From Emticicia oligotrophica DSM 17448 (GTDB lineage Bacteria; Bacteroidota; Bacteroidia; Cytophagales; Spirosomataceae): a stretch of 64,000 nucleotides of DNA. Within the stretch, counting starts at the first letter, position 1. Every line of letters begins with the position of its first letter. The position numbers were made by a program, and so were the translations under genes. The DNA is taken from contig NC_018748.1 of the NCBI RefSeq assembly GCF_000263195.1, forward strand, positions 248,001 through 312,000, read 5' to 3'. The notes beneath the pieces are model-generated. The model was not told the origin of the DNA. It did no database searches and saw only the letters and a list, made by a program, of their open reading frames with translations. Below are positions 1 through 64,000 of this stretch, one piece after another.

Positions 1-519
1 GGTATCGACCGTGAACAAGGCGACTACATGGGTATGATTGCTACTGTAATTAACGGAATGGCCATTCAAAGTGCCTTGGAAAAAACAGGCCTCAGTACTC
101 GACTCATGTCGGCAATTAAGATGGAACAAGTGGCTGAGCCATTTATTCGTCGTAGAGCCATTCGTCACTTAGAGAAAGGCCGCGTGGTTATCTTAGGTGC
201 TGGTACTGGAAATCCGTATTTCTCTACCGATTCAGGTGGAGCTCTCCGTGCCAACGAATTAGGCGTAAGTGTATTATTAAAAGGTACTAGTGTAGATGGC
301 GTTTACTCAGCCGACCCACGCAAAGACGCAACGGCCACTCGTTATACACAAATCGGATACGATGAGGCAATTAGCAAAAACCTTAAAGTTATGGACCTTA
401 CTGCGTTTGCACTTTGCAAAGAAAACAAAATGCCAATCATTGTGTTTGACATGAATGTAGCTGGCAATTTGATGAAAGTAGTACAAGGTGAAGATGTGGG
501 AACTTTAGTAGGAGATTAA
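1..519 (+). CDS. pyrH: Uridylate kinase (UMP kinase), 3' part
   Basis: This is the C-terminal part of bacterial UMP kinase, which makes UDP from UMP and ATP in the cytoplasm for pyrimidine nucleotide synthesis. The reading frame is already open at base 1, so the gene starts upstream of the window and roughly the first third is missing. What remains shows amino-acid-kinase-fold features: a [13 protein letters not shown] stretch, the region around [16 protein letters not shown] that contacts nucleotide, and a C-terminal segment around PIIVFDMN. It lies 33 bases upstream of frr, the usual bacterial pyrH-frr pairing, which supports the call. No function other than UMP kinase fits. Confidence 0.95.
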
Positions 520-552
520 TTAAATACATATAGATTTTGTAATTTTAGACTA

Positions 553-1113
553 ATGGAAGAAATAGAATTAGTACTCGATATGGCTAAAGATTCAATGGAA
601 CGTGCATTGAAACATACGCAAATCGAACTTTCGAAAATCAGAGCAGGGCGTGCATCAGTTCAGATGCTCGATGGTATTCAAGTAGAATATTATGGGGTAC
701 CAACTCCACTTGCACAGGTATCGTCTATCACCGCTCCTGATGCTCGTACATTGGCTATCAAACCCTTCGAGCGTAAAATCATCAATGATATTGAGCGTGC
801 AATTATCAACTCAAATATCGGTCTTTCTCCTGCTAATGATGGTGAACTTATTCGTTTAAATATTCCACCACTTACTGAAGAGCGTCGTAAAGACCTTGTA
901 AAGAAAGCAAAAGGTGAAATTGAAATAGCACGTGTAAATGTGCGTAAAGTACGTCAGGAAGCTAACGAAGAATTGAAAAAAATTCAGAAAGATGGTGGTT
1001 CGGAAGATGAAGTAAAAAAAGCAGAAGAGCGTGTACAGAAAATGACCGACAGCTATATTGCTAAAGCCGAACAATTAATGGCAGATAAAGAAAAAGATAT
1101 CATGCAAGTTTAG
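553..1113 (+). CDS. frr: Ribosome recycling factor
   Basis: Ribosome recycling factor acts with EF-G to split the post-termination ribosome. The 186-residue length matches the usual ~185. The N-terminal helix carries the family pattern ELSKIRAGRAS and is followed by the YYGVPTPLAQVSSI beta region. The C-terminal half is a charged helical stretch ending with a long Lys/Glu-rich helix, as expected for the three-helix arm. It follows pyrH closely and is probably cotranscribed with it, ending at the hairpin terminator at 1152-1180. Confidence 0.97.
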   Translation: MEEIELVLDMAKDSMERALKHTQIELSKIRAGRASVQMLDGIQVEYYGVPTPLAQVSSITAPDARTLAIKPFERKIINDIERAIINSNIGLSPANDGELIRLNIPPLTEERRKDLVKKAKGEIEIARVNVRKVRQEANEELKKIQKDGGSEDEVKKAEERVQKMTDSYIAKAEQLMADKEKDIMQV

Positions 1114-1151
1114 TACTACACATTTTTAATAATTGTGTAGAATTATATATG

Positions 1152-1180
1152 AAAGCCTGCTTCTAACAGCAGGCTTTTTT
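1152..1180 (+). terminator. Rho-independent terminator after frr
   Basis: The 9-bp arms AAAGCCTGC (1152-1160) and GCAGGCTTT (1169-1177) enclose an 8-base loop and run into a T tract to 1180. It lies 39 bases past the frr stop and would end the pyrH-frr transcript. Confidence 0.9.
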
Positions 1181-1238
1181 AATTAAATCTTTATAAATTG
1201 CATCAAGATATAAATACATTACTCCATAAAATATTTGT

Positions 1239-3311
1239 ATGAATCCTGCCGAACGCATTAGTGAACTGACCGAAAAACTCAATTACTATAATCATCGCTA
1301 TTATATGGATAGCGTGTCGGAAATTTCTGACCAAGAGTTTGACATGCTCTTGAAAGAATTAGAAAATCTCGAAAATCAATATCCATACCTTAAACTTCCT
1401 GAATCGCCTTCGCACCGAGTAGGCGGAACAATCACGAAAAACTTTGCAAGCGTAGAGCACCGTTATCCAATGCTTTCGCTGGCCAACACCTATAATGAAC
1501 AAGAGCTACTCGATTTTGATGAAAGAGTAAGAAAAGGCCTAAACGGAGAGAGTTATGAATATATTTGTGAATTAAAATTTGATGGTATATCCCTTTCAAT
1601 GACCTTCGAAAACGGTGTTTTTGTTCGTGGCGTAACACGAGGTGATGGTGTTAAAGGCGATGATATTACTAATAATGTAAAAACTATCAAAACTTTGCCC
1701 CTGAAAGTCAAAATACCACCAAGCATCACAACTGGAATTTTTGAAATCAGAGGCGAAGGATTCCTGCCCTATTCTTCGTTTGAAAAAATGAATGCCGAAG
1801 CAGAAGCAGCTGGCGAAGAAAGCTATGCTAATGCAAGAAATGCTGCTTCAGGAAGCTTCAAATTACAAGATTCTGCTGAAGTTGCTCGCCGTGGTTTAGA
1901 TGCCTACGTTTATCAATTTTTATCTGATGAAGAGGTTTTTGCAACGCATGAAGAAAGCTTAATCGCACTCAAAAACTTAGGTTTTAACGTCTCGCAAACT
2001 TGGCAAAAATGCCACACAATTCAAGATGTAATCGAGTATATCAAAGAATGGGATGAAAAACGCTTTTCTCTTCCATTAGCTACTGATGGCATTGTGATAA
2101 AACTGAATTCAATTGCCCAACGAGCCGAACTAGGTTACACAGCCAAAAGTCCAAGATGGGCCATTGCTTACAAATACAAAGCAGAATCAAAACCTGCTAT
2201 TTTAAAAGCTGTAACCTATCAAGTAGGGCGTACCGGAGCGATTACACCAGTTGCCGAACTTGACAACGAAAAAAGAAATGGAAAAGGCATTCATCTTTCA
2301 GGAACAACCGTCAAGAGGGCTTCTTTACATAATGCCAACGAAATCGAACGCCTAGGTCTACGAATTGGTGACACCGTTTTTGTTGAAAAAGGTGGAGAAA
2401 TCATTCCAAAAGTTACGGCCGTTGACTTATCGAAACGAGATATGTTCAATACACAAGAAATTGTATATCCAAACACTTGTCCTGAATGTGGTGCTCCACT
2501 TACACGCAAAGATGGAGAAGCCAATCATTACTGCACCAATGAGAAGGGTTGTCCTCCACAAATTCGAGGCAGAATTGAGCATTTCATTCACCGAAAAGCA
2601 ATGAATATTGATAGTTTAGGTGAGGGTAAAATAGAACTATTATACGAAAAAGGCTTAGTAAAAAACATCACTGATTTATATGATTTGACCTATGAAAAAC
2701 TCTTTGGACTTGAAAAAATAACCGAAGATGAAACAACAGGAAAGGTGAGAAAAGTAGGTTTTAAAGAGAAAACTGTTCAAAATATTCTTGATGGTATTGA
2801 AAAATCTAAGCAAGCACCTTTCAAACAAGTGTTATTTGGTATAGGTATCAGATATGTTGGAGCAACTGTTGCCGAAAAATTGGCAGGATTCTTTAAAAAT
2901 ATTGATAATATTAAAGCTGCCGACTACGAAACGCTACGTACTGCCCCAGAAATTGGCGATAAAATTGCTCAAAGTATCATAGAATTTTTCCAAGTAGAAG
3001 AAAATCTTGAACTCATTGAAAAACTTCGCAACGCAGGCCTACAAATGGCTGCACAAGATGAAGTAAAAGTAATTGAAGGCGACCAACTTGTAGGAAAAAC
3101 ATTTCTCTATACTGGTACTTTTATAAACTTTGAACGTGAAGCCCTCGAACAAAAAATTGAAGCGAATGGCGGTAAAGTAGTAAGTGGTGTATCTGGGAAA
3201 TTGGATTACTTGATTGTAGGCGATAAACCGGGTTCATCTAAAATAGAAAAAGCTAAAAAACTCAACGTAAAAATGATTTCGGAAGAAGAGTTTATGGCGA
3301 TGTTGGGGTAG
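1239..3311 (+). CDS. ligA: NAD+-dependent DNA ligase
   Basis: NAD-dependent DNA ligase seals nicks in replication and repair. The 690-residue length is typical. The N-terminal Ia region has the NHRYYMD-type NAD-binding motif around residues 17-23. The nucleotidyltransferase core has CELKFDG with the adenylated lysine at residue 113. An OB-fold segment follows, then a four-cysteine zinc finger (TCPECGAP...HYC...GCPP, about residues 408-435), helix-hairpin-helix repeats, and a C-terminal BRCT domain from about residue 612. All expected domains are present and nothing is truncated. It stands alone between the frr terminator and an inverted-repeat hairpin shared with the convergent TMEM220-like gene. 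Confidence 0.98.
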   Translation: MNPAERISELTEKLNYYNHRYYMDSVSEISDQEFDMLLKELENLENQYPYLKLPESPSHRVGGTITKNFASVEHRYPMLSLANTYNEQELLDFDERVRKGLNGESYEYICELKFDGISLSMTFENGVFVRGVTRGDGVKGDDITNNVKTIKTLPLKVKIPPSITTGIFEIRGEGFLPYSSFEKMNAEAEAAGEESYANARNAASGSFKLQDSAEVARRGLDAYVYQFLSDEEVFATHEESLIALKNLGFNVSQTWQKCHTIQDVIEYIKEWDEKRFSLPLATDGIVIKLNSIAQRAELGYTAKSPRWAIAYKYKAESKPAILKAVTYQVGRTGAITPVAELDNEKRNGKGIHLSGTTVKRASLHNANEIERLGLRIGDTVFVEKGGEIIPKVTAVDLSKRDMFNTQEIVYPNTCPECGAPLTRKDGEANHYCTNEKGCPPQIRGRIEHFIHRKAMNIDSLGEGKIELLYEKGLVKNITDLYDLTYEKLFGLEKITEDETTGKVRKVGFKEKTVQNILDGIEKSKQAPFKQVLFGIGIRYVGATVAEKLAGFFKNIDNIKAADYETLRTAPEIGDKIAQSIIEFFQVEENLELIEKLRNAGLQMAAQDEVKVIEGDQLVGKTFLYTGTFINFEREALEQKIEANGGKVVSGVSGKLDYLIVGDKPGSSKIEKAKKLNVKMISEEEFMAMLG

Positions 3312-3331
3312 TTTAGAAATGAGTAATTTGA

Positions 3332-3387
3332 AAATTGGTTATTGTGATATTCGTTTTTTGTATCAACGAGTTCTCAATAACCAATTT
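3332..3387. repeat. Long imperfect hairpin between convergent genes
   Basis: Two perfect 13-base arms (AAATTGGTTATTG at 3332-3344 and its complement at 3375-3387) enclose a 30-base interior that can itself pair partly (CGTT/AACG). It lies between ligA and the convergent small membrane-protein gene. It may end transcription from both sides, but there is no clean T tract, so a palindromic repeat element is equally possible. Confidence 0.55.
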
Positions 3388-3398
3388 ATACTTTATGC

Positions 3399-3737
3399 CT
3401 AATTCTTCAACACTGCACAGATCCACATACCTACAGTACAACAACCCAAGCCCAATGACTCACGCCCAAGTTCGATATTGACCGTCTTCATACCTTGATT
3501 CAACAAAACACCTTCCCATGCAGGAGGGAATTGGTTAATTGCCCACATCAAAAACAATAAACCTATACCAAAATACATCAACTTGTCACCTTTTCCTTGT
3601 AATTTATAATAGCACAAATAAGTGGGTATCAAATAAACGGGAATCCAAACGTAAGGGTCTGGGTCATTATATTGCACCAAAGCAAAAATAAAGAACACAA
3701 CCACAAAGAACCAGAGTACTATTTTTTTCAAATCCAT
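3399..3737 (-). CDS. Small TMEM220-like membrane protein
   Basis: This is a 112-residue integral membrane protein of unknown function resembling the transmembrane-220 family. Three or four hydrophobic segments are visible: residues about 6-22 (VLWFFVVVFFIFALVQ), 30-45, 53-68 and 96-110. The sequence QYNDPDPYVWIPVY directly after the first segment is the feature I associate with the family. It is monocistronic and convergent with ligA. No enzymatic motif is seen, so no biochemical role is proposed. Confidence 0.7.
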   Translation of the reverse strand: MDLKKIVLWFFVVVFFIFALVQYNDPDPYVWIPVYLIPTYLCYYKLQGKGDKLMYFGIGLLFLMWAINQFPPAWEGVLLNQGMKTVNIELGRESLGLGCCTVGMWICAVLKN

Positions 3738-3933
3738 ATATTTAAAATTTTTGGTTAGGAATATTTATCAAAACAAATCAAAAATATAATTACTGACAAA
3801 TTAAAAAAATGATAAAAATCGTCATTTTTTTTTGACCTTTTTTATTAGCATTAAAATACCTGACTATCAATAATTTAAAGATGCAATTTCTGCTAAAAAA
3901 AAATTATTCATTAACTTTGTTCAAAAAAAACGT

Positions 3934-3963
3934 TTGCAGGCAGTCGAAAATTTACTACCTTTG
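3934..3963 (+). promoter_or_regulatory. Bacteroidota-type promoter of the SRP RNA
   Basis: A TTG at 3934-3936 and a perfect TAnnTTTG box (TACCTTTG, 3956-3963) are separated by 19 bases. This is the -33/-7 layout of the primary sigma factor in Bacteroidota. Transcription would start at about 3968-3970, exactly where the RNA structure begins. A second TAnnTTTG match (TAACTTTG, 3912-3919) lies upstream without a matching TTG. Confidence 0.75.
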
Positions 3964-3967
3964 TGTC

Positions 3968-4044
3968 GGCAAATTACCAGCTCCTGCTGAATCCCCCAGG
4001 TCTTGACCGAAGCAAGGGTACTGTGGTTGAGCGGTGAATTTGCC
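3968..4044 (+). ncRNA. ffs: Small signal recognition particle RNA (4.5S-like)
   Basis: This ~77-nt segment folds as one long hairpin. The 5' end GGCAAATTACC pairs with GGTGAATTTGCC at the 3' end, and inner GCTC pairs with GAGC. The apical part contains CCCAGGTC...CCGAAGCAAGGG, which resembles the conserved SRP domain IV (symmetric loop plus tetraloop) that binds the Ffh M domain. A run of ten T follows at once (4045-4054) and acts as terminator. With the promoter at 3934-3963, the transcription unit is complete. The RNA would form the SRP with Ffh to target membrane proteins. The class call rests on recognised motif and structure; a covariance-model search was not possible. Confidence 0.85.
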
Positions 4045-4130
4045 TTTTTTTTTTATATTTTGGCAAAGTCCACTATCTCACATTCTCGAATTTTCACTTT
4101 TTCTTTAATATTCTCATTAATTATTTCCTC

Positions 4131-4790
4131 ATGAAATTTTTTATTGACACAGCCTCTCTCAAAGAAATTCAAGAAGCTCAAGACCTCGGTATTCTTGATG
4201 GCGTAACAACAAACCCTTCATTAATGGCAAAAGAAGGTATAGCAGGAAAAGATAACGTGATGCGTCATTACAAAGCAATCTGCGAGATTGTTGACGGTGA
4301 TGTAAGTGCAGAAGTTATTTCGACTACCTACAATGAAATGATTGCTGAAGGTGAAGAATTAGCTGAAATTGATGAGCAAATCGTGGTAAAAATACCGATG
4401 ATTAAAGACGGTATTAAAGCTATCAAATATTTTACGGAAAGAGGAATCAAAACCAACTGTACTTTAGTATTCTCTGCTGGACAAGCCCTATTAGCAGCTA
4501 AAGCTGGAGCAACATATGTTTCTCCATTTGTTGGTCGTTTAGATGATATCTCTACCGATGGCATGAATCTAATCGAAGATATTCGCTTGATTTATGACAA
4601 CTACGGTTTCGAAACCCAAATTTTGGCAGCATCAGTGCGTCACCCGATGCATATCTTACAATGTGCAAAAATTGGTTCTGACGTAATGACAGGCCCTCTT
4701 TCTGCAATTATGGCTTTATTAAACCACCCATTGACAGATAGTGGCTTAGCTAAATTCTTAGCTGACCATGCAAAGGCAAACGCTAAATAA
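4131..4790 (+). CDS. fsa: Transaldolase-like / fructose-6-phosphate aldolase
   Basis: This 219-residue protein belongs to the short transaldolase/fructose-6-phosphate aldolase (TalC/FSA) family. The N-terminus [12 protein letters not shown] and the following DGVTTNPSL are family hallmarks. The Schiff-base lysine is Lys87 in VVKIP, and a [19 protein letters not shown] block follows. The usual reaction transfers or cleaves a dihydroxyacetone unit in the non-oxidative pentose phosphate pathway. Whether this member is a true transaldolase or an F6P aldolase cannot be decided by eye. It is a single gene ended by the hairpin at 4810-4847. Confidence 0.9.
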
Positions 4791-4809
4791 TATTTTAGTT
4801 CTGAATACT

Positions 4810-4847
4810 GAATTCTGAGTGAGATTAATTACTCAGAATTCTTTTTT
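4810..4847 (+). terminator. Terminator after the transaldolase gene
   Basis: Perfect 11-bp arms GAATTCTGAGT (4810-4820) and ACTCAGAATTC (4831-4841) are followed by six T (4842-4847), 20 bases after the stop codon. Confidence 0.88.
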
Positions 4848-4906
4848 GAATAAAAATTGTATAAATTGATAATCAAATCAGAACTCTCCTATTCGTATTC
4901 ATTACT

Positions 4907-5587
4907 ATGGATTCAGTCATATCGCTTCAGCACGCATACATCTACCAAAGAGAACAACTGATACTTTCAGATGTTAATTTCAACATACAAAAAGGTGAAT
5001 TTGTGTACCTAATCGGTCGGACTGGGAGTGGTAAATCTTCACTATTACAAACCTTATATGCCGATTTATGGCTTGAAAAAGGTACTGGCCTCATTGGTGG
5101 ATATGAATTACACGCGTTGAAACGTTCTGAAATCCCTTATCTAAGAAGAAAAATTGGCATAGTTTTTCAAGATTTTCAATTATTAAGCGATAGAAATATT
5201 GAAAAAAACTTACATTTTTATTTGAAAGCAATGGGCTGGAAGGATAAAAATGAAATGAATGACAGAATTAAAGAGGTTCTTACTTTAGTAAATCTCCCTC
5301 ATATTCTTGAGAAAATGCCCCACCAACTTTCTGGTGGAGAACAACAGAGAGTGGGAATTGCAAGAGCATTACTGAATCGCCCAGATATAATTTTAGCCGA
5401 TGAACCAACGGGGAATCTTGACCCAGAAATGTCTGTTGAAATTCTTAAACTCTTCCTGGCTATCAATGAAAAAGCTAATACTGCGGTATTAATGGCTACA
5501 CACGATTTCGAACTAATCGAACGCTTTCCTCATCGCACACTTTACTGCGATAAAGGCCAAGTCAGGGATCTCTCTGAAAGTATTTAA
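4907..5587 (+). CDS. ftsE: FtsE-type ABC transporter ATP-binding protein
   Basis: This is a 226-residue ABC ATPase closest in layout to FtsE, the cytoplasmic ATPase that works with the membrane protein FtsX to control peptidoglycan hydrolysis at the septum. Visible motifs are Walker A GRTGSGKSS (about residues 37-45), Q-loop VFQDFQLL, signature LSGGEQQR, Walker B IILADEPTG, and the switch His in ATHDFE. The short, single-domain form and the FQDFQLL stretch favour FtsE over LolD-type ATPases, though the two are close. No ftsX lies beside it here, so it would have to be encoded elsewhere. Confidence 0.85.
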   Translation: MDSVISLQHAYIYQREQLILSDVNFNIQKGEFVYLIGRTGSGKSSLLQTLYADLWLEKGTGLIGGYELHALKRSEIPYLRRKIGIVFQDFQLLSDRNIEKNLHFYLKAMGWKDKNEMNDRIKEVLTLVNLPHILEKMPHQLSGGEQQRVGIARALLNRPDIILADEPTGNLDPEMSVEILKLFLAINEKANTAVLMATHDFELIERFPHRTLYCDKGQVRDLSESI

Positions 5588-5710
5588 TCAAATTTTCTAA
5601 CAGTAAAACTATCGAAACAATACTCTTTGAGCTATTGCGAGTTTTTTATCTCATTCTGAAACCACTTTAATTGGTTTTCTGTTATCATTACCCACCGTTC
5701 TAAAAAATTC

Positions 5711-6988
5711 ATGAGTAAATATATTTATGGAATTGACTTTGGCACAACTAATTCGGCTCTAGCGATTCTTGATACCAACACCAATCAATTAGTTAAACTT
5801 TTTACAATACCTTCGCTGCTTTTCTTTCCCGAACCTACACACCCGAAAGAAATTGTAAGTCCAACCGTTGGGCATGAAGCCGTATCTTTGTATGTGAAAA
5901 ATCGGATGCGTGGCCGATTCATGAAGTCTATCAAAAAGGTTTTACCAAATAAAAGCTTTATTGATACACGCATTGGCTCAAAAAGCTATCGAGCAGAAGA
6001 CTTAGTTGCTTTAATTTTGATTCACTTGAAAAAATTAGCTGATGATTTTACTGGAGAAAATATCACAACAGCAGTAATCGGTCGTCCTGTTGTTTTTGAC
6101 GAAAATCCCGAAAAAGATGCTATTGCTCAAGAAAGATTATCAAAAGCGGCACAAATAGCAGGTTTTGAGGAGTTTTATTTTCAAATGGAACCCATTGGTG
6201 CAGCTTTCACGTATGAACGTCAAATTGAACAAGAACAGCTAGTTTTAGTAGCTGATTTTGGTGGAGGTACTTCTGACTTTTCACTGATGCGTCTAAACCC
6301 AAATGCCATCAATCAAGCAGACCGTCGTGCAGATATGCTTGCCCAAGGTGGTATTTATATTGGCGGAGATAGTTTCGATTCTGATATCATGTGGCATAAA
6401 GGTACTCCGCATTTTGGACGTGGTGTTAAAGAAGAATTTACTCCAGGGAAACCCATTGATTTACCATTATCGTATTTCACAAGCATTTGTTCTTGGGAAA
6501 AAATGAACTTCCTTGATTCACTCCGAATGAAACTGAGCATTGCAAAGTCTTATCAATATTCAGGAAAAGATTATCGAGTAAAAAACCTTCAAACACTCAT
6601 TGAGCAAAATTTAGGCTATGTGATTTTTAAAGAAATTGAAAAGGTAAAAATTGAACTTACAAAAGATGACAATGCCACTTTTTCATTCAATGAAAGCGAT
6701 ATTTCTATCAACGAACCAATTTCAATTAATGAGTTTTCAGAGGAAATTATCGAGTCTAACTTATCAAAAATCAACCAATATCTCAATGGATTTTTGGAAA
6801 GAAATCATATCAAAAACAAAGATGTTGATGTGGTATTTATGACAGGCGGGACTTCGATGGTTAGACCATTAAACGAGATATTTGTTGAGCATTTTGGAAA
6901 AGAAAAAATAAAATCTGGCGATAATTTCAATAGTGTTGCCATGGGTTTAGCTTATAGCTATCATGTCTTAGCTGGTGCGGTTGCTTGA
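5711..6988 (+). CDS. Hsp70-family chaperone, YegD-like
   Basis: This 425-residue protein has the actin/Hsp70 ATPase fold. Phosphate-1 is GIDFGTTNSALAI at the N-terminus, phosphate-2 is VADFGGGTSDFS near residue 180, and the adenosine motif is FMTGGTSMVRPL near residue 375. It is much shorter than DnaK and lacks a recognisable C-terminal substrate-binding lid, as in YegD-type Hsp70 homologues. The IGGDSFDSDIM element also matches that group. A chaperone-like role is inferred; the substrate is unknown. It follows the ftsE-like gene after 123 bases and may have its own promoter. Confidence 0.85.
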   Translation: MSKYIYGIDFGTTNSALAILDTNTNQLVKLFTIPSLLFFPEPTHPKEIVSPTVGHEAVSLYVKNRMRGRFMKSIKKVLPNKSFIDTRIGSKSYRAEDLVALILIHLKKLADDFTGENITTAVIGRPVVFDENPEKDAIAQERLSKAAQIAGFEEFYFQMEPIGAAFTYERQIEQEQLVLVADFGGGTSDFSLMRLNPNAINQADRRADMLAQGGIYIGGDSFDSDIMWHKGTPHFGRGVKEEFTPGKPIDLPLSYFTSICSWEKMNFLDSLRMKLSIAKSYQYSGKDYRVKNLQTLIEQNLGYVIFKEIEKVKIELTKDDNATFSFNESDISINEPISINEFSEEIIESNLSKINQYLNGFLERNHIKNKDVDVVFMTGGTSMVRPLNEIFVEHFGKEKIKSGDNFNSVAMGLAYSYHVLAGAVA

Positions 6989-7114
6989 TAAAGCAAAATA
7001 GAAAATCCAATATTTAAATCATTTTACAAATTAATATTTATTTTTTTTGTAGAAACTACAAAATTTGTTTTTCTTAAGCTTTTAAATAAAATTACCCCTA
7101 AGAACCTGAATAAA

Positions 7115-7516
7115 ATGACAGCATTAGAAACTGTAAAAAATTATTACGATTGCTTCAATAATAAGGATTGGAACGGAATGTTGGCTCTTGTTCACAAAGA
7201 TATTAAACACCAACCTAACCAGGGTGAAGAGCGTATAGGTATCGAAAAATTTAGAGACTTTCTAAAAATGATGGATGAGTGTTATGAAGAAATACTTACA
7301 GATGTAACGCTTTTCGCAGAACCTACTGGAACACGTGTAGCTGCCGAATTTGTGGTAAACGGCATTTATAAAAAGGGTGATGAAGATTCTCCAGTAGCCC
7401 ATGGCCAAAAATATGTGCTTCCCGCAGGTGCTTTTTTAGAAGTAAATCAAGGAAAAATTACCAGAGTTACTACTTATTATAATCTTCCACTTTGGATTAA
7501 ATTAGTTTCTGTGTAA
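7115..7516 (+). CDS. SnoaL/NTF2-like (ketosteroid-isomerase-related) protein
   Basis: This 133-residue alpha+beta barrel protein of the NTF2/SnoaL superfamily starts with the typical helix TALETVKNYYDCFNNKDWNGMLALV and a following H-x-D strand. It has no signal peptide. The family includes isomerases, hydrolases and simple binding proteins, so the reaction cannot be given. It is the first gene of a tight three-gene unit: the GNAT gene starts 3 bases after its stop, and the nitrilase gene overlaps the GNAT gene. Confidence 0.75.
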   Translation: MTALETVKNYYDCFNNKDWNGMLALVHKDIKHQPNQGEERIGIEKFRDFLKMMDECYEEILTDVTLFAEPTGTRVAAEFVVNGIYKKGDEDSPVAHGQKYVLPAGAFLEVNQGKITRVTTYYNLPLWIKLVSV

Positions 7517-7519
7517 AAC

Positions 7520-8122
7520 ATGACTCACCTAACATATATCAAGAAAATAGGTGCTGAAATTGCCACGGTCTTCGATGATTTAGCCCAACTTCGTATTGAG
7601 GTTTTTAAAGCTTTTCCATATTTGTATGAAGGCAGCATTGACTATGAGAAAGAATATCTAAAGGTTTATTCTTCTTCTGAAAACGCCATGCTTTTTGCGG
7701 TTTATGACGCCGACAAAATGGTGGGAGCTACAACATGTATTCCATTAATTGATGAAACGGCTGAAGTTCAAGAGCCATTTATTCAAGCACAAATAGATAT
7801 TCAAAGTGTTTTTTACTTTGGTGAAAGTATCTTATTATCAGCATACAGAGGTTTAGGAATTGGCCATCGTTTTTTTGATGAACGAGAAGCCCATGCACGT
7901 AGCTTTAAGCAATGTAAACTTACAAGCTTTTGTGCGGTTGTCCGCCCAGAAAATCACCCATTAAAGCCTGCTGACTATCAACCGCTCAGTCAGTTTTGGC
8001 AAAAAAGAGGATACACACAAACCCCTTTACTCAAAAGCCAATTTGATTGGCTTGATATTGGGGAAACGCAATCAACCAAGAAGGAAATGATTTATTGGAC
8101 CAAAGAAATTTCTAATCAATGA
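7520..8122 (+). CDS. GNAT family acetyltransferase
   Basis: This 200-residue protein has the GNAT pattern: an acceptor-side N-terminal half, then strand beta-4 FYFGESILLSAYRGLGIGHRFFDERE, which gives the R/Q-x-x-G-x-G/A acetyl-CoA loop (YRGLGIGH, about residues 113-120). The C-terminal half includes CAVVRPENHP and WQKRGYTQTP, typical of a substrate-closing segment. It is translationally coupled to the downstream nitrilase-family gene (4-base overlap), so the two probably act on one small amide or amine metabolite. Its substrate is not identifiable from sequence. Confidence 0.8.
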   Translation: MTHLTYIKKIGAEIATVFDDLAQLRIEVFKAFPYLYEGSIDYEKEYLKVYSSSENAMLFAVYDADKMVGATTCIPLIDETAEVQEPFIQAQIDIQSVFYFGESILLSAYRGLGIGHRFFDEREAHARSFKQCKLTSFCAVVRPENHPLKPADYQPLSQFWQKRGYTQTPLLKSQFDWLDIGETQSTKKEMIYWTKEISNQ

Positions 8123-9018
8123 CCGCCAAAGTTGCTTCCGCCCAATATCCGATTACTACTCATAAAAGCCTTGACCATTGGCGAATTTACACCGAACAGT
8201 GGGTAGCCAAAGCTGTTAGGCAAGACGCTGAAATACTTCTATTCCCTGAATACGGTTCAATGGAATTAGTGAGTTTATTTTCAGAAGAAATTCGAGCTGA
8301 CATTCGTTGGCAGGTAAAAGAAATGGATTCACTCAAAAACGATTTTTGTGAAACCTTTGCTCAACTTGCACGTAAATATGCCGTTACGATTATCGCTCCA
8401 AGTTTTCCAGTTCTTGAAGATGAGAAAATCTTCAATCGTGCCTTTGTCTTTTCAAAAAAAGGTTTGATTGGTTACCAAGATAAGTTTTTCATGACTCGCT
8501 TTGAAAACGAAGAATGGGGTATTCATTCTGCACCAAAAAAACTTACTTTCTTTGAAGCAGAATGGGGCGGATTCGGCATCCAAATTTGTTATGATGTAGA
8601 ATTTCCAATTGGTTCACAACTTTTAAATAAGGCTGGAGCAAATTTAATATTATCACCAAGTTGTACGGAAACCATTCGTGGAGCTACACGTGTACATGTC
8701 GGTGCCAGAGCCAGAGCTTTAGAAAACCAATGTTACGTAGCAGTTTCTCAAACGATTGGTAATGCGGCGTGGTCGCCAGCGGTAGATATTAACTATGGCT
8801 TTGGAGCATTTTACACTACGCCTGATAAAAACTTACCCGAAGAAGGCATAATTTCAATTAGCGAAACTCAAAAAGAAGGATGGCTGATTGAAATGCTTGA
8901 TTTTGAGAAGATTAATCAAGTTAGAGCCGATGGACAGGTATTTAACTATAATGATTTACAGAAATTATCTACTCAATTGTTGGAAGAAGAAATTGAAATT
9001 TCTAAGGTGAAGATTTAA
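8119..9018 (+). CDS. Carbon-nitrogen hydrolase (nitrilase superfamily)
   Basis: This 299-residue cytoplasmic amidase-type enzyme has the nitrilase-superfamily catalytic triad in order: Glu44 (LLFPEYGSME), Lys122 (YQDKFFMTRFE) and Cys157 (QICYDVEFP). The family cleaves non-peptide C-N bonds of amides, N-carbamoyl compounds or omega-amides. The exact substrate is unknown. Its start overlaps the GNAT stop (ATGA), so both are in one operon with the SnoaL-like gene. GNAT-plus-nitrilase pairs are common in bacteria, which supports a joint pathway. Confidence 0.88.
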   Translation: MTAKVASAQYPITTHKSLDHWRIYTEQWVAKAVRQDAEILLFPEYGSMELVSLFSEEIRADIRWQVKEMDSLKNDFCETFAQLARKYAVTIIAPSFPVLEDEKIFNRAFVFSKKGLIGYQDKFFMTRFENEEWGIHSAPKKLTFFEAEWGGFGIQICYDVEFPIGSQLLNKAGANLILSPSCTETIRGATRVHVGARARALENQCYVAVSQTIGNAAWSPAVDINYGFGAFYTTPDKNLPEEGIISISETQKEGWLIEMLDFEKINQVRADGQVFNYNDLQKLSTQLLEEEIEISKVKI

Positions 9019-9034
9019 GAACTACTTCAGTATT

Positions 9035-9748
9035 TTAATCAAAACCCGTCAAAGTCAGCCTAATGGCAATTTGATTGGTATTCGTTAAAACTTGCTTATA
9101 GGAAGTATTGTAAGTACTACTAATTTCAATGGTTTTAGGTTTTACTATTTTCGTAGGGTCTGCTTGTTGGAGGTAAATACCTAAATCGAGATAAGCATTT
9201 TTTAATTGACCCATTAATTTGAAGCCCACTCCTACCCCTAAACCATAGTTAGGAACAATTTTATTGACTGACTCTAAAACTTCTGATTCATCTTGCGATA
9301 ATTGCTCAACTATGGCTGTTCTAATAATTTTTGCACCAAAAAAGGCATCAGCATACGGATTCAGCTTCGAACTCCAAAGAATTGGTCGATATCGAGCCAC
9401 CCCATTTAACCAAAATGAATTATTGGTCACATAGAAAGTCCCAGAAGCATTACTAACAAAATCTTTGTCTCTTCCAATGGATTGATAACCTACTTCTGCA
9501 CCATAAAAAACAGTTGAGGCCCTTTTTCTTCCGTATGGATTGAATAAACCCCCTAATACAAACCCAGCTTTTGTACCCCCTAAATTACCATCTTTCAGTA
9601 TCTGCTTATAACCACCTATGGCATTGCCAAAATTCATACCTACGTACCAAGAAGCTTTATCTTCAAGGTATTTTTCTGATTTTGTTTGAGCAAATACACC
9701 TAGACACAAAAATTCAACAAAAAGTAAAAGTAGTATTAGTCTTTTCAT
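9035..9748 (-). CDS. Secreted outer-membrane beta-barrel-like protein
   Basis: This is a hypothetical exported protein of about 237 residues. The start at 9748 is preferred over the in-frame ATG at 9772, because the latter lies inside the terminator stem of the next gene and 9748 gives a clean signal peptide (MKRLILLLLFVEFLCLGVFAQ). After the signal come alternating aromatic/small strands (WYVGMNFGNAIGG, FYGAEVGYQ, YGLGVGVGFKL, LDLGIYLQQ), as in small outer-membrane porin-like barrels of Bacteroidota. It ends in ...IRLTLTGFD. No ligand can be assigned. It sits just downstream of porX on the same strand but is separated by a strong terminator. Confidence 0.65.
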   Translation of the reverse strand: MKRLILLLLFVEFLCLGVFAQTKSEKYLEDKASWYVGMNFGNAIGGYKQILKDGNLGGTKAGFVLGGLFNPYGRKRASTVFYGAEVGYQSIGRDKDFVSNASGTFYVTNNSFWLNGVARYRPILWSSKLNPYADAFFGAKIIRTAIVEQLSQDESEVLESVNKIVPNYGLGVGVGFKLMGQLKNAYLDLGIYLQQADPTKIVKPKTIEISSTYNTSYKQVLTNTNQIAIRLTLTGFD

Positions 9749-9769
9749 GATTTTGGGTACATTACTATA

Positions 9770-9810
9770 CAAAACACTTCGTTGAAATATTTCATCAACG
9801 AAGTGTTTTG
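9770..9810 (-). terminator. Strong terminator after porX
   Basis: Sixteen-bp arms (9770-9785 and 9795-9810; core ACACTTCGTTGA) with a 9-base loop lie 5 bases past the porX stop. Terminal A/T runs on both sides would let it work on either strand; by position it ends porX. Confidence 0.9.
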
Positions 9811-9815
9811 ATTAT

Positions 9816-11378
9816 TTACTTAGCTGTAAGGTAAGCAAAAGGCACAATCATTTCTTCAATTGAAATACCTCCATGCTGGAAAGTATCTCGGTAGTGACTC
9901 ACGTAATGATTATAATTATTTGGATAAGCGAAAAAATAATCTTCCATTGTAAAGAAATAAGCCGTTGAGATATTAGGTTTAGGCAACATAAAGTTTTCTG
10001 GCTTACGCACAATCAATACGTGGTCGTCTTTATCGTCAAGATTAAGATTTTTTCCTTGTTTATAGCGTAAATTGGTATTGACATTTCTATCACCAACGAT
10101 GCGTTTTGGATGCTTTACACGAATCATTCCGTGGTCAGTAGTGATAATCAAACGACCTTTTTTCTCAGCAATTTTCTTCAGTAAATCGAGTAATGGTGAG
10201 TGCTCAACCCAAGACCTTGTAATCGAACGATAAGCTGATTCATCGGGGGCTAATTCTTTAATCATACCCATTTCTGTACGGGCATGCGAAAGCATATCCA
10301 CAAAGTTATAGACAATAGCAATGAGTTGATTTTTCAATAAATTATTGAAATTATCAACCAAACTTTTGCCTTGTGCAATATTCAAAACTTTATGATAAGA
10401 AAACGAAATATTCTTACGACTTTTCTCAATTTGTCTTTTCAAAAACTCTGCCTCATTATTATTCAAAGCATCTTCATTTTCACCTTCATCATTTACCCAT
10501 AAATCTGGGTGGAATTTAGCCATTTCAGAAGGCATCATTCCAGAAAAAATTGCATTTCGAGCGTAAGAAGTTGCTGTTGGTAGAATTGCGTAGTAATCAC
10601 TCTCTTCTTCTACATTAAAATAATCAGAGATTACCTCTTCGATAACTTTCCACTGGTCATAACGAAGATTATCAATCAATAAGAAAAATAGCGGGGATTC
10701 ATTATTTACTAAAGGAAAAACCTTTGTTTTCATCAGTTGATGCGATAATAAAGGTTTATCAGCCTTTGGGTCTGATAACCAATCTTCGTAATTATCTTCA
10801 ATAAATCGACAGAAGTTTGAATTAGCTTCAGCTTTTTGCATTCCAAAAACCTCTTCCATACTCTTATCCTCCGATTTATCTAGTTGTAATTCCCAGAAAA
10901 TGAGCTTTCTGTAAATTTCCGACCACTCTTCGTGTCCGATGCGGTCGTTATATTGCATGGCTAAGTTTCTGAAATCTTGTTGATAACCTAAGTTGGTTTT
11001 TTCGGAAATCAAACGCTTATTATCAAGAATTTTTTTCACTGACAATAGAATCTGATTGGGGTTGATTGGTTTGATTAAATAATCGGCAATTTGTGACCCA
11101 ATGGCATCTTCCATGATACGTTCTTCTTCCGACTTCGTAATCATGACTACTGGTAAGTTAGGCTTCATTTGCTTTATTTTAGCAAGTGTTTCCAAACCTG
11201 TCATACCGGGCATCATTTCATCTAAAAAAACCACATCAAATCGCTCGCTTTCTACTTTATCAAGGGCATCGGCACCACTTGGTACTGGAGTCACGTCATA
11301 GCCTTTGGCTTGTAAAAAAATGATGTATGGTTTTAATAAATCGATTTCATCGTCGGCCCAAAGAATATTATATCGCAT
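9816..11378 (-). CDS. porX: PorX: response regulator with PglZ domain (T9SS)
   Basis: PorX is the response regulator of the PorXY system that controls type IX secretion and gliding genes in Bacteroidota. Residues 1-120 form a receiver domain: acidic ADDE at 8-11, phospho-acceptor Asp53 in VVFLDEMMPGM, Thr/Ser switch VVMITKSEE, and a Lys in IKPIN. There is no DNA-binding domain. The C-terminal ~300 residues are a PglZ (alkaline-phosphatase-like) domain with LIDNLRYDQW, ATSYARNAIFSGMMP, NFVDMLSHAR and IITTDHGMI, supplying the metal-binding Asp/Thr/His positions. The 520-residue length matches PorX. It shows that the host probably secretes proteins by T9SS. kdsB lies upstream on the same strand. 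Confidence 0.93.
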   Translation of the reverse strand: MRYNILWADDEIDLLKPYIIFLQAKGYDVTPVPSGADALDKVESERFDVVFLDEMMPGMTGLETLAKIKQMKPNLPVVMITKSEEERIMEDAIGSQIADYLIKPINPNQILLSVKKILDNKRLISEKTNLGYQQDFRNLAMQYNDRIGHEEWSEIYRKLIFWELQLDKSEDKSMEEVFGMQKAEANSNFCRFIEDNYEDWLSDPKADKPLLSHQLMKTKVFPLVNNESPLFFLLIDNLRYDQWKVIEEVISDYFNVEEESDYYAILPTATSYARNAIFSGMMPSEMAKFHPDLWVNDEGENEDALNNNEAEFLKRQIEKSRKNISFSYHKVLNIAQGKSLVDNFNNLLKNQLIAIVYNFVDMLSHARTEMGMIKELAPDESAYRSITRSWVEHSPLLDLLKKIAEKKGRLIITTDHGMIRVKHPKRIVGDRNVNTNLRYKQGKNLNLDDKDDHVLIVRKPENFMLPKPNISTAYFFTMEDYFFAYPNNYNHYVSHYRDTFQHGGISIEEMIVPFAYLTAK

Positions 11379-11501
11379 AAAAAAATTCGTTAAAATCTCA
11401 AAAAAGAGTTATATTCATCAATTATCTTATTCTAACGGTCAATGGTATGGTTTGTTGTTTGAACCTAAACAAAAACTTTAGAATAACTCAGTAAACCATA
11501 T

Positions 11502-12242
11502 TTACACGAAATCTTTCAACTTTCCTAAATCTTCGGGGGTATCAACTCCTATACTTTCATATTCGGTAATAGTCGCAAAAATTTTGTAGCCATGCTCTAG
11601 CCAGCGAAGTTGTTCTAGCTTCTCTGTATTTTCAAGCTTTGATGGTTGTAATAAAGCAATTTTTTCAAGTACATCACTTCTATAAGCATATAGACCAATG
11701 TGCTTGTAAAAATCAGCATGGTCGAGCCAAGATTCGGGTGCCTCACCACGTACATAAGGCAATGTCTGGCGACTAAAATACAAGCATTGTTTTCCCAAAG
11801 CCAAAACTGCTTTCACCACATTAGGGTCAAAAAGCATGTTATAATCTTTAATTTTTTTTACAGCAGTAGCAATTTCTGTCTTTGAATCAAGTAGTTCAGC
11901 CATTTGCTCAATTATAGCTGGGTCGATAAAAGGTTCATCACCTTGAATATTAATGACATAGTCGAATTTACTACTTCCTCCTGCCTTTTGGTAAGCTTCA
12001 TAACAACGGTCTGTTCCACTTGGGTGATTTTCAGAAGTCATATAAACTTCGCCCCCAAAACCAAGTACGTGGTCATAAATTCGTTGGTCGTCGGTAGCTA
12101 CTGCCACACTCGTAAGACTTGGGGCTTTTTGTGCTTGTTCGTACACACGCTGAATCATGCTTTTTCCTCCAATATCAACTAAAGGTTTACCAGGGAAACG
12201 ACTCGAAGCGAATCTTGCGGGAATTATTCCTAGAATTTTCAT
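11502..12242 (-). CDS. kdsB: 3-deoxy-manno-octulosonate cytidylyltransferase (CMP-KDO synthetase)
   Basis: KdsB activates KDO with CTP to CMP-KDO for the lipopolysaccharide inner core. The 246-residue length is standard. The N-terminus GIIPARFASSRFPGKPL is the CTP-binding signature. TDDQRIYDH, NHPSGTDRCYEA and NIQGDEPFIDP follow in the family order, with the metal-binding Asp in QGDEP. The C-terminus has HIGLYAYR and LEQLRWLEHG, also characteristic. It lies upstream of porX on the same strand (123-base gap), but the two jobs are unrelated. Confidence 0.96.
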   Translation of the reverse strand: MKILGIIPARFASSRFPGKPLVDIGGKSMIQRVYEQAQKAPSLTSVAVATDDQRIYDHVLGFGGEVYMTSENHPSGTDRCYEAYQKAGGSSKFDYVINIQGDEPFIDPAIIEQMAELLDSKTEIATAVKKIKDYNMLFDPNVVKAVLALGKQCLYFSRQTLPYVRGEAPESWLDHADFYKHIGLYAYRSDVLEKIALLQPSKLENTEKLEQLRWLEHGYKIFATITEYESIGVDTPEDLGKLKDFV

Positions 12243-12467
12243 CTGTTTTGCTAATCAAGGTGGCGAATTTACACCAAAAAAAAAATATATGCGTTAATCT
12301 ACTATAGAATGATTAAATTTGCATAAAATTGAATCAAATACACAATTTTTAATGTTAAATTTCAGCTGAATTATCAGTAAAAATGAAGGTTTAAGTTTAC
12401 TACTGAAGGAGATTTCAATCCTATCCCTTCATCTTACCATGATTCATTTACATTTACAAACACTTGT

Positions 12468-13565
12468 ATGTTAAGAATAATTTGTGCTTTAATAGCCTCA
12501 GTGCTTTTCCTAAACAATACCTACGCAACTCCCGAAGATTCACTTGGGATTGAAAAAAGAAATGGTAAAATATTAGTTCAACATAAAGTAGAAAAAGGTG
12601 AAACCATTTATTCTATTTTAAAACGTTATGATTGTACGGAAAGCGATTTTCTTTCTGTAAATCCAACTTTTAAAAAAGGTGATATTCTTTCACTCGACCA
12701 AGTAGTGGAAGTACCCTATAATAGTAAAAAAAAGGTAAGTCAAACCAAGGCTCCAGTAGTAGAAATTATACCATCTGGTGAAAAAACAAGCTCAAAAAAA
12801 GTAGAAGAAAAAAGAATCATCGACGAAAATGGCATTGAAATCGTAGATATTCCAGAAGCTACGCCAAAAGACGCAGAAAGTTCATTGAAAGTTAGCTCAG
12901 TTGAACCTTCTAAGGAAATAGGGACAAATAAAGCCAAAAACACCTCATCAAAGGCTTCTCTTAAAGCTAAAACACATACTATTATAGCAGGACAAAATCT
13001 ATTTACAGTAGCAAAATTATATAATATTAAAGTTTGGCAAATTAGAGAATGGAATGCCTTAACCAATGATGCGGTAAAAATTGGACAGGTTTTGGTAGTT
13101 GAAAAGCCAGCTTCGTTTGTTGCGAAAGCTACTCCTAAAAAAGACACCCTTAAACCCAAAACTACCACTCAAATTCAAGCCCCTGCGGGTGATGTGGTTA
13201 AAGAAACCCCAAAAGAATCTAAAGAACAAGCAGTTATCAATAAACCTGTAACAATACCAAATAAACCAACAAGCACAGTACCCAATGCTCCCGGTGGTAG
13301 GAAAGTTTCAGAAAATGGTATTGCTGAAGTAATAACCGCAGGAGAATCTACCAATAAATTTTTAGCTCTGCACCCTACCGCTCCTATTGGCACTCTAATA
13401 AAAGTATCCAATGTAGCCAACGGCCAAAGTGTTTGGGTGAAAGTTATCGGTAAATTTAATCCAACACGTGATGTAAAAATTAGAATTTCGAAAAAAGCAT
13501 TCGATAAATTATCTCCAAAAGATAGTCGTATCAGTGCTGAATTAAGTTATAGTATTAGTAATTAA
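12468..13565 (+). CDS. Exported LysM - RlpA-like (double-psi barrel) protein
   Basis: This 365-residue exported protein probably acts on or binds peptidoglycan. It begins with a signal peptide (MLRIICALIASVLFLNNTYA). A first LysM repeat spans about residues 38-82 (HKVEKGETIYSILKRY...). A low-complexity Lys/Ser/Pro linker follows, then a second LysM at about 168-212 (HTIIAGQNLFTVAKLYNIKV). After another Pro/Thr-rich linker, residues ~280-365 form an RlpA-like double-psi beta-barrel (ALHPTAPIGTLIKVSN, VWVKVIGKF). The catalytic Asp of lytic RlpA proteins is not obvious, so binding without cleavage is possible. The upstream non-coding gap holds a TAnnTTTG box at 12314-12321. Confidence 0.82.
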   Translation: MLRIICALIASVLFLNNTYATPEDSLGIEKRNGKILVQHKVEKGETIYSILKRYDCTESDFLSVNPTFKKGDILSLDQVVEVPYNSKKKVSQTKAPVVEIIPSGEKTSSKKVEEKRIIDENGIEIVDIPEATPKDAESSLKVSSVEPSKEIGTNKAKNTSSKASLKAKTHTIIAGQNLFTVAKLYNIKVWQIREWNALTNDAVKIGQVLVVEKPASFVAKATPKKDTLKPKTTTQIQAPAGDVVKETPKESKEQAVINKPVTIPNKPTSTVPNAPGGRKVSENGIAEVITAGESTNKFLALHPTAPIGTLIKVSNVANGQSVWVKVIGKFNPTRDVKIRISKKAFDKLSPKDSRISAELSYSISN

Positions 13566-13579
13566 GGTTTTATCAATCA

Positions 13580-13729
13580 ATGCAAGTTAAATCAAAAATC
13601 TGGACGGCTTTTTTCGCAATCCTCTATCCTTTCATTACGACATTTAGCTTTTTATTTACGGCTATTTTAGCAGTCTTTTCATGGGCTTCTAACTTTTTGG
13701 TATTTATTCTAAAAAAAGTAAAAGCATAA
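13580..13729 (+). CDS. 49-aa hydrophobic small membrane protein
   Basis: This short ORF begins ATG CAA GTT and ends with TAA directly abutting the ATG of the TIGR02757 gene at 13730. Its product starts MQVKSKIWTAFFAIL, has a hydrophobic stretch of about 30 residues (YPFITTFSFLFTAILAVF...), and ends with a basic tail KKVKA. This is the profile of a one- or two-span inner-membrane peptide. The zero-base spacing to the next gene and the 14-base gap from the preceding gene make translation plausible. No family is recognised. Confidence 0.6.
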   Translation: MQVKSKIWTAFFAILYPFITTFSFLFTAILAVFSWASNFLVFILKKVKA

Positions 13730-14500
13730 ATGACACAACTAATCGTTGATTTACTCAATGAAAAATATGAGTTGTTTAATCAGCCTAATTTCATTCCCAA
13801 CGACCCCATCTGTATTCCTCATCAGTTTACGCTAAAGCAAGATATTGAAATAACTGGCTTCATTGCAGCTACCCTTGCTTGGGGCCAACGAAAAACGATA
13901 ATCAATAAATGTAATGAGCTAATATCTTTGATGGATAAAGCTCCTTATGATTTTATCAAAAATCACCAAGATTCTGACCTTAAACGATTTCTTTCGTTCA
14001 AACACCGTACCTTCAACGCTACTGACACTCTATATTTTATTGAATTTTTTAAGGATTTTTATAGCAAAAACGAATCATTTGAAAATGCCTTCCTTGTTGG
14101 CTTAAAGCCCGAAAATGAAGATATGAGAGTTGGGTTAGAAAATTTTCAGAAAGTATTTTTTGGTTTGGAAGATTACCCCACACGTACTCGTAAGCACATT
14201 GCAACGCCAGCAAGAAATTCTACTTGTAAGCGAATAAATATGTTTTTACGCTGGATGGTGAGAAAAGATGAAAAAGGGGTTGACTTTGGAATTTGGAATC
14301 AAATAAATACCTCCCAATTGGTTTGCCCTTGTGATGTACATGTAGAAAGAGTTGCTCGAAAATTAGGATTGATAACACGACCTAAAGCAGACTGGCAAAT
14401 GGCTATTGAACTGACCAAAAACTTAAAACAACTTGACCCATTAGACCCAGTAAAATATGACTTTGCTCTATTTGGTTTGGGCGTCGAAGGGTATTTATAA
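13730..14500 (+). CDS. TIGR02757 family protein (DUF2400)
   Basis: This 256-residue protein matches the TIGR02757/DUF2400 family found in Bacteroidota and some other bacteria. Typical features are DPICIPHQF near residue 25, the segment IAATLAWGQRKTI (family F/L-A-WGQR), CKRINMFLRWMVRKD, and the Cys/Asp/His cluster CPCDVHVERVARKLGL. The helical layout and CDVHVxR resemble helix-hairpin-helix DNA glycosylases, so a nucleic-acid role is possible but unproven. It is directly coupled to the 49-aa ORF upstream. Confidence 0.85.
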   Translation: MTQLIVDLLNEKYELFNQPNFIPNDPICIPHQFTLKQDIEITGFIAATLAWGQRKTIINKCNELISLMDKAPYDFIKNHQDSDLKRFLSFKHRTFNATDTLYFIEFFKDFYSKNESFENAFLVGLKPENEDMRVGLENFQKVFFGLEDYPTRTRKHIATPARNSTCKRINMFLRWMVRKDEKGVDFGIWNQINTSQLVCPCDVHVERVARKLGLITRPKADWQMAIELTKNLKQLDPLDPVKYDFALFGLGVEGYL

Positions 14501-14517
14501 AATTTGAGGTTTTAGAA

Positions 14518-14612
14518 TGACGATTTACGATTGAGTTTTTCATCGGATAAATATTCCTTAGAACTTTTTCACTCGTAAATCGTCACTTATTTATAAATCA
14601 AAAATCGTCATT
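14518..14612. repeat. Inverted and direct copies of an ATCGTCA-type repeat
   Basis: TGACGATTTACGA (14518-14530) is repeated inverted at 14573-14585 as its exact complement. A third partial copy, AAATCGTCATTC, lies at 14601-14612. They fill the gap between convergent genes and may act as a terminator-like structure. Related words recur at 40965-40999 and 45071-45140, so this is a dispersed family rather than a unique hairpin. Confidence 0.65.
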
Positions 14613-14615
14613 CAA

Positions 14616-15977
14616 TCAAAGTCCGTATTTATCAATCAGATAAACCAAAGCAGCCATTGAAGCGGCACCAAGGTTTAACTCACGCTCATTAACTGCTTCG
14701 AGCGTATCTGAAAGTGCATGATGAAAATCGAAATAACGTTGAGAATCTGGCTTAAAACCAATCAAAAGTGTACCTTGACTACCCAATGGACCAATATCTG
14801 CTCCACCACCTCCGCGACCAATTTCTGCCAAACCGTAAGGTGCTAATAAGTTCTTATATTTTGTAAGTTTAGAGATTTGTGCATCCGTTCCAACCATTCC
14901 AAAACCTCTTGGTGTAAAACCACCATTATCAGATTCAATAGCAGCGATATGTTTTTCGTTATTTTGTTTAGCTAAATCAGCATATTTCGTTCCTCCACGT
15001 AAACCATTTTCTTCGTTCATAAACATTACCACTCTAATCGTACGCTTTGGTTTGATACCTAATGCTTTTAATGATCTTAGTACTTCTATTGATTGTACAC
15101 AACCAGCACCATCATCTTGAGCACCTTCTGCCAAATCCCAAGAATCAAGGTGGCCTCCTACTACAATTATTTCATCAGGTTTTTCCGAACCACGAATTTC
15201 GCCAACTACATTGTGTGATGGAGCATCAGGCAAAGTTTCGCAGTTTTGTTTGAAGAAAAACTGAATTTTAGGATTTTCTTTCAACATTTTACTTAAAAGA
15301 TTCGCACCGTTTGTACTTATTGCAGCAGTCGGAATCATTGGTACACCAGTTGCATAACGCATACTTCCAGTGTGTGGTTTATCATCTTGTAAAGTTGTCA
15401 TAGACCTCACAATTGCCCCCACAGCTCCATATTTTGCAGCTTGTGAAGCACCACCTCCACGTTGATTAACGGCACCACTATACGCATCGAATGTATTAAT
15501 TTTAGTTGGGTCCATTGGTCGATTAAAAAGAACTATCTTCCCTTTTACTTTTTCGGTACCCAATGCTTCTAGTTCTTCAAAACTTTTCACCTCAATTACT
15601 TCTGCCTTGATTCCAGTTGTTGGCGTGGCAACCGAACCACCCAATGCAGCAATTGGTACATTTACTTTTTGCTTACCTGATTCAATATATGCTTGTTCTT
15701 TTGCTCCGCGAACCCAATGTGGTACCATTACATCTTGCAAGAAAACGCGGTCAAACTTATACTCCTCCATTACTTTTTTGGTGTATTGTACAGCTTTTGC
15801 TGCACCTTCAGAACCACTTAATCTTGGGCCAATTTGTTTGGATAAATGGGTAAGTGTTTTGTAAGCTTCACCTTTAGCAAGAATTTCATCATAAATTTTC
15901 CGAATTAATAGCGAATCGCTTTCTTGCGAGTAAGCTGTAAATGAACATAAAGTCAGGGCGACTAGGATTTTTTTCAT
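14616..15977 (-). CDS. Secreted M28-family metallopeptidase
   Basis: This 453-residue exported zinc aminopeptidase/carboxypeptidase belongs to family M28 and resembles carboxypeptidase Q. A signal peptide is at the N-terminus (MKKILVALTLCSFTAYS). A PA-like insert spans about residues 120-250 (IVLFNRPMDPTK...). The catalytic domain carries the two-zinc site: GGHLDSWD (His, Asp), AQDDGAG (bridging Asp), MNEENGLRGG (Glu pair), ESDNGG (Asp) and FHHALSDT (His). All ligands are visible, so it should be active. It probably releases amino acids from peptides in the periplasm. It is monocistronic. Confidence 0.88.
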   Translation of the reverse strand: MKKILVALTLCSFTAYSQESDSLLIRKIYDEILAKGEAYKTLTHLSKQIGPRLSGSEGAAKAVQYTKKVMEEYKFDRVFLQDVMVPHWVRGAKEQAYIESGKQKVNVPIAALGGSVATPTTGIKAEVIEVKSFEELEALGTEKVKGKIVLFNRPMDPTKINTFDAYSGAVNQRGGGASQAAKYGAVGAIVRSMTTLQDDKPHTGSMRYATGVPMIPTAAISTNGANLLSKMLKENPKIQFFFKQNCETLPDAPSHNVVGEIRGSEKPDEIIVVGGHLDSWDLAEGAQDDGAGCVQSIEVLRSLKALGIKPKRTIRVVMFMNEENGLRGGTKYADLAKQNNEKHIAAIESDNGGFTPRGFGMVGTDAQISKLTKYKNLLAPYGLAEIGRGGGGADIGPLGSQGTLLIGFKPDSQRYFDFHHALSDTLEAVNERELNLGAASMAALVYLIDKYGL

Positions 15978-16149
15978 GTTTAATAAAATAGATAGATATA
16001 TAGCTTATTGACTGAGCAATTTAGTAAAAAAACATCTTTAAGCATTAATAAATGTAGATATTAATTTTAATAAATTATTTAAAAATATTTTCTCAAAACT
16101 TGAATAAATAACAAATAATATTTTATTTAAAACATTTCTCAAAAAATCG

Positions 16150-16157
16150 TACTTTTG
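16150..16157 (+). promoter_or_regulatory. TAnnTTTG box upstream of the ROK regulator
   Basis: TACTTTTG fits the Bacteroidota -7 consensus and lies 23 bases before the ATG at 16181. No good TTG is seen 17-23 bases upstream, so this is a weak or activator-dependent promoter candidate. Confidence 0.4.
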
Positions 16158-16180
16158 TTAATAAAAAATCTTTTTTAATC

Positions 16181-17383
16181 ATGATTGAAGCCAGAGAGTC
16201 GGTAGTAGAAATTAAAAAAAATAAATTAAAACAACAGCTGTTGAAAGAACTATACTTAAATGGTCCTAATACGATAATTGATTTAAGTAAAATACTCCAT
16301 TCGAGCCCGCCTTCAGTCAATGTGCTTTTTATTGAATTGATGCAAGAAGGATGGATAAGTGAAGTGGGTACTGGTAATTCTAAATCAGGACGTAAACCTG
16401 TTTTGTATGGTTTAAATGCCAATCATGGCTACATTATCACTTGGCTCATTAATAAATTTGAAAGTTCGATTATTGTTTATAACCTTAAGAATGAAGTTTG
16501 TGCTCAAAAGAAATTCAAATTTCAGATAGAAAATAATGCATCTTATGGCACTTTCATTTTGGAAAACACCATTGAATTCCTTAAAAATGTAAATATCAGC
16601 AAAGATAAAATTTTAGGAATTGGTGTCTGTATGCCGGGTTTAATTGATAAAGAAACTGGAAATAATTTCTCTTATCCAACCAGTGAAGGAAAAGCCATCA
16701 ATATAATATTGAGTGAATATTTTAATGTACCCTCTTATACACTCAATGACGCCAAAGCCATTGCTTTAGGTGAAAAAAGATTTGGTTTGGCACACGACTA
16801 CAACAATGTTCTAGCAATCAATATCGACTGGGGAGTTGGCTTAGGTATTTTAATTGACGGAGAAGTATTCAATGGAACTTCTGGATTTACTGGCGAACTT
16901 GGGCATATTCAAGTTAGAGGAGCTGGTGAACTCTGCTCATGCGGAAAAATCGGATGTTTGGAAACGGTAGCTACAGCCCAAGTACTTATTAAGAGAGTAA
17001 AAGAAGAATTAAATAATGGGCGAGTTTCAAAGATTATTCAACTTGCCAAAGGAAATGTTGAAGCCGTAGATGAAGATATGATTATTGCGGCAACTCATTC
17101 GGGAGATGAACTTTGTATTGACTTACTTAATGAAATTGGAACCGAACTTGGCAAAGCTTTATCAATTGCTGTTCATTTATTCAATCCAGAATTAATTTTG
17201 GTAGATGGTTTACTTGCCAAAGCCGATAAATTCATCACTATTCCAATAGAACAGGCAATCAACAAATATTGTCTAGGAGAATTTAAAACAAAGTTATCTG
17301 TTAACACCTCACGTTTGGAAGAATCTGCGGGTTTTCTGGGTACATTTTCATTCGTATTAGAGCATCTTTTTGATGAGGTATAG
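16181..17383 (+). CDS. ROK-family transcriptional regulator (NagC/XylR type)
   Basis: This 400-residue protein has an N-terminal winged helix-turn-helix (about residues 15-70, with NTIIDLSKILHSSPPSVNVLFIELMQEGWI). A sugar-kinase-like ROK domain follows, with GIGVCMPGLID, NDAKAIALGEKRFG, and the zinc motif GELGHIQV...CSCGKIGCLET. It should sense a sugar or sugar phosphate and control nearby catabolic genes. It is divergent from the peptidase and upstream of the kinase/MFS/oxidoreductase block, which makes that locus its likely target. The kinase-type Asp in NIDWGVG is kept, but activity as a kinase is unlikely given the DNA-binding domain. Confidence 0.9.
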   Translation: MIEARESVVEIKKNKLKQQLLKELYLNGPNTIIDLSKILHSSPPSVNVLFIELMQEGWISEVGTGNSKSGRKPVLYGLNANHGYIITWLINKFESSIIVYNLKNEVCAQKKFKFQIENNASYGTFILENTIEFLKNVNISKDKILGIGVCMPGLIDKETGNNFSYPTSEGKAINIILSEYFNVPSYTLNDAKAIALGEKRFGLAHDYNNVLAINIDWGVGLGILIDGEVFNGTSGFTGELGHIQVRGAGELCSCGKIGCLETVATAQVLIKRVKEELNNGRVSKIIQLAKGNVEAVDEDMIIAATHSGDELCIDLLNEIGTELGKALSIAVHLFNPELILVDGLLAKADKFITIPIEQAINKYCLGEFKTKLSVNTSRLEESAGFLGTFSFVLEHLFDEV

Positions 17384-17385
17384 GT

Positions 17386-17429
17386 AAAATTCAACGAGAC
17401 ACAAACAAAGTTGTGTCTCGTTGAATTTT
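17386..17429. terminator. Bidirectional terminator, ROK regulator / GHMP kinase
   Basis: Nineteen-bp arms starting AAAATTCAACGAG (17386-17404, complement at 17411-17429) enclose a short loop between two convergent genes. The A/T ends supply U tracts on both strands, so it can end both transcripts. Confidence 0.9.
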
Positions 17430-18495
17430 AGAATTGCTTAGTTCCTGCATCAATCTTAATAATGTAGCTTTTACCTCCAACCTTTTCGATAGCTTCAGCT
17501 ACTTTTTCAGGATTATTCGGTGCATAGACAAACATACACCCTCCACCGCCTGAACCATTGATTTTACCGCCTAATGCCCCCGCTTCGAGTGCTGCACTCA
17601 ACATTCTTTCAATTTTAGGTGTTGAAATTTCTAGTACATCTCTCAAAATACCGTGATGCTCAAGTAATAAATCACCTAATATTTTATCGGTCATTTCTCC
17701 ACTTTTGAAAAGAGCTAAAGCTTCTCTTAAAATATCTCGATTACGAAGTGTACCCGTAAGAAGTACATAATCATCTTCACTCAAAATAGGCTTTAATAAT
17801 GCTTTCTGCTGAGAATCAAAAGTATGTAAAGAAAAATCAGGTTGATGAGATTTAATTTTCTCAATGAGTTCTAAACGAGCAAACTTCGCTCGTCTCAAAA
17901 CCCCAATGGTATCTTTAGGCTCACAAGAGTCGGCCAAAACAAAACTACCTAACTTTGGTTCAATGGCTTCAGCAGTTGTTTTTGGCTCAAATTCGAGATA
18001 AACAGCATGCCCGATGGCAGTTGACAGTTGGTCCATCATTCCTCCTGGCTCGCCAAACTCTACCACCTCTGCAAAAAAAGCCATTTCACCTATTTCTTTG
18101 GCAGTAAATTCATGAGGATTATCAGCCATTTTTGATAAAAAATGAATCCAAGTAACTAATAAAGCTGAAGAACTGGAAGTACCCGAATTAATTGGAATAT
18201 TTCCTTGAACCGTACACTCGATACCCTTCGAAAAAGTTAAACCTTTATCAATCAGCATATTATATCCACTTCGAAAATAATCACGCTTTTGTTTATACGT
18301 CATTCTTGTTTCAGAAACGCTTAAAATAAGCTCTGATTGAATATCTGGTAAATGTATAATAATCTGTTTGTCAGCACGGTGTTCACCAGTAATATTAACT
18401 CTACGTGAAATTGCAGCAGCGATTACTGGCAATCCGAGGTAATCTTGATGTTCTCCAAAAAGGCATATTCGCCCAGGAGTAGATATTTTAATCAT
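17428..18495 (-). CDS. Galactokinase-family GHMP kinase
   Basis: This 355-residue small-molecule kinase has the three GHMP motifs. Motif 1 is the galactokinase-like signature GRICLFGEHQDYLG at residues ~8-21, motif 2 is INSGTSSSSALLV (about 106-118), and motif 3 is GGKINGSGGGGCMF near the C-terminus. It also keeps EPGGMMDQL, with the catalytic Asp. It phosphorylates a sugar, with galactose or a related hexose as first guess; family members also act on mannose/heptose derivatives, so the substrate is open. It stands between the ROK regulator and the MFS transporter. Confidence 0.8.
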   Translation of the reverse strand: MIKISTPGRICLFGEHQDYLGLPVIAAAISRRVNITGEHRADKQIIIHLPDIQSELILSVSETRMTYKQKRDYFRSGYNMLIDKGLTFSKGIECTVQGNIPINSGTSSSSALLVTWIHFLSKMADNPHEFTAKEIGEMAFFAEVVEFGEPGGMMDQLSTAIGHAVYLEFEPKTTAEAIEPKLGSFVLADSCEPKDTIGVLRRAKFARLELIEKIKSHQPDFSLHTFDSQQKALLKPILSEDDYVLLTGTLRNRDILREALALFKSGEMTDKILGDLLLEHHGILRDVLEISTPKIERMLSAALEAGALGGKINGSGGGGCMFVYAPNNPEKVAEAIEKVGGKSYIIKIDAGTKQF

Positions 18496-18646
18496 TTATT
18501 AAATTCCTAAAGGTAGGTTTGTATTTTATTTCTCAAAAATAGTATAAAACTTTGAAAGGATTAAATATTTATTTATCCATAATTTATTTATTGATAAATT
18601 TTTTAAAATAATTGTGGAATTAATAAAAAATATTTTTATTTGTAAT
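18496..18646. other. AT-rich intergenic stretch upstream of GHMP kinase
   Basis: This is very AT-rich sequence with no ORF worth calling. It should hold the minus-strand promoter of the kinase gene. On the plus strand, TTG (18612-18614), 20 bases, then TTTATTTG (18635-18642, one mismatch to TAnnTTTG) form a possible promoter for the tiny ORF that follows. Confidence 0.4.
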
Positions 18647-18706
18647 ATGATTATGAAAGTCGGTAAACGTAATTTCCTTACATTCATCAGCAAAGCATCA
18701 TCATAA
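18647..18706 (+). CDS. Candidate 19-aa peptide (possibly an sRNA instead)
   Basis: A 20-codon frame starting ATG ATT ATG AAA encodes MIMKVGKRNFLTFISKASS and ends in TAA. An inner ATG at 18653 would give 17 residues. It lies in a 339-base gap, with a promoter-like TTG/TTTATTTG pair just upstream and a textbook terminator (18737-18770) 30 bases downstream. Together these make a self-contained unit of about 120 bases. I recognise no family. The unit could equally be a small RNA with a chance ORF. Confidence 0.35.
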   Translation: MIMKVGKRNFLTFISKASS

Positions 18707-18736
18707 TTAATAGAGAAAGTTAGTAATTTAATTTTT

Positions 18737-18770
18737 ATCCCCTATTCAACTTGAAATAGGGGATTTTTTT
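18737..18770 (+). terminator. Orphan terminator closing a ~120-base unit
   Basis: ATCCCCTATT (18737-18746) pairs with AATAGGGGAT (18755-18764) and is followed by six T after the stem. No annotated plus-strand gene precedes it; the only candidate is the tiny ORF at 18647-18706. Confidence 0.85.
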
Positions 18771-18775
18771 ATGTC

Positions 18776-18811
18776 AAAAAAAAGCTTCGCTAAGTTTTAG
18801 CGAAGCTTTTT
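18776..18811 (-). terminator. Terminator after the MFS gene
   Basis: AAAAAGCTTCGCTAA (18779-18793) pairs with its complement at 18797-18811 over a 3-base loop. The A run at 18776-18783 gives the U tract on the minus strand, 24 bases after the MFS stop. Confidence 0.85.
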
Positions 18812-18834
18812 CTACAATTTCAATATTTTAATCA

Positions 18835-20037
18835 TTAAGCTGTCTTTCTAGTCTTCATAAAGAAATAAAGTCCAGTAAATGCCACAATCAAGATTGCAGG
18901 GAAGAGAACCATTGTGCTCAAAGTTGCTTGTCCAGCAGCTAATTCAAGAGCATCACCAGTTAAACCTTCAGCCGTTTTCTGAGCACGAGCATCATCAATC
19001 CAGCTACCAATAATTGGTTGGAAAATGGCAGTTGAGAACATACCTACGCCACCAATAATTGACATACCTAACGCACCACTCAAAGGCACTTTTTCTGCTA
19101 CAAAACCAACCATATTTGGCCAGAATAACGCAACACCCAAAGCAAAGAAAATGGCAGCGACATACGCCATAGAACCTGTTTGAGTACTAAATAAATAAAT
19201 ACCAATAGCAGCAAAAATTGATGAGCCTAATAATACACCAGTTTGGTCGAATTTCTCAACAATTGGCCCAGCAAAGAATCGAATAACGGCCATCAAACCA
19301 GTTACTAAAGCTAATATTAACATCGGACTTGCACCACTCTTACTCATAATCAAGCCTGTCCATTGTTGTGGGCCAAACTCAGAAATAGCTGTAAGGGCCA
19401 TACACAAGAACATAAAAATATAAAGAGGTGTAGCCATTGCTTTTAAGTTTTCTCCGATAGAAGTTACACCTTCAACTTTTGGCTTAGGGAAAGCTTGTCC
19501 CCAGAATAAATACGCATAGATAATTGTTGGAATCAAAATCAACCAAATTTGTGCTTGCCAAGACATTCCTGCATCAGTCATAAATTTAGATAACAAGCTA
19601 CCGATTACGATACCGCCAGGGAACCACATGTGAAAACGGTTTAACATTTTACTCATATCTGTTCCTGAATAAGCATCAGCAATCATCGGATTACAAGCAG
19701 CTTCAGTACAACCATTTCCTAAACCAATAAAAAATGTAGAAATCAAGAGTCCAGTATAACCTCCTGAATAAATAGTAAGAATGATACCTAAAGCATGAGA
19801 TACAAATGCTATCATCATGATTTTCTTAGGCCCAACTGAATGATAAACGAGTCCACCAATAATCATCGCAAGCGGGAAGCCTAAAAACCACATTGAGTTG
19901 ATGAATCCTAATTGCTCGGCTGTTAGGTTGAAGTCAGTACCTAACTGTGGTAAAATACCAGCACGAATACTAAAAGAAAACGCTGTTGTAATGAGGGCGA
20001 AACAACTCCCCAAGAAAAGACGACTCTGATTAACCAT
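18835..20037 (-). CDS. MFS sugar/metabolite transporter
   Basis: This 400-residue inner-membrane transporter of the major facilitator superfamily shows about 12 hydrophobic segments. It starts at MVNQSRLFLGSCFALITTAFSFSIRAG, with the loop GLVYHSVGPKKIMM resembling the family G-x-x-x-D-R-x-G-R-K/R motif between helices 2 and 3. The frame is open upstream to 20325, but the upstream part is charged, non-MFS-like and overlaps the divergent oxidoreductase gene, so the start is set at 20037. It shares a 222-base divergent promoter region with the Gfo/Idh gene. It probably imports the sugar handled by the adjacent oxidoreductase/epimerase set. Confidence 0.85.
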   Translation of the reverse strand: MVNQSRLFLGSCFALITTAFSFSIRAGILPQLGTDFNLTAEQLGFINSMWFLGFPLAMIIGGLVYHSVGPKKIMMIAFVSHALGIILTIYSGGYTGLLISTFFIGLGNGCTEAACNPMIADAYSGTDMSKMLNRFHMWFPGGIVIGSLLSKFMTDAGMSWQAQIWLILIPTIIYAYLFWGQAFPKPKVEGVTSIGENLKAMATPLYIFMFLCMALTAISEFGPQQWTGLIMSKSGASPMLILALVTGLMAVIRFFAGPIVEKFDQTGVLLGSSIFAAIGIYLFSTQTGSMAYVAAIFFALGVALFWPNMVGFVAEKVPLSGALGMSIIGGVGMFSTAIFQPIIGSWIDDARAQKTAEGLTGDALELAAGQATLSTMVLFPAILIVAFTGLYFFMKTRKTA

Positions 20038-20182
20038 AGTATTTAGAAGGTTTTTAAGGGTTTTGAATAAATTGAGCCGTAAAAATATAATATTTAAAAT
20101 TTTCCCAAAAGAAAATCCTATTTTTAATTGTGGTTTAGACACTTTTTCAGAAATTTGGAGACGAAAAAATATCAAAAATGGT

Positions 20183-20198
20183 GTTCTAATTTTAGAAC
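20183..20198. promoter_or_regulatory. Palindromic operator candidate in divergent promoter
   Basis: GTTCTAA-TT-TTAGAAC is a near-perfect 16-base palindrome with 7-base arms, 61 bases upstream of the Gfo/Idh start and 145 bases upstream of the MFS start. A second, shorter perfect palindrome, TACAATTGTA, is at 20221-20230. Either could bind the nearby ROK regulator or another repressor. Confidence 0.4.
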
Positions 20199-20259
20199 AA
20201 GAAAATTTATACATATTTCGTACAATTGTAAATTTTTCACTCAATCCTATAATATAACT

Positions 20260-21411
20260 ATGGCTCGTAAAATCCGAATGGGTATGGTTGGCGGTGGTCG
20301 AGGAGCATTCATTGGTGGTGTTCACCGTATCGCAGCTGCCATTGATGGAGAAATCGACTTGGTTTGTGGAGCGTTTAGTTCGACTCCCGAAAAATCAAAA
20401 GCTTCTGGCGAAGACTTAATGCTTGACCCAGCCCGTTGCTACGCCGATTTCAAGGAAATGATTCAAAAAGAAAAGCGTCGTAAAGACAAAATTGATGCAA
20501 TTTCAATCGTTACTCCAAATCACATGCACTTTGCTCCAGCCAAAATGGCTTTAGAGAATGGTTTCCACGTGATTTGCGACAAGCCCGTAACATTTACGCT
20601 TTCAGAAGCAAAAAAATTGAAAGACATCGTTGAAAAAACAGGTCTTACTTTTGCCCTTACTCACAACTATACTGGCTACCCAATGGTAAAGCAAGCTCGT
20701 GCCATGATTAAAGCTGGTGCCATTGGCAATATCCGCAAAGTTGTAGTAGAATACCCACAAGGTTGGTTATCTTTCCCTGAAGAGCAAAAAGGTACAAATA
20801 AACAAGCTGAATGGCGTACTGACCCTAAACGTTCGGGAATTGCGGGTGCTGTGGGTGATATTGGCACACACGCAGAAAATCTGGCAGAATACATCACTGG
20901 CTTACAAATCACAGAAGTTTGTGCCGATGTAAGTCGTGTCGTTGAAGGACGTTTACTAGATGACGATGCCAACGTTTTACTTCACTTCGATAACGGTGCT
21001 AGAGGTGTGTTAATGTGTAGCCAAATTTCAAATGGTGAACAAAACGGACTCAACATCAGAGTTTTTGGTGAATTAGGAAGTTTACATTGGCATCAGGAAA
21101 CGCCACAATATTTGAAGCACAAATCAATTGATGGTCAAAGAATTTTTGAACCAGGCGTTGGGGAACTTTATCCAGCGGCTCAGGTAAGTTCAAGAATTCC
21201 TTTTGGGCATCCAGAAGGATATTTAGAGGCATTTGCCAACATTTACAAAAACTTTGCTCGCACAGTTCGTAAGCGTATGAATGGTGAAACACCGAGTGAA
21301 TTTGACCTCGATTTTCCAACCATTGATGATGGAATTAGAGGAATGCAATTTGTAGAAACGGTTATTGCATCAGGCAAATCTTCTTCAAAATGGGTAAAGT
21401 TTAAAGGTTAA
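20260..21411 (+). CDS. Gfo/Idh/MocA-family oxidoreductase
   Basis: This is a 383-residue NAD(P)-dependent sugar dehydrogenase-like protein. The start at 20260 (MARKIRMGMVGGGRG) puts the Rossmann fold GMVGGGRGAFIGGVHR at the N-terminus; the longer open frame from 20128 is rejected because it overlaps the promoter region. CDKPVTFTLSEA (the EKP-like motif with the catalytic Lys) lies near residue 110, and the C-terminal sheet contains GAVGDIGTHAENL with the catalytic His. Homologues oxidise or reduce cyclic polyols and 3-keto sugars. It heads an apparent operon with the TIM-barrel epimerase 69 bases downstream. Confidence 0.9.
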   Translation: MARKIRMGMVGGGRGAFIGGVHRIAAAIDGEIDLVCGAFSSTPEKSKASGEDLMLDPARCYADFKEMIQKEKRRKDKIDAISIVTPNHMHFAPAKMALENGFHVICDKPVTFTLSEAKKLKDIVEKTGLTFALTHNYTGYPMVKQARAMIKAGAIGNIRKVVVEYPQGWLSFPEEQKGTNKQAEWRTDPKRSGIAGAVGDIGTHAENLAEYITGLQITEVCADVSRVVEGRLLDDDANVLLHFDNGARGVLMCSQISNGEQNGLNIRVFGELGSLHWHQETPQYLKHKSIDGQRIFEPGVGELYPAAQVSSRIPFGHPEGYLEAFANIYKNFARTVRKRMNGETPSEFDLDFPTIDDGIRGMQFVETVIASGKSSSKWVKFKG

Positions 21412-21480
21412 AAACTTTCCTAAAAAATTAAGTTAAATTTAAATTAAGTTTTTACTCATTCATTCATTGAAAATTGATTT

Positions 21481-22533
21481 ATGAAAACAATTAAAGGTCC
21501 AGCTATATTTCTTGCTCAATTTATGGGCGATGAAGCTCCATTTAATTCATTAGATACAATTGCCGACTACATGGCTGGCTTAGGCTACAAAGGTATCCAA
21601 CTTCCATCATGGGATGGCCGTGTGATTGACCTACAAAAAGCTGCAGAAAGCCAAACATATTGCGATGAGTTGAAAGGTAAACTCAAAGATAAAGGTTTAG
21701 AAATAACCGAATTATCGACGCACCTTCAAGGGCAATTAATTGCTTCGCATCCTGCATACAATACCATGTATGATGCTTTTGCACCAGCAGCCGTACATGG
21801 TGATGAGCCAGCACGCCGCCAATGGGCAGAACAACAACTTAGATGGGGAGCCAAAGCTTCACAAAATCTTGGTTTGAAATCACACGTGGGTTTTTCGGGG
21901 GCTTTAGCATGGCCTTTCCTATACCCTTGGCCGCAACGCCCAAGTGGACTTATTGAAACTGCTTTTAAAGAATTAGCTACTCGTTGGAAGCCAATCTTAG
22001 ATTATTACGATGAGTGTGGAGTAGATTACTGCTACGAATTACACCCGGGTGAAGATTTATTTGATGGTTCTACTTTCGAAATGTTTGTTGACTATTTAGG
22101 TGGACACTCTCGTGCTTGTATCAACTACGACCCAAGTCACTTCGTACTTCAACACCTCGATTACCTTGCATTCATTGACCTTTACCACGACCGTATCAAA
22201 GCTTTCCACGTGAAGGATGCAGAATTTAATCCATCAGGTAAGCAAGGTGTATATAGTGGCTATGCAGGTTGGGCAAACCGTGCTGGACGTTTCCGTTCTT
22301 TAGGCGATGGACAAGTTGATTTCAAAGGAATTTTCTCGAAACTTTCTCAATATGATTACGATTCGTGGGCAGTTTTAGAGTGGGAATGCTGTGTAAAATC
22401 ATCTGAGCAAGGTGCTGCAGAAGGTGCTCCGTTTATTCAAAGTCATATCATTCAAGTTGCCACACGTGCATTTGATGATTTTGCCGCTACGGGTGCAGAT
22501 GAAGCTGTTAATCGCCGAGTATTAGGTATTTAA
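21481..22533 (+). CDS. Sugar phosphate isomerase/epimerase (xylose-isomerase-like TIM barrel)
   Basis: This 350-residue TIM-barrel protein of the AP-endonuclease-2/xylose-isomerase-like family shows metal-ligand motifs on successive strands: YELHPGEDLFDG (Glu), NYDPSHFVLQ (Asp, His), FHVKDAEF (His, Asp) and AVLEWECCV (Glu). The family isomerises or epimerises sugars, keto-sugars and inositols. It follows the Gfo/Idh gene on the same strand, a pair often found in 3-keto-glycoside or inositol catabolism. The true substrate is not determinable here. A hairpin at 22556-22583 follows the stop. Confidence 0.88.
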   Translation: MKTIKGPAIFLAQFMGDEAPFNSLDTIADYMAGLGYKGIQLPSWDGRVIDLQKAAESQTYCDELKGKLKDKGLEITELSTHLQGQLIASHPAYNTMYDAFAPAAVHGDEPARRQWAEQQLRWGAKASQNLGLKSHVGFSGALAWPFLYPWPQRPSGLIETAFKELATRWKPILDYYDECGVDYCYELHPGEDLFDGSTFEMFVDYLGGHSRACINYDPSHFVLQHLDYLAFIDLYHDRIKAFHVKDAEFNPSGKQGVYSGYAGWANRAGRFRSLGDGQVDFKGIFSKLSQYDYDSWAVLEWECCVKSSEQGAAEGAPFIQSHIIQVATRAFDDFAATGADEAVNRRVLGI

Positions 22534-22555
22534 TAGTTTTTTATATAAAAAATTA

Positions 22556-22583
22556 GTTTCGGGACTATGACTAGTCCCGAAAC
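22556..22583 (+). terminator. Hairpin after the epimerase gene
   Basis: Twelve-bp arms GTTTCGGGACTA (22556-22567) and TAGTCCCGAAAC (22572-22583) with a 4-base loop lie 22 bases after the stop. The T tract is poor (TTCTATAT), so termination may be partial. A second weaker inverted repeat (TCCGGTTT/AAACCGGA, 22606-22646) follows. Confidence 0.7.
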
Positions 22584-22799
22584 TTCTATATAACTACAAC
22601 TTAGCTCCGGTTTAAATAGATAACTGCAAAATTATTCCAAACCGGATGTATTAAAGAGTAATTTTCGAATAATTCCTGTAGAAGTTTTTTGTCCATATTA
22701 AAGGCTATTTTGTCGATTTTAATCTTCTATATTAAGATTCGTTACCTATATTTCTTCCTCAATTATTTAAAAATTGTTAATTTAAATTAAATTCAACCA

Positions 22800-23495
22800 A
22801 TGAAATCAAAACTTAGCATTCTTGCCGTGGCTCTTTTACTTTCAAGCAGCACTTTCGCTCAAAAAGGTAAATGGGTTACATTATTCGATGGCAAAACTTT
22901 TACTAACTGGCACGTATATAACAAAGCAGGGCAACCAATTTCAGATAAATGGAAAGTACAAGATGGTACATTGGTTTTTGCTGGAAAAGCTAAAGGCGAA
23001 AAGCATGGCGATGACCTCATTACTGATAAAGAGTATGAAAACTTTGAGCTTCAATTAGAATGGAAAGTTTCAGAAGGTGCTAACAGTGGTATTTTTTATG
23101 GGGTTAATGAAGATCCAAAATACGGTGTTCCGTACTTAACTGGCCCAGAAATTCAGGTGCTTGATAATGAGCGTCATCCAGATGCTAAGGCTGGGAAAAA
23201 CGGCAACCATAAAGCTGGTGCTTTGTATGATATGATTCCTTCAGCCTCTGTTACTAAACCTGCTGGCGAATGGAATACAGTGAGAATTATCAAAAATAAA
23301 GGAGAAGTAAGTGTTTATCAAAATGGTACACTTTCGGTGAAGTACAAATCTGAAGGTCCAGAATGGGAAGCTTTAGTTGCCAATAGCAAATTTAAAGGCT
23401 GGGAAGGATTCGGAAAGTTTTCTAAAGGACACATCGGACTTCAAGACCACGGAGACGCTGTTTCATTCAGAAAAATTCGTATCAAAGAATTATAA
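22800..23495 (+). CDS. Exported DUF1080 (3-keto-disaccharide hydrolase) protein
   Basis: This 231-residue secreted protein has a signal peptide (MKSKLSILAVALLLSSSTFAQ) and one DUF1080 concanavalin-like domain. Family landmarks are LFDGKTFTNWHVY just after the signal, NSGIFYGV, GPEIQVLDNERHPDA, and the C-terminal GHIGLQDHGD. DUF1080 proteins are now described as 3-keto-disaccharide hydrolases, which split 3-keto-glycosides. The position beside a Gfo/Idh oxidoreductase, a TIM-barrel epimerase and a SusCD pair fits such a pathway. It is convergent with susD, with a shared terminator. Confidence 0.88.
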   Translation: MKSKLSILAVALLLSSSTFAQKGKWVTLFDGKTFTNWHVYNKAGQPISDKWKVQDGTLVFAGKAKGEKHGDDLITDKEYENFELQLEWKVSEGANSGIFYGVNEDPKYGVPYLTGPEIQVLDNERHPDAKAGKNGNHKAGALYDMIPSASVTKPAGEWNTVRIIKNKGEVSVYQNGTLSVKYKSEGPEWEALVANSKFKGWEGFGKFSKGHIGLQDHGDAVSFRKIRIKEL

Positions 23496-23513
23496 TATCT
23501 TTATAAATACAAT

Positions 23514-23553
23514 AATAAAAAATGCGAGCCGTTTCCGACTCGCATTTTTTATT
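23514..23553. terminator. Bidirectional terminator, DUF1080 gene / susD
   Basis: AATAAAAAATGCGAG (23514-23528) pairs with CTCGCATTTTTTATT (23539-23553). The stem ends are A/T runs, giving U tracts on both strands between two convergent genes. Confidence 0.88.
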
Positions 23554-23570
23554 ATCATTTCATTTCCAAA

Positions 23571-24914
23571 TTAATATCCCGGATTTTGAACCAAAGCTTT
23601 GTTGGTATCAATTTCACGTTGTGGAATTGGAATAACTAATTTATTATCGCTAAATGCTAAAGTTCCAACATTTCTTTTCAAACGCTTCGCATCGTGTACT
23701 TGTTGCCCTTCAAAAGCTAATTCAAGTTTACGTTCTGTCAAAATAGCGTTTAAATCTACTGTTGTTAAAGTTCTGGCACCTGCTCTTGCTCTAATTAGAT
23801 TAATATCAGCTAAAGGAGTTGCTCCAACTGAAGTTCCTAAACGTTGGTTAGCTTCTGCACGTATCAAATACATTTCCGCTAAACGTACTACTGGAACATC
23901 ACCATATTGGTCTAAGAATTTTGCTGTAAAGTTATTGTTCGATGCTCTTACGAAAAATGTTCCGCGAGTATCACCAGCACTGTACAGAGCCAAGTGTTTC
24001 GCTTGTATACGAATATCACCACGACCTTGGTATGTTGATGGTGCATAGAATGTATTTAAATCATTTCCACCATCTTGGTCTGTAACAATCACTTTAAAAA
24101 TCATTTCACCGTCATTAGTCGCATCATCAAATGCTTCAGGGAAAGATGGAGCAAGAGCGAATTGACCACTTGAGATAACACGATTTGCGGCATCACGTGC
24201 AGCAGCGTAATTTCCTTGTTGTAGATAAACTCTCGCCAAGATTGCTTGAACTGCATTTTTAGATGCAAAACCAGCATCACTAATATTTCCTAATAAAGAT
24301 TCTGCTTTGGTCAAATCTTCTAATACTTGAGCGTAAACTGCGGCTACAGTGGCTCTTGGACGATTATCTGTTTCACCAACAACACGAGTTGGAGTAGTTA
24401 CTAACGGAACCCCTAAATTCGTATTATTATCACCATCGCCCCAAGCTTTTGCCCAAAGTCTAACTAAATCAAAATATACCAAGCCACGGATAAAACGAGC
24501 CTCACCTTCTACCTTTGCTTTTTTGCTTGCTTCTAATTTATCTAAAGTAGCCAAAACATTATTTGCACGGTTGATGGTATTGTATGCTTGTAACCAAGTA
24601 GATTGAGTCTGGCCATTTGTTGTTGTCATAGTCTTTCTCCACAACTCATCTAATGTAGAAAAAGTACCCGCAAAACGAACTTCAGCATCATCACCTAGTA
24701 AATCACCAGAATATTGAACTGCACCACCATAAAGGTTGATGCTTGACAGACCATCATACGCACCAATGAGCGTAACCTCAACGTCTTGTGAGGTAGCAAG
24801 AGCCGTTGACTCCTCAATTGATTGAGTAGGCTTTACATCTAAACGGCTATCACAAGCAGTCATGAAAGTGACAGTTGCTCCAACCAAAAGCCAATTTTTA
24901 ATATTTTTATTCAT
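23571..24914 (-). CDS. SusD/RagB-family outer-membrane lipoprotein
   Basis: This 447-residue surface lipoprotein binds glycans and caps the partner SusC pore. The ATG at 24914 is chosen because the frame extension uses TTG. The N-terminus MNKNIKNWLLVGATVTFMTAC gives a lipobox ending at Cys. Conserved SusD features follow: RFIRGLVYFDLVRLWAKAWGD, VYAQVLEDLTKAESLL, KNAVQAILARVYLQQGNY, and the C-terminal RLAEMYLIRAEANQRLG...INLIRARAG with ELAFEGQQ. It lies 40 bases downstream of susC. The pair likely takes up the oligosaccharide processed by the neighbouring enzymes. Confidence 0.95.
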   Translation of the reverse strand: MNKNIKNWLLVGATVTFMTACDSRLDVKPTQSIEESTALATSQDVEVTLIGAYDGLSSINLYGGAVQYSGDLLGDDAEVRFAGTFSTLDELWRKTMTTTNGQTQSTWLQAYNTINRANNVLATLDKLEASKKAKVEGEARFIRGLVYFDLVRLWAKAWGDGDNNTNLGVPLVTTPTRVVGETDNRPRATVAAVYAQVLEDLTKAESLLGNISDAGFASKNAVQAILARVYLQQGNYAAARDAANRVISSGQFALAPSFPEAFDDATNDGEMIFKVIVTDQDGGNDLNTFYAPSTYQGRGDIRIQAKHLALYSAGDTRGTFFVRASNNNFTAKFLDQYGDVPVVRLAEMYLIRAEANQRLGTSVGATPLADINLIRARAGARTLTTVDLNAILTERKLELAFEGQQVHDAKRLKRNVGTLAFSDNKLVIPIPQREIDTNKALVQNPGY

Positions 24915-24954
24915 TTTAATCAAAATTTCTTTAAGTAAATAAATCAGTCGCTTA

Positions 24955-27900
24955 TTAGAAACTAATGTTCAAACCACCCATAAAGGTTTTTGCCTGAGGT
25001 GTCGTGTAGAAGTCATAACCCAAGGCAATATTGCTTACTACATCATCAGCATTAACTTCTGGATCCCAACCAGAGTACTTCGTGAACGTTAATAGGTTTT
25101 GACCAGTTATATAAAGTCTAACATTGCTTAATTTCACCTTGCTTACTAATGATTTTGGTAAATTATAGCCAAGTGTTACGTTACGTAAACGAACAAAAGA
25201 ACCATCTTCAATAAAGCGGCTTGATGCTTGTGCACCATTATTGAAGAACAAACGAGCTTGTGGAACATTTGTATTCGTATTTGTTGGAGTCCAAGCTGCT
25301 AACTGATTAACAGTTTGGTTATCTTCGAAACGTCCGTTAGCTGATGAGAAACGACCTACGCCATAGAAATTAAGCTTGTTTCCAAAAACTCCATTGAAAA
25401 ATACGCTCAATTCGAAACCTTTATAACTAAATGTATTGGTTACACCTGCAATCCATTTTGGAAGTGGACTACCAATCACTACACGTTGAGCTTGGCTATA
25501 CGTTTTAGTTGTTGTACGGTCAAGTGAGCCATCTGGATTTTTAGTATTTTTATAGAAAAGAGCGTCTCCATTTGATGGGTCAACACCTGCATATTCTACC
25601 GTGAAGAATGTTCCTAATGGCTGTCCTTCTACTGCACGGCTCATATTGGCTAAACCACCTTCAATGACTTGTCCTTGTAAATCAGTAATTTTATTTCGGT
25701 TAGTTGATGCATTTAAGCTAGTTTTCCATTTGAATTTACCTACAAGGTTATCAGTGTTGAGTACAAATTCCCAACCTTTATTCGTTAAAGCACCAACGTT
25801 TTTAACTTGAGTAGCAAAACCAGTTGTTCCCGGTACGTTTACGTTAAGCAATAAACCAGTAGTATTCTTTTGGTAGTAATCAATTTCACCATTGATACGG
25901 TTCTTCAATAAACCAAAGTCAATACCAACGTCAACTTGTTGCGTAGATTCCCAGCCTAATGATGGGTTTGCTAATTGAGATGGACGTTGACCTGGTAAGG
26001 TAGCATAACCAGCATCACCTGTAAACAAACCTAGTTGTGGGAAGTTACCGATTTCAGCATTACCAGTTTTACCCCAGCTAGCACGTAATTTCAAGAAACT
26101 GATAGCGTCGATGCTTTTCAAGAAACTTTCTTCTGAAATAACCCAACCAGCCGAAACCGCTGGGAAGAAACCATAACGGTTATCAGCACCAAAACGAGAT
26201 GAACCATCAATACGAGCACTTAAGCCTAACAAATATCTATCATTGAATTTATAATTCAAACGAGTGAAATATGATGAAAAGCGATAATCTGATTGAGATG
26301 AACTTGCATCTGTCTTACGAGCAGCACTCGCAATCATACGATACGCATCTGATGGAAAATCTCTACCTTCAGCAGCATTTGTTTTAGTTTGTGAATTTTG
26401 ATAAGATAAACCAGCAGTAGCATTGATACCATGTTTGCCAAATACATTGTCATACACAAAGTAATTATTGGTGTTGTAGTTTTCTACACGCACAAAACGG
26501 TTATAACCATAACCAAGTGGAGCACCGAAGTTACGTTGAGTCTTACTATTATAATATTGTTCTTCTTGTTGATTCAATAAATCAAGGGCAAATTCTGTAC
26601 GGAAACGTAGTCCTTTCAAAATTGTATATTCGCCATAAACACTATTGATATTACGATGAACCGTTGTATTATAGTAAGCATTTCCGATATTAATCATACC
26701 GTTATAATATACAGGAATCGAAATATCACCAGGAGGTGTACCAACTGGTAATCCAGTTTCAGGGTCATTTTGTGGTGTCATTGGAGGCAAAGCAACCAAC
26801 TGTAATGGGTTATCAAACTGACGGTCACCCGACACACGATTGTTCAAAGAACGAGTTAAACCCATGTTCATTCCGATACTTAAACGGTCTGAAACTTTGT
26901 GGTTTAGATTCATACGACCAGACATACGGTTAAACGCATTACCCAATAAAATACCTGTTTGGTCAAGCAACTGCCCAGAGATAAAGAAAGTTGTTTTATC
27001 TGAACCTCCACTCATGTTCAAATCATATTGAGCAGAAGGTGCATTTTGAAATGCTAAACTACCCCAATCGGTATCTGCTTGATTAGAAGTGCCTAGTGTA
27101 CCCAAACTTTGAGTTTGGAAGAAACTTTCCATATAAGAAGTATATGAATCTGGATCTTTAGGGTCGTAGCCATCAATCTGGTCGGAGTTAGCAGCAGCTG
27201 TTCTGTAGAAATCCATGTACTGCTTTGTATTCAAGAATTTCAAGATATTAGTTGGTTTGCTTTTACCATATTGCATTCCAAATGTAATATTTGTCTTACC
27301 TGATTTACCTCTTTTTGTTGTAATCAAAACTACACCATTAGCGGCACGAGCACCGTAAATAGCTCCAGCAGATGCGTCTTTCAGAATTTCGATTGATTCA
27401 ATATCTTGTGGATTGATATCTACTAAAGGGTTCGTATCTCCACCATTGACACCTAAATCGCCTTGTGTAAGTGGAATACCATCTAACACATATAAAGGCT
27501 CATTTGATGCAGAAACCGAAGATTGGCCACGTACACGCACTTGAATACCTTGTGCTAATTTACCAGTTCCTTGGTTAATTTGAACACCTGCTGCTTTACC
27601 TTGAATACTTTGTTCGAAAGTAGTTACTGGCATATCTTGAATTTCAGCAGATTTGATTTTGGCAATGTTACCAGTTAATTCTCGCTTAATTTGTGAGCCA
27701 TAACCAGTTACTACCACTTCATTCAGAGATTTAATATCTGATGAAAGTGTAAAATCAACTACGCTTCGATTGCCTACTGCTTGTTCAGTGTCAGCATAAC
27801 CAATGAAGCTTGCTTGCAATGTTGCATTGGCCGGCACAGAGAGTTTATACATACCTTTCTCATCTGTACTGGTCCCTTTTGTTGTACCCTTAATAGTGAT

Positions 27901-28029
27901 TGATACTCCAGGAAGCGGACTACCATCTTCGCTCGCTGTAACTTTTCCTGTTACAACGTTCTGTGCATTTCCCAAGAAGGAAACAAATAGAAACATGCAC
28001 ATCAACGAAACTCGTAGAATTTTGTTCAT
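24955..28029 (-). CDS. SusC/RagA-family TonB-dependent outer-membrane transporter
   Basis: This 1024-residue TonB-dependent receptor starts with a signal peptide (MNKILRVSLMCMFLFVSFLGNAQ). A carboxypeptidase-D-like domain follows at about residues 25-100 (VTGKVTASEDGSPLPGVSI). The TonB box/plug region carries the SusC signature EVVVTGYG, VQINQGTGKLAQGIQVRVRG, PLYVLDGIPL and ILKDASAGAIYGARAANGVV. The rest is a 22-strand barrel ending with ...FMGGLNISF. It imports oligosaccharides with SusD, energised by TonB-ExbBD. No anti-sigma or sigma gene flanks the pair. Confidence 0.96.
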   Translation of the reverse strand: MNKILRVSLMCMFLFVSFLGNAQNVVTGKVTASEDGSPLPGVSITIKGTTKGTSTDEKGMYKLSVPANATLQASFIGYADTEQAVGNRSVVDFTLSSDIKSLNEVVVTGYGSQIKRELTGNIAKIKSAEIQDMPVTTFEQSIQGKAAGVQINQGTGKLAQGIQVRVRGQSSVSASNEPLYVLDGIPLTQGDLGVNGGDTNPLVDINPQDIESIEILKDASAGAIYGARAANGVVLITTKRGKSGKTNITFGMQYGKSKPTNILKFLNTKQYMDFYRTAAANSDQIDGYDPKDPDSYTSYMESFFQTQSLGTLGTSNQADTDWGSLAFQNAPSAQYDLNMSGGSDKTTFFISGQLLDQTGILLGNAFNRMSGRMNLNHKVSDRLSIGMNMGLTRSLNNRVSGDRQFDNPLQLVALPPMTPQNDPETGLPVGTPPGDISIPVYYNGMINIGNAYYNTTVHRNINSVYGEYTILKGLRFRTEFALDLLNQQEEQYYNSKTQRNFGAPLGYGYNRFVRVENYNTNNYFVYDNVFGKHGINATAGLSYQNSQTKTNAAEGRDFPSDAYRMIASAARKTDASSSQSDYRFSSYFTRLNYKFNDRYLLGLSARIDGSSRFGADNRYGFFPAVSAGWVISEESFLKSIDAISFLKLRASWGKTGNAEIGNFPQLGLFTGDAGYATLPGQRPSQLANPSLGWESTQQVDVGIDFGLLKNRINGEIDYYQKNTTGLLLNVNVPGTTGFATQVKNVGALTNKGWEFVLNTDNLVGKFKWKTSLNASTNRNKITDLQGQVIEGGLANMSRAVEGQPLGTFFTVEYAGVDPSNGDALFYKNTKNPDGSLDRTTTKTYSQAQRVVIGSPLPKWIAGVTNTFSYKGFELSVFFNGVFGNKLNFYGVGRFSSANGRFEDNQTVNQLAAWTPTNTNTNVPQARLFFNNGAQASSRFIEDGSFVRLRNVTLGYNLPKSLVSKVKLSNVRLYITGQNLLTFTKYSGWDPEVNADDVVSNIALGYDFYTTPQAKTFMGGLNISF

Positions 28030-28332
28030 TCGTAACTTTTAGTTTGTTATACAATAATTAATAAAGCGTGCTAAAATTAATGAATACTTAATACAAAAAG
28101 TATCAATTAATTAAAAAAAACACTAACAAAAGTGTTTATTTAATAAAATAACTTAATAAAATACAAATTGTTAGATTTGATTTTTAAAAAAAAGATATTT
28201 TTTGTTGAATATAAGCTAGTTAGTCATTTTTTTACAGATACGAGAAAAAAAACAGAATCGTTTACACGCAAAAAAAATCCCTTAAAAGATTTATTAAAAT
28301 CTTTTAAGGGATTGACCAAGAAAAAATATAAT
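28030..28332. other. Intergenic region upstream of susC
   Basis: This 303-base AT-rich gap must hold the susC promoter on the minus strand. An 81-codon plus-strand frame at 28168-28413 runs through the terminator and into the opposite gene and looks like chance. Apart from the terminator at 28270-28312, nothing else is recognised. Confidence 0.5.
28270..28312 (-). terminator. Terminator of the rhodanese/sulfur operon
   Basis: AATCCCTTAAAAGATTT (28276-28292) pairs with its complement ending at 28312. An A run at 28270-28277 gives the U tract on the minus strand. It lies about 20 bases after the stop of the rhodanese-thioredoxin gene. Confidence 0.88.
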
Positions 28333-29043
28333 CTATCGGTTAATTTGAGCCACTACTTCTGCTTTTTCTATATAACCTTCATGGCTCCAAGTAAGTTTTT
28401 GCCCTTTATATAGCTGTAATACAGGCAATGCCTCAATCTTTAACGCTTTACAAAGCTCAAGGTTATCATCTGCCTTGATTCGAACAACCTTAACTTTCGA
28501 AGACATTTCTTTCGTAATCTCATCAAGATATGGCTTCATTTTTTGACAAGGAGCACACCAATCGGCATAAAAATCTACTAATACTAATTTATCAGCATTT
28601 AATAGTGCCTCAAATTGACTTTTATTTAAACCTTCAGATTTATTAGTTGTGCTACTGGAAGTGGTTTCTGGCAAATTTTCGCCTCTCCACTTCATAATTC
28701 CTCCCTCTAATTCATACACTTCTTTAAAACCGCTTTCTCTCATAGCCAAAGCTGCGGCTGCACTCCTACCCCCACTCAAACAATAAACCAATACGGGCTT
28801 AGATTTATCTAAATTTGCTATTTGTTGTACAAAACTATCTCCACGCCAATCTATATTTACAGCCTTATCTAAGTGACCTTTTGAAAACTCTTCTGGGGTT
28901 CGAACATCAATTAATGATGCGTTGGGTAAAACTTTTACTTTTTCTGCAAATTCAATCGGAGTAAGATTAGTTTTAGTGCTTTGCGACTCACAACTTAAAA
29001 ATAATACACTTAAAATTAAACTTACAATTAGCTTTTGTTTCAT
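28333..29043 (-). CDS. Lipoprotein fusion: rhodanese + thioredoxin
   Basis: This 236-residue exported lipoprotein (the ATG at 29043 is preferred; upstream is ATT) has a lipobox in ILSVLFLSCES. Residues ~30-125 form a rhodanese domain with DVRTPEEFSKGHLDKAVNI and active-site loop VYCLSGGRSAAA, where the catalytic Cys sits in YCLSGG. Residues ~140-236 form a thioredoxin domain with the redox site WCAPCQ and cis-Pro EALPVLQLY. The fusion could move sulfane sulfur or reduce persulfides in the periplasm. It is the last gene of the minus-strand rhodanese cluster. Confidence 0.9.
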   Translation of the reverse strand: MKQKLIVSLILSVLFLSCESQSTKTNLTPIEFAEKVKVLPNASLIDVRTPEEFSKGHLDKAVNIDWRGDSFVQQIANLDKSKPVLVYCLSGGRSAAAALAMRESGFKEVYELEGGIMKWRGENLPETTSSSTTNKSEGLNKSQFEALLNADKLVLVDFYADWCAPCQKMKPYLDEITKEMSSKVKVVRIKADDNLELCKALKIEALPVLQLYKGQKLTWSHEGYIEKAEVVAQINR

Positions 29044-29097
29044 TATCAATTATTTATTTGTGGTGAATTTTTATCTATTCAATCCATTAAATTTTAT

Positions 29098-29529
29098 TTA
29101 ATACTGAATTGTTGGAATCATCGAAACTTTAGATTTAATCGAGTTTGAAATCAAACAAGCTGCTTCTGTTTTTTGCAAAATTCGTTCGGCACGTTCTTTA
29201 TCTGCTTCATTTTTAATAACTAAAGTAGGTTCTAAAATTACCTCCGTCATTAAAAACTTACCTTCTACTTGTTCTAATTTACCTTTAGCTTTACAATCGA
29301 AAAGTTTAAAATCAAGTTTTGAATTTTCGGCAACAGCCAAAAAAGTAGTCATAAAACAACTATTTACTGCCGCTGTTAATAAATGCTCTGGCGACCAAAT
29401 ACCTTCAATTCCTTTGGTAAATTGTGGAGGAGTAGCTACTTCTAGTGTTTTTTCTAATTCAGGTGAAGATATTTCACCTTTACGGTCTGAAATCCAAGTC
29501 AGATTCACGTTATAATAATGTGGTTCCAT
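29098..29529 (-). CDS. OsmC-family protein
   Basis: This 143-residue OsmC/Ohr-fold protein shows the family pattern: ATPPQFTKGIEGIWSPEHLLTAAVNSCFMTTFLAVAE in the middle holds the first reactive Cys, and AERILQKTEAACLISNSI near the C-terminus holds the second. OsmC proteins are thiol peroxidases for organic hydroperoxides; some occur with rhodaneses in sulfide and persulfide metabolism. Its place inside a rhodanese operon fits the latter. Both cysteines are present, so peroxidase activity is possible. Confidence 0.88.
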   Translation of the reverse strand: MEPHYYNVNLTWISDRKGEISSPELEKTLEVATPPQFTKGIEGIWSPEHLLTAAVNSCFMTTFLAVAENSKLDFKLFDCKAKGKLEQVEGKFLMTEVILEPTLVIKNEADKERAERILQKTEAACLISNSIKSKVSMIPTIQY

Positions 29530-29588
29530 TCTTTATCTATCTTTTATTTCTTCAAACTCAATATCTTTCACAGGTTCGTGCTTCTTTC

Positions 29589-29780
29589 CTATTGGCACCG
29601 TACATGAACCAGCCCACAACAACCTGTATTAGTCAATGCTTGAAATAAAAACAAAGCTGCAATAATTCCAGAAAAAGTATCATGCATTTGAATGGCCACG
29701 GTTGCTGCATAAATACCCATGAAGAGTCTTATCCAACGCATTAAATGCCAATTTGTTAAAAGCGTTTCTCTAGTTATCAT
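29589..29780 (-). CDS. Small membrane protein with CCG tail
   Basis: This is a 63-residue protein with one or two hydrophobic spans (WIRLFMGIYAATVAIQ and GIIAALFLFQAL) and the C-terminal element TNTGCCGLV. It overlaps the upstream rhodanese stop by 4 bases (ATGA), so it is translationally coupled. Such short membrane proteins are common in rhodanese/sulfide operons and resemble the transmembrane part of YgaP. The paired Cys may bind sulfur or metal; this is inference. Confidence 0.65.
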   Translation of the reverse strand: MITRETLLTNWHLMRWIRLFMGIYAATVAIQMHDTFSGIIAALFLFQALTNTGCCGLVHVRCQ

Positions 29781-30091
29781 AATTTACTTCTTAAACTTCC
29801 CCAACTACCGCCATTATATACTTGTGTATAGCCATTTGATGAAAGAATATTTTTGGCCGACGCACTTCTCATTCCTGATGCACAACAAGTTATAATTGGC
29901 TTGTTTTTATCTTTCAATTTACTAAGGTTACGAGCAAGAGAATCAACCGAGATATTAATCGAACCTTTGATGTGTCCACTTGCATATTCACCGGGAGTTC
30001 TGACATCTAAGATAATAGCCCCTTGTTTTACTAAATCAGCGTAATTTGCTTTAGGGCCAAAACCCAAAAGATTTTTTATTGTATTAAGCAT
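29777..30091 (-). CDS. Single-domain rhodanese
   Basis: This 104-residue cytoplasmic rhodanese has the CH2A motif LDVRTPGEYASGHIKGSINI and active-site loop ITCCASGMRSASA, with the catalytic Cys in the CCASGMRS loop. It transfers sulfane sulfur between small thiols or proteins. It sits 27 bases after another single-domain rhodanese and overlaps the next small membrane gene, all on one transcript. Confidence 0.9.
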   Translation of the reverse strand: MLNTIKNLLGFGPKANYADLVKQGAIILDVRTPGEYASGHIKGSINISVDSLARNLSKLKDKNKPIITCCASGMRSASAKNILSSNGYTQVYNGGSWGSLRSKL

Positions 30092-30118
30092 TTGTACTAA
30101 GTATTTACTAACAGTTAA

Positions 30119-30406
30119 TTAACGAACTGCTAAGGATTGATAATAATTTACATCTAACCACGAACCTCCATTATAGCAATCTAAGCCTTGTTGTTGAAGG
30201 AAACGATGTGCTTGTCCACTTCTGTTACCCGATGCACAGCACAAAACTACTGGAGCATTTAAAGCTTTAAAATCCTCAATTCTATTGGGAACTTCATTAA
30301 GTGGTATGTTTATAGCTCCAGCTACGTGTCCACCATTAAATTCCTGTGGCGTACGAACATCAACGATTGTACCTTTTCTTTCTTGAATTATATCTGCTAC
30401 ACTCAT
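30119..30406 (-). CDS. Single-domain rhodanese (second copy)
   Basis: This 95-residue rhodanese has VDVRTPQEFNGGHVAGAINI and the catalytic loop VLCCASGNRSGQA. It is related to, but clearly diverged from, the neighbouring 104-residue copy and the rhodanese domain of the fusion at 28333-29043, so the cluster holds three different rhodanese domains. Adjacent paralogues of this kind suggest a sulfur relay rather than redundancy. Confidence 0.9.
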   Translation of the reverse strand: MSVADIIQERKGTIVDVRTPQEFNGGHVAGAINIPLNEVPNRIEDFKALNAPVVLCCASGNRSGQAHRFLQQQGLDCYNGGSWLDVNYYQSLAVR

Positions 30407-30574
30407 TTTTTTATTATTTATTAGTTCTAAAATCTTTCAATCGAACAACTTAAATCAATTACAATTCAATTTGAACGTTATTTTTTACATTTCTAGGAAG
30501 CTGAAAAGAATCAACTGATAATTATTCAGCAACCTAATTTCTCTAGGGAAATGATAGATGAAGTTTTACATCTT

Positions 30575-30766
30575 TCATGATTCTTTTTGAAAAATATTGA
30601 ATAATAAACCACCCATTACCGCTCCATAAAGCGTGCTATTAAGCGGTTTTGAGGTAATCGGGCACGTGCCACTCGCACACCCTACATAATGATAGTAGAG
30701 GTATCCACCAACCGCTCCAAATACGAGCCCGATAATGGTTAATCTATTGTTATTAAAAAATTTCAT
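30575..30766 (-). CDS. Small membrane protein (DUF6132-like)
   Basis: This 63-residue protein has a glycine-rich hydrophobic span GLVFGAVGGYLYYHYVGC, a central CASGTCPITSKPL loop with Cys-x4-Cys, and a second span YGAVMGGLLFNIF. The CxxGTCPITS feature matches small Bacteroidota membrane proteins annotated as DUF6132. Such proteins usually lie with rhodanese genes, as here. Function is unknown; the two Cys could face a sulfur carrier. Confidence 0.75.
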   Translation of the reverse strand: MKFFNNNRLTIIGLVFGAVGGYLYYHYVGCASGTCPITSKPLNSTLYGAVMGGLLFNIFQKES

Positions 30767-30838
30767 GTTTTTTGAAGTGAGGAATGACTTCCGAATAGAA
30801 TTTCTGGGCGAATGTCATTCACTCAATATACATTGGGA

Positions 30839-31048
30839 TTATTTATCTTCTTTTTTTCTAGTAGAAATTCCAAAAGGAAGATATAAAGGGCAGAAACTCA
30901 TGAAACTCGTAAGTATGAACGCTCCCGCAATAACTAATAGAATAATAGCAGCCGTGCCAGTTATTTGATTGGCAAAGTATAAACCTAAAATTACGATTGC
31001 GACAAGTATTCTAACTACTTTATCGACTGTACCCATATTTGCTTTCAT
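30839..31048 (-). CDS. YgaP-like transmembrane protein (DUF2892)
   Basis: This 69-residue protein has the N-terminal MKANMGTVDKVVRILVAIVILGLYFA pattern of DUF2892, two membrane spans (VRILVAIVILGLYFA and AAIILLVIAGAFILTSFMSF), and the ending CPLYLPFGIST. In YgaP the same unit anchors a rhodanese to the inner membrane. Here it is a stand-alone gene near three rhodanese genes, so it may recruit them to the membrane. Confidence 0.85.
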   Translation of the reverse strand: MKANMGTVDKVVRILVAIVILGLYFANQITGTAAIILLVIAGAFILTSFMSFCPLYLPFGISTRKKEDK

Positions 31049-31133
31049 GTTGTAAGTGTTTAAAATTTTAGAGGTATATTTATTTTAACACTACAAATAT
31101 CAGCTAAGAAAACTTGGCGTACAGTTACTTTTG

Positions 31134-31757
31134 TTACATAAGCGTAATTTTATTTCGACCTAATTTCAAAAGGCCTTTTTCTTCCATTTGTTTGAGAAGT
31201 CGGGAAACTACCACACGGGCAGTTCCGAGTTCATTTGCGAGGTGTTCGTGTGTGATTTGAAGTGTATTATTTTTAGAAATTTCACACTTTTTTTTGATTA
31301 AATTCAATAAGCGTTCATCTACTTTCTTGAAAGCTACATCATTTACAACTTCGAGTAGTTCTTCAAAACGTTTATGGTATAAGCGAAAAATATAATCGAG
31401 CCATTCGGGATTTTCTTTAATGAGCAGGTTTACTTTATCAATTGGCACAAAGAGAATTTCAGTTTCTTCTTCAGCAATTGCTTTTACTTTGCTTGTATCA
31501 TTGTGTAAGCCTCCCAAAAACGACATGATACAACTTTCACCCGGGTTAATGTAATAGATTAATATTTCTCTACCTTCATCATCGGTACGTATAACCCCAA
31601 TACAACCTTTCATAACAATCGGAATAGCTCTTATGTAGGCATTTTCGTTGAGAATAACGTCGCCTTCTTCAAATTTTTTAATAATTCCATAAGAAGAAAG
31701 TTTTTCTTTAACAGCTTGAGAAGAATTAAGTTCGGCTAAATTATTCAATGATGACAT
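31134..31757 (-). CDS. Crp/Fnr-family transcriptional regulator
   Basis: This 207-residue protein has a cyclic-nucleotide-binding-like beta roll at about residues 15-120 (FEEGDVILNENAYIRAIPIVMKGCIGVIR, YYINPGESCIMSFLGG) and a winged helix at the C-terminus (LANELGTARVVVSRLLKQMEEKGLL). The PGESCIMS stretch keeps a Cys within the effector pocket, as in regulators thought to sense redox or sulfur signals rather than cAMP. It is the first gene of the minus-strand rhodanese cluster and probably controls it. Confidence 0.88.
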   Translation of the reverse strand: MSSLNNLAELNSSQAVKEKLSSYGIIKKFEEGDVILNENAYIRAIPIVMKGCIGVIRTDDEGREILIYYINPGESCIMSFLGGLHNDTSKVKAIAEEETEILFVPIDKVNLLIKENPEWLDYIFRLYHKRFEELLEVVNDVAFKKVDERLLNLIKKKCEISKNNTLQITHEHLANELGTARVVVSRLLKQMEEKGLLKLGRNKITLM

Positions 31758-31810
31758 ATTCTGATGTTTGATAAAGATATAGCCAAATTTAACAGAAAGT
31801 AATAGATAAA

Positions 31811-31840
31811 GAAAATTCCCTCAGCATAAACCAAGGGAAT
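31811..31840 (-). terminator. Hairpin terminator after the MerR gene
   Basis: ATTCCCT (31815-31821) pairs with AGGGAAT (31834-31840). The preceding AAAA reads as a U tract on the minus strand. It lies 16 bases past the MerR stop. Confidence 0.6.
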
Positions 31841-31855
31841 CTTTTGAAATGGAAT

Positions 31856-32638
31856 TTATTTTAATCGTGTTTCGGCAAAATATTTCATGGCTTTACACAA
31901 AAAAAGAGCGTAGGTGGTTTGTAGTTCTCCATCTATTTGTGTGAAACGAGGGTCGTCGACGTAGAGTTGTCCCAAACCTGCGTAAGCTTCAGCTTGTGGT
32001 TCAGAAGAACCATCTGTTCCCCAAAACTGCCGAATGTTTTTGTAATGTAGAGCAATTTGCGTTTGTACAATTTCACTTCGATAGTCCTTATCCTTCATTG
32101 CAAAAAGCTTTTCTGCAATTTCCTGCTGCTCTTGTTTGAGTATTTTTATCTCATTTTTTGATAATTTCAGTAAAGCCTTTTCTGATTTTTCTACAGTTTC
32201 TTGGCCATATTTATCAATAGCTTCATTTCGGTAAAGATTTGCCTTTTCTTCTGAAAGTCCTTCGTATAATTCGTTTGGATTTGACATAACAGTATCTTTT
32301 TTTAGGTTTTCAATTGTTTTATCAATCGTTTGAATGAGTTTTGAAATGCGGTTTTGTTTGGTTTTTAGGCTTTGTTTCTGATTTTCGAGCGACTCCAATA
32401 AATCGAAATTCTTCTTATCTAAAATTTCAAGAATTTCATTGAGTTGAAAATCGAGTTCACGGTAAAAAAGAATTTGCTGAAGCCTAAGCAATTCCTTTTC
32501 TCCATACAACCTATACTTGGCTTCTGTACGAGTTGCAGGTTTTAATAAACCTAATTCATCATACACATGTAGCGTACGTATGCTTACACCTGCGATTTTT
32601 GCCAACTGTTTTACCGAAAATTGTTTCATATAAAACAT
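31856..32638 (-). CDS. MerR regulator with TipAS-like effector domain
   Basis: This 260-residue protein begins with a MerR winged helix (FSVKQLAKIAGVSIRTLHVYDELGLLKPA, then YRLYGEKELLRLQQILFYRELDF). A long coiled-coil dimerisation helix spans about residues 80-115 and a C-terminal TipAS-type helical domain covers ~140-260, with YVDDPRFTQIDG and LFLCKAMKYFAE. TipAS domains bind antibiotics or other hydrophobic ligands and switch the promoter. No transporter lies next to it, so the target is unknown. Either the ATG at 32638 or the one at 32629 can start it; the shorter form begins directly at MKQFSVKQLAK. Confidence 0.88.
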   Translation of the reverse strand: MFYMKQFSVKQLAKIAGVSIRTLHVYDELGLLKPATRTEAKYRLYGEKELLRLQQILFYRELDFQLNEILEILDKKNFDLLESLENQKQSLKTKQNRISKLIQTIDKTIENLKKDTVMSNPNELYEGLSEEKANLYRNEAIDKYGQETVEKSEKALLKLSKNEIKILKQEQQEIAEKLFAMKDKDYRSEIVQTQIALHYKNIRQFWGTDGSSEPQAEAYAGLGQLYVDDPRFTQIDGELQTTYALFLCKAMKYFAETRLK

Positions 32639-32727
32639 TCATTCTGATTGATAACACAAACATAGTCTATCACGTAGGGTGAGAGTCAAGTGTTTTACTT
32701 AGTTTTTTTGAAGATTCCCTAAGAACG

Positions 32728-32760
32728 CAAATAACCACTCCAAAATGGCGTGGTTATTTG
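32728..32760 (-). terminator. Hairpin after DUF1593 gene
   Basis: CAAATAACCAC (32728-32738) pairs with GTGGTTATTTG (32750-32760), 24 bases past the stop of the minus-strand DUF1593 gene. The U tract is weak, so efficiency is uncertain. Confidence 0.55.
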
Positions 32761-32783
32761 TAAAATGTGATTTATTTTGAATT

Positions 32784-34289
32784 TTATTTGACCGTCATTA
32801 CCACTCGTTGATAACGAGTAAGAGCTGGCAAACCATTATCTTCTGCTTCTATGATGATGTGAATCGTATCTCCACTTTTGGCGGCTGCAGGAACTGTGAT
32901 TGCTGCACTATTTCCGGTTTGTATAATTGACACTTCTTCTTTACAAGTACCCACCTCTTTATATTGCCAGAATTTCAACGAAACTTTATTGCCATCGGGG
33001 TCAGAGGTTTGGGGATTTATCACAATTTTCTGCCCACTGATAACTGACAACTGTTTACTGGCAACTGACACCTTGGGAGCATGATTGGCATTTTTAAAAT
33101 CTTTGATACACCAATCGGCACGAGCTGCAAAATCATTTTGAATAGCTGGAATCCAGCGAGTTTGAGCAAAAGCTTTATCTATTTTTTGAGTAAATGGGTT
33201 ATAGTCTGAGGCTGCTTCACCATCTTCCCATCTGCTTGGTGTAGTAGTTGACTGCACAAGTCGGCCACCCCATCCTCCATCTTGTGGATTAGCAAGGTTA
33301 TTTAGTCCAATATCAACCAAATGCAAGAATGCAGGCGAATCACCTTCAGAAATAAAATCATACTGACCAAAGCTTCCCCACTGATTCTTTTTAGCTTTTT
33401 CCATACTACTATAAATATCTTCAATTTCTCCTTGTGGTGGATTTCCATCACCATAACTATAATACATTTTCAGAAGTGGACCATGATTATTGATAACATT
33501 TCCCATAAACTTTCCTTCTAAATATGGGTGTAGTTCTTTGGGTACTGACCTTTTCCAAAAATAGGCAAAACTCCAAAATTGATTCGAGTTATAATAAACC
33601 TTAATGTCTTTCCAATTCGGTTCAATGTATTTTTTATAAGTAGCATCTTGGTCTAGAATGGCATAAAGTATCGTTTTCTGGCATACTTTCTTATATATTT
33701 CACTCCATTGCGGTGTATTTTTGTAAGTATCTTCGATGCTTTTCAAGGCACGTGCAATAGTATTCGTCCCTCCCCACACTTGTAGATACAAAGGACTCAT
33801 ATCATCATCGAGCAATTTGGCTTTAATAAAATCAGAACCCGGTGTATCTTTTGCCATTTCACCTTCAAAATCAATATTTCCAATACGGATTCTATCTCGA
33901 AGATATTTGTGGGTTGGATAATCTTTTGAATGTTTGATAAGATTTGGGTAAACTTTTCCGTAAGCATCTACCAAGTCGTAAATCCATTCCTCGCCTGGCC
34001 AACGAAGTTCAGTTCGTTCACCATATAATTTTTTAGTCATTTCCATTTCAGAAATAAACTTAGTACCCTTTCCATCTCCTTTGTAATGCCACTGAGAACT
34101 ACTCACAATGAGCCCCTCTACTTTATATTCGTTTGTATAAAGAAGCATTCTAATGAATGAATCTACATCATCCAATTCTCCATCAGTCGTGACGATGGTG
34201 CGTGGTTTGACTGATTTTGGATTTTGGGCAATTCCAACTTCCAATATCATTAACAACAAAGTAAAAAATAATAGTACTTTCTTTTTCAT
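32784..34289 (-). CDS. Exported DUF1593 (nucleoside-hydrolase-like) protein
   Basis: This 501-residue secreted protein has a signal peptide (MKKKVLLFFTLLLMILEVGIAQ). The N-terminal DUF1593 domain has a nucleoside-hydrolase-like metal motif (TIVTTDGELDDVDSFIRMLLY) and PLYLQVWGGTNTIARAL. A C-terminal Ig/E-set-like domain of about 100 residues follows (SDPDGNKVSLKFWQY). Homologues include cellulose-binding Sde182-type proteins; enzymatic activity on plant glycosides is suspected but unproven. It is paralogous to the next gene upstream. The segment encoding KQLSVISGQK (33036-33070) matches a dispersed repeat word in DNA; see findings. Confidence 0.85.
   Translation of the reverse strand: MKKKVLLFFTLLLMILEVGIAQNPKSVKPRTIVTTDGELDDVDSFIRMLLYTNEYKVEGLIVSSSQWHYKGDGKGTKFISEMEMTKKLYGERTELRWPGEEWIYDLVDAYGKVYPNLIKHSKDYPTHKYLRDRIRIGNIDFEGEMAKDTPGSDFIKAKLLDDDMSPLYLQVWGGTNTIARALKSIEDTYKNTPQWSEIYKKVCQKTILYAILDQDATYKKYIEPNWKDIKVYYNSNQFWSFAYFWKRSVPKELHPYLEGKFMGNVINNHGPLLKMYYSYGDGNPPQGEIEDIYSSMEKAKKNQWGSFGQYDFISEGDSPAFLHLVDIGLNNLANPQDGGWGGRLVQSTTTPSRWEDGEAASDYNPFTQKIDKAFAQTRWIPAIQNDFAARADWCIKDFKNANHAPKVSVASKQLSVISGQKIVINPQTSDPDGNKVSLKFWQYKEVGTCKEEVSIIQTGNSAAITVPAAAKSGDTIHIIIEAEDNGLPALTRYQRVVMTVK
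33036..33070. repeat. ACTGACAACTG-type repeat inside a DUF1593 gene
   Basis: The stretch is built of repeated ACTGATA/ACTGACA/ACTGTTTACTG words. It is read in frame as SVASKQLSVISGQ between the two domains. Compared with the paralogue at 34363-35937, the protein is not longer here, so the repeat seems to have replaced rather than extended the linker. Confidence 0.5.
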
Positions 34290-34362
34290 GCTAAAAAAAA
34301 TAATTTCTTATGTTAATTAGGATTGAGTTGGCAAATCCAATCCTTTGCAAAGAAAATTCGCA

Positions 34363-35937
34363 TCATTTCGTTCTCACTTCAAAAATTACTCTTTGGTAAC
34401 TTGTAAGAGCAGGCGAACCGTTATCTTTTGCTTCTAAAATAATATGTATTGTTTGTCCAGCAGTGGCATCTTTTGGCACAATAAATTCTGCTCTTTGTGC
34501 CTCTGCATTAGAAATTTCTACTTTATTTTGATAAGTACCTACTGGCATTTGAAACCATTTGACCGAAACTTTATTGCCATCAGGGTCAGAGACAATTCCA
34601 TTTAATCTAACTTTTTGTCCTGCATTAACCATCATTTTAAGTGGCCCTTGAATATTGACAATTGGTTCATGGTTCGCATCAGCATATTTGGGTGTTACTG
34701 ACCATTTCATTCTTGCGGCAAAACTATGTTGGGCCGCAGCGAAGAAATCAGGAAAAGGAATTATCTCATTATTTTTCTGTTGATTCATTGCCCCCATTTG
34801 AGTAGCCATTTGGTCTGCCGAACCTTCCGATAGATTGGAAAACATTCCAGAATCAGTCTTTCGGATGGCTCTACCACCCCAACCACCATAGAAATCTTTT
34901 TCATAGGCCCGTAATCCATTACCGAGCATATTCATGAAAGTATGGTTATCGCCTTCACCCAACCACGAACCTTTTTCCTGTGGAGGCATCCAAACGAAAT
35001 ACCCCATTTTTTTTAATTCTTCAGTTGTATATCCCGACAACCCAAAATAGTCAACTTTATCCCCTTTAACCATTTGTTTTCCATCGCCCCACACTCTATA
35101 TAAACTTCCTATTGCTCCCCTTGAATTTACATTTTCTTGCATCCATGCAGAAGTAAGCAAAGGTTTATTGGTTTCGTTGGCTCTGATTTGAGCACCGTAG
35201 CCGTAATTTGGTGAATCTCTAAATTGTCGATATTCAATTTCTGGCCAATTAGGTTTGATATAATTGGCATAAGTATCATCTTGGTCGCCTGATGGCAGCA
35301 GCACCACTTTTCTTATAATCTTATTTCTGATATTTGTCCAATCGGTTGTAAATTGATATTGGTCTTGAATCGACTTTAAAGCCCTTGCAATGGTACTTGC
35401 TCCACCCCAATTAGTGATGAATAATTGCCCCGGTTTATCATCCAAAATTAAAGATTTGATTAAATCCGAACCAGGGGAATCTTTAGAAATATCACCATCA
35501 AATTCAATATTACCATATCTAATCTTTGATTTTAGGTATTCAGGAGTTGGGTAATTTTTATTATGAATTTTTAAATTCGGATACGATTTAGCATAAGCAT
35601 CAACAATATCATGAATAAATTTTTCATCTTTTGCCCATCTCCAAGATTCGCACGGACACTCATTCATTCCGAATCGGTCGTATTCCCTTCCCGGCACGTA
35701 CCATTTAGTTCCTTTTCCATCACCCTTCCAATGAAACATACTACTTGCGTAGATAAGTCCCTCTATTTGTACATCGGTGCTGTAAAGTAAAAAGCGAATC
35801 ATCGAATTATTATCATCTAATTCAGGGTCAGCCGTAATGATAATTCTTGGCTTTGCTACTTCAAATTGTGCATTTGCTGAATTAATCAAAAGAATAATAG
35901 AGCAAATTACCGTGATTGTTTTTATGAGTTTATTCAT
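34363..35937 (-). CDS. Exported DUF1593 (nucleoside-hydrolase-like) protein, paralogue
   Basis: This is a secreted protein of 524 residues when started at MNKLIKTITVICSIILLINSANAQ (35937), which gives a good signal peptide. The longer open frame to 36051 adds a basic non-signal stretch lying on repeat-like DNA and is rejected. It has the DUF1593 metal motif IIITADPELDDNNSMIRFLLY and LFITNWGGASTIARALKS, and a C-terminal E-set domain with SDPDGNKVSVKWFQM. It aligns along its length with the gene at 32784-34289. Both probably act on the same class of glycan as the esterase upstream. Confidence 0.85.
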   Translation of the reverse strand: MNKLIKTITVICSIILLINSANAQFEVAKPRIIITADPELDDNNSMIRFLLYSTDVQIEGLIYASSMFHWKGDGKGTKWYVPGREYDRFGMNECPCESWRWAKDEKFIHDIVDAYAKSYPNLKIHNKNYPTPEYLKSKIRYGNIEFDGDISKDSPGSDLIKSLILDDKPGQLFITNWGGASTIARALKSIQDQYQFTTDWTNIRNKIIRKVVLLPSGDQDDTYANYIKPNWPEIEYRQFRDSPNYGYGAQIRANETNKPLLTSAWMQENVNSRGAIGSLYRVWGDGKQMVKGDKVDYFGLSGYTTEELKKMGYFVWMPPQEKGSWLGEGDNHTFMNMLGNGLRAYEKDFYGGWGGRAIRKTDSGMFSNLSEGSADQMATQMGAMNQQKNNEIIPFPDFFAAAQHSFAARMKWSVTPKYADANHEPIVNIQGPLKMMVNAGQKVRLNGIVSDPDGNKVSVKWFQMPVGTYQNKVEISNAEAQRAEFIVPKDATAGQTIHIILEAKDNGSPALTSYQRVIFEVRTK

Positions 35938-35944
35938 TTCTCTA

Positions 35945-36020
35945 TTTTTTAGGAACACAGATTTTCGCTGATTTTTAAAATCTTTATAACATTTGCATCG
36001 GAGACGGCCATCCTTATATC
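35945..36020. repeat. Repeat-like remnant between esterase and DUF1593 genes
   Basis: The stretch begins TAGGAACACAGATTTTCGCT and continues through GGAGACGGCCATCC. Both words resemble short dispersed repeats I have seen in Bacteroidota intergenic DNA. The DNA is not typical coding sequence for this genome. This call rests on recollection of such repeats, not on a second copy in the window. Confidence 0.35.
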
Positions 36021-36028
36021 TTTTGAAA

Positions 36029-37216
<1,188 letters not shown>

Positions 37217-37290
37217 TTATGATTGAATGTATTTTTCCAAGAATTAACTTGACTAATTTTGGAATACAAACCTAAATACAAATATTTTAT

Positions 37291-37350
37291 TTTCAAATAT
37301 TTTCTTTTACTTATTTTTATTTTCGTTTACTTTCTTTTAATTTTGTTTCA
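37291..37350. promoter_or_regulatory. Helically phased TTTC decamers, DeoR operator candidate
   Basis: In the 154-base divergent region between the esterase and the DeoR gene, the word TTTC recurs at 37291, 37301, 37321 and 37331, with TTTT at 37341: exact multiples of 10 bases. Two copies are near-identical (TTTCTTTTACTT, TTTCGTTTACTT). TTTCGTTT-type words are known DeoR-family operators, so this is a plausible site for the regulator encoded just downstream. Confidence 0.45.
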
Positions 37351-37367
37351 TATTCAACAAAAATCTT

Positions 37368-38135
37368 ATGTTACCGAATCAACGCAGAGATAAAATATTA
37401 GAATTATTAAAAGAAGATGGCTCAGCAAAAGTTGCTGATTTGGCTCGTCTTTTTAAAGTTACGGAGGTTACGATTCGTCAAGATTTAGAAAAACTCGAAG
37501 CAGAGGATTTAATCGTTAAAGAGCATGGCGGGGCAACGTTGAAAAATGTAGAAGACCAAGTAAAAAGCTTTTCGTTGGTACATCAGGATAATCTGGACAA
37601 AAAAGAAATGATTGCTCAAAAGTGCATGGAGTTCATCGAAGCCGGCGATACAATAATTCTTGATTCAGGAAGCACAACTACCGAAATAGCAAAAAAAATA
37701 AAGGCTTCGGGAATTAAAAATCTAACAGTAATTACAAATGCTTTGAATATAGCCTTGATGCTCGGCACCGGATTGGATATTGACGTAATTATGACGGGTG
37801 GTGAATTTAAACCTCCTACCCTTTCACTAACGGGGCAAAAAGCGGCAGATTTTTTTAAAGGTTTAAATGTTCAGAAACTATTTTTAGCAACGGCTGGCAT
37901 CTCTTTAAAATCAGGCCTGACTTATCCTTCAATCAGTGATTTAGTTGTTAAAAAAGCGATGATTGATGCCGCCGAAGTAACCTATTTAGTAGCCGATAGT
38001 ACGAAAATTGGTAAAAGTGCTTTGGCAAGTTTAGGAGCCCTAAGTTTAATTGATTATATCATCACCGATTCGAGCATTGAAGAAAAACATAAAGAGGTCT
38101 TCAGAGATAATGAAATTGAAGTGATTATTGCATGA
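37368..38135 (+). CDS. DeoR/GlpR-family transcriptional regulator
   Basis: This 255-residue sugar regulator has an N-terminal DeoR winged helix (RRDKILELLKEDGSAKVADLARLFKVTEVTIRQDLEKLE, with the recognition helix ending IRQDL). A sugar-phosphate-sensing DeoRC domain follows, with DTIILDSGSTTTEIAKKI, NALNIALML, and MTGGEFKPPTLSLTG. The GST-TT and TGG motifs bind the phosphate of the effector. It is the first plus-strand gene of the isomerase/transketolase/ABC block and divergent from the esterase, so it probably controls both units. Confidence 0.9.
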   Translation: MLPNQRRDKILELLKEDGSAKVADLARLFKVTEVTIRQDLEKLEAEDLIVKEHGGATLKNVEDQVKSFSLVHQDNLDKKEMIAQKCMEFIEAGDTIILDSGSTTTEIAKKIKASGIKNLTVITNALNIALMLGTGLDIDVIMTGGEFKPPTLSLTGQKAADFFKGLNVQKLFLATAGISLKSGLTYPSISDLVVKKAMIDAAEVTYLVADSTKIGKSALASLGALSLIDYIITDSSIEEKHKEVFRDNEIEVIIA

Positions 38136-38152
38136 AATAACAATTACCACAG

Positions 38153-38178
38153 TAGATACAAGGCATGCCTTGTATCTA
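38153..38178. repeat. 26-bp perfect palindromic element
   Basis: Thirteen-base arms TAGATACAAGGCA (38153-38165) and the exact complement TGCCTTGTATCTA (38166-38178) meet with no loop. It lies between the DeoR and isomerase genes. It lacks a T tract, so it is not a classic terminator. The ACAAGGCATGCC core resembles that of the hairpin at 41983-42018. Confidence 0.7.
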
Positions 38179-38202
38179 TAACAAACCAAAATATTTAATA
38201 AT

Positions 38203-39600
38203 ATGACACTTGGCGTAATCATCGGAAATAGAAATTTTTTTCCTGATAGTTTAGTAGAAAAAGCAAGAACAGAAATCATAGATGTTTTTGCAAAGTTGAA
38301 TCTAAAACCAATTCTATTAGAAACAACAGATTCAAAGTTGGGTGGTGTAGAAACTTTCAAAGATGCACAAAAATGTGCCGAATTATTTAAAAAACACCGT
38401 GAAGAAATTTCGGGAGTTTTGGTACTTCTACCCAACTTCGGAGACGAAAAAGGTGTGGCTGATACGCTCAAACTTTCAGAATTAAACGTACCTGTTTTGA
38501 TTCAGGCGTATCCTGATGAATTAAGTAAAATGAATGTGGTAAATCGCCGAGATTCATGGTGCGGCAAGATTTCTGTTTGCAATAATTTGTATCAATACGG
38601 CATAAAGTATTCATTGACAAGTCAACATGTTAGCTTGCCCTCTTCAGCTGAATTTCAGAAAGATTTAATAGATTTCGTGGCCGTTTGTAGAGTTGTAAAA
38701 GGTTTGAAAAGCGTACGAATTGGTGCTATCGGAGCAAGACCAGGGGCCTTTAACACGGTACGATATTCTGAAAAAATTCTACAAAGAAACGGCATTACGG
38801 TTACAACTTTCGATTTATCCGAAATACTTGGAAGAGCCAACAAACTTACCGCCGATGATGCCAAAGTAAAACAACACATTGAGTCGATTAATGCGTATGC
38901 CTCGAAGGGAAAAACGCCTAATGAAGCCATGCTTCAAATTGCCAAATTAGACGTGGTTTTGAAAGAAATCATGGAAGAAAATGCCTTGGATGCCACCGCC
39001 ATTCAATGCTGGACATCTCTCCAACAAAACTACGGTTGTAATGTATGTACGAGCATGAGTATCATGTCGGAAAATATGCTTCCTTCTGCTTGCGAAGTTG
39101 ACGTTACAGGAACACTAAGTATGTATGCCATGCAGTTGGCTTCTGGCTCGCCAAGTGCTTTGGTTGATTGGAATAATAACTACGCCGATGATGAAAACAA
39201 GTGCGTTTTATTCCATTGTGGCAACTGGGCAAAATCATTCTTACCAGATATTCAAATTTCAAATGCTCCGATTCTTGGTACATCTGTAGGCGTTGAAAAT
39301 ACTTATGGAGCCTTAGACGGACGCACACCTGCCATGCCTTTAACTTACGGACGCATCAGTACTGACGACCCTAAAGGTATTATTAAAGTGTATATCGGCG
39401 AGGGCGAATTAACTAACGACCCTCTGAATACATTTGGGAATCGTGCCGTCGCACAAATACCTGACTTACAAGGACTAATGAAATATGTTTGCAGAAATGG
39501 TTTTGAGCATCATGTAGTTATGAACGCCTCAAAAACAGCTTCAATTCTCGAAGAAGCACTCGGAAATTATATGGGTTGGGAGGTTTATGCTCATGCTTAG
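38203..39600 (+). CDS. L-fucose/L-arabinose isomerase family protein
   Basis: This 465-residue protein resembles the L-fucose/L-arabinose isomerase fold. The N-terminal half carries substrate-channel features (GVLVLLPNFGDEKG, VPVLIQAYPDE, RDSWCGKISVCNNLYQYG). The C-terminal half has CEVDVTGTLSMYAMQLASG, CVLFHCGNW and the end VMNASKTASILEEALGNYMG. The metal-binding Glu/Asp of the CEVDVTG region and the His of FHCGN are present. It should interconvert an aldose and ketose. Which sugar is open: fucose is unlikely, because the neighbours include transketolase subunits and an FGGY kinase but no class II aldolase. Confidence 0.85.
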   Translation: MTLGVIIGNRNFFPDSLVEKARTEIIDVFAKLNLKPILLETTDSKLGGVETFKDAQKCAELFKKHREEISGVLVLLPNFGDEKGVADTLKLSELNVPVLIQAYPDELSKMNVVNRRDSWCGKISVCNNLYQYGIKYSLTSQHVSLPSSAEFQKDLIDFVAVCRVVKGLKSVRIGAIGARPGAFNTVRYSEKILQRNGITVTTFDLSEILGRANKLTADDAKVKQHIESINAYASKGKTPNEAMLQIAKLDVVLKEIMEENALDATAIQCWTSLQQNYGCNVCTSMSIMSENMLPSACEVDVTGTLSMYAMQLASGSPSALVDWNNNYADDENKCVLFHCGNWAKSFLPDIQISNAPILGTSVGVENTYGALDGRTPAMPLTYGRISTDDPKGIIKVYIGEGELTNDPLNTFGNRAVAQIPDLQGLMKYVCRNGFEHHVVMNASKTASILEEALGNYMGWEVYAHA

Positions 39601-39615
39601 TTTTGGGTGAAAAGC

Positions 39616-39690
39616 GATAAGTGTTGAGTGAAGAGTATTTGAAGATAAAAATTATCTATGATTAGCTAGTCGCTCATCTCTTATCATCAC
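39616..39690. repeat. Repeat left of the four-helix-bundle gene
   Basis: GATAAGTGTTGAGTGAAGAG (from 39616) and, further right, GCTCATCTCTTATCATCAC (39672-39690) form an imperfect inverted repeat. The first arm also matches the reverse complement of the repeat at 40108-40140 on the other side of the four-helix-bundle gene. Confidence 0.6.
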
Positions 39691-39725
39691 ATTTCAATTT
39701 AGTTAATTTCAAATACATTAAAATT

Positions 39726-40082
39726 ATGGAAAGTCCACTCAAACTAAAATCAACTGATTTTGCCATTTGAATAGTTCGGTTGTATCAATATTTAACGACT
39801 CAAAAGAATGAATATGTAACGAGTAAGCAAATACTTAGGTGTGGAAGCAATCCAGGTGCAATGATTAGGGAAGCAGCCAATGCAGAATCTGGAATGGATT
39901 TTATTCATAAAATGGGGATTGCCCAGAAAGAACTTGGAGAAACTCAATATTGGTTAGAAATTTTGCATAAAACAGATTATATAACTTCTGTGGAATACAA
40001 CTCTTTATACAAAGATTCTGATGAGATTATGAAAATGATTAGGAGTTCGATACTTACAAGAAAGAAAAACTTAAAAAAGTGA
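39726..40082 (+). pseudogene. Four-helix-bundle protein (S23/IVP-like) with in-frame stop
   Basis: Read from ATG at 39726, the frame gives MESPLKLKSTDFAI, then TGA at 39768-39770, then continues IVRLYQYLTTQKNEYV to 40082. The total of 118 sense or stop positions is the usual length. The part after the stop has the family signature: SKQILRCGSNPGAMIREAANAESGM, then KMGIAQKELGETQYWLEIL. A single CGA-to-TGA change would explain the break, since Arg is common there. The downstream part could still be translated from TTG at 39780, but it would lack much of helix 1. The family derives from proteins encoded in 23S rRNA intervening sequences and includes diversity-element accessory Avd proteins. It interrupts the sugar operon and is flanked by related repeats. 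Confidence 0.65.
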
Positions 40083-40091
40083 TAAATAATA

Positions 40092-40922
40092 ATGGAAACA
40101 AGTCAAAACTCATCACTCATCACTCATCACTTATCACTTAAGTCAAAGGAATACAGAAGAAAAATTCTCCAATACATCTTCAATGCGAAAGCTGGGCATA
40201 CAGGTGGAGATTTGTCGATAATTGATATTCTAAATGTATTATACAATCGAATCATGAATGTTTCTCCTGAAAATTGGGAATCAAACAATCGTGATAGATT
40301 TATTCAGAGTAAAGGACATTGTGTAGAAGCTCTCTACGTAGTTTTAGCCGATAAAGGATTTTTCCCAGAAGAAGATTTATTGACTATTTGTAAATATAAT
40401 TCACCATACATTGGGCATCCAACAAAATACATCAGAGGTGTAGAGCAAAATACAGGCGGCTTAGGGCATGGACTTTCGATTGGTTGTGGGAATGCCTTGG
40501 CTGCAAAAAAAGATAATTCACCCGTAAAGGTTTTCACTATTTTAGGTGATGGCGAAATGGCAGAAGGCTCAAACTGGGAAGCATTTATGTTTGCCGCCCA
40601 TTACAAATTAGATAATCTATGTGCGATTCTCGACTACAATAAATTGCAGATTACGGCACCTAATGCCGAAGTAATGGGGCTAGAACCTTTAGATAGAAAA
40701 CTAGAAGCATTTGGTTGGGCAGTTCGACATGTAGATGGCCATAATTTAGAAGAATTAGAAAGTACGCTAAAAGGTCTGCCCTTTGAAGTAGGAAAACCAT
40801 CATTTGTCATAGCCCATACAGTAAAAGGTAAAGGCGTTAGTTATATGGAAAACGTGCTTAAATGGCATCATGGCGTACCGAGTACAGAACAATTGGCATT
40901 GGCAATGGAGGAATTAAAATAA
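40092..40922 (+). CDS. Transketolase, N-terminal (TPP-binding) subunit
   Basis: This 276-residue protein matches the N-terminal third of transketolase: AGHTGGDLSIIDILNVLY, SKGHCVEALYVVLADKG, GLGHGLSIGCGNALAAK, and the thiamine-diphosphate motif GDGEMAEGSNWEA...DYN. It must pair with the product of 41003-41968. The first ~15 residues (ETSQNSSLITHHLSLK) are encoded by a tandem ATCACTC repeat at 40108-40140 and do not resemble family sequence; the natural core begins near KEYRRKILQYI. The start ATG lies just upstream of that repeat. Split transketolases serve specialised pathways such as apulose-4-phosphate or 6-deoxy-6-sulfofructose cleavage. Confidence 0.9.
   Translation: METSQNSSLITHHLSLKSKEYRRKILQYIFNAKAGHTGGDLSIIDILNVLYNRIMNVSPENWESNNRDRFIQSKGHCVEALYVVLADKGFFPEEDLLTICKYNSPYIGHPTKYIRGVEQNTGGLGHGLSIGCGNALAAKKDNSPVKVFTILGDGEMAEGSNWEAFMFAAHYKLDNLCAILDYNKLQITAPNAEVMGLEPLDRKLEAFGWAVRHVDGHNLEELESTLKGLPFEVGKPSFVIAHTVKGKGVSYMENVLKWHHGVPSTEQLALAMEELK
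40108..40140 (+). repeat. Tandem ATCACTC/ATCACTT repeat within the transketolase 5' end
   Basis: Short direct repeats of ACTCATC end with CACTTATCACTT. They form an inverted match to 39616-39636 and match 44409-44428 in the ABC ATPase gene. They are translated as NSSLITHHLSLK. Confidence 0.6.
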
Positions 40923-40964
40923 CTTACAAATCATGATTTTCGATATATGAATACAAATAAACTT

Positions 40965-40999
40965 CTAAAATCGTCACTTGTAAATAGTAAATCGTAAAT
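40965..40999. repeat. ATCGTCACTT / ATCGTAAAT repeat between transketolase genes
   Basis: The stretch contains AAATCGTCACTTGTAAATA and GTAAATCGTAAAT. It matches the words at 14573-14600 (AAATCGTCACTTATTTATA) closely, although the two sites are 26 kb apart and in unrelated operons. It lies in the 80-base spacer between the transketolase subunits. Confidence 0.6.
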
Positions 41000-41002
41000 G
41001 GA

Positions 41003-41968
41003 ATGAGTAAAGCAAATTTAGAAATATTCTCAGAAACCCTACAAGCTATTGCCGAAACCGATAAAGACTTGTATGTAGTAACCTCCGATTCGAGAGGTTC
41101 GGGCAAATTAGTACAATTTGGTCAGAAATTTCCTAATCAAATTGTTGAAGTAGGTATTGCTGAACAAAATTTAGTGGGTGTTGCCACAGGATTAGCAGCA
41201 ATGGAGAAGAAAGCTTTTGCGGTTTCTCCTGCGTGTTTTCTCACGGCCAGGGCATTAGAGCAAATCAAAAACGATGTATGCTATTCAGATAATTCTGTGA
41301 AATTGATTGGTATCTCAGCGGGTGTAAGTTATGGAGCATTAGGAACAACACACCATAGTTTGCACGATTTTGCTGTACTTAGAGCCATCAATAATATTAT
41401 AATCGTTGCTCCAGCCGATAATTATGAGACAGAGGAAGCCATAAGAGAAGCAACTGCATTAAATAAGCCTGTTTATATTAGGTTTGGCAAAAAAAATATG
41501 CCTTCAAAACTAAGCTCAAATCAAGAATATAGGAGCCTGAGTGAAGTCGAAGGCTCGAGGGACAAATTCTCTTTTGGTAAAGGCCGAGTGGTTAGAGAAG
41601 GTTCAGACCTGACTTTCATTGCAACGGGCGAAACCGTTTTACCCGCTTTCGAGGCTGCCGAAAAATTAGCTAAAGAAAATGGCATCGAAGCAACAGTCGT
41701 TAGTATGCACACTATCAAGCCCTTGGATACCGAATTGATAACTAATTTAGCCCAAAATAGAAGTCCAATTATTACTGTTGAAGAACACTCTATTTATGGT
41801 GGACTAGGTGAAGCAGTAGGTTCGTTTTTGATGCAAAATGGTTTCCGAAATAAATTCAAAATCGTTGGTTTGCCCGACGAACATACAGTTTCTGGCTCGC
41901 AAACTGAGATTTTTGAGCACTATGGTATTTCGAAGGATGGATTAGCTGAAATGGCTCTCAAAATATGA
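41003..41968 (+). CDS. Transketolase, C-terminal (pyrimidine-binding) subunit
   Basis: This 321-residue partner of the upstream subunit carries the transketolase Pyr and C domains. VSPACFLTARALEQIKNDVCYSDNSVKLIG, GISAGVSYGALGTTHHSLHDFAVLRAI and IIVAPADNYETEEAIREA are family blocks, with the catalytic Glu in VEVGIAEQNLVGVATGLA. Between IRFGKKNMP and KGRVVREGSDLTFIATG lies NQEYRSLSEVEGSRDK, about 15 residues that look inserted and are encoded by a dispersed repeat (41533-41556). The end EHYGISKDGLAEMALKI is as in homologues. With TktA-like and the FGGY kinase, it would cleave a ketose phosphate. Confidence 0.9.
   Translation: MSKANLEIFSETLQAIAETDKDLYVVTSDSRGSGKLVQFGQKFPNQIVEVGIAEQNLVGVATGLAAMEKKAFAVSPACFLTARALEQIKNDVCYSDNSVKLIGISAGVSYGALGTTHHSLHDFAVLRAINNIIIVAPADNYETEEAIREATALNKPVYIRFGKKNMPSKLSSNQEYRSLSEVEGSRDKFSFGKGRVVREGSDLTFIATGETVLPAFEAAEKLAKENGIEATVVSMHTIKPLDTELITNLAQNRSPIITVEEHSIYGGLGEAVGSFLMQNGFRNKFKIVGLPDEHTVSGSQTEIFEHYGISKDGLAEMALKI
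41533..41556. repeat. In-frame repeat inside the transketolase C subunit
   Basis: GAGCCT (41533-41538) and AGGCTC (41551-41556) flank GAGTGAAGTCGA. The whole resembles the CCCTTCGACTTCGCTCAGGG-type palindromic repeat known from Bacteroidota intergenic DNA. It keeps the frame and encodes SLSEVEGS. Confidence 0.65.
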
Positions 41969-41982
41969 ATTGAGAAATAGTA

Positions 41983-42018
41983 GAGACAAGACATGCCGTG
42001 CGACGGTCGCCTTGTCTC
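41983..42018. repeat. Palindromic element between transketolase and rbsB-like genes
   Basis: GAGACAAG (41983-41990) pairs with CTTGTCTC (42011-42018), with an inner GCCGTGCGACGGTCGC that can pair partly. There is no T tract. Its arm/core words resemble the perfect palindrome at 38153-38178. Confidence 0.6.
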
Positions 42019-42084
42019 AGCAATACAAAATACAAATACAAAAGGCATTGATTATCAATGAATAATACCCGAAATTACTAAACC

Positions 42085-42990
42085 ATGAAATATCTATTCA
42101 TTATTGTTTTTTTGATTTCTTCATGCACGCAAAAAAACAACCAAGAAAAACCTAAAGTAGCCGTAGTAATTTCTACACTCAATAATCCTTGGTTTGTGGT
42201 TTTGGCTGAATCGGCAGCAGAAAATGCCAGAAAACTGGGTTATGAGGCCAAAATATTCGATTCTCAAAACAACCCAGCCACTGAGTCAGATAATTTCGAA
42301 AATTTGATTTCTTCAGGTTTTGATGCCATTCTATTCAATCCAACCGATGCCGATGGCTCAATAGCCAATATTCTAAAAGCAAAAGCGGCAGGCGTTCCTG
42401 TGTTTTGCATGGATAGAGAAGTGAATGCCGATGATGCCGCCACCAGTCAGATTTTATCAGATAATTATTCAGGCTGTGTTGAAATCGGAATTGAGTTTGT
42501 AAAAGCCCTCAAAGAAAAGGGGAAATATGTTGAAATCATTGGTCTGGTGGGCGATAATAATACATGGGCAAGGTCGGGAGGTTTTCATTCGGTTGTTGAT
42601 AAATTTCCAAATCTGAAAATGGTGGCACAGCAAAGTGGTGATTTTGATAGAAACAAAGCCATGGAAGTTCTTGAAACCATCATGCAAGCAAACCCCAACA
42701 TTGATGCGGTTTTCTGTGGAAATGATGCCATGGCCATGGGAGCTTTTCAAGCCTTACAATCGGCAGGAAAAGCAGATAAAGTAAAAGTTTTTGGGTTTGA
42801 CGGTGCGTCTGATGTTGTAGAAAAAATTGCCGAGAAAAAAATCGTTGCAACAGGTATGCAATATCCAAAAGTAATGGCCGAATATGCTGCTCGTTATGCC
42901 GACGAGTATTTCAAAGGGAAACGAGATTTCCCGCAGCGTGTGCCCGTTGAAGTGGAGTTGGTAACGGTTTCAAATGCTAAAAATTATTGA
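42085..42990 (+). CDS. Sugar ABC transporter substrate-binding lipoprotein (RbsB-like)
   Basis: This 301-residue periplasmic binding protein belongs to the ribose/galactose cluster. The lipobox is in [13 protein letters not shown], and [25 protein letters not shown] opens domain [50 protein letters not shown] and [14 protein letters not shown] are family marks; Asn, Asp and Arg at these positions normally contact a pyranose or furanose. It starts the importer block and is followed with a 2-base gap by the DUF2291 gene. The ligand is probably the sugar degraded by the flanking isomerase and kinase. Confidence 0.92.
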
Positions 42991-42992
42991 TA

Positions 42993-43598
42993 ATGATAAA
43001 GAAAGGAATCATACTCGTTTTAGGTGTATTTTTAGCCTATAACTCTGTTTATTTCAAGAAACTAAGCGATGTGAAAAATCAAGAAACGAACACTTTTGAT
43101 TTTAATTCCTTCGCCGATTCTCTTTATTACAAAGGAATCTTAACTCAAAACCAAGCTATTTCGCTTGAAAATCTTACTAAAGAAATACAAAACAATAAGG
43201 AAAATGCATTTAAGACTTACGGGAATCGCTTAGGAATTGGTAATTCGGCTTTCTTTATGGTTGAAACTAAGGGAAAAATCGTAAGTATTTTAGATGGAGT
43301 AATAAAAATTAACAGCCCTGAAAATGGCGTTGTTTCCATAGATACAAAATACATATTCGGCAATGCCATCAGAGATGCATCAGGTTTAGTAAAACTTACT
43401 GATTTTAAGACAAACGTTGATTTTAATAAAGTTTCTGAAGCATTAAATACTATCATTCGAGAAAAAGCAATTCCTCCTACACTTAGAAATCTTACAACTG
43501 GTGAAGATATTTCGGTAATTGGAGCGGTAAAATTGAGCAAAAAAGAATCTTTGGATTTCGTCATTTTACCTATCAAAATCTCTAAAATTAGTAAATGA
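42993..43598 (+). CDS. DUF2291 family membrane-anchored protein
   Basis: This 201-residue protein has an N-terminal membrane anchor (MIKKGIILVLGVFLAYNSVYF) and a periplasmic domain containing FNSFADSLY, NRLGIGNSAFFMVETKGKI, and GNAIRDASGLVKLTDF; the GNAIRDA element is characteristic of DUF2291. Such proteins sit almost only in RbsABC-like operons and probably assist the importer in the periplasm, but their role is not known. The ATG at 42993 is preferred over the TTG at 42987. Its stop overlaps the ABC ATPase start (ATGA). Confidence 0.8.
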   Translation: MIKKGIILVLGVFLAYNSVYFKKLSDVKNQETNTFDFNSFADSLYYKGILTQNQAISLENLTKEIQNNKENAFKTYGNRLGIGNSAFFMVETKGKIVSILDGVIKINSPENGVVSIDTKYIFGNAIRDASGLVKLTDFKTNVDFNKVSEALNTIIREKAIPPTLRNLTTGEDISVIGAVKLSKKESLDFVILPIKISKISK

Positions 43599-45070
43599 TA
43601 GAATTATTAAACATATCGAAATCCTTTCCTGGTGTAAAAGCTCTCAATGAGGTAAATCTTACTTTTTACCCATCGAAAGTCAATGCAATTTTGGGTGAAA
43701 ACGGGGCAGGAAAATCAACACTTTTGAAGATTCTTACGGGCGTTTATACAGATTATGAAGGTGAAATCAAGCAAAATGGTCAAACGCTTAAATTCAAAAA
43801 TATTAAAGATGCTCAACAAGCAGGTATTGGAATCATTCACCAAGAATTAAACCTAATTCCACAACTGAGCATTGTAGATAACCTTTTTTTGGGGCAAGAA
43901 ATCGTCAATCAATGGGGCTTATTGGATAGTCAGCAAATGGAGCAAAAAGCCACGATTTTACTTGACAAACTGCAACTTAAACATTCTCCCAAAACTTTAG
44001 TCGCAAACCTAAAAGTAGGCGAACAGCAGTTGGTAGAAATAGCCAAAGTCTTACTTTCTGATGCCCAAGTAATTTTAATGGACGAACCAACTTCAGCTTT
44101 GAGCGATAAAGAAATTGATAATCTTCATCGAATCATTGCCGAACTAAAGGCCGAAGGAAAGACCATTGTTTATATCTCACATAAAATGGATGAGTTGTTT
44201 CGCATCGCCGAAACTTACAGCGTGATGCGAGATGGAAATTCGGTAGGTGCAGGAAATATGCAAGACACCACCGAACAGGCATTGATTCGGTTAATGGTAG
44301 GAAGGGAGATTTTAATTAGTAATCGAAAATTAAGAATTGAGAACTGTGAAAATAGACGAAAAATTTTAGAAGTTAAAAACTTAAGATCAGAAAAAACATC
44401 TCTTTTCGTTCATCACTTATCACTCTATCAAGGCGAGATTCTCGGCATTTTTGGTTTGATGGGTGCTGGTAGAACTGAATTACTAGAAGCTATTTTTGGA
44501 CTGAATCCCAATGCTGAGACTGAAAGTATTTTAATTGATAATCAAGCAATTAAAATAAAATCTCCCAAAGATGCCATTGATAAAGGCTTAGCTTTTCTTA
44601 CAGAAGACCGCAAAACTGAAGGTTTAATTTTGGGGATGAACATAGCCAATAATATCGGACTTACAAGCCTCAAACCCAATACATTGCTCAATGAAAAAGA
44701 AGAAAACAATTTAGCTCAAAAATACATTGATGCACTTCGAATTAAAACCCCATCTGAGCAGCAATTGTGTGTAAATTTGAGTGGAGGAAATCAACAAAAA
44801 GTGGTTTTAGCCAAGTGGTTAGCAACAAACCCAAAAATCTTGATGCTCGATGAGCCTACTCGGGGAATTGATATTAACGCCAAAAATGAAATTTACGAAC
44901 TGATTAAAAAATTGGCAGAACAAGGCAAAAGTATCATTATCGTTTCATCAGAAATCCCTGAAATCTTGGCATTATCAGATAGAATATTAGTCATGGCAGA
45001 TGGACAAATTAAAGCAGAATTTTCGCCAGAAGAAGCCAACGAAGATAAATTATTGAAAGCTGCAATTTGA
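43595..45070 (+). CDS. Sugar ABC transporter ATP-binding protein (RbsA-like, tandem domains)
   Basis: This 491-residue ATPase has two nucleotide-binding domains. The N-terminal one has Walker A GENGAGKST, a degenerate signature KVGEQQLVEIAK and Walker B VILMDEPTSAL. The C-terminal one has a degenerate Walker A (GLMGAGRTE), signature LSGGNQQKVVLAKWLA and Walker B ILMLDEPTRG. This is the usual asymmetric RbsA/XylG layout. In the linker and first C-domain strands, SNRKLRIENCENRRK and SLFVHHLSLYQGE are unlike homologues and coincide with repeat-like DNA (44328-44430). The ATPase is coupled to DUF2291 upstream and to the permease downstream. Confidence 0.93.
   Translation: MIELLNISKSFPGVKALNEVNLTFYPSKVNAILGENGAGKSTLLKILTGVYTDYEGEIKQNGQTLKFKNIKDAQQAGIGIIHQELNLIPQLSIVDNLFLGQEIVNQWGLLDSQQMEQKATILLDKLQLKHSPKTLVANLKVGEQQLVEIAKVLLSDAQVILMDEPTSALSDKEIDNLHRIIAELKAEGKTIVYISHKMDELFRIAETYSVMRDGNSVGAGNMQDTTEQALIRLMVGREILISNRKLRIENCENRRKILEVKNLRSEKTSLFVHHLSLYQGEILGIFGLMGAGRTELLEAIFGLNPNAETESILIDNQAIKIKSPKDAIDKGLAFLTEDRKTEGLILGMNIANNIGLTSLKPNTLLNEKEENNLAQKYIDALRIKTPSEQQLCVNLSGGNQQKVVLAKWLATNPKILMLDEPTRGIDINAKNEIYELIKKLAEQGKSIIIVSSEIPEILALSDRILVMADGQIKAEFSPEEANEDKLLKAAI
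44328..44428. repeat. Repeat-like segments inside the RbsA-like ATPase gene
   Basis: AAAATTAAGAATTGAGAACTG (starting about 44328) and TTCATCACTTATCACT (44409-44424) are short-repeat words. The second also occurs at 40121-40138. Both are read in frame in the inter-domain linker and at the start of the second ATPase domain, where the protein tolerates change. Confidence 0.5.
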
Positions 45071-45140
45071 TTTAGGATTTACGATTGTGGGTTGAAAAAT
45101 TGCTTAATCCGAAATCATAAATCTGAAATCCAAAATCGTC
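45071..45140. repeat. GGATTTACGATT/AAATCC repeat in the ABC operon
   Basis: TTTAGGATTTACGATTG on the left and AATCCGAAATCATAAATCTG, then AAAATCGTCA on the right form an imperfect inverted structure in the 79-base spacer between the ATPase and permease genes. GATTTACGATTG is shared with 14522-14533. Confidence 0.6.
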
Positions 45141-45149
45141 AATTATAGG

Positions 45150-46106
45150 ATGAACAAAGAATTACTCAAAAAATCACAATCACTCATTGCACTTTTCATA
45201 TTGTGCTTAGTGATTAGTCTTTTATCAGATAAATTCCTCACTACCAATAACTTGTGGAATGTTCTTCGACAAATCTCAGTGAATATTTGTATTTCTACCG
45301 GTATGACTTTGGTAGTTCTTATGGCAGGCATAGACCTCTCGGTTGGCTCTGTATTAGCATTTACCTCGGGAGTTTGTGCGGGTTTACTCAAAAATGGCAT
45401 TGCCATTCCTTCACTCGATTTATTCGTAGGTTTCACTACTTTAGGTGGGGTTTTAGCTGCCTTAATTATTGGGTTGACATTAGGATTATTAAATGGTTGG
45501 GTCATTACCAAATTTGCATTGCCGCCTTTTGTAACTACCCTTGCCATGCTCACAATTGCTCGTGGAGCAACCATGCTCTACACACAAGGTATGCCGATTT
45601 CAAATCTCGGAGCAAGTTTTGAGTACATCGGTTCAGGTTGGTTTTTAAGAATTCCCGTTCCCGTTTGGATTTCACTCATTGTCGTTCTGATTGTTGTTTT
45701 CATCAGTAAAAAAACAACCTTCGGACGCTACATTTACGCCATTGGAGGAAATGAAAAAGCAGCTTTTTTATCAGGAATCAATATTAATAATGTCAAAATA
45801 GCAGTTTATGGAATTGCAGGAATGATGGCCGCAGTAGGTGGAATTTTGGTTACTTCCAGACTAAATTCTGCTCAACCAAACGCAGGGGCAAGCTATGAAT
45901 TAGATTCAATAGCGGCAGTAGTCATTGGTGGGACATCACTCTCTGGTGGAGTTGGTTCTGTAACTGGAACTGTCATCGGAGCTGCAATCATTGGAGTTTT
46001 GAATAATGGTTTGGTTTTGCTAAATGTCTCACCTTTTTGGCAACAAGTAGTAAAAGGTTTAGTGATTCTCTTAGCAGTAATTATTGATAAAAAGAGTAAG
46101 AAGTAA
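45150..46106 (+). CDS. Sugar ABC transporter permease (RbsC-like)
   Basis: This 318-residue inner-membrane permease has about eight to ten hydrophobic segments. The family blocks are NISTGMTLVVLMAGIDLSVGS, GWVITKFALPPFVTTLAMLTIARG, GRYIYAIGGNEKAAFLSGI (the EAA-like loop that contacts the ATPase), and SIAAVVIGGTSLSGGVGSVTGT. It completes the importer with the binding protein at 42085 and the ATPase at 43595. A palindromic element (46115-46147) separates it from the kinase gene. Confidence 0.93.
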   Translation: MNKELLKKSQSLIALFILCLVISLLSDKFLTTNNLWNVLRQISVNICISTGMTLVVLMAGIDLSVGSVLAFTSGVCAGLLKNGIAIPSLDLFVGFTTLGGVLAALIIGLTLGLLNGWVITKFALPPFVTTLAMLTIARGATMLYTQGMPISNLGASFEYIGSGWFLRIPVPVWISLIVVLIVVFISKKTTFGRYIYAIGGNEKAAFLSGININNVKIAVYGIAGMMAAVGGILVTSRLNSAQPNAGASYELDSIAAVVIGGTSLSGGVGSVTGTVIGAAIIGVLNNGLVLLNVSPFWQQVVKGLVILLAVIIDKKSKK

Positions 46107-46114
46107 CGCTCAAA

Positions 46115-46147
46115 ACGTAGGCAAGGTTTAAACCCTTGCCTACGTTA
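46115..46147. repeat. Palindromic hairpin between permease and kinase genes
   Basis: AACGTAGGCAAGG (46115-46127) pairs with CCTTGCCTACGTT (46135-46147) over a TTTAAAC loop. No T tract follows, so it is more likely a palindromic repeat or an attenuating stem than a full terminator. Confidence 0.65.
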
Positions 46148-46158
46148 ATATTGCATTT

Positions 46159-47664
46159 ATGAAAAAATACATCCTCTCCATAGACCAAGGCACAAGTAGC
46201 ACCAAAACAATCATTTTTGATGAAAGTGGAAATGCAGTAGCCAAAGGTCATGCCGATTTACAGACTAATTATTTTGACAATGGCTTTGTGGAGCAAGCCC
46301 CCGAAGGCATTTATCAAAATGTATTGGAGTCGATTTTTCTTTGTATTCAAGATTTTCTGTCAAAAGGATTTTCAATTGAAAATATTATTTCTGTTGGAAT
46401 CAGTAATCAACGAGAAACATTTATTCTTTGGGATAAAGCAGGTAAACCACTTACACCAGCAGTGGTATGGGCTTGTAAACGTTCGATAGAAATTTGCCAA
46501 AAACTAAAAGGTAAAAACCAAGAACCATTCATTAAAGAAAGAACAGGCTTAATAATTGATCCTTATTTTTCAGCTACAAAACTGCTTTGGCTGCTCGAAA
46601 ACGATGCAGATTTAAAGATGAAATTAGATAATGGTGAAGTATTTTTCGGTACAGTCGATTGCTGGCTTTTGTGGAAAATGACTAACGGTCAATCTTTCAA
46701 AACTGATTTTACCAACGCTCACCGAACACTTCTTTTCAATATTCACACCCTTACTTGGGATAAAGAAATTCTCCAACTTTGGGGATTGGAAAAACTTAAT
46801 TTACCAGAAGTATGTGCTTCGAGTTCGGATTTTGGATTTTGGGTTTTGGATTTATCCAACCTAGATTCAATCCACTTTCCGAAATCCAAAATCCCAATTC
46901 AAGCAATGATCGGTGATTCTCACGCTGCTACTTTTGGTGAAGGGTGCTTCGAGCAAGGAACAGCGAAAGTTACGATGGGAACGGGTAGCTCAATCATGAT
47001 GAATATTGGAGATAAACCAGTTTTATCAAATAATGGCATGTTGACGACCATTTGTTGGAGCACAGAAAATAGGATTGATTTTGCATTTGAAGGAGCAATT
47101 GTAGCATGTGGCTCTACCATAGAATGGGTGAAAAATGAATTAGGATTCTTCAAAGAAGTAGCCGAAACCGAAGCAATGGCACTTTCGGTCAGTGATAATG
47201 CTGGCGTTTATCTCATTCCTGCTTTTAGTGGTTTAGGTGCTCCTCATTGGCAAATGAATCGCCGTGCTTCCATTGAGGGGATGACCTTTGGTACAAGCAA
47301 AAATCATATTGTTCGAGCAGCTTTAGAAAGCATTCCCTATCAAATAAAGGATGTAATAAATGCCATGCAAAACGACATGGATTCGAAGCTAAAATCCATT
47401 TCAGTCAATGGCGGACTAACTCGTAATCAATTCGTTATCAGGTTTTTAGTCGATTTATTAGGTTTACCTCTCAAAAAACAACAAAATCCTGATGTTTCTG
47501 CTTTGGGAGCAGCTTATTTAGCAGGTTTAAAAAGTGGTATTTACGAAAGTATCAGCCAACTGAAAATGCTAAATCAAGCAAAAACCGAAGAAATTTTACC
47601 AGATTTAGGCAATCATTTAGTCAAAAAAGGCTATGAAGGTTGGATACAGAAAATTCAAAATTAA
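46159..47664 (+). CDS. FGGY-family carbohydrate kinase (glycerol-kinase-like)
   Basis: This 501-residue sugar/polyol kinase shows phosphate-1 LSIDQGTSSTKTIIFD, the adenosine and substrate region VGISNQRETFILWDKAGKPLTPAVVWACKR, GDSHAATFGEGCF, and the C-terminal FGGY signature around GAPHWQMNRRASIEGMTFGT and SVNGGLTRNQFVIRFLVDLL. It is glycerol-kinase-like in primary sequence, but the setting (importer, isomerase, split transketolase) argues for a ketose kinase such as an apulose, ribulose or xylulose-type enzyme. Residues about 225-243 (FGFWVLDLSNLDSIHFPKS) look inserted and are encoded by a GGATTTTGGATTTTGGG inverted repeat. Confidence 0.88.
   Translation: MKKYILSIDQGTSSTKTIIFDESGNAVAKGHADLQTNYFDNGFVEQAPEGIYQNVLESIFLCIQDFLSKGFSIENIISVGISNQRETFILWDKAGKPLTPAVVWACKRSIEICQKLKGKNQEPFIKERTGLIIDPYFSATKLLWLLENDADLKMKLDNGEVFFGTVDCWLLWKMTNGQSFKTDFTNAHRTLLFNIHTLTWDKEILQLWGLEKLNLPEVCASSSDFGFWVLDLSNLDSIHFPKSKIPIQAMIGDSHAATFGEGCFEQGTAKVTMGTGSSIMMNIGDKPVLSNNGMLTTICWSTENRIDFAFEGAIVACGSTIEWVKNELGFFKEVAETEAMALSVSDNAGVYLIPAFSGLGAPHWQMNRRASIEGMTFGTSKNHIVRAALESIPYQIKDVINAMQNDMDSKLKSISVNGGLTRNQFVIRFLVDLLGLPLKKQQNPDVSALGAAYLAGLKSGIYESISQLKMLNQAKTEEILPDLGNHLVKKGYEGWIQKIQN
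46835..46892. repeat. Inverted repeat inserted in frame in the kinase gene
   Basis: CGGATTTTGGATTTTGGG on the left (about 46835) faces CCGAAATCCAAAATCCC on the right (about 46876-46892), nearly complementary. The segment keeps the frame and encodes the extra loop FGFWVLDLSNLDSIHFPKS between two conserved strands of the kinase. Confidence 0.65.
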
Positions 47665-47668
47665 TCAA

Positions 47669-48493
47669 TCATTTTTGTTTTCCAAGCCATAGTAAAGTAT
47701 TGATAATCAATTTATTTTGAGTTTCATTGGCAAACTGAAAAGAAAGTTCTTTATTGGTTTTATTGTCATAATCAATATCATTGTGCCCCATATTTACATA
47801 AAGCATTCGATATTTCTTATTAGTCCAAACGACAGGGTAATCTCCGCTATGCCAAATTTCATGTTGCTTGGGGCCAGTTCCGAGCGGAAAACTCAAAGGG
47901 TCGATTGAAAGTAAGACTTCAATATCTTTATTTTGTCGTAAATCTTTCTCCCATCTATACCATTCATTAGGCGATGATTGAAATATTTCGGGTAATTTTT
48001 TGGTGACTGGGTGCTTTTTATCTTCTACTTTTAAAAATGCCGAAGTTGGTCGCCAAGTATTGCTTTTATATTGTCCCGAACCTAAAAAGTGATTATGATA
48101 CCAATCCCAATCTTGATTAAACTTTGAATTATTCAAAGCAAAAGCTGCAAAATGAAAACCAATCCAGCCTCCACCACGCTCAATATATTGCTGAAAAGCC
48201 TTACGCTGTGCGGGGTCTTCTGGGCGTGTATCTAAGAAAAGTACAATTTGAAATTTCGACAAAAAAGCCTCATTCAGATTCGACCAATCATTAGTAGAAT
48301 CATAGGAAAAATGGTATTTCTTAGCCATTTCAGGAAACCACCTATTTGCCTCATGCACAAAACTAATATGTGCTTGGTCGTTTTTGGCTGTATAAAAAGC
48401 AATTACTTTAAATTTTGGTGTGTTTTGTGCAAGTAAATCGCTAAAACTTAGCCCAATAATTAAACACAAAAGAGTCTTTTTTAGGATTGTCAT
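47669..48493 (-). CDS. Exported ThuA-domain protein
   Basis: This 274-residue secreted protein has a signal peptide (MTILKKTLLCLIIGLSFSDLLAQ) and a ThuA-like flavodoxin/glutamine-amidotransferase fold: FKVIAFYTAKNDQAHISFVHEANRWF, VLFLDTRPEDPAQRKAFQQYIERGGGWIGFH, and the C-terminal YPVVWTNKKYRMLYVNMGHND with a conserved His. ThuA-like proteins lie in trehalose and other sugar loci; their reaction is unknown. It is convergent with the kinase gene and closes the sugar island. Stop codons are only 4 bases apart, and no terminator is visible between them. Confidence 0.85.
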   Translation of the reverse strand: MTILKKTLLCLIIGLSFSDLLAQNTPKFKVIAFYTAKNDQAHISFVHEANRWFPEMAKKYHFSYDSTNDWSNLNEAFLSKFQIVLFLDTRPEDPAQRKAFQQYIERGGGWIGFHFAAFALNNSKFNQDWDWYHNHFLGSGQYKSNTWRPTSAFLKVEDKKHPVTKKLPEIFQSSPNEWYRWEKDLRQNKDIEVLLSIDPLSFPLGTGPKQHEIWHSGDYPVVWTNKKYRMLYVNMGHNDIDYDNKTNKELSFQFANETQNKLIINTLLWLGKQK

Positions 48494-48586
48494 TGTTTTG
48501 TCTTTTAATCAAAAGTACATCTTTTATTCCTGAAGATTAAGCTAATACTTTTCAATTACAGTAATTCTCTTCATAAAAGCCCATTT

Positions 48587-48618
48587 TTGAATCAATTGTA
48601 AATAATTCTCTACTTTTG
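48587..48618 (+). promoter_or_regulatory. Bacteroidota-type promoter of the phosphopantetheinyl transferase gene
   Basis: TTG at 48587-48589 and TACTTTTG at 48611-48618 (TAnnTTTG) are 21 bases apart, within the range seen in the phylum. The predicted start is about 48624, a short leader before the ATG at 48640. Confidence 0.6.
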
Positions 48619-48639
48619 CAGCAATGAAATTTAAATTCT

Positions 48640-49272
48640 ATGCCAGTTATTTTAGAAAAAAAATATGAAAACGGTATTTCGTTAGCTATTTGGCAAATTA
48701 CCGAGCAGCATGATGAACTTCAAGCAATGCTTCCATCTGAAATACTAACTGATGCCGAATTAGCTTCAATAAGTCATCCGCAGAAGCAAATTGAATTCTT
48801 TTGTAGCAGACTTGTAATCAAGTATTTAGCTAACTCTTTGGGTATTAATTACTTAGGAATTAAAAAAGATGAACATGGAAAGCCTTACTTGGCAGGCACT
48901 GACTGGCAAATGTCGCTTACCCATACCTCAAACTATGTGGCGGCAGTTATGCACCCAAGTAGGTCATTGGGGATAGACATGGAAAAGCCCACTGAAAAAC
49001 TAAGTAGAATCAAACATAAATTCATGTCAGAAGCAGAACTAGCCTCTACTGAAAATGATTTCGAAAATCTATGTATTTATTGGTCAGCCAAAGAAGCACT
49101 TTACAAACTATATGGAAAAAGAAAAGTAATTTTCAACGAAAATTTACACGTTTCCCCGTTTGAAAAAGGGGTTTCTTGCATACAAGGCCGATTGTTAATC
49201 AATGAGATTGATAAAAATTACGATATCTATATCGAACGCATTGACGGTTATATACTCGTAGTAGCTGGATAG
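48640..49272 (+). CDS. 4'-phosphopantetheinyl transferase superfamily protein
   Basis: This 210-residue Sfp-type enzyme transfers 4'-phosphopantetheine from CoA to a carrier protein. The magnesium motif is LGIDMEKPTEKL near residue 110, followed by FMSEAELAST, and the second motif WSAKEALYKLYGKR is near residue 150 with catalytic Glu and Lys. An N-terminal half with FFCSRLVIKYLA and KDEHGKPYLAG fits the pseudo-dimeric Sfp fold. It is single, with no carrier-protein or PKS/NRPS gene near, so it may serve fatty acid or lysine/peptide carrier proteins encoded elsewhere. Confidence 0.9.
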   Translation: MPVILEKKYENGISLAIWQITEQHDELQAMLPSEILTDAELASISHPQKQIEFFCSRLVIKYLANSLGINYLGIKKDEHGKPYLAGTDWQMSLTHTSNYVAAVMHPSRSLGIDMEKPTEKLSRIKHKFMSEAELASTENDFENLCIYWSAKEALYKLYGKRKVIFNENLHVSPFEKGVSCIQGRLLINEIDKNYDIYIERIDGYILVVAG

Positions 49273-49305
49273 AGATTGTCAAGATTTATTTGAGACAATC
49301 TCTAT
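49269..49305. terminator. Bidirectional terminator hairpin
   Basis: ATAGAGATTGTC (49269-49280) and GACAATCTCTAT (49294-49305) form a 12-bp stem between the convergent transferase and SirB1-like genes. The loop region TTTATTTG is A/T-rich but U tracts are short. Confidence 0.65.
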
Positions 49306-49313
49306 CCACTAAT

Positions 49314-50147
49314 TTATGAAATCGCTTTTAAAATCTTCTCTACTTCTTTCACTCTTTCTAAGTCCGAAATTTTCTCGAAAGAAACAATCAGATTACGCAA
49401 AACTCTTAATATAATATCAAGATTAGTACAAGGTTGGAAGAACGAATCTTGAGGCTGTAACTGCATTTGTTTAATATAATTTGTAATATCAACTTTCGAA
49501 AATATCAACCCTCTATTAAAAATATTGATATAGAACTGTGTTTGTGGAGTTTTATATGTCAATACAAATAAACTAGGTAAATTAACCCCACTCACCGGCA
49601 AGCCTAATCTTTTGGCCACGAGCATATAAATAACACATAAAGAAATCGGATTCCCTTTTTTCAAATCAAAAACTTGATTAAGCATAGAATTTGCTACCGA
49701 ATGAAAATTTTTGGTATTTGGCAAATATTTATACTTATCAAAGAAAATCTGATTTAGGATTCGAATTTGGTCATGTGGATGCATATCATCACGTAATTCT
49801 AGCCAAGTATCAAAATACATATCGTTTATATGATGCCGTAATTTATCAATACTCAAATCTGGATACTGATAAGTAGCAATAATCCACATGCCTTCTAATA
49901 AGTCTTCATAGCCATCGTTTTTCCATTTAACCAATCGCTCAATGACAGAGTTATATTGTAATCCATGAATCAAATCCTCTAATTTTTTTTGTAAATTAGG
50001 GTTAAAACCACTTCCTTGCCAATGGTCTTCTAACAGTGGGATGATAGCTCCGCCTAAACCTTTTAAACGATTTTCTACATGTTGTACTACTTCATGGTCA
50101 TCATCGTCAAGAAGAGTTACTAATGCTTTTATTTCTGATTCATTCAT
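49314..50147 (-). CDS. SirB1-like transglutaminase-fold protein
   Basis: This 277-residue cytoplasmic protein has the transglutaminase-like core 2 (SirB1) domain. Residues ~100-210 contain INDMYFDTWLELRDDMHPHDQIRILNQIFFD, then KKGNPISLCVIYMLVAKRLGLPVSGVNLPSLFVL, where the Cys in the NPISLCVIY block is the family's nucleophile position, and FYINIFNRGL. Family members often carry TPR repeats; here an N-terminal HEAT-like helical part (LVTLLDDDDHEVVQHVENRL) is seen instead. The role is not known. Confidence 0.8.
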   Translation of the reverse strand: MNESEIKALVTLLDDDDHEVVQHVENRLKGLGGAIIPLLEDHWQGSGFNPNLQKKLEDLIHGLQYNSVIERLVKWKNDGYEDLLEGMWIIATYQYPDLSIDKLRHHINDMYFDTWLELRDDMHPHDQIRILNQIFFDKYKYLPNTKNFHSVANSMLNQVFDLKKGNPISLCVIYMLVAKRLGLPVSGVNLPSLFVLTYKTPQTQFYINIFNRGLIFSKVDITNYIKQMQLQPQDSFFQPCTNLDIILRVLRNLIVSFEKISDLERVKEVEKILKAIS

Positions 50148-50321
50148 CTTATTACACTTTTCAGATTATCAACACTTATTTCCCTCATAAAACGTTTAAA
50201 ACACCGATAAATAATTCATTATCAGACACTTTAAGCGATTTTTAGTACATTAGATAAGTTTTATGAAAATTTATCTTTTAGGCTTTAGAATCTTTACTTT
50301 TCTATTTCGCCTCTAAATTCA

Positions 50322-50329
50322 TACTTTTG
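50322..50329 (+). promoter_or_regulatory. TAnnTTTG box upstream of galE
   Basis: TACTTTTG at 50322-50329 lies 23 bases before the galE ATG. No TTG is seen 17-23 bases upstream, so only half of the promoter consensus is present. Confidence 0.4.
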
Positions 50330-50351
50330 TAAAAATAACAAACATTTTTTT

Positions 50352-51365
50352 ATGAAAATTTTAGTAACAGGTGGTGCTGGGTTTATTGGTTCGCACACAG
50401 TTGTCGAATTAATCAATGCTGGTCACGAACCCATCATAATTGATAACTTCAATAACTCTGAAAAATCGGTACTAAAAGGTATCCGTAAAATTATCAAAAA
50501 GCCTGTCAAATGCTATGAAAAAGACTGCAACGACGTAAAAGCTTTAGAGCAAATTTGCAGAAAAGAAAATATCGAAGGAATCATTCACTTTGCCGCTTAT
50601 AAAGCCGTCGGGGAGTCGGTTGAAAAACCTTTAAAATACTATGAAAATAACATAGGTTCTACGCTCAATGTTTTGAAAGTAATGCTAAATTTGGGTATTA
50701 AGAATTTAGTTTTTTCTTCTTCGTGTACAGTTTATGGACAACCAGACCATATCCCTGTTACTGAAGATACACCTCGCAAACCAGCTGCATCACCTTATGG
50801 CAATACTAAAACTATGTGCGAAGACATCTTGCGTGACACAATCACCGCAAGAAATCCGCTTAAAATTATCTCACTTCGCTATTTCAATCCAATTGGAGCT
50901 CATCCATCAGCACATATTGGCGAACTCCCGAGGGGCGTACCAAGTAATTTAGTACCATTTATCACGCAGACGGCTGCTGGTATTCGACAAAAATTAACTG
51001 TCTTTGGTAGCGATTATGATACACCAGATGGCACTAATATTCGTGATTTTATTCACGTAGTTGATTTAGCCAAAGCACACGTATCGGCACTTGAATTATT
51101 ATCTAAACAAGCTGATACTTATTATGAAGTATTTAATGTAGGTACAGGAAGTGGAAACTCTGTGCTTGAAATTATTAAAACTTTCGAAAAAGTTAATAAA
51201 CTCAAACTCAATTATGAAATCGGTCCACGTCGCCCAGGTGATGTAGAAAAAATTTACGGAAACGTAGAAAAAGCCGAAAAACTCATGGGTTGGAAAGTCG
51301 AAAAAACACTCGCTGAAAGCCTTAAAGATGCTTGGCGTTGGGAAAAGAAATTAATGAAGAAATAA
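50352..51365 (+). CDS. galE: UDP-glucose 4-epimerase
   Basis: This 337-residue short-chain dehydrogenase/epimerase interconverts UDP-glucose and UDP-galactose (or the N-acetyl forms). NAD site GGAGFIGSH is at residues ~7-15, catalytic Ser/Thr in VFSSSCTVYG, and YxxxK in SPYGNTK. RYFNPIGAHPSAHIGELPRGVPSNLVPFI and DGTNIRDFIHVVDLAKAH are GalE-specific. It is followed by rfbB after 19 bases; both supply activated sugars for surface polysaccharide. Confidence 0.95.
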   Translation: MKILVTGGAGFIGSHTVVELINAGHEPIIIDNFNNSEKSVLKGIRKIIKKPVKCYEKDCNDVKALEQICRKENIEGIIHFAAYKAVGESVEKPLKYYENNIGSTLNVLKVMLNLGIKNLVFSSSCTVYGQPDHIPVTEDTPRKPAASPYGNTKTMCEDILRDTITARNPLKIISLRYFNPIGAHPSAHIGELPRGVPSNLVPFITQTAAGIRQKLTVFGSDYDTPDGTNIRDFIHVVDLAKAHVSALELLSKQADTYYEVFNVGTGSGNSVLEIIKTFEKVNKLKLNYEIGPRRPGDVEKIYGNVEKAEKLMGWKVEKTLAESLKDAWRWEKKLMKK

Positions 51366-51384
51366 TTTACCTATAATTTATATT

Positions 51385-52443
51385 ATGGAATCGACTCAAA
51401 CAATTCTAATCACTGGTGGTGCGGGGTTTATCGGCTCTCACGTAGTCAGACTTTTTGTTACGAAATATCCTAACTACCAAATAGTTAATTTAGATAAACT
51501 TACCTACGCAGGTAATCTAGAAAACCTTACTGACATTGAGAAATCGCCAAATTATACTTTCGAACATGGCGATATAACCGATGCCACTTATATCAATAAT
51601 CTTTTTGAGAAATATAATTTTACTGGTGTTATTCACTTAGCAGCCGAATCGCACGTAGATAGGTCTATTACAAATCCAATGGAGTTTGTAATGACTAATG
51701 TAATCGGGACAGTAAACTTATTGAATGCAGCCAAAAATGCGTGGAAAAATGATTATACTGGCAAGCGTTTCTACCATGTTTCAACCGATGAGGTTTATGG
51801 TGAGTTACATAATCCAGAAGAGTTTTTCTTAGAAACAACGAGTTATGACCCTCGTTCGCCATACTCGGCTTCGAAGGCTTCTTCTGACCACTTCGTAAGA
51901 GCTTACCACAATACCTATAAATTACCAGTAGTTATCTCAAACTGCTCAAACAATTATGGACCAAATCACTTTCCTGAGAAATTGATTCCTTTGATGATTA
52001 ATAACATTATCCATAATCGTCCACTTCCTGTTTATGGAAAAGGTGAAAACGTACGTGACTGGCTTTTTGTAAAAGACCACGCACGTGCTATTGACGTGAT
52101 TTATCACAATGGTGGCAATGGTGAAACTTATAATATTGGTGGTTTCAACGAATGGAAAAATATTGACTTAGTGCATTTATTATGTAAAATCATGGACGAA
52201 AAATTAGGTCGTCCAGCAGGTACATCGGCTCAGTTGATTACTTATGTAACAGACCGTGCGGGTCATGACTTACGTTATGCCATTGATGCCACTAAATTAA
52301 TGAAAGAACTTGGTTGGGAACCATCTTTACAGTTCGAAGAAGGGCTCACACAAACCGTTGATTGGTATTTAGCTAATAAACAATGGTTAGCCAATGTTAC
52401 GAGCGGAGATTATACAAAGTATTACGAAAAAATGTATAAATAA
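51385..52443 (+). CDS. rfbB: dTDP-glucose 4,6-dehydratase
   Basis: This 352-residue extended SDR enzyme makes dTDP-4-keto-6-deoxyglucose for deoxysugar synthesis. GGAGFIGSHVVRLFV is at the N-terminus, HLAAESHVDRSITNP is the RmlB hallmark, then HVSTDEVYGEL with the catalytic Thr/Asp/Glu, and YSASKASSDHFVRAY with YxxxK. NCSNNYGPNHFPEKLIPL and VRDWLFVKDHARAI follow. The rfbA, C and D genes are not adjacent. Its end is marked by the terminator at 52452-52497. Confidence 0.96.
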   Translation: MESTQTILITGGAGFIGSHVVRLFVTKYPNYQIVNLDKLTYAGNLENLTDIEKSPNYTFEHGDITDATYINNLFEKYNFTGVIHLAAESHVDRSITNPMEFVMTNVIGTVNLLNAAKNAWKNDYTGKRFYHVSTDEVYGELHNPEEFFLETTSYDPRSPYSASKASSDHFVRAYHNTYKLPVVISNCSNNYGPNHFPEKLIPLMINNIIHNRPLPVYGKGENVRDWLFVKDHARAIDVIYHNGGNGETYNIGGFNEWKNIDLVHLLCKIMDEKLGRPAGTSAQLITYVTDRAGHDLRYAIDATKLMKELGWEPSLQFEEGLTQTVDWYLANKQWLANVTSGDYTKYYEKMYK

Positions 52444-52451
52444 CCCTATTC

Positions 52452-52497
52452 AACCTCCATGTTAAGGCATATATAGGTGCTCAGCATGGAGGTTTTT
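52452..52497 (+). terminator. Terminator after galE-rfbB
   Basis: AACCTCCATG (52452-52461) pairs with CATGGAGGTT (52485-52494), and T's continue to 52497. The loop is long (23 bases) but the stem is strong and placed 9 bases after the stop. Confidence 0.8.
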
Positions 52498-52539
52498 CTT
52501 TGTGAATATTAGAAGTTTAACAATAGAATTTTAACATTT

Positions 52540-53064
52540 ATGTCTCCGACCGAAGTATATTCAAACCTCGAAACTATCATACAGCAATACATTGATAGCT
52601 TAGAGCAATATTCTGATGAACAATTTTTCTTCAAAAAAGATGAAGATACTTGGTCGCTCGGACAAATGTATGAACACCTTACCGCTTCTTCTCAGTTTTT
52701 CTTTTTAGCTAATTGTATTCGTTGTTTAGAAAAACGTAAGGGACAAGAAGGAGGTGAAAAAAATCAGTTCGGCGAAAAATTATTCAAATATGGTGGTTTT
52801 CCACCCGTGAAATTGAAAATCCCCGAACCTATTCGTGGACCAGAGCCTATTGCTAAACCTAAAGCAGATTATAAACCCATTTTAGAAAAAATTCTATCTG
52901 ATTCTAAAGCATTAATTGAAACTGTTAGCAAAGACGAGGGGGAGTATAAAGCTTTACAGGTAGCCATGGGCTGGCTAAATGCACAAGAGTGGTATTTTTT
53001 ACACGAAATGCATTACCGCCACCATTTACGCCAAAAGACCGAATTAGAAAATATCAACGCATAA
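52540..53064 (+). CDS. DinB-family protein
   Basis: This 174-residue four-helix protein has the DinB/YfiT-type metal site: His in GQMYEHLTAS (about residue 47) and the pair in HEMHYRHHLRQ near the C-terminus. DinB-like proteins are metal-dependent transferases or thiol-dependent enzymes; the substrate is unknown. It lies 20 bases upstream of the methylase gene, which could put it in the same transcript as the nonulosonate block, though a direct role there is doubtful. Confidence 0.85.
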   Translation: MSPTEVYSNLETIIQQYIDSLEQYSDEQFFFKKDEDTWSLGQMYEHLTASSQFFFLANCIRCLEKRKGQEGGEKNQFGEKLFKYGGFPPVKLKIPEPIRGPEPIAKPKADYKPILEKILSDSKALIETVSKDEGEYKALQVAMGWLNAQEWYFLHEMHYRHHLRQKTELENINA

Positions 53065-53084
53065 AAGACCTGTTTATATAAAGG

Positions 53085-53732
53085 ATGCAAACAAAACAAG
53101 AACAATTTTGGAGTGGTGAGTTTGGAAAAAATTACACCGATAGAAATTCGAGAAAACCAGAGGATTGGGATAAGTTTTATCTTGATAATTGGGGTATCAC
53201 TAAAATCGAGATGAACGAGAAGTTTTATGGAGATTTAGAAAAAGATGCCAAAATCTTGGAAGTCGGTTGTAATACGGGTATGCAATTAATAGGTTTCCAA
53301 CGCTCAGGATTTAAGAATATTTACGGCATCGAGCTACAACATTACGCCGTAGAAAAAGCGAAAGAATACACACAAAATATCAATATTATTCAAGGTTCGG
53401 GCTTTGATATTCCCTACAAAGACAATTATTTTGATTTGGTTTGTACGAATGGGGTATTGATTCACATCTCACCCGATAACTTACCAAAAATCATGGATGA
53501 AATGGTGCGTTGTTCAAAACGCTACATTTCTTGCTGGGAGTATTATGCTCCTGAAACTACTGCAATTAATTACCGAGGAAATACCGATTATCTTTGGAAA
53601 GCCGATTATGCTCAGCTATTTCTTGACCGTTTCTCTAACTTAAGATTGGTGAAAAAAGAAATTTATCCATACGTAAGTCAGGCAGAATCTGGTAATGCTG
53701 ATTGTATGTGTTTGTTAGAAAAGATATCATAA
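53085..53732 (+). CDS. SAM-dependent methyltransferase, pseudaminic-acid-cluster type
   Basis: This 215-residue class I methyltransferase starts TKQEQFWSGEFGKNYTDRN, an opening I associate with the pseudaminic-acid-associated methylase family (TIGR03587). SAM motif I is AKILEVGCNTGMQL (about residues 63-76), motif II is GIELQHYAVEKA, and motif III is DLVCTNGVLIHI. Its position immediately before pseF supports a role in modifying a nonulosonic acid. The exact methyl acceptor is unknown. Confidence 0.85.
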   Translation: MQTKQEQFWSGEFGKNYTDRNSRKPEDWDKFYLDNWGITKIEMNEKFYGDLEKDAKILEVGCNTGMQLIGFQRSGFKNIYGIELQHYAVEKAKEYTQNINIIQGSGFDIPYKDNYFDLVCTNGVLIHISPDNLPKIMDEMVRCSKRYISCWEYYAPETTAINYRGNTDYLWKADYAQLFLDRFSNLRLVKKEIYPYVSQAESGNADCMCLLEKIS

Positions 53733-53759
53733 TCTGAATCAGAATTGAGCTCATTGAAA

Positions 53760-54503
53760 ATGGATATTCCGCAAAATATTATGGACATAAACAATAACTC
53801 AACACTTTCATCAGGTCTTGGGGCACTTTGTATTATTCCAGCTCGTGGCGGAAGTAAACGAATTCCTAGAAAAAATATCAAAGATTTTCTGGGGAAACCC
53901 ATTATTGCTTACTCAATCGAAGCAGCTATTGAAAGCAAGGTTTTTGAAGAAGTAATGGTTTCGACTGACGATGAAGAAATTGCCGAAATAGCTCAAAAAT
54001 ATGGAGCAAAAGTGCCATTCACTAGAAGTACAAAAAACGCTAATGATTTTGCTACAACGGTTGATGTATTAGTTGAAGTGATAGAAGCCTACCGAAATCT
54101 TGGCCAAAACTTTGAAACTGGTTGTTGTATTTATCCTACTGCTCCTTTTGTTTCGGCTTCGATGCTACAACAAAGCTACCAAAAGCTACAAAATGAAGGT
54201 TTAGATTCGCTCTATCCTGTGCAAAGGTTTTCATTTCCTCCACAAAGAAGTGTAGTTTTTGAAAATGGAAAATTGCTTTGGCAAAATCCAGAAAATGCCC
54301 AAGTCCGCTCACAAGACCTCACACCACTTTACCATGATGCAGGTCAGTTTTATTTCTTTAAAATTGAGCAATTACTCAAAAATAAAAGTATTTTGGGCGA
54401 AAAAACCAGTGGAATTATCATTTCAGAAATGGATGCCCATGATATTGATAACGAAGAAGATTGGCAGGTGGCTGAGTTTAAATACCGCTTAAAGTATCAG
54501 TAG
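53760..54503 (+). CDS. pseF: Pseudaminic acid cytidylyltransferase
   Basis: PseF links pseudaminic acid to CMP. The product is about 247 residues when started at the ATG at 53760; the in-frame TTG at 53745 is less likely, and a further ATG at 53781 is possible. CTP-binding motif CIIPARGGSKRIPRKNIKDF is followed by GKPIIAYSIEAAIESKVFEEVMVSTDDEEIAEIA and PFTRSTKNANDFATT, all typical of PseF and NeuA relatives. The DFATT element and the neighbouring pseI favour pseudaminic over sialic acid. CMP-Pse would feed glycosylation of surface or secreted proteins or polysaccharide. Confidence 0.9.
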   Translation: MDIPQNIMDINNNSTLSSGLGALCIIPARGGSKRIPRKNIKDFLGKPIIAYSIEAAIESKVFEEVMVSTDDEEIAEIAQKYGAKVPFTRSTKNANDFATTVDVLVEVIEAYRNLGQNFETGCCIYPTAPFVSASMLQQSYQKLQNEGLDSLYPVQRFSFPPQRSVVFENGKLLWQNPENAQVRSQDLTPLYHDAGQFYFFKIEQLLKNKSILGEKTSGIIISEMDAHDIDNEEDWQVAEFKYRLKYQ

Positions 54504-54521
54504 CTTGCAAGCCATATAATC

Positions 54522-55094
54522 ATGCAAAGACACTATCAATGTTTAAAAAATCAAGAATTTACCTTTCAGGAATTTTCATTGATTCCGCTTCGTGATGAAG
54601 ATAAATATCCAATCATGAAGTGGCGAAACGAACAGATTTATCACCTTCGACAAGCCAAACCACTCACAGAAACCGACCAAAAGAATTACTTTGAAAATGT
54701 GGTTGCGAAACTTTTCGAGCAAGCGAAACCAAATCAGATACTTTTTTCGTTCTTAAAAAATGGTGAGTGTATCGGTTATGGTGGTTTAGTACATATTAAT
54801 TGGATTGACCTAAACGCCGAAATCTCATTTATTATGGATACCGCTCTTGAAAAAGACTTTTTTGAGTATCATTGGAGTGCTTACTTAAACTTAATTAAGC
54901 AAGTAGCATTCAATGACATTGGTTTTCATAAGATTTTCACTTATGCTTTCGATTTAAGACCTCATTTATATACAATGTTACTGAAAAATGGTTTCTCGGA
55001 AGAAGCTCGTCTGAAAGAACATTGCTTGTTTGAGGGCAAATTTATCGATGTTTTGATTCATACTACCTATGCATATTCATCAACGAAAGGCTAA
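54522..55094 (+). CDS. GNAT-like acetyltransferase in the nonulosonate block
   Basis: This 190-residue protein has a RimJ/RimL-like GNAT layout. FSLIPLRDEDKYPIMKWRNEQIYHLRQ forms the N-terminal part, GECIGYGGLVHINW and EISFIMDTALEKDFF follow, and KIFTYAFDLRPHLYTMLLKNGFSEE closes the fold. The typical acetyl-CoA loop RGxGxG is not clear, so activity is uncertain. It overlaps the next GNAT by 26 bases. It may play the PseH role (N-4 acetylation) or a later modification. Confidence 0.75.
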   Translation: MQRHYQCLKNQEFTFQEFSLIPLRDEDKYPIMKWRNEQIYHLRQAKPLTETDQKNYFENVVAKLFEQAKPNQILFSFLKNGECIGYGGLVHINWIDLNAEISFIMDTALEKDFFEYHWSAYLNLIKQVAFNDIGFHKIFTYAFDLRPHLYTMLLKNGFSEEARLKEHCLFEGKFIDVLIHTTYAYSSTKG

Positions 55095-55536
55095 TATTAC
55101 CGACCTTGATTTATATTATAATTGGGCGAATGATTCTGCTACAAGAAGCAATTCATTTAATACCCAAGAAATTGATTATCAAGAACATACGAATTGGTTT
55201 TCGAAGAAAGTTGAGGATACAAACGCCCTTTTATTAGTATTTGAAAATGAGGAAAATATTCCTGTTGGGCAGGTAAGAATTGAGAAAAAAACTGATGAGA
55301 ATATCATCGGAATTTCGATAGACGCCAATTTCAGAGGCTTGGGTTTAGCTGTACCAATGTTGCAAAATGCTTGTCAACAATTCTTTCAAGATTTTGCCGA
55401 AAAAAATATTCATGCATACATCAAAAAGCATAATTTAGCCTCGGTTAATTCATTTAAAAAAGCAGGTTTCGAGATAAATAAAGAGTTAAACATTAATAAC
55501 GAACCCAGCTATCTTTTAATAAAAACTCATGTTTAA
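55069..55536 (+). CDS. GNAT acetyltransferase (possible PseH)
   Basis: This 155-residue GNAT protein has HIHQRKANITDLDLYYNWANDS, VGQVRIEKK, and the acetyl-CoA loop NFRGLGLAVPML. The late segment HAYIKKHNLASVNSFKKAGFE is a GNAT motif B pattern. It overlaps both neighbours (26 bases before, 8 bases with pseI after), so the block is tightly coupled. It is a candidate for the acetyltransferase of pseudaminic acid synthesis; the assignment is by context only. Confidence 0.8.
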   Translation: MHIHQRKANITDLDLYYNWANDSATRSNSFNTQEIDYQEHTNWFSKKVEDTNALLLVFENEENIPVGQVRIEKKTDENIIGISIDANFRGLGLAVPMLQNACQQFFQDFAEKNIHAYIKKHNLASVNSFKKAGFEINKELNINNEPSYLLIKTHV

Positions 55537-56575
55537 AATAGCAGATACAATCATAAGCCCAGAGCATAAGCCTTTTATCATTGCTGAAATGTCGGGCAAC
55601 CATAATCAGTCATTAGAACGTGCCTTCGAAATTGTCGATGCTGCTGCCGAAGCTGGTGCTCATGCACTTAAATTACAAACTTATACCGCTGATACCATTA
55701 CATTCAATGGTACTTCCGATGAGTTTGTGATAAAAGACCAAAATTCACTTTGGGCCAACCAAAACTTACATAAACTTTACCAAATGGCTTATACGCCTTG
55801 GGAATGGCATCAACCGATTTTCGAACGTGCAAAAGCTCATGGAATGTTAGCGTTTAGTAGTCCATTTGATACTACTGCCGTTGATTTTCTAGAATCATTG
55901 GATGTGCCTTGCTATAAAATCGCTTCATTTGAAAATACCGACCATATTTTACTAAAAAAAGTAGCCCAAACTGGCAAACCAGTAATTATGAGTACGGGTG
56001 TAGCGAGTATCGCAGATATACAAGAATCGGTTGGTGTTTTACGCAAAAATGGTTGTAAAGATTTGGTACTTTTGAAATGTACGAGCACCTACCCTGCTAC
56101 ACCCGAAAGCACAAATTTGCTTACCATTCCTCACATGAAAGAGCTTTTCGATTGCCAAATTGGGCTCTCCGACCATACAATGGGTATCGGAGCATCGGTT
56201 GCTGCGGTTGCTTTGGGTGCTAGAGTAATAGAAAAACATTTTACCCTTCGCCGTGCTGATGGCGGGGTAGATTCAGCTTTTTCATTGGAACCAGAAGAAC
56301 TTAAAAACCTAGTTATAGAATCTGAAAGGGCATTCTTGGCTATGGGAAAAGTCAATTATATTCTTTCGGAAAAAGAGCAAAAAAGTCTGCAATATAAGCG
56401 TTCTTTATATGTAGTAGAGCCAATGAAAGCAGGCGATGTTTTCAGCGATAAAAATATTCGTTCGATTCGCCCTTCAAATGGCTTACATACAAGGTATTAT
56501 GAAGAGATTTTGGGTAAAAAAGCCACACAAGACATTGCCGCAGGAACAGCTTTAAGCTGGAATTTAATTAGCTAA
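55529..56575 (+). CDS. pseI: Pseudaminic acid synthase
   Basis: PseI condenses 2,4-diacetamido-2,4,6-trideoxy-L-altrose with phosphoenolpyruvate. The 348-residue NeuB-like TIM barrel begins with FIIAEMSGNHNQSLERA, which is typical of PseI. HALKLQTYTADTIT, MLAFSSPFDTTAVDFLE, VIMSTGVAS, and IGLSDHTMGIGASVAAVALGA follow. A C-terminal SAF (antifreeze-like) domain spans ~290-348 (RSLYVVEPMKAGDVFS). The metal-binding His/Glu positions are intact. With pseF and the methylase it forms the late part of the pathway; pseB, pseC and pseG are not in this window. Confidence 0.94.
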   Translation: MFKIADTIISPEHKPFIIAEMSGNHNQSLERAFEIVDAAAEAGAHALKLQTYTADTITFNGTSDEFVIKDQNSLWANQNLHKLYQMAYTPWEWHQPIFERAKAHGMLAFSSPFDTTAVDFLESLDVPCYKIASFENTDHILLKKVAQTGKPVIMSTGVASIADIQESVGVLRKNGCKDLVLLKCTSTYPATPESTNLLTIPHMKELFDCQIGLSDHTMGIGASVAAVALGARVIEKHFTLRRADGGVDSAFSLEPEELKNLVIESERAFLAMGKVNYILSEKEQKSLQYKRSLYVVEPMKAGDVFSDKNIRSIRPSNGLHTRYYEEILGKKATQDIAAGTALSWNLIS

Positions 56576-56632
56576 ATAGTGGTAATTGCTATCATTGCCG
56601 TCAGTTAAAACTGGCGGAATCTTGAATAAAAC

Positions 56633-56678
56633 AAATTTGACTTTAGCCAAAAAATATAATTAAACTAAAGTCAAATTT
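56633..56678. terminator. Terminator after the nonulosonate operon
   Basis: AAATTTGACTTTAG (56633-56646) pairs with CTAAAGTCAAATTT (56665-56678) over an 18-base loop. It lies between pseI and the convergent recombinase gene. An additional small hairpin (CCGTCAGTT/AACTGGCGG region, 56598-56617) precedes it. Confidence 0.75.
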
Positions 56679-56758
56679 CTTAAATCAAAAATTTTCTTCA
56701 ATTAGAAGAAGCAAAATTACCTAAACCAATAGTCTTTGAAATAGTTCATGTTTCATTT

Positions 56759-57640
56759 CTATGCCTTCGGATGAGCCTGCTGAAATATTTTCTTGAGTTT
56801 ATCAATCGAATTGTGCGTGTAAACCTGCGTAGCTGCTAAACTTGTATGTCCGAGCAAATCTTTGATGGCATTCAAATCAGCTCCTCTATTGAGCAAATGC
56901 GTTGCAAATGAATGCCGTAATACGTGTGGACTACGTTGTTCGAGTGAAGTTACTAAAGACAAATATCTTTTAACCAATCGTTGAATAAATACTGGATACG
57001 CTTGCGTGCCAGTATCGGTCAAAATCAAATAATCATCTGAATTATCATCAATGAGGTCATTTCTTTGAGCTAAATAATCTCTAATCGCCCCCACTAAGTT
57101 TCGATTGATTGGAATTACTCGATGCTTATTTCTCTTTCCTAAAACTGTTAGTGTATTATTATAGAGATTCAAATCGCTTAATTTCAAACCAATTAATTCC
57201 GATAAACGCATTCCTGTACCATAGAGTAATTCTAGCACCAATTTATCCCTCATTCCAGCAAAATCATTCGAAAACTCTACCTCGTCCAAGAGGTTTTCCA
57301 TAGGTTTTTCTTCTACGTATTTCGGTAAGCTTTTATCGGTTTTCAATGCTTTAATTTTCACCATAGGGTCGGTTACAATAATCTTATGGCGAAGCAAGAA
57401 GTTATAAAAAGTACGCAAAGTAGCTATTTTTCGATTGATACTCCGATTTTCCATCTTTTCTTCCGCCATGCTTGCAATCCATGAGCGAATCATCTGAAAA
57501 TCTGCCTTTTCGGGGTCTTTGAGGTCGTACTGAAATTTTAGGTAGGCTGAAAATTGCTTCATATCGCCCTCATAAGCCGTAACGGTATGATGGCTGAGGC
57601 GTTTTTCGAATTTGATATGTTGTAGAAAATAAGAAACCAT
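56759..57640 (-). CDS. xerC: XerC/XerD-family tyrosine recombinase
   Basis: This 293-residue chromosomal dimer-resolution recombinase has an N-terminal SAM-like core-binding domain (residues ~1-90, KRLSHHTVTAYEGDMKQFSAYL). The catalytic domain has Arg in LYGTGMRLSELIGL, Lys in LGKRNKHRVIP, His-x-x-Arg in HVLRHSFATHLL, the His of LGHTSLAATQ, and nucleophile Tyr in VYTHNS. All catalytic residues are present. It lies downstream of rpsU on the same strand, a common housekeeping arrangement in Bacteroidota, so it is not a phage integrase. Confidence 0.92.
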   Translation of the reverse strand: MVSYFLQHIKFEKRLSHHTVTAYEGDMKQFSAYLKFQYDLKDPEKADFQMIRSWIASMAEEKMENRSINRKIATLRTFYNFLLRHKIIVTDPMVKIKALKTDKSLPKYVEEKPMENLLDEVEFSNDFAGMRDKLVLELLYGTGMRLSELIGLKLSDLNLYNNTLTVLGKRNKHRVIPINRNLVGAIRDYLAQRNDLIDDNSDDYLILTDTGTQAYPVFIQRLVKRYLSLVTSLEQRSPHVLRHSFATHLLNRGADLNAIKDLLGHTSLAATQVYTHNSIDKLKKIFQQAHPKA

Positions 57641-57831
57641 ATCAGTAGGAAATTAGCTGCTGGATAAAAAATTTAAAGTTTTTAGTAGAAACCATTACTA
57701 AATAATAATAAAGATTTATTCTACTTAAATAACCAATAAACTTTTCCAGTAACGATTTTTCTACTAATATGGTTAAAAAATATAATAGATTGCAATACTT
57801 GCCTGAAACAATTTACATTGCTCAAAAAATA

Positions 57832-58026
57832 TTACATTTCTTCGTTGCTTCTTAATTGAGTCACGTATTTAGCGTGAATAACTTCGTTACGACGAGCTAC
57901 TGATGGTTTTTCGAATGCTTGACGCTTACGCAATTGACGCAATACACCTGTTTTTTCGAATTTCTTCTTAAAACGCTTCAAAGCTTTATCAATAGATTCG
58001 TTTTCTTTTACGTTGATTACTAACAT
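57832..58026 (-). CDS. rpsU: 30S ribosomal protein bS21
   Basis: bS21 is a small basic protein of the 30S platform near the 3' end of 16S rRNA. The 64-residue product MLVINVKENESIDKALKRFKKKFE matches the family at once, with an Arg/Lys-rich helix continuing (FKKKFEKTGVLRQLRKRQAF). In Bacteroidota bS21 helps hide the anti-Shine-Dalgarno tail. Its own mRNA carries an almost complete Shine-Dalgarno (58035-58045), which fits feedback control of bS21. It is probably cotranscribed with the recombinase gene, although the gap is 191 bases. Confidence 0.97.
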   Translation of the reverse strand: MLVINVKENESIDKALKRFKKKFEKTGVLRQLRKRQAFEKPSVARRNEVIHAKYVTQLRSNEEM

Positions 58027-58034
58027 GATTTATA

Positions 58035-58045
58035 CACCTCCTTTC
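58035..58045 (-). promoter_or_regulatory. Extended Shine-Dalgarno of rpsU
   Basis: On the minus strand the sequence reads GAAAGGAGGTG, with AGGAGG ending 10 bases before the ATG at 58026. This is complementary to the conserved 3' tail CACCUCCUUUC of 16S rRNA over 11 bases. I noticed no other start in the window with a comparable Shine-Dalgarno. It fits published work on bS21 self-regulation in Bacteroidota. Confidence 0.9.
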
Positions 58046-58056
58046 GTTTAGGGCTG

Positions 58057-58087
58057 CAAAGTTCATAATTATTTTCGGTAAAACCAA
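58057..58087 (-). promoter_or_regulatory. Promoter candidate of rpsU
   Basis: On the minus strand TTG (58087-58085), 20 bases, then GAACTTTG (58064-58057) fit the -33/-7 layout with one mismatch in the TAnnTTTG box. Transcription would start near 58050, giving a leader of about 25 bases holding the Shine-Dalgarno. Confidence 0.5.
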
Positions 58088-58187
58088 ACATATATAAAGA
58101 AAACACACTGTTTTTGAAAAATACGTTTGGGTTTGTAGTAGTTTTCGATACTTTATCAGAATTTGCATAAAATTTAAAACCAAAAAT

Positions 58188-59102
58188 ATGCGTACAGCCA
58201 TCATTGATTTAGGCACTAATACTTTTCATTTATTAATTGTTGAAGGCTCAAAAAAGATTTTTCAAACCTCAATACCTGCCAAAATCGGCAAAGGTGGCAT
58301 TAGTCAAGGCGTCATTTCAGAAGAAGGTATTCAGAGAGCATTGACGGTTCTCAGGGGCTTCAAAGAAGAAATTGACAAGCATGAAATAGCTATTGAAAAA
58401 ATATATGCTACTGGTACAAGTGCTATCAGAAATGCAGGAAATAAAGCTGAATTTATTGAGCGAGTTGAGCAAGAAACAGGTATTAAAATTAGAGTTATTT
58501 CGGGCGAAGAAGAAGCCGAACTCATTTGTCTGGGCGTGAAACAAGCCATGAGTATTCCTGAAACTTCCATGATTATGGATATTGGCGGAGGTAGTGTGGA
58601 GTTTATTATCTGTAATGATGAAAAGATTTTTTGGAAACAAAGTTTTGAAATTGGTGGGCAAAGATTAATGGATAAATTCATGAAATCTGACCCAATTTCA
58701 ATGCGTTCGATACAAATGATGGATGATTATTTTAGAGAAGCCCTCCTACCCTTAGCTAATGCTTGTCATCAGTATGCTCCTAAAGTTTTAATTGGCTCTT
58801 CTGGTTCATTCGATACGCTCATTGATATGCAATACATGAAAGAAAAAGGCCAACTACCTGAAGCACATGAAGTAGCATTTGAATATCAAATTCCAGCATT
58901 TTATTGGGCTTATGATGAATTGATTTTTAAAAATCACGAAGAAAGAATGCAAATTCCGGGAATGATTGAGCTTAGAGTTGATATGATTGTGGTTGCCATG
59001 TGCTTAATTCGATTCATTATTCAATTGCACGAAATTCAAAGAATTAGGGTTTCAAGCTATGCTTTAAAAGAAGGCATTATGGCTCAAGCATTGAAAAATT
59101 AG
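58188..59102 (+). CDS. Exopolyphosphatase (Ppx/GppA family)
   Basis: This 304-residue member of the ASKHA phosphatase family hydrolyses polyphosphate or pppGpp. It starts at the phosphate-binding ATIDLGTNTFHLL-like element (IIDLGTNTFHLLIVEG). YATGTSAIRNAGN, RVISGEEEAELICLGV with the catalytic Glu, and IMDIGGGSVEFII follow in the usual order. It is shorter than E. coli Ppx and GppA because the C-terminal HD-like domain is absent, which is normal for this group. It is divergent from rpsU. Confidence 0.9.
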   Translation: MRTAIIDLGTNTFHLLIVEGSKKIFQTSIPAKIGKGGISQGVISEEGIQRALTVLRGFKEEIDKHEIAIEKIYATGTSAIRNAGNKAEFIERVEQETGIKIRVISGEEEAELICLGVKQAMSIPETSMIMDIGGGSVEFIICNDEKIFWKQSFEIGGQRLMDKFMKSDPISMRSIQMMDDYFREALLPLANACHQYAPKVLIGSSGSFDTLIDMQYMKEKGQLPEAHEVAFEYQIPAFYWAYDELIFKNHEERMQIPGMIELRVDMIVVAMCLIRFIIQLHEIQRIRVSSYALKEGIMAQALKN

Positions 59103-59238
59103 AAATTCACTTCATAATAATAGCCATTTACACCTCTGTTTATCAATAATAATTTGATATTTTTCTCGAAAAAAATCTATATTTTTAGAAGATTTTTCAC
59201 ATCCAAATCAATTAATTTTAAGTATTACCTATTACCCT

Positions 59239-60726
59239 ATGCTCAAATTAGTAAAAAATGCCAATCTGCAACCTGGCAATCAAGCTATCATTTCTGATAA
59301 CCAATCATATACTTATCAGAATTTATTAGATTCCTCCGAAAAATTTGCCTCACTTTTACTTGAAAAAAGTTCAGATCTAAACGAAACGCGTGTCGCGTTT
59401 ATGGTTTCTCCGGGTTTCGATTATGTAAGCATTCAATGGGGAATTTGGCGTGCAGGGGGAATTGCCGTGCCTTTGTGCATTAGTTATCCATTGCCTTCAT
59501 TACAATATGTGATCGAAGATACAGGGGCTGAAATTGTAATTGCAGGTGCCGAATACGCCGAAATTCTAAAACCTTTAGCTGCTGAAAAAGGATTCAGATA
59601 TATAATTTTGCCTGAAGTTGACAAACTTTCTATTCCGTCAAAAAAATTACCTAATATTCAATCTACTCGTAAAGCGATGATACTCTATACGAGTGGTACT
59701 ACTAATTTACCCAAAGGCGTTGTGACCACACATGCCAACATTGAGGCTCAAATTTCTACCTTGGTGAAATCTTGGAAGTGGTCAGCCCAAGACCATGTTT
59801 TATGTGTACTTCCATTACACCATGTACACGGAATCATCAATGTTATTTCTTGTGCTTTGTGGTCGGGAGCAACCGTTGAGTTTTTGCCATCATTTTCAGC
59901 AGAAGGCGTTTTTGGTGCATTTCAGCAAGGTAAAATCAATCTATTCATGGCAGTACCAACGATTTACTTCAAATTAATTGCTCATTGGGAAAGCTTACCT
60001 ATCGACCAACAAAAACAAATTTCTGATACGCTTGCCAAATTCCGCTTGATGGTTTCGGGTTCAGCAGCCTTGCCAGTATCAGTTATGGAAAAATGGAAAA
60101 ATATCAGTACGCATACATTGCTCGAACGCTACGGAATGACCGAAATTGGCATGGGTATCAGTAACCCGTACGATGGAGAAAGGAAGGCTGGATACATTGG
60201 TAAACCATTATCAGGAGTAAAAGCCAGACTCGTAGATGAAAATAACCAAGTGGTGAAACGTGGACAACCTGGAGAAATTCAGATAAAAGGCAAAAATGTT
60301 TTCTTGGAATATTGGAATAAACCCGAAGCTACTCAAAAGACTTTCACGGCTGATGGTTGGTTTAAAACTGGAGATGTTGCAGTTGTTGAAAAAGGTTATT
60401 ATCGAATTTTAGGACGTGACTCTATTGATATTATTAAGTCGGGTGGGTATAAAATTTCAGCTTTAGAAATTGAAGAAATCTTACGTACGCACCCAGCTAT
60501 CAATGATTGTAGTGTGGTTGGGGTGCCCAATGATGAATGGGGCGAATTAGTGGCTGCAGCTATTATTGTCAATGACCCTAATTTAGATTTAAAGGCATTA
60601 AATGCTTGGATGAGAGAAAAAATGCCAGCCTACAAAACACCTCGTCAATATAAGATTGTAGAAGAACTTCCAAGAAATGCCATGGGCAAAGTGACAAAGA
60701 ATGATTTGAAAAAAATGTTCATCTAA
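59239..60726 (+). CDS. matB: Acyl-CoA synthetase, probably malonyl-CoA synthetase
   Basis: This 495-residue AMP-forming ligase has the P-loop AMP-binding motif ILYTSGTTNLPKGVVTTH (about residues 151-168), then LPLHHVHGIINV, LLERYGMTEIGMG, and the hinge GRDSIDIIKSGGYKISALEIE. The C-terminal catalytic lysine is in PRNAMGKVTKNDL. Length, the RYGMTEIGM motif and, above all, the malonate transporter genes madL and madM just downstream point to MatB, which converts malonate, ATP and CoA to malonyl-CoA. Other short-chain dicarboxylates cannot be excluded from sequence alone. Confidence 0.82.
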   Translation: MLKLVKNANLQPGNQAIISDNQSYTYQNLLDSSEKFASLLLEKSSDLNETRVAFMVSPGFDYVSIQWGIWRAGGIAVPLCISYPLPSLQYVIEDTGAEIVIAGAEYAEILKPLAAEKGFRYIILPEVDKLSIPSKKLPNIQSTRKAMILYTSGTTNLPKGVVTTHANIEAQISTLVKSWKWSAQDHVLCVLPLHHVHGIINVISCALWSGATVEFLPSFSAEGVFGAFQQGKINLFMAVPTIYFKLIAHWESLPIDQQKQISDTLAKFRLMVSGSAALPVSVMEKWKNISTHTLLERYGMTEIGMGISNPYDGERKAGYIGKPLSGVKARLVDENNQVVKRGQPGEIQIKGKNVFLEYWNKPEATQKTFTADGWFKTGDVAVVEKGYYRILGRDSIDIIKSGGYKISALEIEEILRTHPAINDCSVVGVPNDEWGELVAAAIIVNDPNLDLKALNAWMREKMPAYKTPRQYKIVEELPRNAMGKVTKNDLKKMFI

Positions 60727-60738
60727 TTTAGTAATGTT

Positions 60739-60780
60739 TACCACGGGGGCACTGAGAACAAAGTGTTTCACAGAGCAATA
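60739..60780. repeat. Repeat-like spacer element between matB and madL
   Basis: CCACGGGGGCACTGAGAACA and GTGTTTCACAGAGC form a pattern similar to the CCACGGAGACACAGAG-type dispersed repeats of Bacteroidota. The spacer is 113 bases, much longer than the 1-base gap between madL and madM. No T tract follows, so read-through is expected. The family link is from recollection. Confidence 0.4.
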
Positions 60781-60839
60781 GAATTGAATTTTCTACGTGT
60801 GAAACAACAACTTACAAATAAAACTAACTTACCTAAACA

Positions 60840-61208
60840 ATGATAATCTACGGAGTGGCTATTTTAGCCTTTTGTTATGTAATTGGCCAGCTATTTGGCG
60901 AATTTCTTGGAAAATTACTTGGCGTTGATGCCAATGTTGGTGGCGTAGGTTTTGCTATGCTATTATTAATTATACTAAGCGACTGGTTCAATAAAAAAGG
61001 TTATCTCGACCGACAAACAGAAAACGGCATTATGTTCTGGAATCAAATGTATATTCCAATTGTAGTGGCAATGTCTGCCACACAAAATGTGCGAGTTGCT
61101 GTTTCAAGTGGCTTTATTGCAGTCTTAGCAGGCCTTATTCCCATAATTATTTGTGCTATTATGATTCCATTATTAGCTAAACTTTCAAAAAATACCCAAC
61201 TCGACTAA
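60840..61208 (+). CDS. madL: Malonate transporter, MadL subunit
   Basis: This 122-residue inner-membrane protein of the two-component malonate/sodium symporter has three or four hydrophobic helices: VAILAFCYVIGQLFGEFLG, GVGFAMLLLIILSDWF, VAVSSGFIAVLAGLIPIIICAIMIPLL. ENGIMFWNQMYIPIVVAMSATQNV matches MadL well. It needs MadM, whose gene begins one base after its stop. Confidence 0.9.
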   Translation: MIIYGVAILAFCYVIGQLFGEFLGKLLGVDANVGGVGFAMLLLIILSDWFNKKGYLDRQTENGIMFWNQMYIPIVVAMSATQNVRVAVSSGFIAVLAGLIPIIICAIMIPLLAKLSKNTQLD

Positions 61209-61209
61209 T

Positions 61210-61971
61210 ATGGAAATCATTGTAAAATTCTTTGAAAAAAACGGTTTGATAATTGCCTTCTTGTCGGTTGGTATAATTACTTACATCTCTGGCGTATTTT
61301 CTGATAAACTTACCAGAAAAAAAATTCCCGCTTCTGCAATAGCCATTCTCATTGGTTTGGTTTTGGCCTATGTTGGTGGCATTTACACTAAAGGCGAAAA
61401 AGGTTTGGCTGATATAAAAATATTTTCAGGTTTTGGTATGATGGGAGGCTCAATGCTCCGTGATTTTGCCATTGTCTCTACGGCTATGGGAGCAAGTTTT
61501 GTCATCATGAAACGAACAGGCTGGGTTGGAGCTTTATCGCTTTTCTTAGGAATCGTGCTTTCATTTATTTCTGGGGTAATTGTTGGGCTTTTTGGAGGAT
61601 ATACTGATGCTATTAGCCTAAGTACCATTGGTGCAGGTGCTTGCACGTATATCGTTGGGCCTGTTACAGGAGCTGCCATTGGTGCAAATTCTGATGTAAT
61701 TGCCCTGAGTATTGCCGCAGGTGTAGTAAAGGCCATTGCAGTAACTATTGGCACACCGTTTATTGCAAAATATATTGGTCTCAACAGCCCACACACAGCA
61801 ATGGTTTTTGGAGGATTAATGGGTACAACCAGCGGTGTTACGGCGGGTTTAGCAGCAACAGATCCCAAGTTAGTACCTTACGGGGCTCTTACAGCTACTT
61901 TTTATACTGGATTGGGTTGTTTATTCTGCCCCTCGGTTTTGTTTTTATTGATGAAATTGATTTTTGGCTAA
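61210..61971 (+). CDS. madM: Malonate transporter, MadM subunit
   Basis: This 253-residue inner-membrane partner of MadL has about eight hydrophobic segments. Family landmarks are GIITYISGVFSDKLTRKKIPASAIAILIG, GFGMMGGSMLRDFAIVSTAMGA, and STIGAGACTYIVGPVTGAAIGANSDVIALSIAAGV. MadLM imports malonate with sodium. With MatB it gives uptake and activation to malonyl-CoA; no malonate decarboxylase genes are in this window. Confidence 0.92.
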   Translation: MEIIVKFFEKNGLIIAFLSVGIITYISGVFSDKLTRKKIPASAIAILIGLVLAYVGGIYTKGEKGLADIKIFSGFGMMGGSMLRDFAIVSTAMGASFVIMKRTGWVGALSLFLGIVLSFISGVIVGLFGGYTDAISLSTIGAGACTYIVGPVTGAAIGANSDVIALSIAAGVVKAIAVTIGTPFIAKYIGLNSPHTAMVFGGLMGTTSGVTAGLAATDPKLVPYGALTATFYTGLGCLFCPSVLFLLMKLIFG

Positions 61972-61992
61972 AAATCAATGCCTATTATAAAG

Positions 61993-62034
61993 TTTTGGGG
62001 TCTAAGACCATAGAATGGACATTAGACCCCAAAA
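61993..62034. terminator. Hairpin between madM and the alcohol dehydrogenase gene
   Basis: TTTTGGGGTCTAA (61993-62005) and TTAGACCCCAAAA (62022-62034) form a perfect 13-bp stem between convergent genes. The terminal A/T run of the stem can supply a short U tract in both directions. Confidence 0.75.
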
Positions 62035-62059
62035 TTGGTTTATTACTAATGACCAAACC

Positions 62060-63085
62060 TTATAAAACAACCATAGCTTTGATAACTTGCGATTTTGGGT
62101 CGAGCCATGTCTCAAAAATTTCAGGTAAATCTTCAAAAGCAGCTTCATGAGTCAACCATGCTTTGGTATTGATTTCCCCACTTTCCATCTTCGAAATAAT
62201 GTGTTTAAAATCAGCAGGCAAGGCATTTCTACTGGCTAAAAGTGTAATTTCTCTTCGATGAAAATCTGGGTCAAAAAAGGTTACTTCTCCTTGAAAAAGC
62301 CCAACGTAAACTAACTTTCCGCCAAAGCAAACATAAGAAAACGCCTTCATCATTGATTGGGCATTCCCTGTGGCATCAAAAACAACAGTAGGTAAATTTC
62401 CACCTAACGTTTTTCTTAAATCATCAGCAGAATAATTTTCATTAGGAACAATACTTACATCAATTCCAATAGCTTGGTTTGCAAAAGCTAGTCGTTGTTC
62501 GCTAAAATCCATTACCGCAATTTTTGCACCATTGATTTTGGCAAACTGAATAACAGAAAGACCAATAGGCCCCGCACCAATAACCAATACAATATCTTTT
62601 TCGGTTACATTTGCTCTTTGTACAGCATGCGAACCAATCCCTAAAGTTTCAACCAAAGCCAGTTGTTCATAAGCTAATTTTTCAGAAGTATGAAGTTTAT
62701 TGACTGGCACTTTTAAATATTCTACCATTCCACCATCAATATGCACACCCAATACTTTTAGGCTCTCACAACAGTTGGTTCTGCCATTTTTACATGGTTG
62801 ACACTCTCCACAATTCAAATATGGTTCGACTGATACTTTCGCTCCAACTTTAATACCTCCATTTTGAGCTTCACTCCCTAATGCAATCACTTCCGCACCA
62901 AGTTCATGCCCTAAAACACGAGGATACGAGAAAAATGGTTGACGCCCACGATACGCATGATAATCAGTTCCACAAATACCAATGCGATGGATTTTCAACA
63001 AAGCTTCGTGCGGAGCTAATGTATCATCAAAATCTTGGTGAATAAGTTTGAGTTCTTGAGGTTGGTTTAAAATGATAGTTTTCAA
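62060..63085 (-). CDS. Zinc-dependent medium-chain alcohol dehydrogenase
   Basis: This 341-residue sorbitol/L-idonate/threonine-dehydrogenase-like MDR enzyme has catalytic zinc ligands Cys in GICGTDYHAY and His/Glu in PRVLGHELGAEV, and the structural zinc loop CGECQPCKNGRTNCC with four Cys. The Rossmann fold is VLVIGAGPIGLSVIQFAK, with the acidic residue in AVMDFSEQRL suggesting NAD preference. It oxidises a secondary alcohol of a polyol or sugar acid. It is monocistronic, upstream of no pathway partner, so the substrate is open. Confidence 0.88.
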   Translation of the reverse strand: MKTIILNQPQELKLIHQDFDDTLAPHEALLKIHRIGICGTDYHAYRGRQPFFSYPRVLGHELGAEVIALGSEAQNGGIKVGAKVSVEPYLNCGECQPCKNGRTNCCESLKVLGVHIDGGMVEYLKVPVNKLHTSEKLAYEQLALVETLGIGSHAVQRANVTEKDIVLVIGAGPIGLSVIQFAKINGAKIAVMDFSEQRLAFANQAIGIDVSIVPNENYSADDLRKTLGGNLPTVVFDATGNAQSMMKAFSYVCFGGKLVYVGLFQGEVTFFDPDFHRREITLLASRNALPADFKHIISKMESGEINTKAWLTHEAAFEDLPEIFETWLDPKSQVIKAMVVL

Positions 63086-63103
63086 AGTGTATATTTTTAA
63101 GTT

Positions 63104-63874
63104 TTAAATCACAAATGATATTTCTTTAAATTCAAATTTTTTCAATTCTTGCCCAACTTCCATCATCAAATGACCACTATCTGCAACATCTACTATTTTT
63201 CCTTTGAAAATAATTTCTTCTTTTTCATAAAGATGCTCCTCTCCTACCCTAAATAATCTCTCTATGTATTTCTTTTTCTGTGTTTCAATAAACGCCCCTC
63301 CATTTTTCAGTTGCAAATAATATTTTTCTATGCATCCACATAATTGTTCAATCAGTGTCTGAATATCAAAATCTTCTTGCTTTTGCGTTGCCAAACGAAG
63401 CGAAATAGCTTTTTCGTTAGAAAAACTCAATTGATTAATATTTAATCCTATTCCTATCACCGAATAGGCAATTCTGCTTCCCGAAAGCGTATTTTCAATC
63501 AAAACTCCTCCCATTTTTTTATTACCAACATAAATATCGTTAGGCCATTTTATAGCTAAACCATTTGATAAATATTTGCACAAAAACTCAAAAATACCCA
63601 AAGAAACCGCAATATTTAGACGAAATTGATGAACAACTGATAAAAAATCTGGTTTTAATATTATTGAAAATGTAATATTTTGATTCGGGAGGGCTTCCCA
63701 AGTGTTTCCACGCTGCCCACGGCCAGCAGTTTGATTGGAGGTAATGACAATAGTACCATCAAAAACTCTCTTTGTTTGAATTATTTCGGCAGCAATATCG
63801 TTAGTTGAATGACAACTTGGCAGATAAATATGATTTTTGCCGAGAAATAAAGTTTTGGGTTGAAAATTGTGCAA
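63104..63874 (-). CDS. birA: Biotin-[acetyl-CoA-carboxylase] ligase
   Basis: This 256-residue biotin protein ligase of the short, monofunctional type lacks the N-terminal DNA-binding domain. Catalytic features are HSTNDIAAEII, TAGRGQRGNTWEA with the biotin-binding loop, NITFSIILKP, and IKWPNDIYVGNKKMGGVLIE, with Lys in KMGGVLIE. A small SH3-like C-terminal domain follows. It attaches biotin to acetyl-CoA carboxylase carrier protein. No ATG is available near the 5' end; the frame starts with TTG at 63874, and homologues have a similar N-terminus (LFLGKNHIYLPSCHSTND), so this start is likely right. Confidence 0.93.
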   Translation of the reverse strand: MHNFQPKTLFLGKNHIYLPSCHSTNDIAAEIIQTKRVFDGTIVITSNQTAGRGQRGNTWEALPNQNITFSIILKPDFLSVVHQFRLNIAVSLGIFEFLCKYLSNGLAIKWPNDIYVGNKKMGGVLIENTLSGSRIAYSVIGIGLNINQLSFSNEKAISLRLATQKQEDFDIQTLIEQLCGCIEKYYLQLKNGGAFIETQKKKYIERLFRVGEEHLYEKEEIIFKGKIVDVADSGHLMMEVGQELKKFEFKEISFVI

Positions 63875-64000
63875 CTTTATACTAATTTAGCGTTTTAGTA
63901 AAGTATCATCTTTTTGGCAGATTTTTATGGTATTTTTTTGCTCCATTTGAATCGCTAAAAGTAATTAAATTAAATTTTTAGTGAAGTTCGTTATCTTCTA
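63875..64000. other. Intergenic region at the window end
   Basis: This AT-rich region upstream of birA has no complete gene. It should hold the birA promoter and perhaps the start of a divergent transcript beyond the window. Nothing more is recognised. Confidence 0.4.

Follow-up and report, generated by a model that had tools for sequence, protein, structure and literature searches.

In all likelihood, the rpsU gene of Emticicia oligotrophica DSM 17448 is governed by the same kind of self-control as in Flavobacterium johnsoniae, with a leader presenting an extended Shine-Dalgarno (SD) sequence in which 12 positions would pair with the 3′ tail of its own 16S rRNA. The gene was found in a stretch of 64,000 nucleotides, referred to here as the window, and it is regarded as a further case of a known circuit, the mechanism itself being already published. 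The genus Emticicia is a member of the Spirosomataceae (Cytophagales), and the element puts this circuit into a genus whose family, among the genomes read, mostly lacks it.

To begin with the gene, a single match to rpsU was found in the genome (5.22 Mb, 6 contigs), and the 10 other genomes of the genus all presented it with identities of 92-94%. The leader reads ...GAACTTTGCAGCCCTAAACGAAAGGAGGTGTATAAATC-ATG, with GAAAGGAGGTG at 58045..58035, AGGAGG at 58042..58037 and the ATG at 58026..58024, all on the minus strand; the SD string, its position and the spacing of 10 nt had been correctly described in the initial annotation. Farther upstream, GAACTTTG was considered promoter-like on the basis of TAnnTTTG, which we take to be the Bacteroidota -7 consensus, and TTTG was likewise considered -33-like (Table 1). 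Moreover, -7-like sites appeared at about the same place in relatives of the genus (e.g. TACATTTG, TACTTTTG, TAATTTTG and GAATTTTG). The position of this candidate element would imply an rpsU leader of roughly 30 nt, most of which would be occupied by the SD sequence. The folding of the leader RNA was no better than that of shuffled sequences (z 0.11), so the SD sequence does not seem to be obviously buried.

Table 1. Coordinates of rpsU, of the elements in its leader (positions in the window) and of the putative toxin-antitoxin operon (genome and contig positions).
Feature	Position	Strand	Basis
rpsU, ribosomal protein bS21, 64 aa, Tyr at 54	57832..58026	minus	translation; PF01165 (E 1.7e-19); TIGR00030 (E 7.2e-19)
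Extended SD GAAAGGAGGTGT, paired to 16S ACACCUCCUUU (11 Watson-Crick pairs, outer G.U)	58034..58045	minus	-19.0 kcal/mol; 12 pairs in duplex
Spacer TGTATAAATC, 10 nt, AGGAGG to ATG	58027..58036	minus	sequence
Candidate -7-like promoter element GAACTTTG, Bacteroidota type	58057..58064	minus	sequence; similarity to consensus
Candidate -33-like TTTG, 20 nt before the -7-like element	58085..58088	minus	sequence; similarity to consensus
Putative toxin-antitoxin operon, 69-aa antitoxin and 133-aa PIN-domain toxin	G000 C5:3367964-3368596 (L320:1484-2116)	plus	pattern search, profile search

Two 16S genes were found in the host genome, both with the 3′ end GGAACACCTCCTTTTTAGAG and the tail GGAACACCTCCTTTTTAG. 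Both copies contain the canonical anti-SD CCUCC, whose lack had been named in the initial annotation as evidence against its reading. The helix AAAGGAGGUGU:ACACCUCCUUU comprises 11 Watson-Crick pairs and one G.U pair (about -19 kcal/mol), the first three bases of the spacer (TGT) pairing with the 16S rRNA as well. The complementarity of 11 bases that had been proposed earlier is thereby borne out as a long pairing, but not in its details, as the tail then assumed (...CACCUCCUUUC) is not that of the host, which has U instead of C after CUUU and an A before CACC. By a manual count, this A presumably corresponds to E. coli position 1532. Because of this difference in the 16S end, the outer G-C pair becomes G.U, and an additional pair is gained between T58034 of the leader and the A before CACC. 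The outer leader base was G in the own genome and A in 10 of the 11 Emticicia genomes, and the leaders with an outer A would form 12 Watson-Crick pairs if their tails equalled that of the host.

The 16S tails of relatives were recovered from few genomes (an RF00177 match in one of 30 relatives and a pattern match in 31 of 242 genomes), so the comparison of tails with leaders rests on three Cytophagales genomes presenting both a tail and an SD-bearing leader, in which 12-13 positions can pair with the own tail. This pairing included one G.U each in the own genome (G000) and in G175, and none in G024, with the tail ...CUUUA and the leader TAAAGG. The 16S gene of G175 (L037, G175:C15) was matched in two pieces, with an odd stretch directly before its GGAACACCTCC end. 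The 16S base preceding CACC, either A or U, was considered for covariation as an independent proof of pairing, and this approach was dropped. This base was A in most families with a tail read and U in family f11 and one genome of family f14, and the contrast between A and U was unavailable because the rpsU leaders of these two families (six and six) carried no SD sequence.

To establish how rare such a pairing is, the 19 bases upstream of each start were scored against the host tail with duplexfold of ViennaRNA, not with the published free_scan. The sample consisted of 717 ORFs, each 60 aa or longer, from 844 kb (the window and 39 stretches of 20 kb, 16% of the genome), with starts taken mechanically from the longest ORF, some of them wrong in the real and mock windows alike. 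The strongest pairing of all 717 was that of rpsU, with -19.0 kcal/mol versus -11.2 for the next best ORF, which leaves a gap of 7.8, and the own rpsR, scored separately, reached -1.7. In a mock region located farther upstream, one of the 717 windows was at or below -13 (best -14.0), as was one real window. Real starts paired less often than mock ones at cut-offs of -4 (58 vs. 88), -6 (30 vs. 41) and -8 kcal/mol (8 vs. 9), for which reason the genome can be considered SD-poor, in agreement with what had been stated at the outset; at stronger cut-offs, the counts were 7 vs. 5 (-9) and 4 vs. 5 (-10). An abundance of equally strong SD sequences, which had also been named as evidence against the reading, was not found either, as they were uncommon in the sampled part of the genome.

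The search was extended to the whole genome with the pattern AAGGAGG-N4-12-ATG, which gave 63 matches vs. 86 for the reversed control. Furthermore, GAAAGGAGGTG occurred four times, and the three occurrences besides rpsU resembled coding sequence (by eye, 140 bases each). A total of 22 of the 63 matches were examined individually or known, namely 20 viewed in context, rpsU and one more. Of those viewed in context, 18 lay within frames of 100 aa or more, or antisense to them, and were not start-like, and the remaining two corresponded to a putative antitoxin gene, described below, and to L319, a 336-aa ORF whose ATG is 4 nt away from AAGGAGG, inside the end of a 129-aa frame. Across the 11 genomes of the genus, AAAGGAGGT-N3-11-ATG had 102 matches vs. 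160 for the reversed control, of which 55 were viewed in context and nine were known otherwise (five rpsU, three antitoxin and one more).

The rpsU SD sequence was genus-wide in Emticicia and patchy in the family. All 11 genomes of the genus had [A/G]AAAGGAGGTGTAT before rpsU, and of the 65 third codon positions in the gene, only 25 were invariant across the same genomes. The leaders of a wider set of 160 genomes (159 readable; G251 included and G079 left out) were scored against two tails (...UUUUU and ...UUUCU), the better result being kept and the set being chosen and not random: 30 closest matches, 10 genomes of the genus and 120 picked among the matches listed. Among these matches, 36 of 159 leaders were at or below -13, compared to 0 of 160 mock windows. 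All 11 Emticicia leaders reached this value. In the rest of the family, among the matches listed, an SD sequence was present in 2 of 26 leaders, both of one genus (2/2), with 0 of 24 across nine further genera; named relatives without it included Spirosoma, Runella, Larkinella, Flectobacillus, Pseudarcicella, Fibrisoma and Aquirufa. Moreover, a metagenome-assembled genome labelled Spirosomataceae (L054) had the rpsU SD sequence. Beyond the family, and again among the matches listed, 14 of 24 leaders of family f18 and both leaders of family f21 were at or below -13, as were none of the 44 readable leaders from twelve other families of the order and 7 of 52 from other orders of the class. Family f18 is probably Cyclobacteriaceae, which is a guess. 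In one genus of this family, the rpsU leaders of two genomes (L156 and L161, from G202 and G211) read GAAAGGGGGTGT, in which the second A of AGGAGG is replaced by G; this would either make a G.U pair or hint that the 16S core has changed in these genomes' genus.

Since 24 of the 26 family leaders were SD-less and the bS21 ends mostly kept the Tyr, tail occlusion, if universal, would not need the rpsU feedback. These observations count against the self-control reading, as do the G at the outer position of the own leader and the mock window at -14.0. With Emticicia carrying the SD sequence and most of the family lacking it, close relatives of both kinds are therefore available for comparison.

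According to the main text of McNutt et al. 2023 (PMC9976891), F. johnsoniae ribosomes lacking bS21 initiate more quickly on rpsU, and less readily on those SD-less mRNAs that were tested. The published mechanism, with bS21-free ribosomes favouring rpsU, agrees with the initial annotation. The same text takes as its criterion a pairing below -13 with rpsU as the best ribosomal protein gene, a combination assigned to about 20% of Cytophagales, mainly Cyclobacteriaceae, and in it the control by bS21-lacking ribosomes appears limited to rpsU. This main text names neither Emticicia nor Spirosoma, and the supplement may list Emticicia. Very likely, the Emticicia rpsU circuit would be the same as that of Flavobacterium, and by homology to F. 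johnsoniae we infer the tail pocket, the preference for rpsU and the feedback. In complete ribosomes, the 16S tail would be kept in a pocket of bS21, bS18 and bS6, resulting in a slow start on rpsU, and in ribosomes without bS21 the tail would be free and the start on rpsU faster, whereby the supply of bS21 would track the need for it.

As far as the main text describes it, the F. johnsoniae circuit resembles that proposed here in the extended rpsU SD sequence, the pairing beyond -13, the SD-poor genome, the CCUCC in the 16S rRNA and Tyr54 in bS21. They differ in that the Emticicia tail is U-rich at its end and has an A in front of CACC, and that the Emticicia genome has a second start with an equally long SD sequence, whereas the published control appears limited to rpsU. 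Another gene of the pocket proteins, rpsR, was reportedly first described with an SD sequence by Jha et al. in 2021. Such SD-bearing rpsR genes, coding for bS18, occur in some Bacteroidia orders, according to PMC9976891 and PMC8710568. These systems are alike in that the gene of a pocket protein carries the SD sequence (here rpsU), but the rpsR of Emticicia lacks it in 11 of 11 genomes, with pairings of -3.5 kcal/mol or weaker.

Regarding the second start, the initial annotation had noticed none comparable to rpsU in the window, and none was called there, but elsewhere in the genome the SD sequence of a putative antitoxin gene proved equally long. This start was found through the AAGGAGG pattern match at C5 3367968, with the leader TATATCTTTGCAAAAAAGGAGGTGTATC-ATG, and its SD sequence, AAAAAAGGAGGTGTATC-ATG, forms 13 pairs with the tail of the host, at -18.5 or -19.2 kcal/mol according to the upstream stretch scored. 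For the 69-aa ORF, no family was matched in Pfam or NCBIfam (E up to 1) or in PHROGs (E up to 0.01), and the 133-aa protein starting 4 nt after the antitoxin stop matched PF01850 (E 2.2e-9), with the VapC models far below their cut-offs. Its acidic residues D, E, D and D, found by eye in LLDTN, GELKAF, KNDLWIA and DNDFDH, are presumably the catalytic residues of the PIN domain. From its sequence, the pair looks like a VapBC-type toxin-antitoxin system. It shares with type II VapBC the small ORF followed after 4 nt by a PIN-domain protein, and it differs in that the putative antitoxin matches no family and that its start has an extended SD sequence in an SD-poor genome. A longer upstream start is possible for the own antitoxin, but in L353, the gene also listed as L321, the frame is already closed one codon before the SD-led ATG. 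No antitoxin relatives were found in plasmids or viral contigs, and distant plasmid relatives of the toxin were found in 8 records.

The extended SD sequence may mark a small regulon, composed of rpsU and one or more toxin-antitoxin operons, the antitoxin of which would be made by SD-competent (bS21-poor) ribosomes, a reading that we consider possible but doubtful. The operon was present in only 4 of the 11 genomes of the genus, which speaks against it; in its favour, the antitoxin SD sequence was strong in all four copies (-18.5, -18.3, -18.3 and -14.8). In the three copies with ORFs listed, it was flanked by carA-like and thrC-like genes (named from translations), and the operon was thus considered to be inherited within the genus, which favours this reading; the copies being orthologous, they represent few independent events. 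AAAAGGAGGT was invariant in the four leaders, but with two of these identical there are just three different leaders, and the stretch directly before it, with the T-run and promoter-like sequence, was nearly invariant too, with variation farther upstream, so that the antitoxin SD sequence is not singled out by conservation. Homologues of the antitoxin appeared in 12 of 390 genomes including the own one. The 11 others, all from the order, held fifteen distant homologues, and 10 of these homologues were followed by a PIN-like ORF (by eye). The scores of these fifteen, with start codons chosen by hand, also argue against the regulon, as 14 were above -5 and one was -12.9. The latter (L326, G004:C1:630090-630242) has AAGGAGG before its ATG, and the rpsU of the same genome (L171) has no SD sequence.

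If the rules of F. johnsoniae hold, the antitoxin would be a second client of bS21-free ribosomes. With an occluded tail and an SD-poor genome, an SD sequence this long would be expected to select SD-competent ribosomes. It is rather unlikely, although worth stating, that bS21-lacking Emticicia ribosomes also preferentially make the PIN-type antitoxin through its 13-pair SD sequence, which would make toxin restraint depend on the condition of the 30S platform, for instance while ribosomes are being assembled or after bS21 has been stripped off or replaced. In a milder reading, the SD sequence would merely lift the output of the antitoxin above that of the toxin. With a second, unrelated client in the same genome, if true, the feedback loop would no longer be private to rpsU but part of a small regulon, and the antitoxin gene would matter more than the rpsU element, given that the view published in the main text of PMC9976891 is of a control limited to one gene. 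In the portions of the literature covered, nothing was found naming a link of extended SD sequences or bS21-lacking ribosomes to antitoxins.

Other starts led by AAAGGAGGT were found in the sister genomes, so that part of the antitoxin pattern may be due to chance, and this also weighs against the regulon. The plausible ones were three in L369, one gene in L374, L380 and L387, and those in L376 and L382; outside L369, the SD sequence of these starts sits within the final part of the preceding frame. In view of these further starts, the strong-SD genes of the genus would form a small set, not strictly two. The three starts of L369 (G245:C1:718600-722600, positions 1366, 1670 and 2533) lie in 1.2 kb, with AAAGGAGGTG close before the ATG. 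One of these genes codes for a phrog_874 protein (E 5.6e-66), and the segment may therefore be a prophage with SD-using genes in an SD-poor host. The gene shared by L374, L380 and L387 (G245, G247 and G251) starts right after AAAGGAGGTG and was absent from the match list of the own genome.

Self-control of rpsU in the manner of F. johnsoniae remains the preferred reading of its SD sequence. A plain strong ribosome-binding site, used with or without bS21 and providing high constitutive bS21 with no feedback, appears quite improbable: the wild-type ribosomes of F. johnsoniae likewise form stable complexes on rpsU mRNA (main text of PMC9976891), as this explanation would have it, but a plain strong site should be common, and SD-like pairing was rarer at real than at mock starts between -4 and -8 kcal/mol. 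A chance purine run in a short leader deserves next to no credence, as it is contradicted by the position and length of the SD sequence, its presence in 11 of 11 genomes of the genus and the gap of 7.8 kcal/mol to the next ORF, even though AAAGGAGGT itself showed no enrichment in the sampled part of the genome (7 found vs. 7.6 expected).

Finally, no match to the rpsU region was found in plasmids, and phage-borne bS21 gave four weak matches. In the window, a tyrosine-recombinase-like gene lies downstream of rpsU (56759..57640, minus strand) and a Ppx/GppA-phosphatase-like gene is divergent to it (58188..59102, plus strand), both named from their translations.
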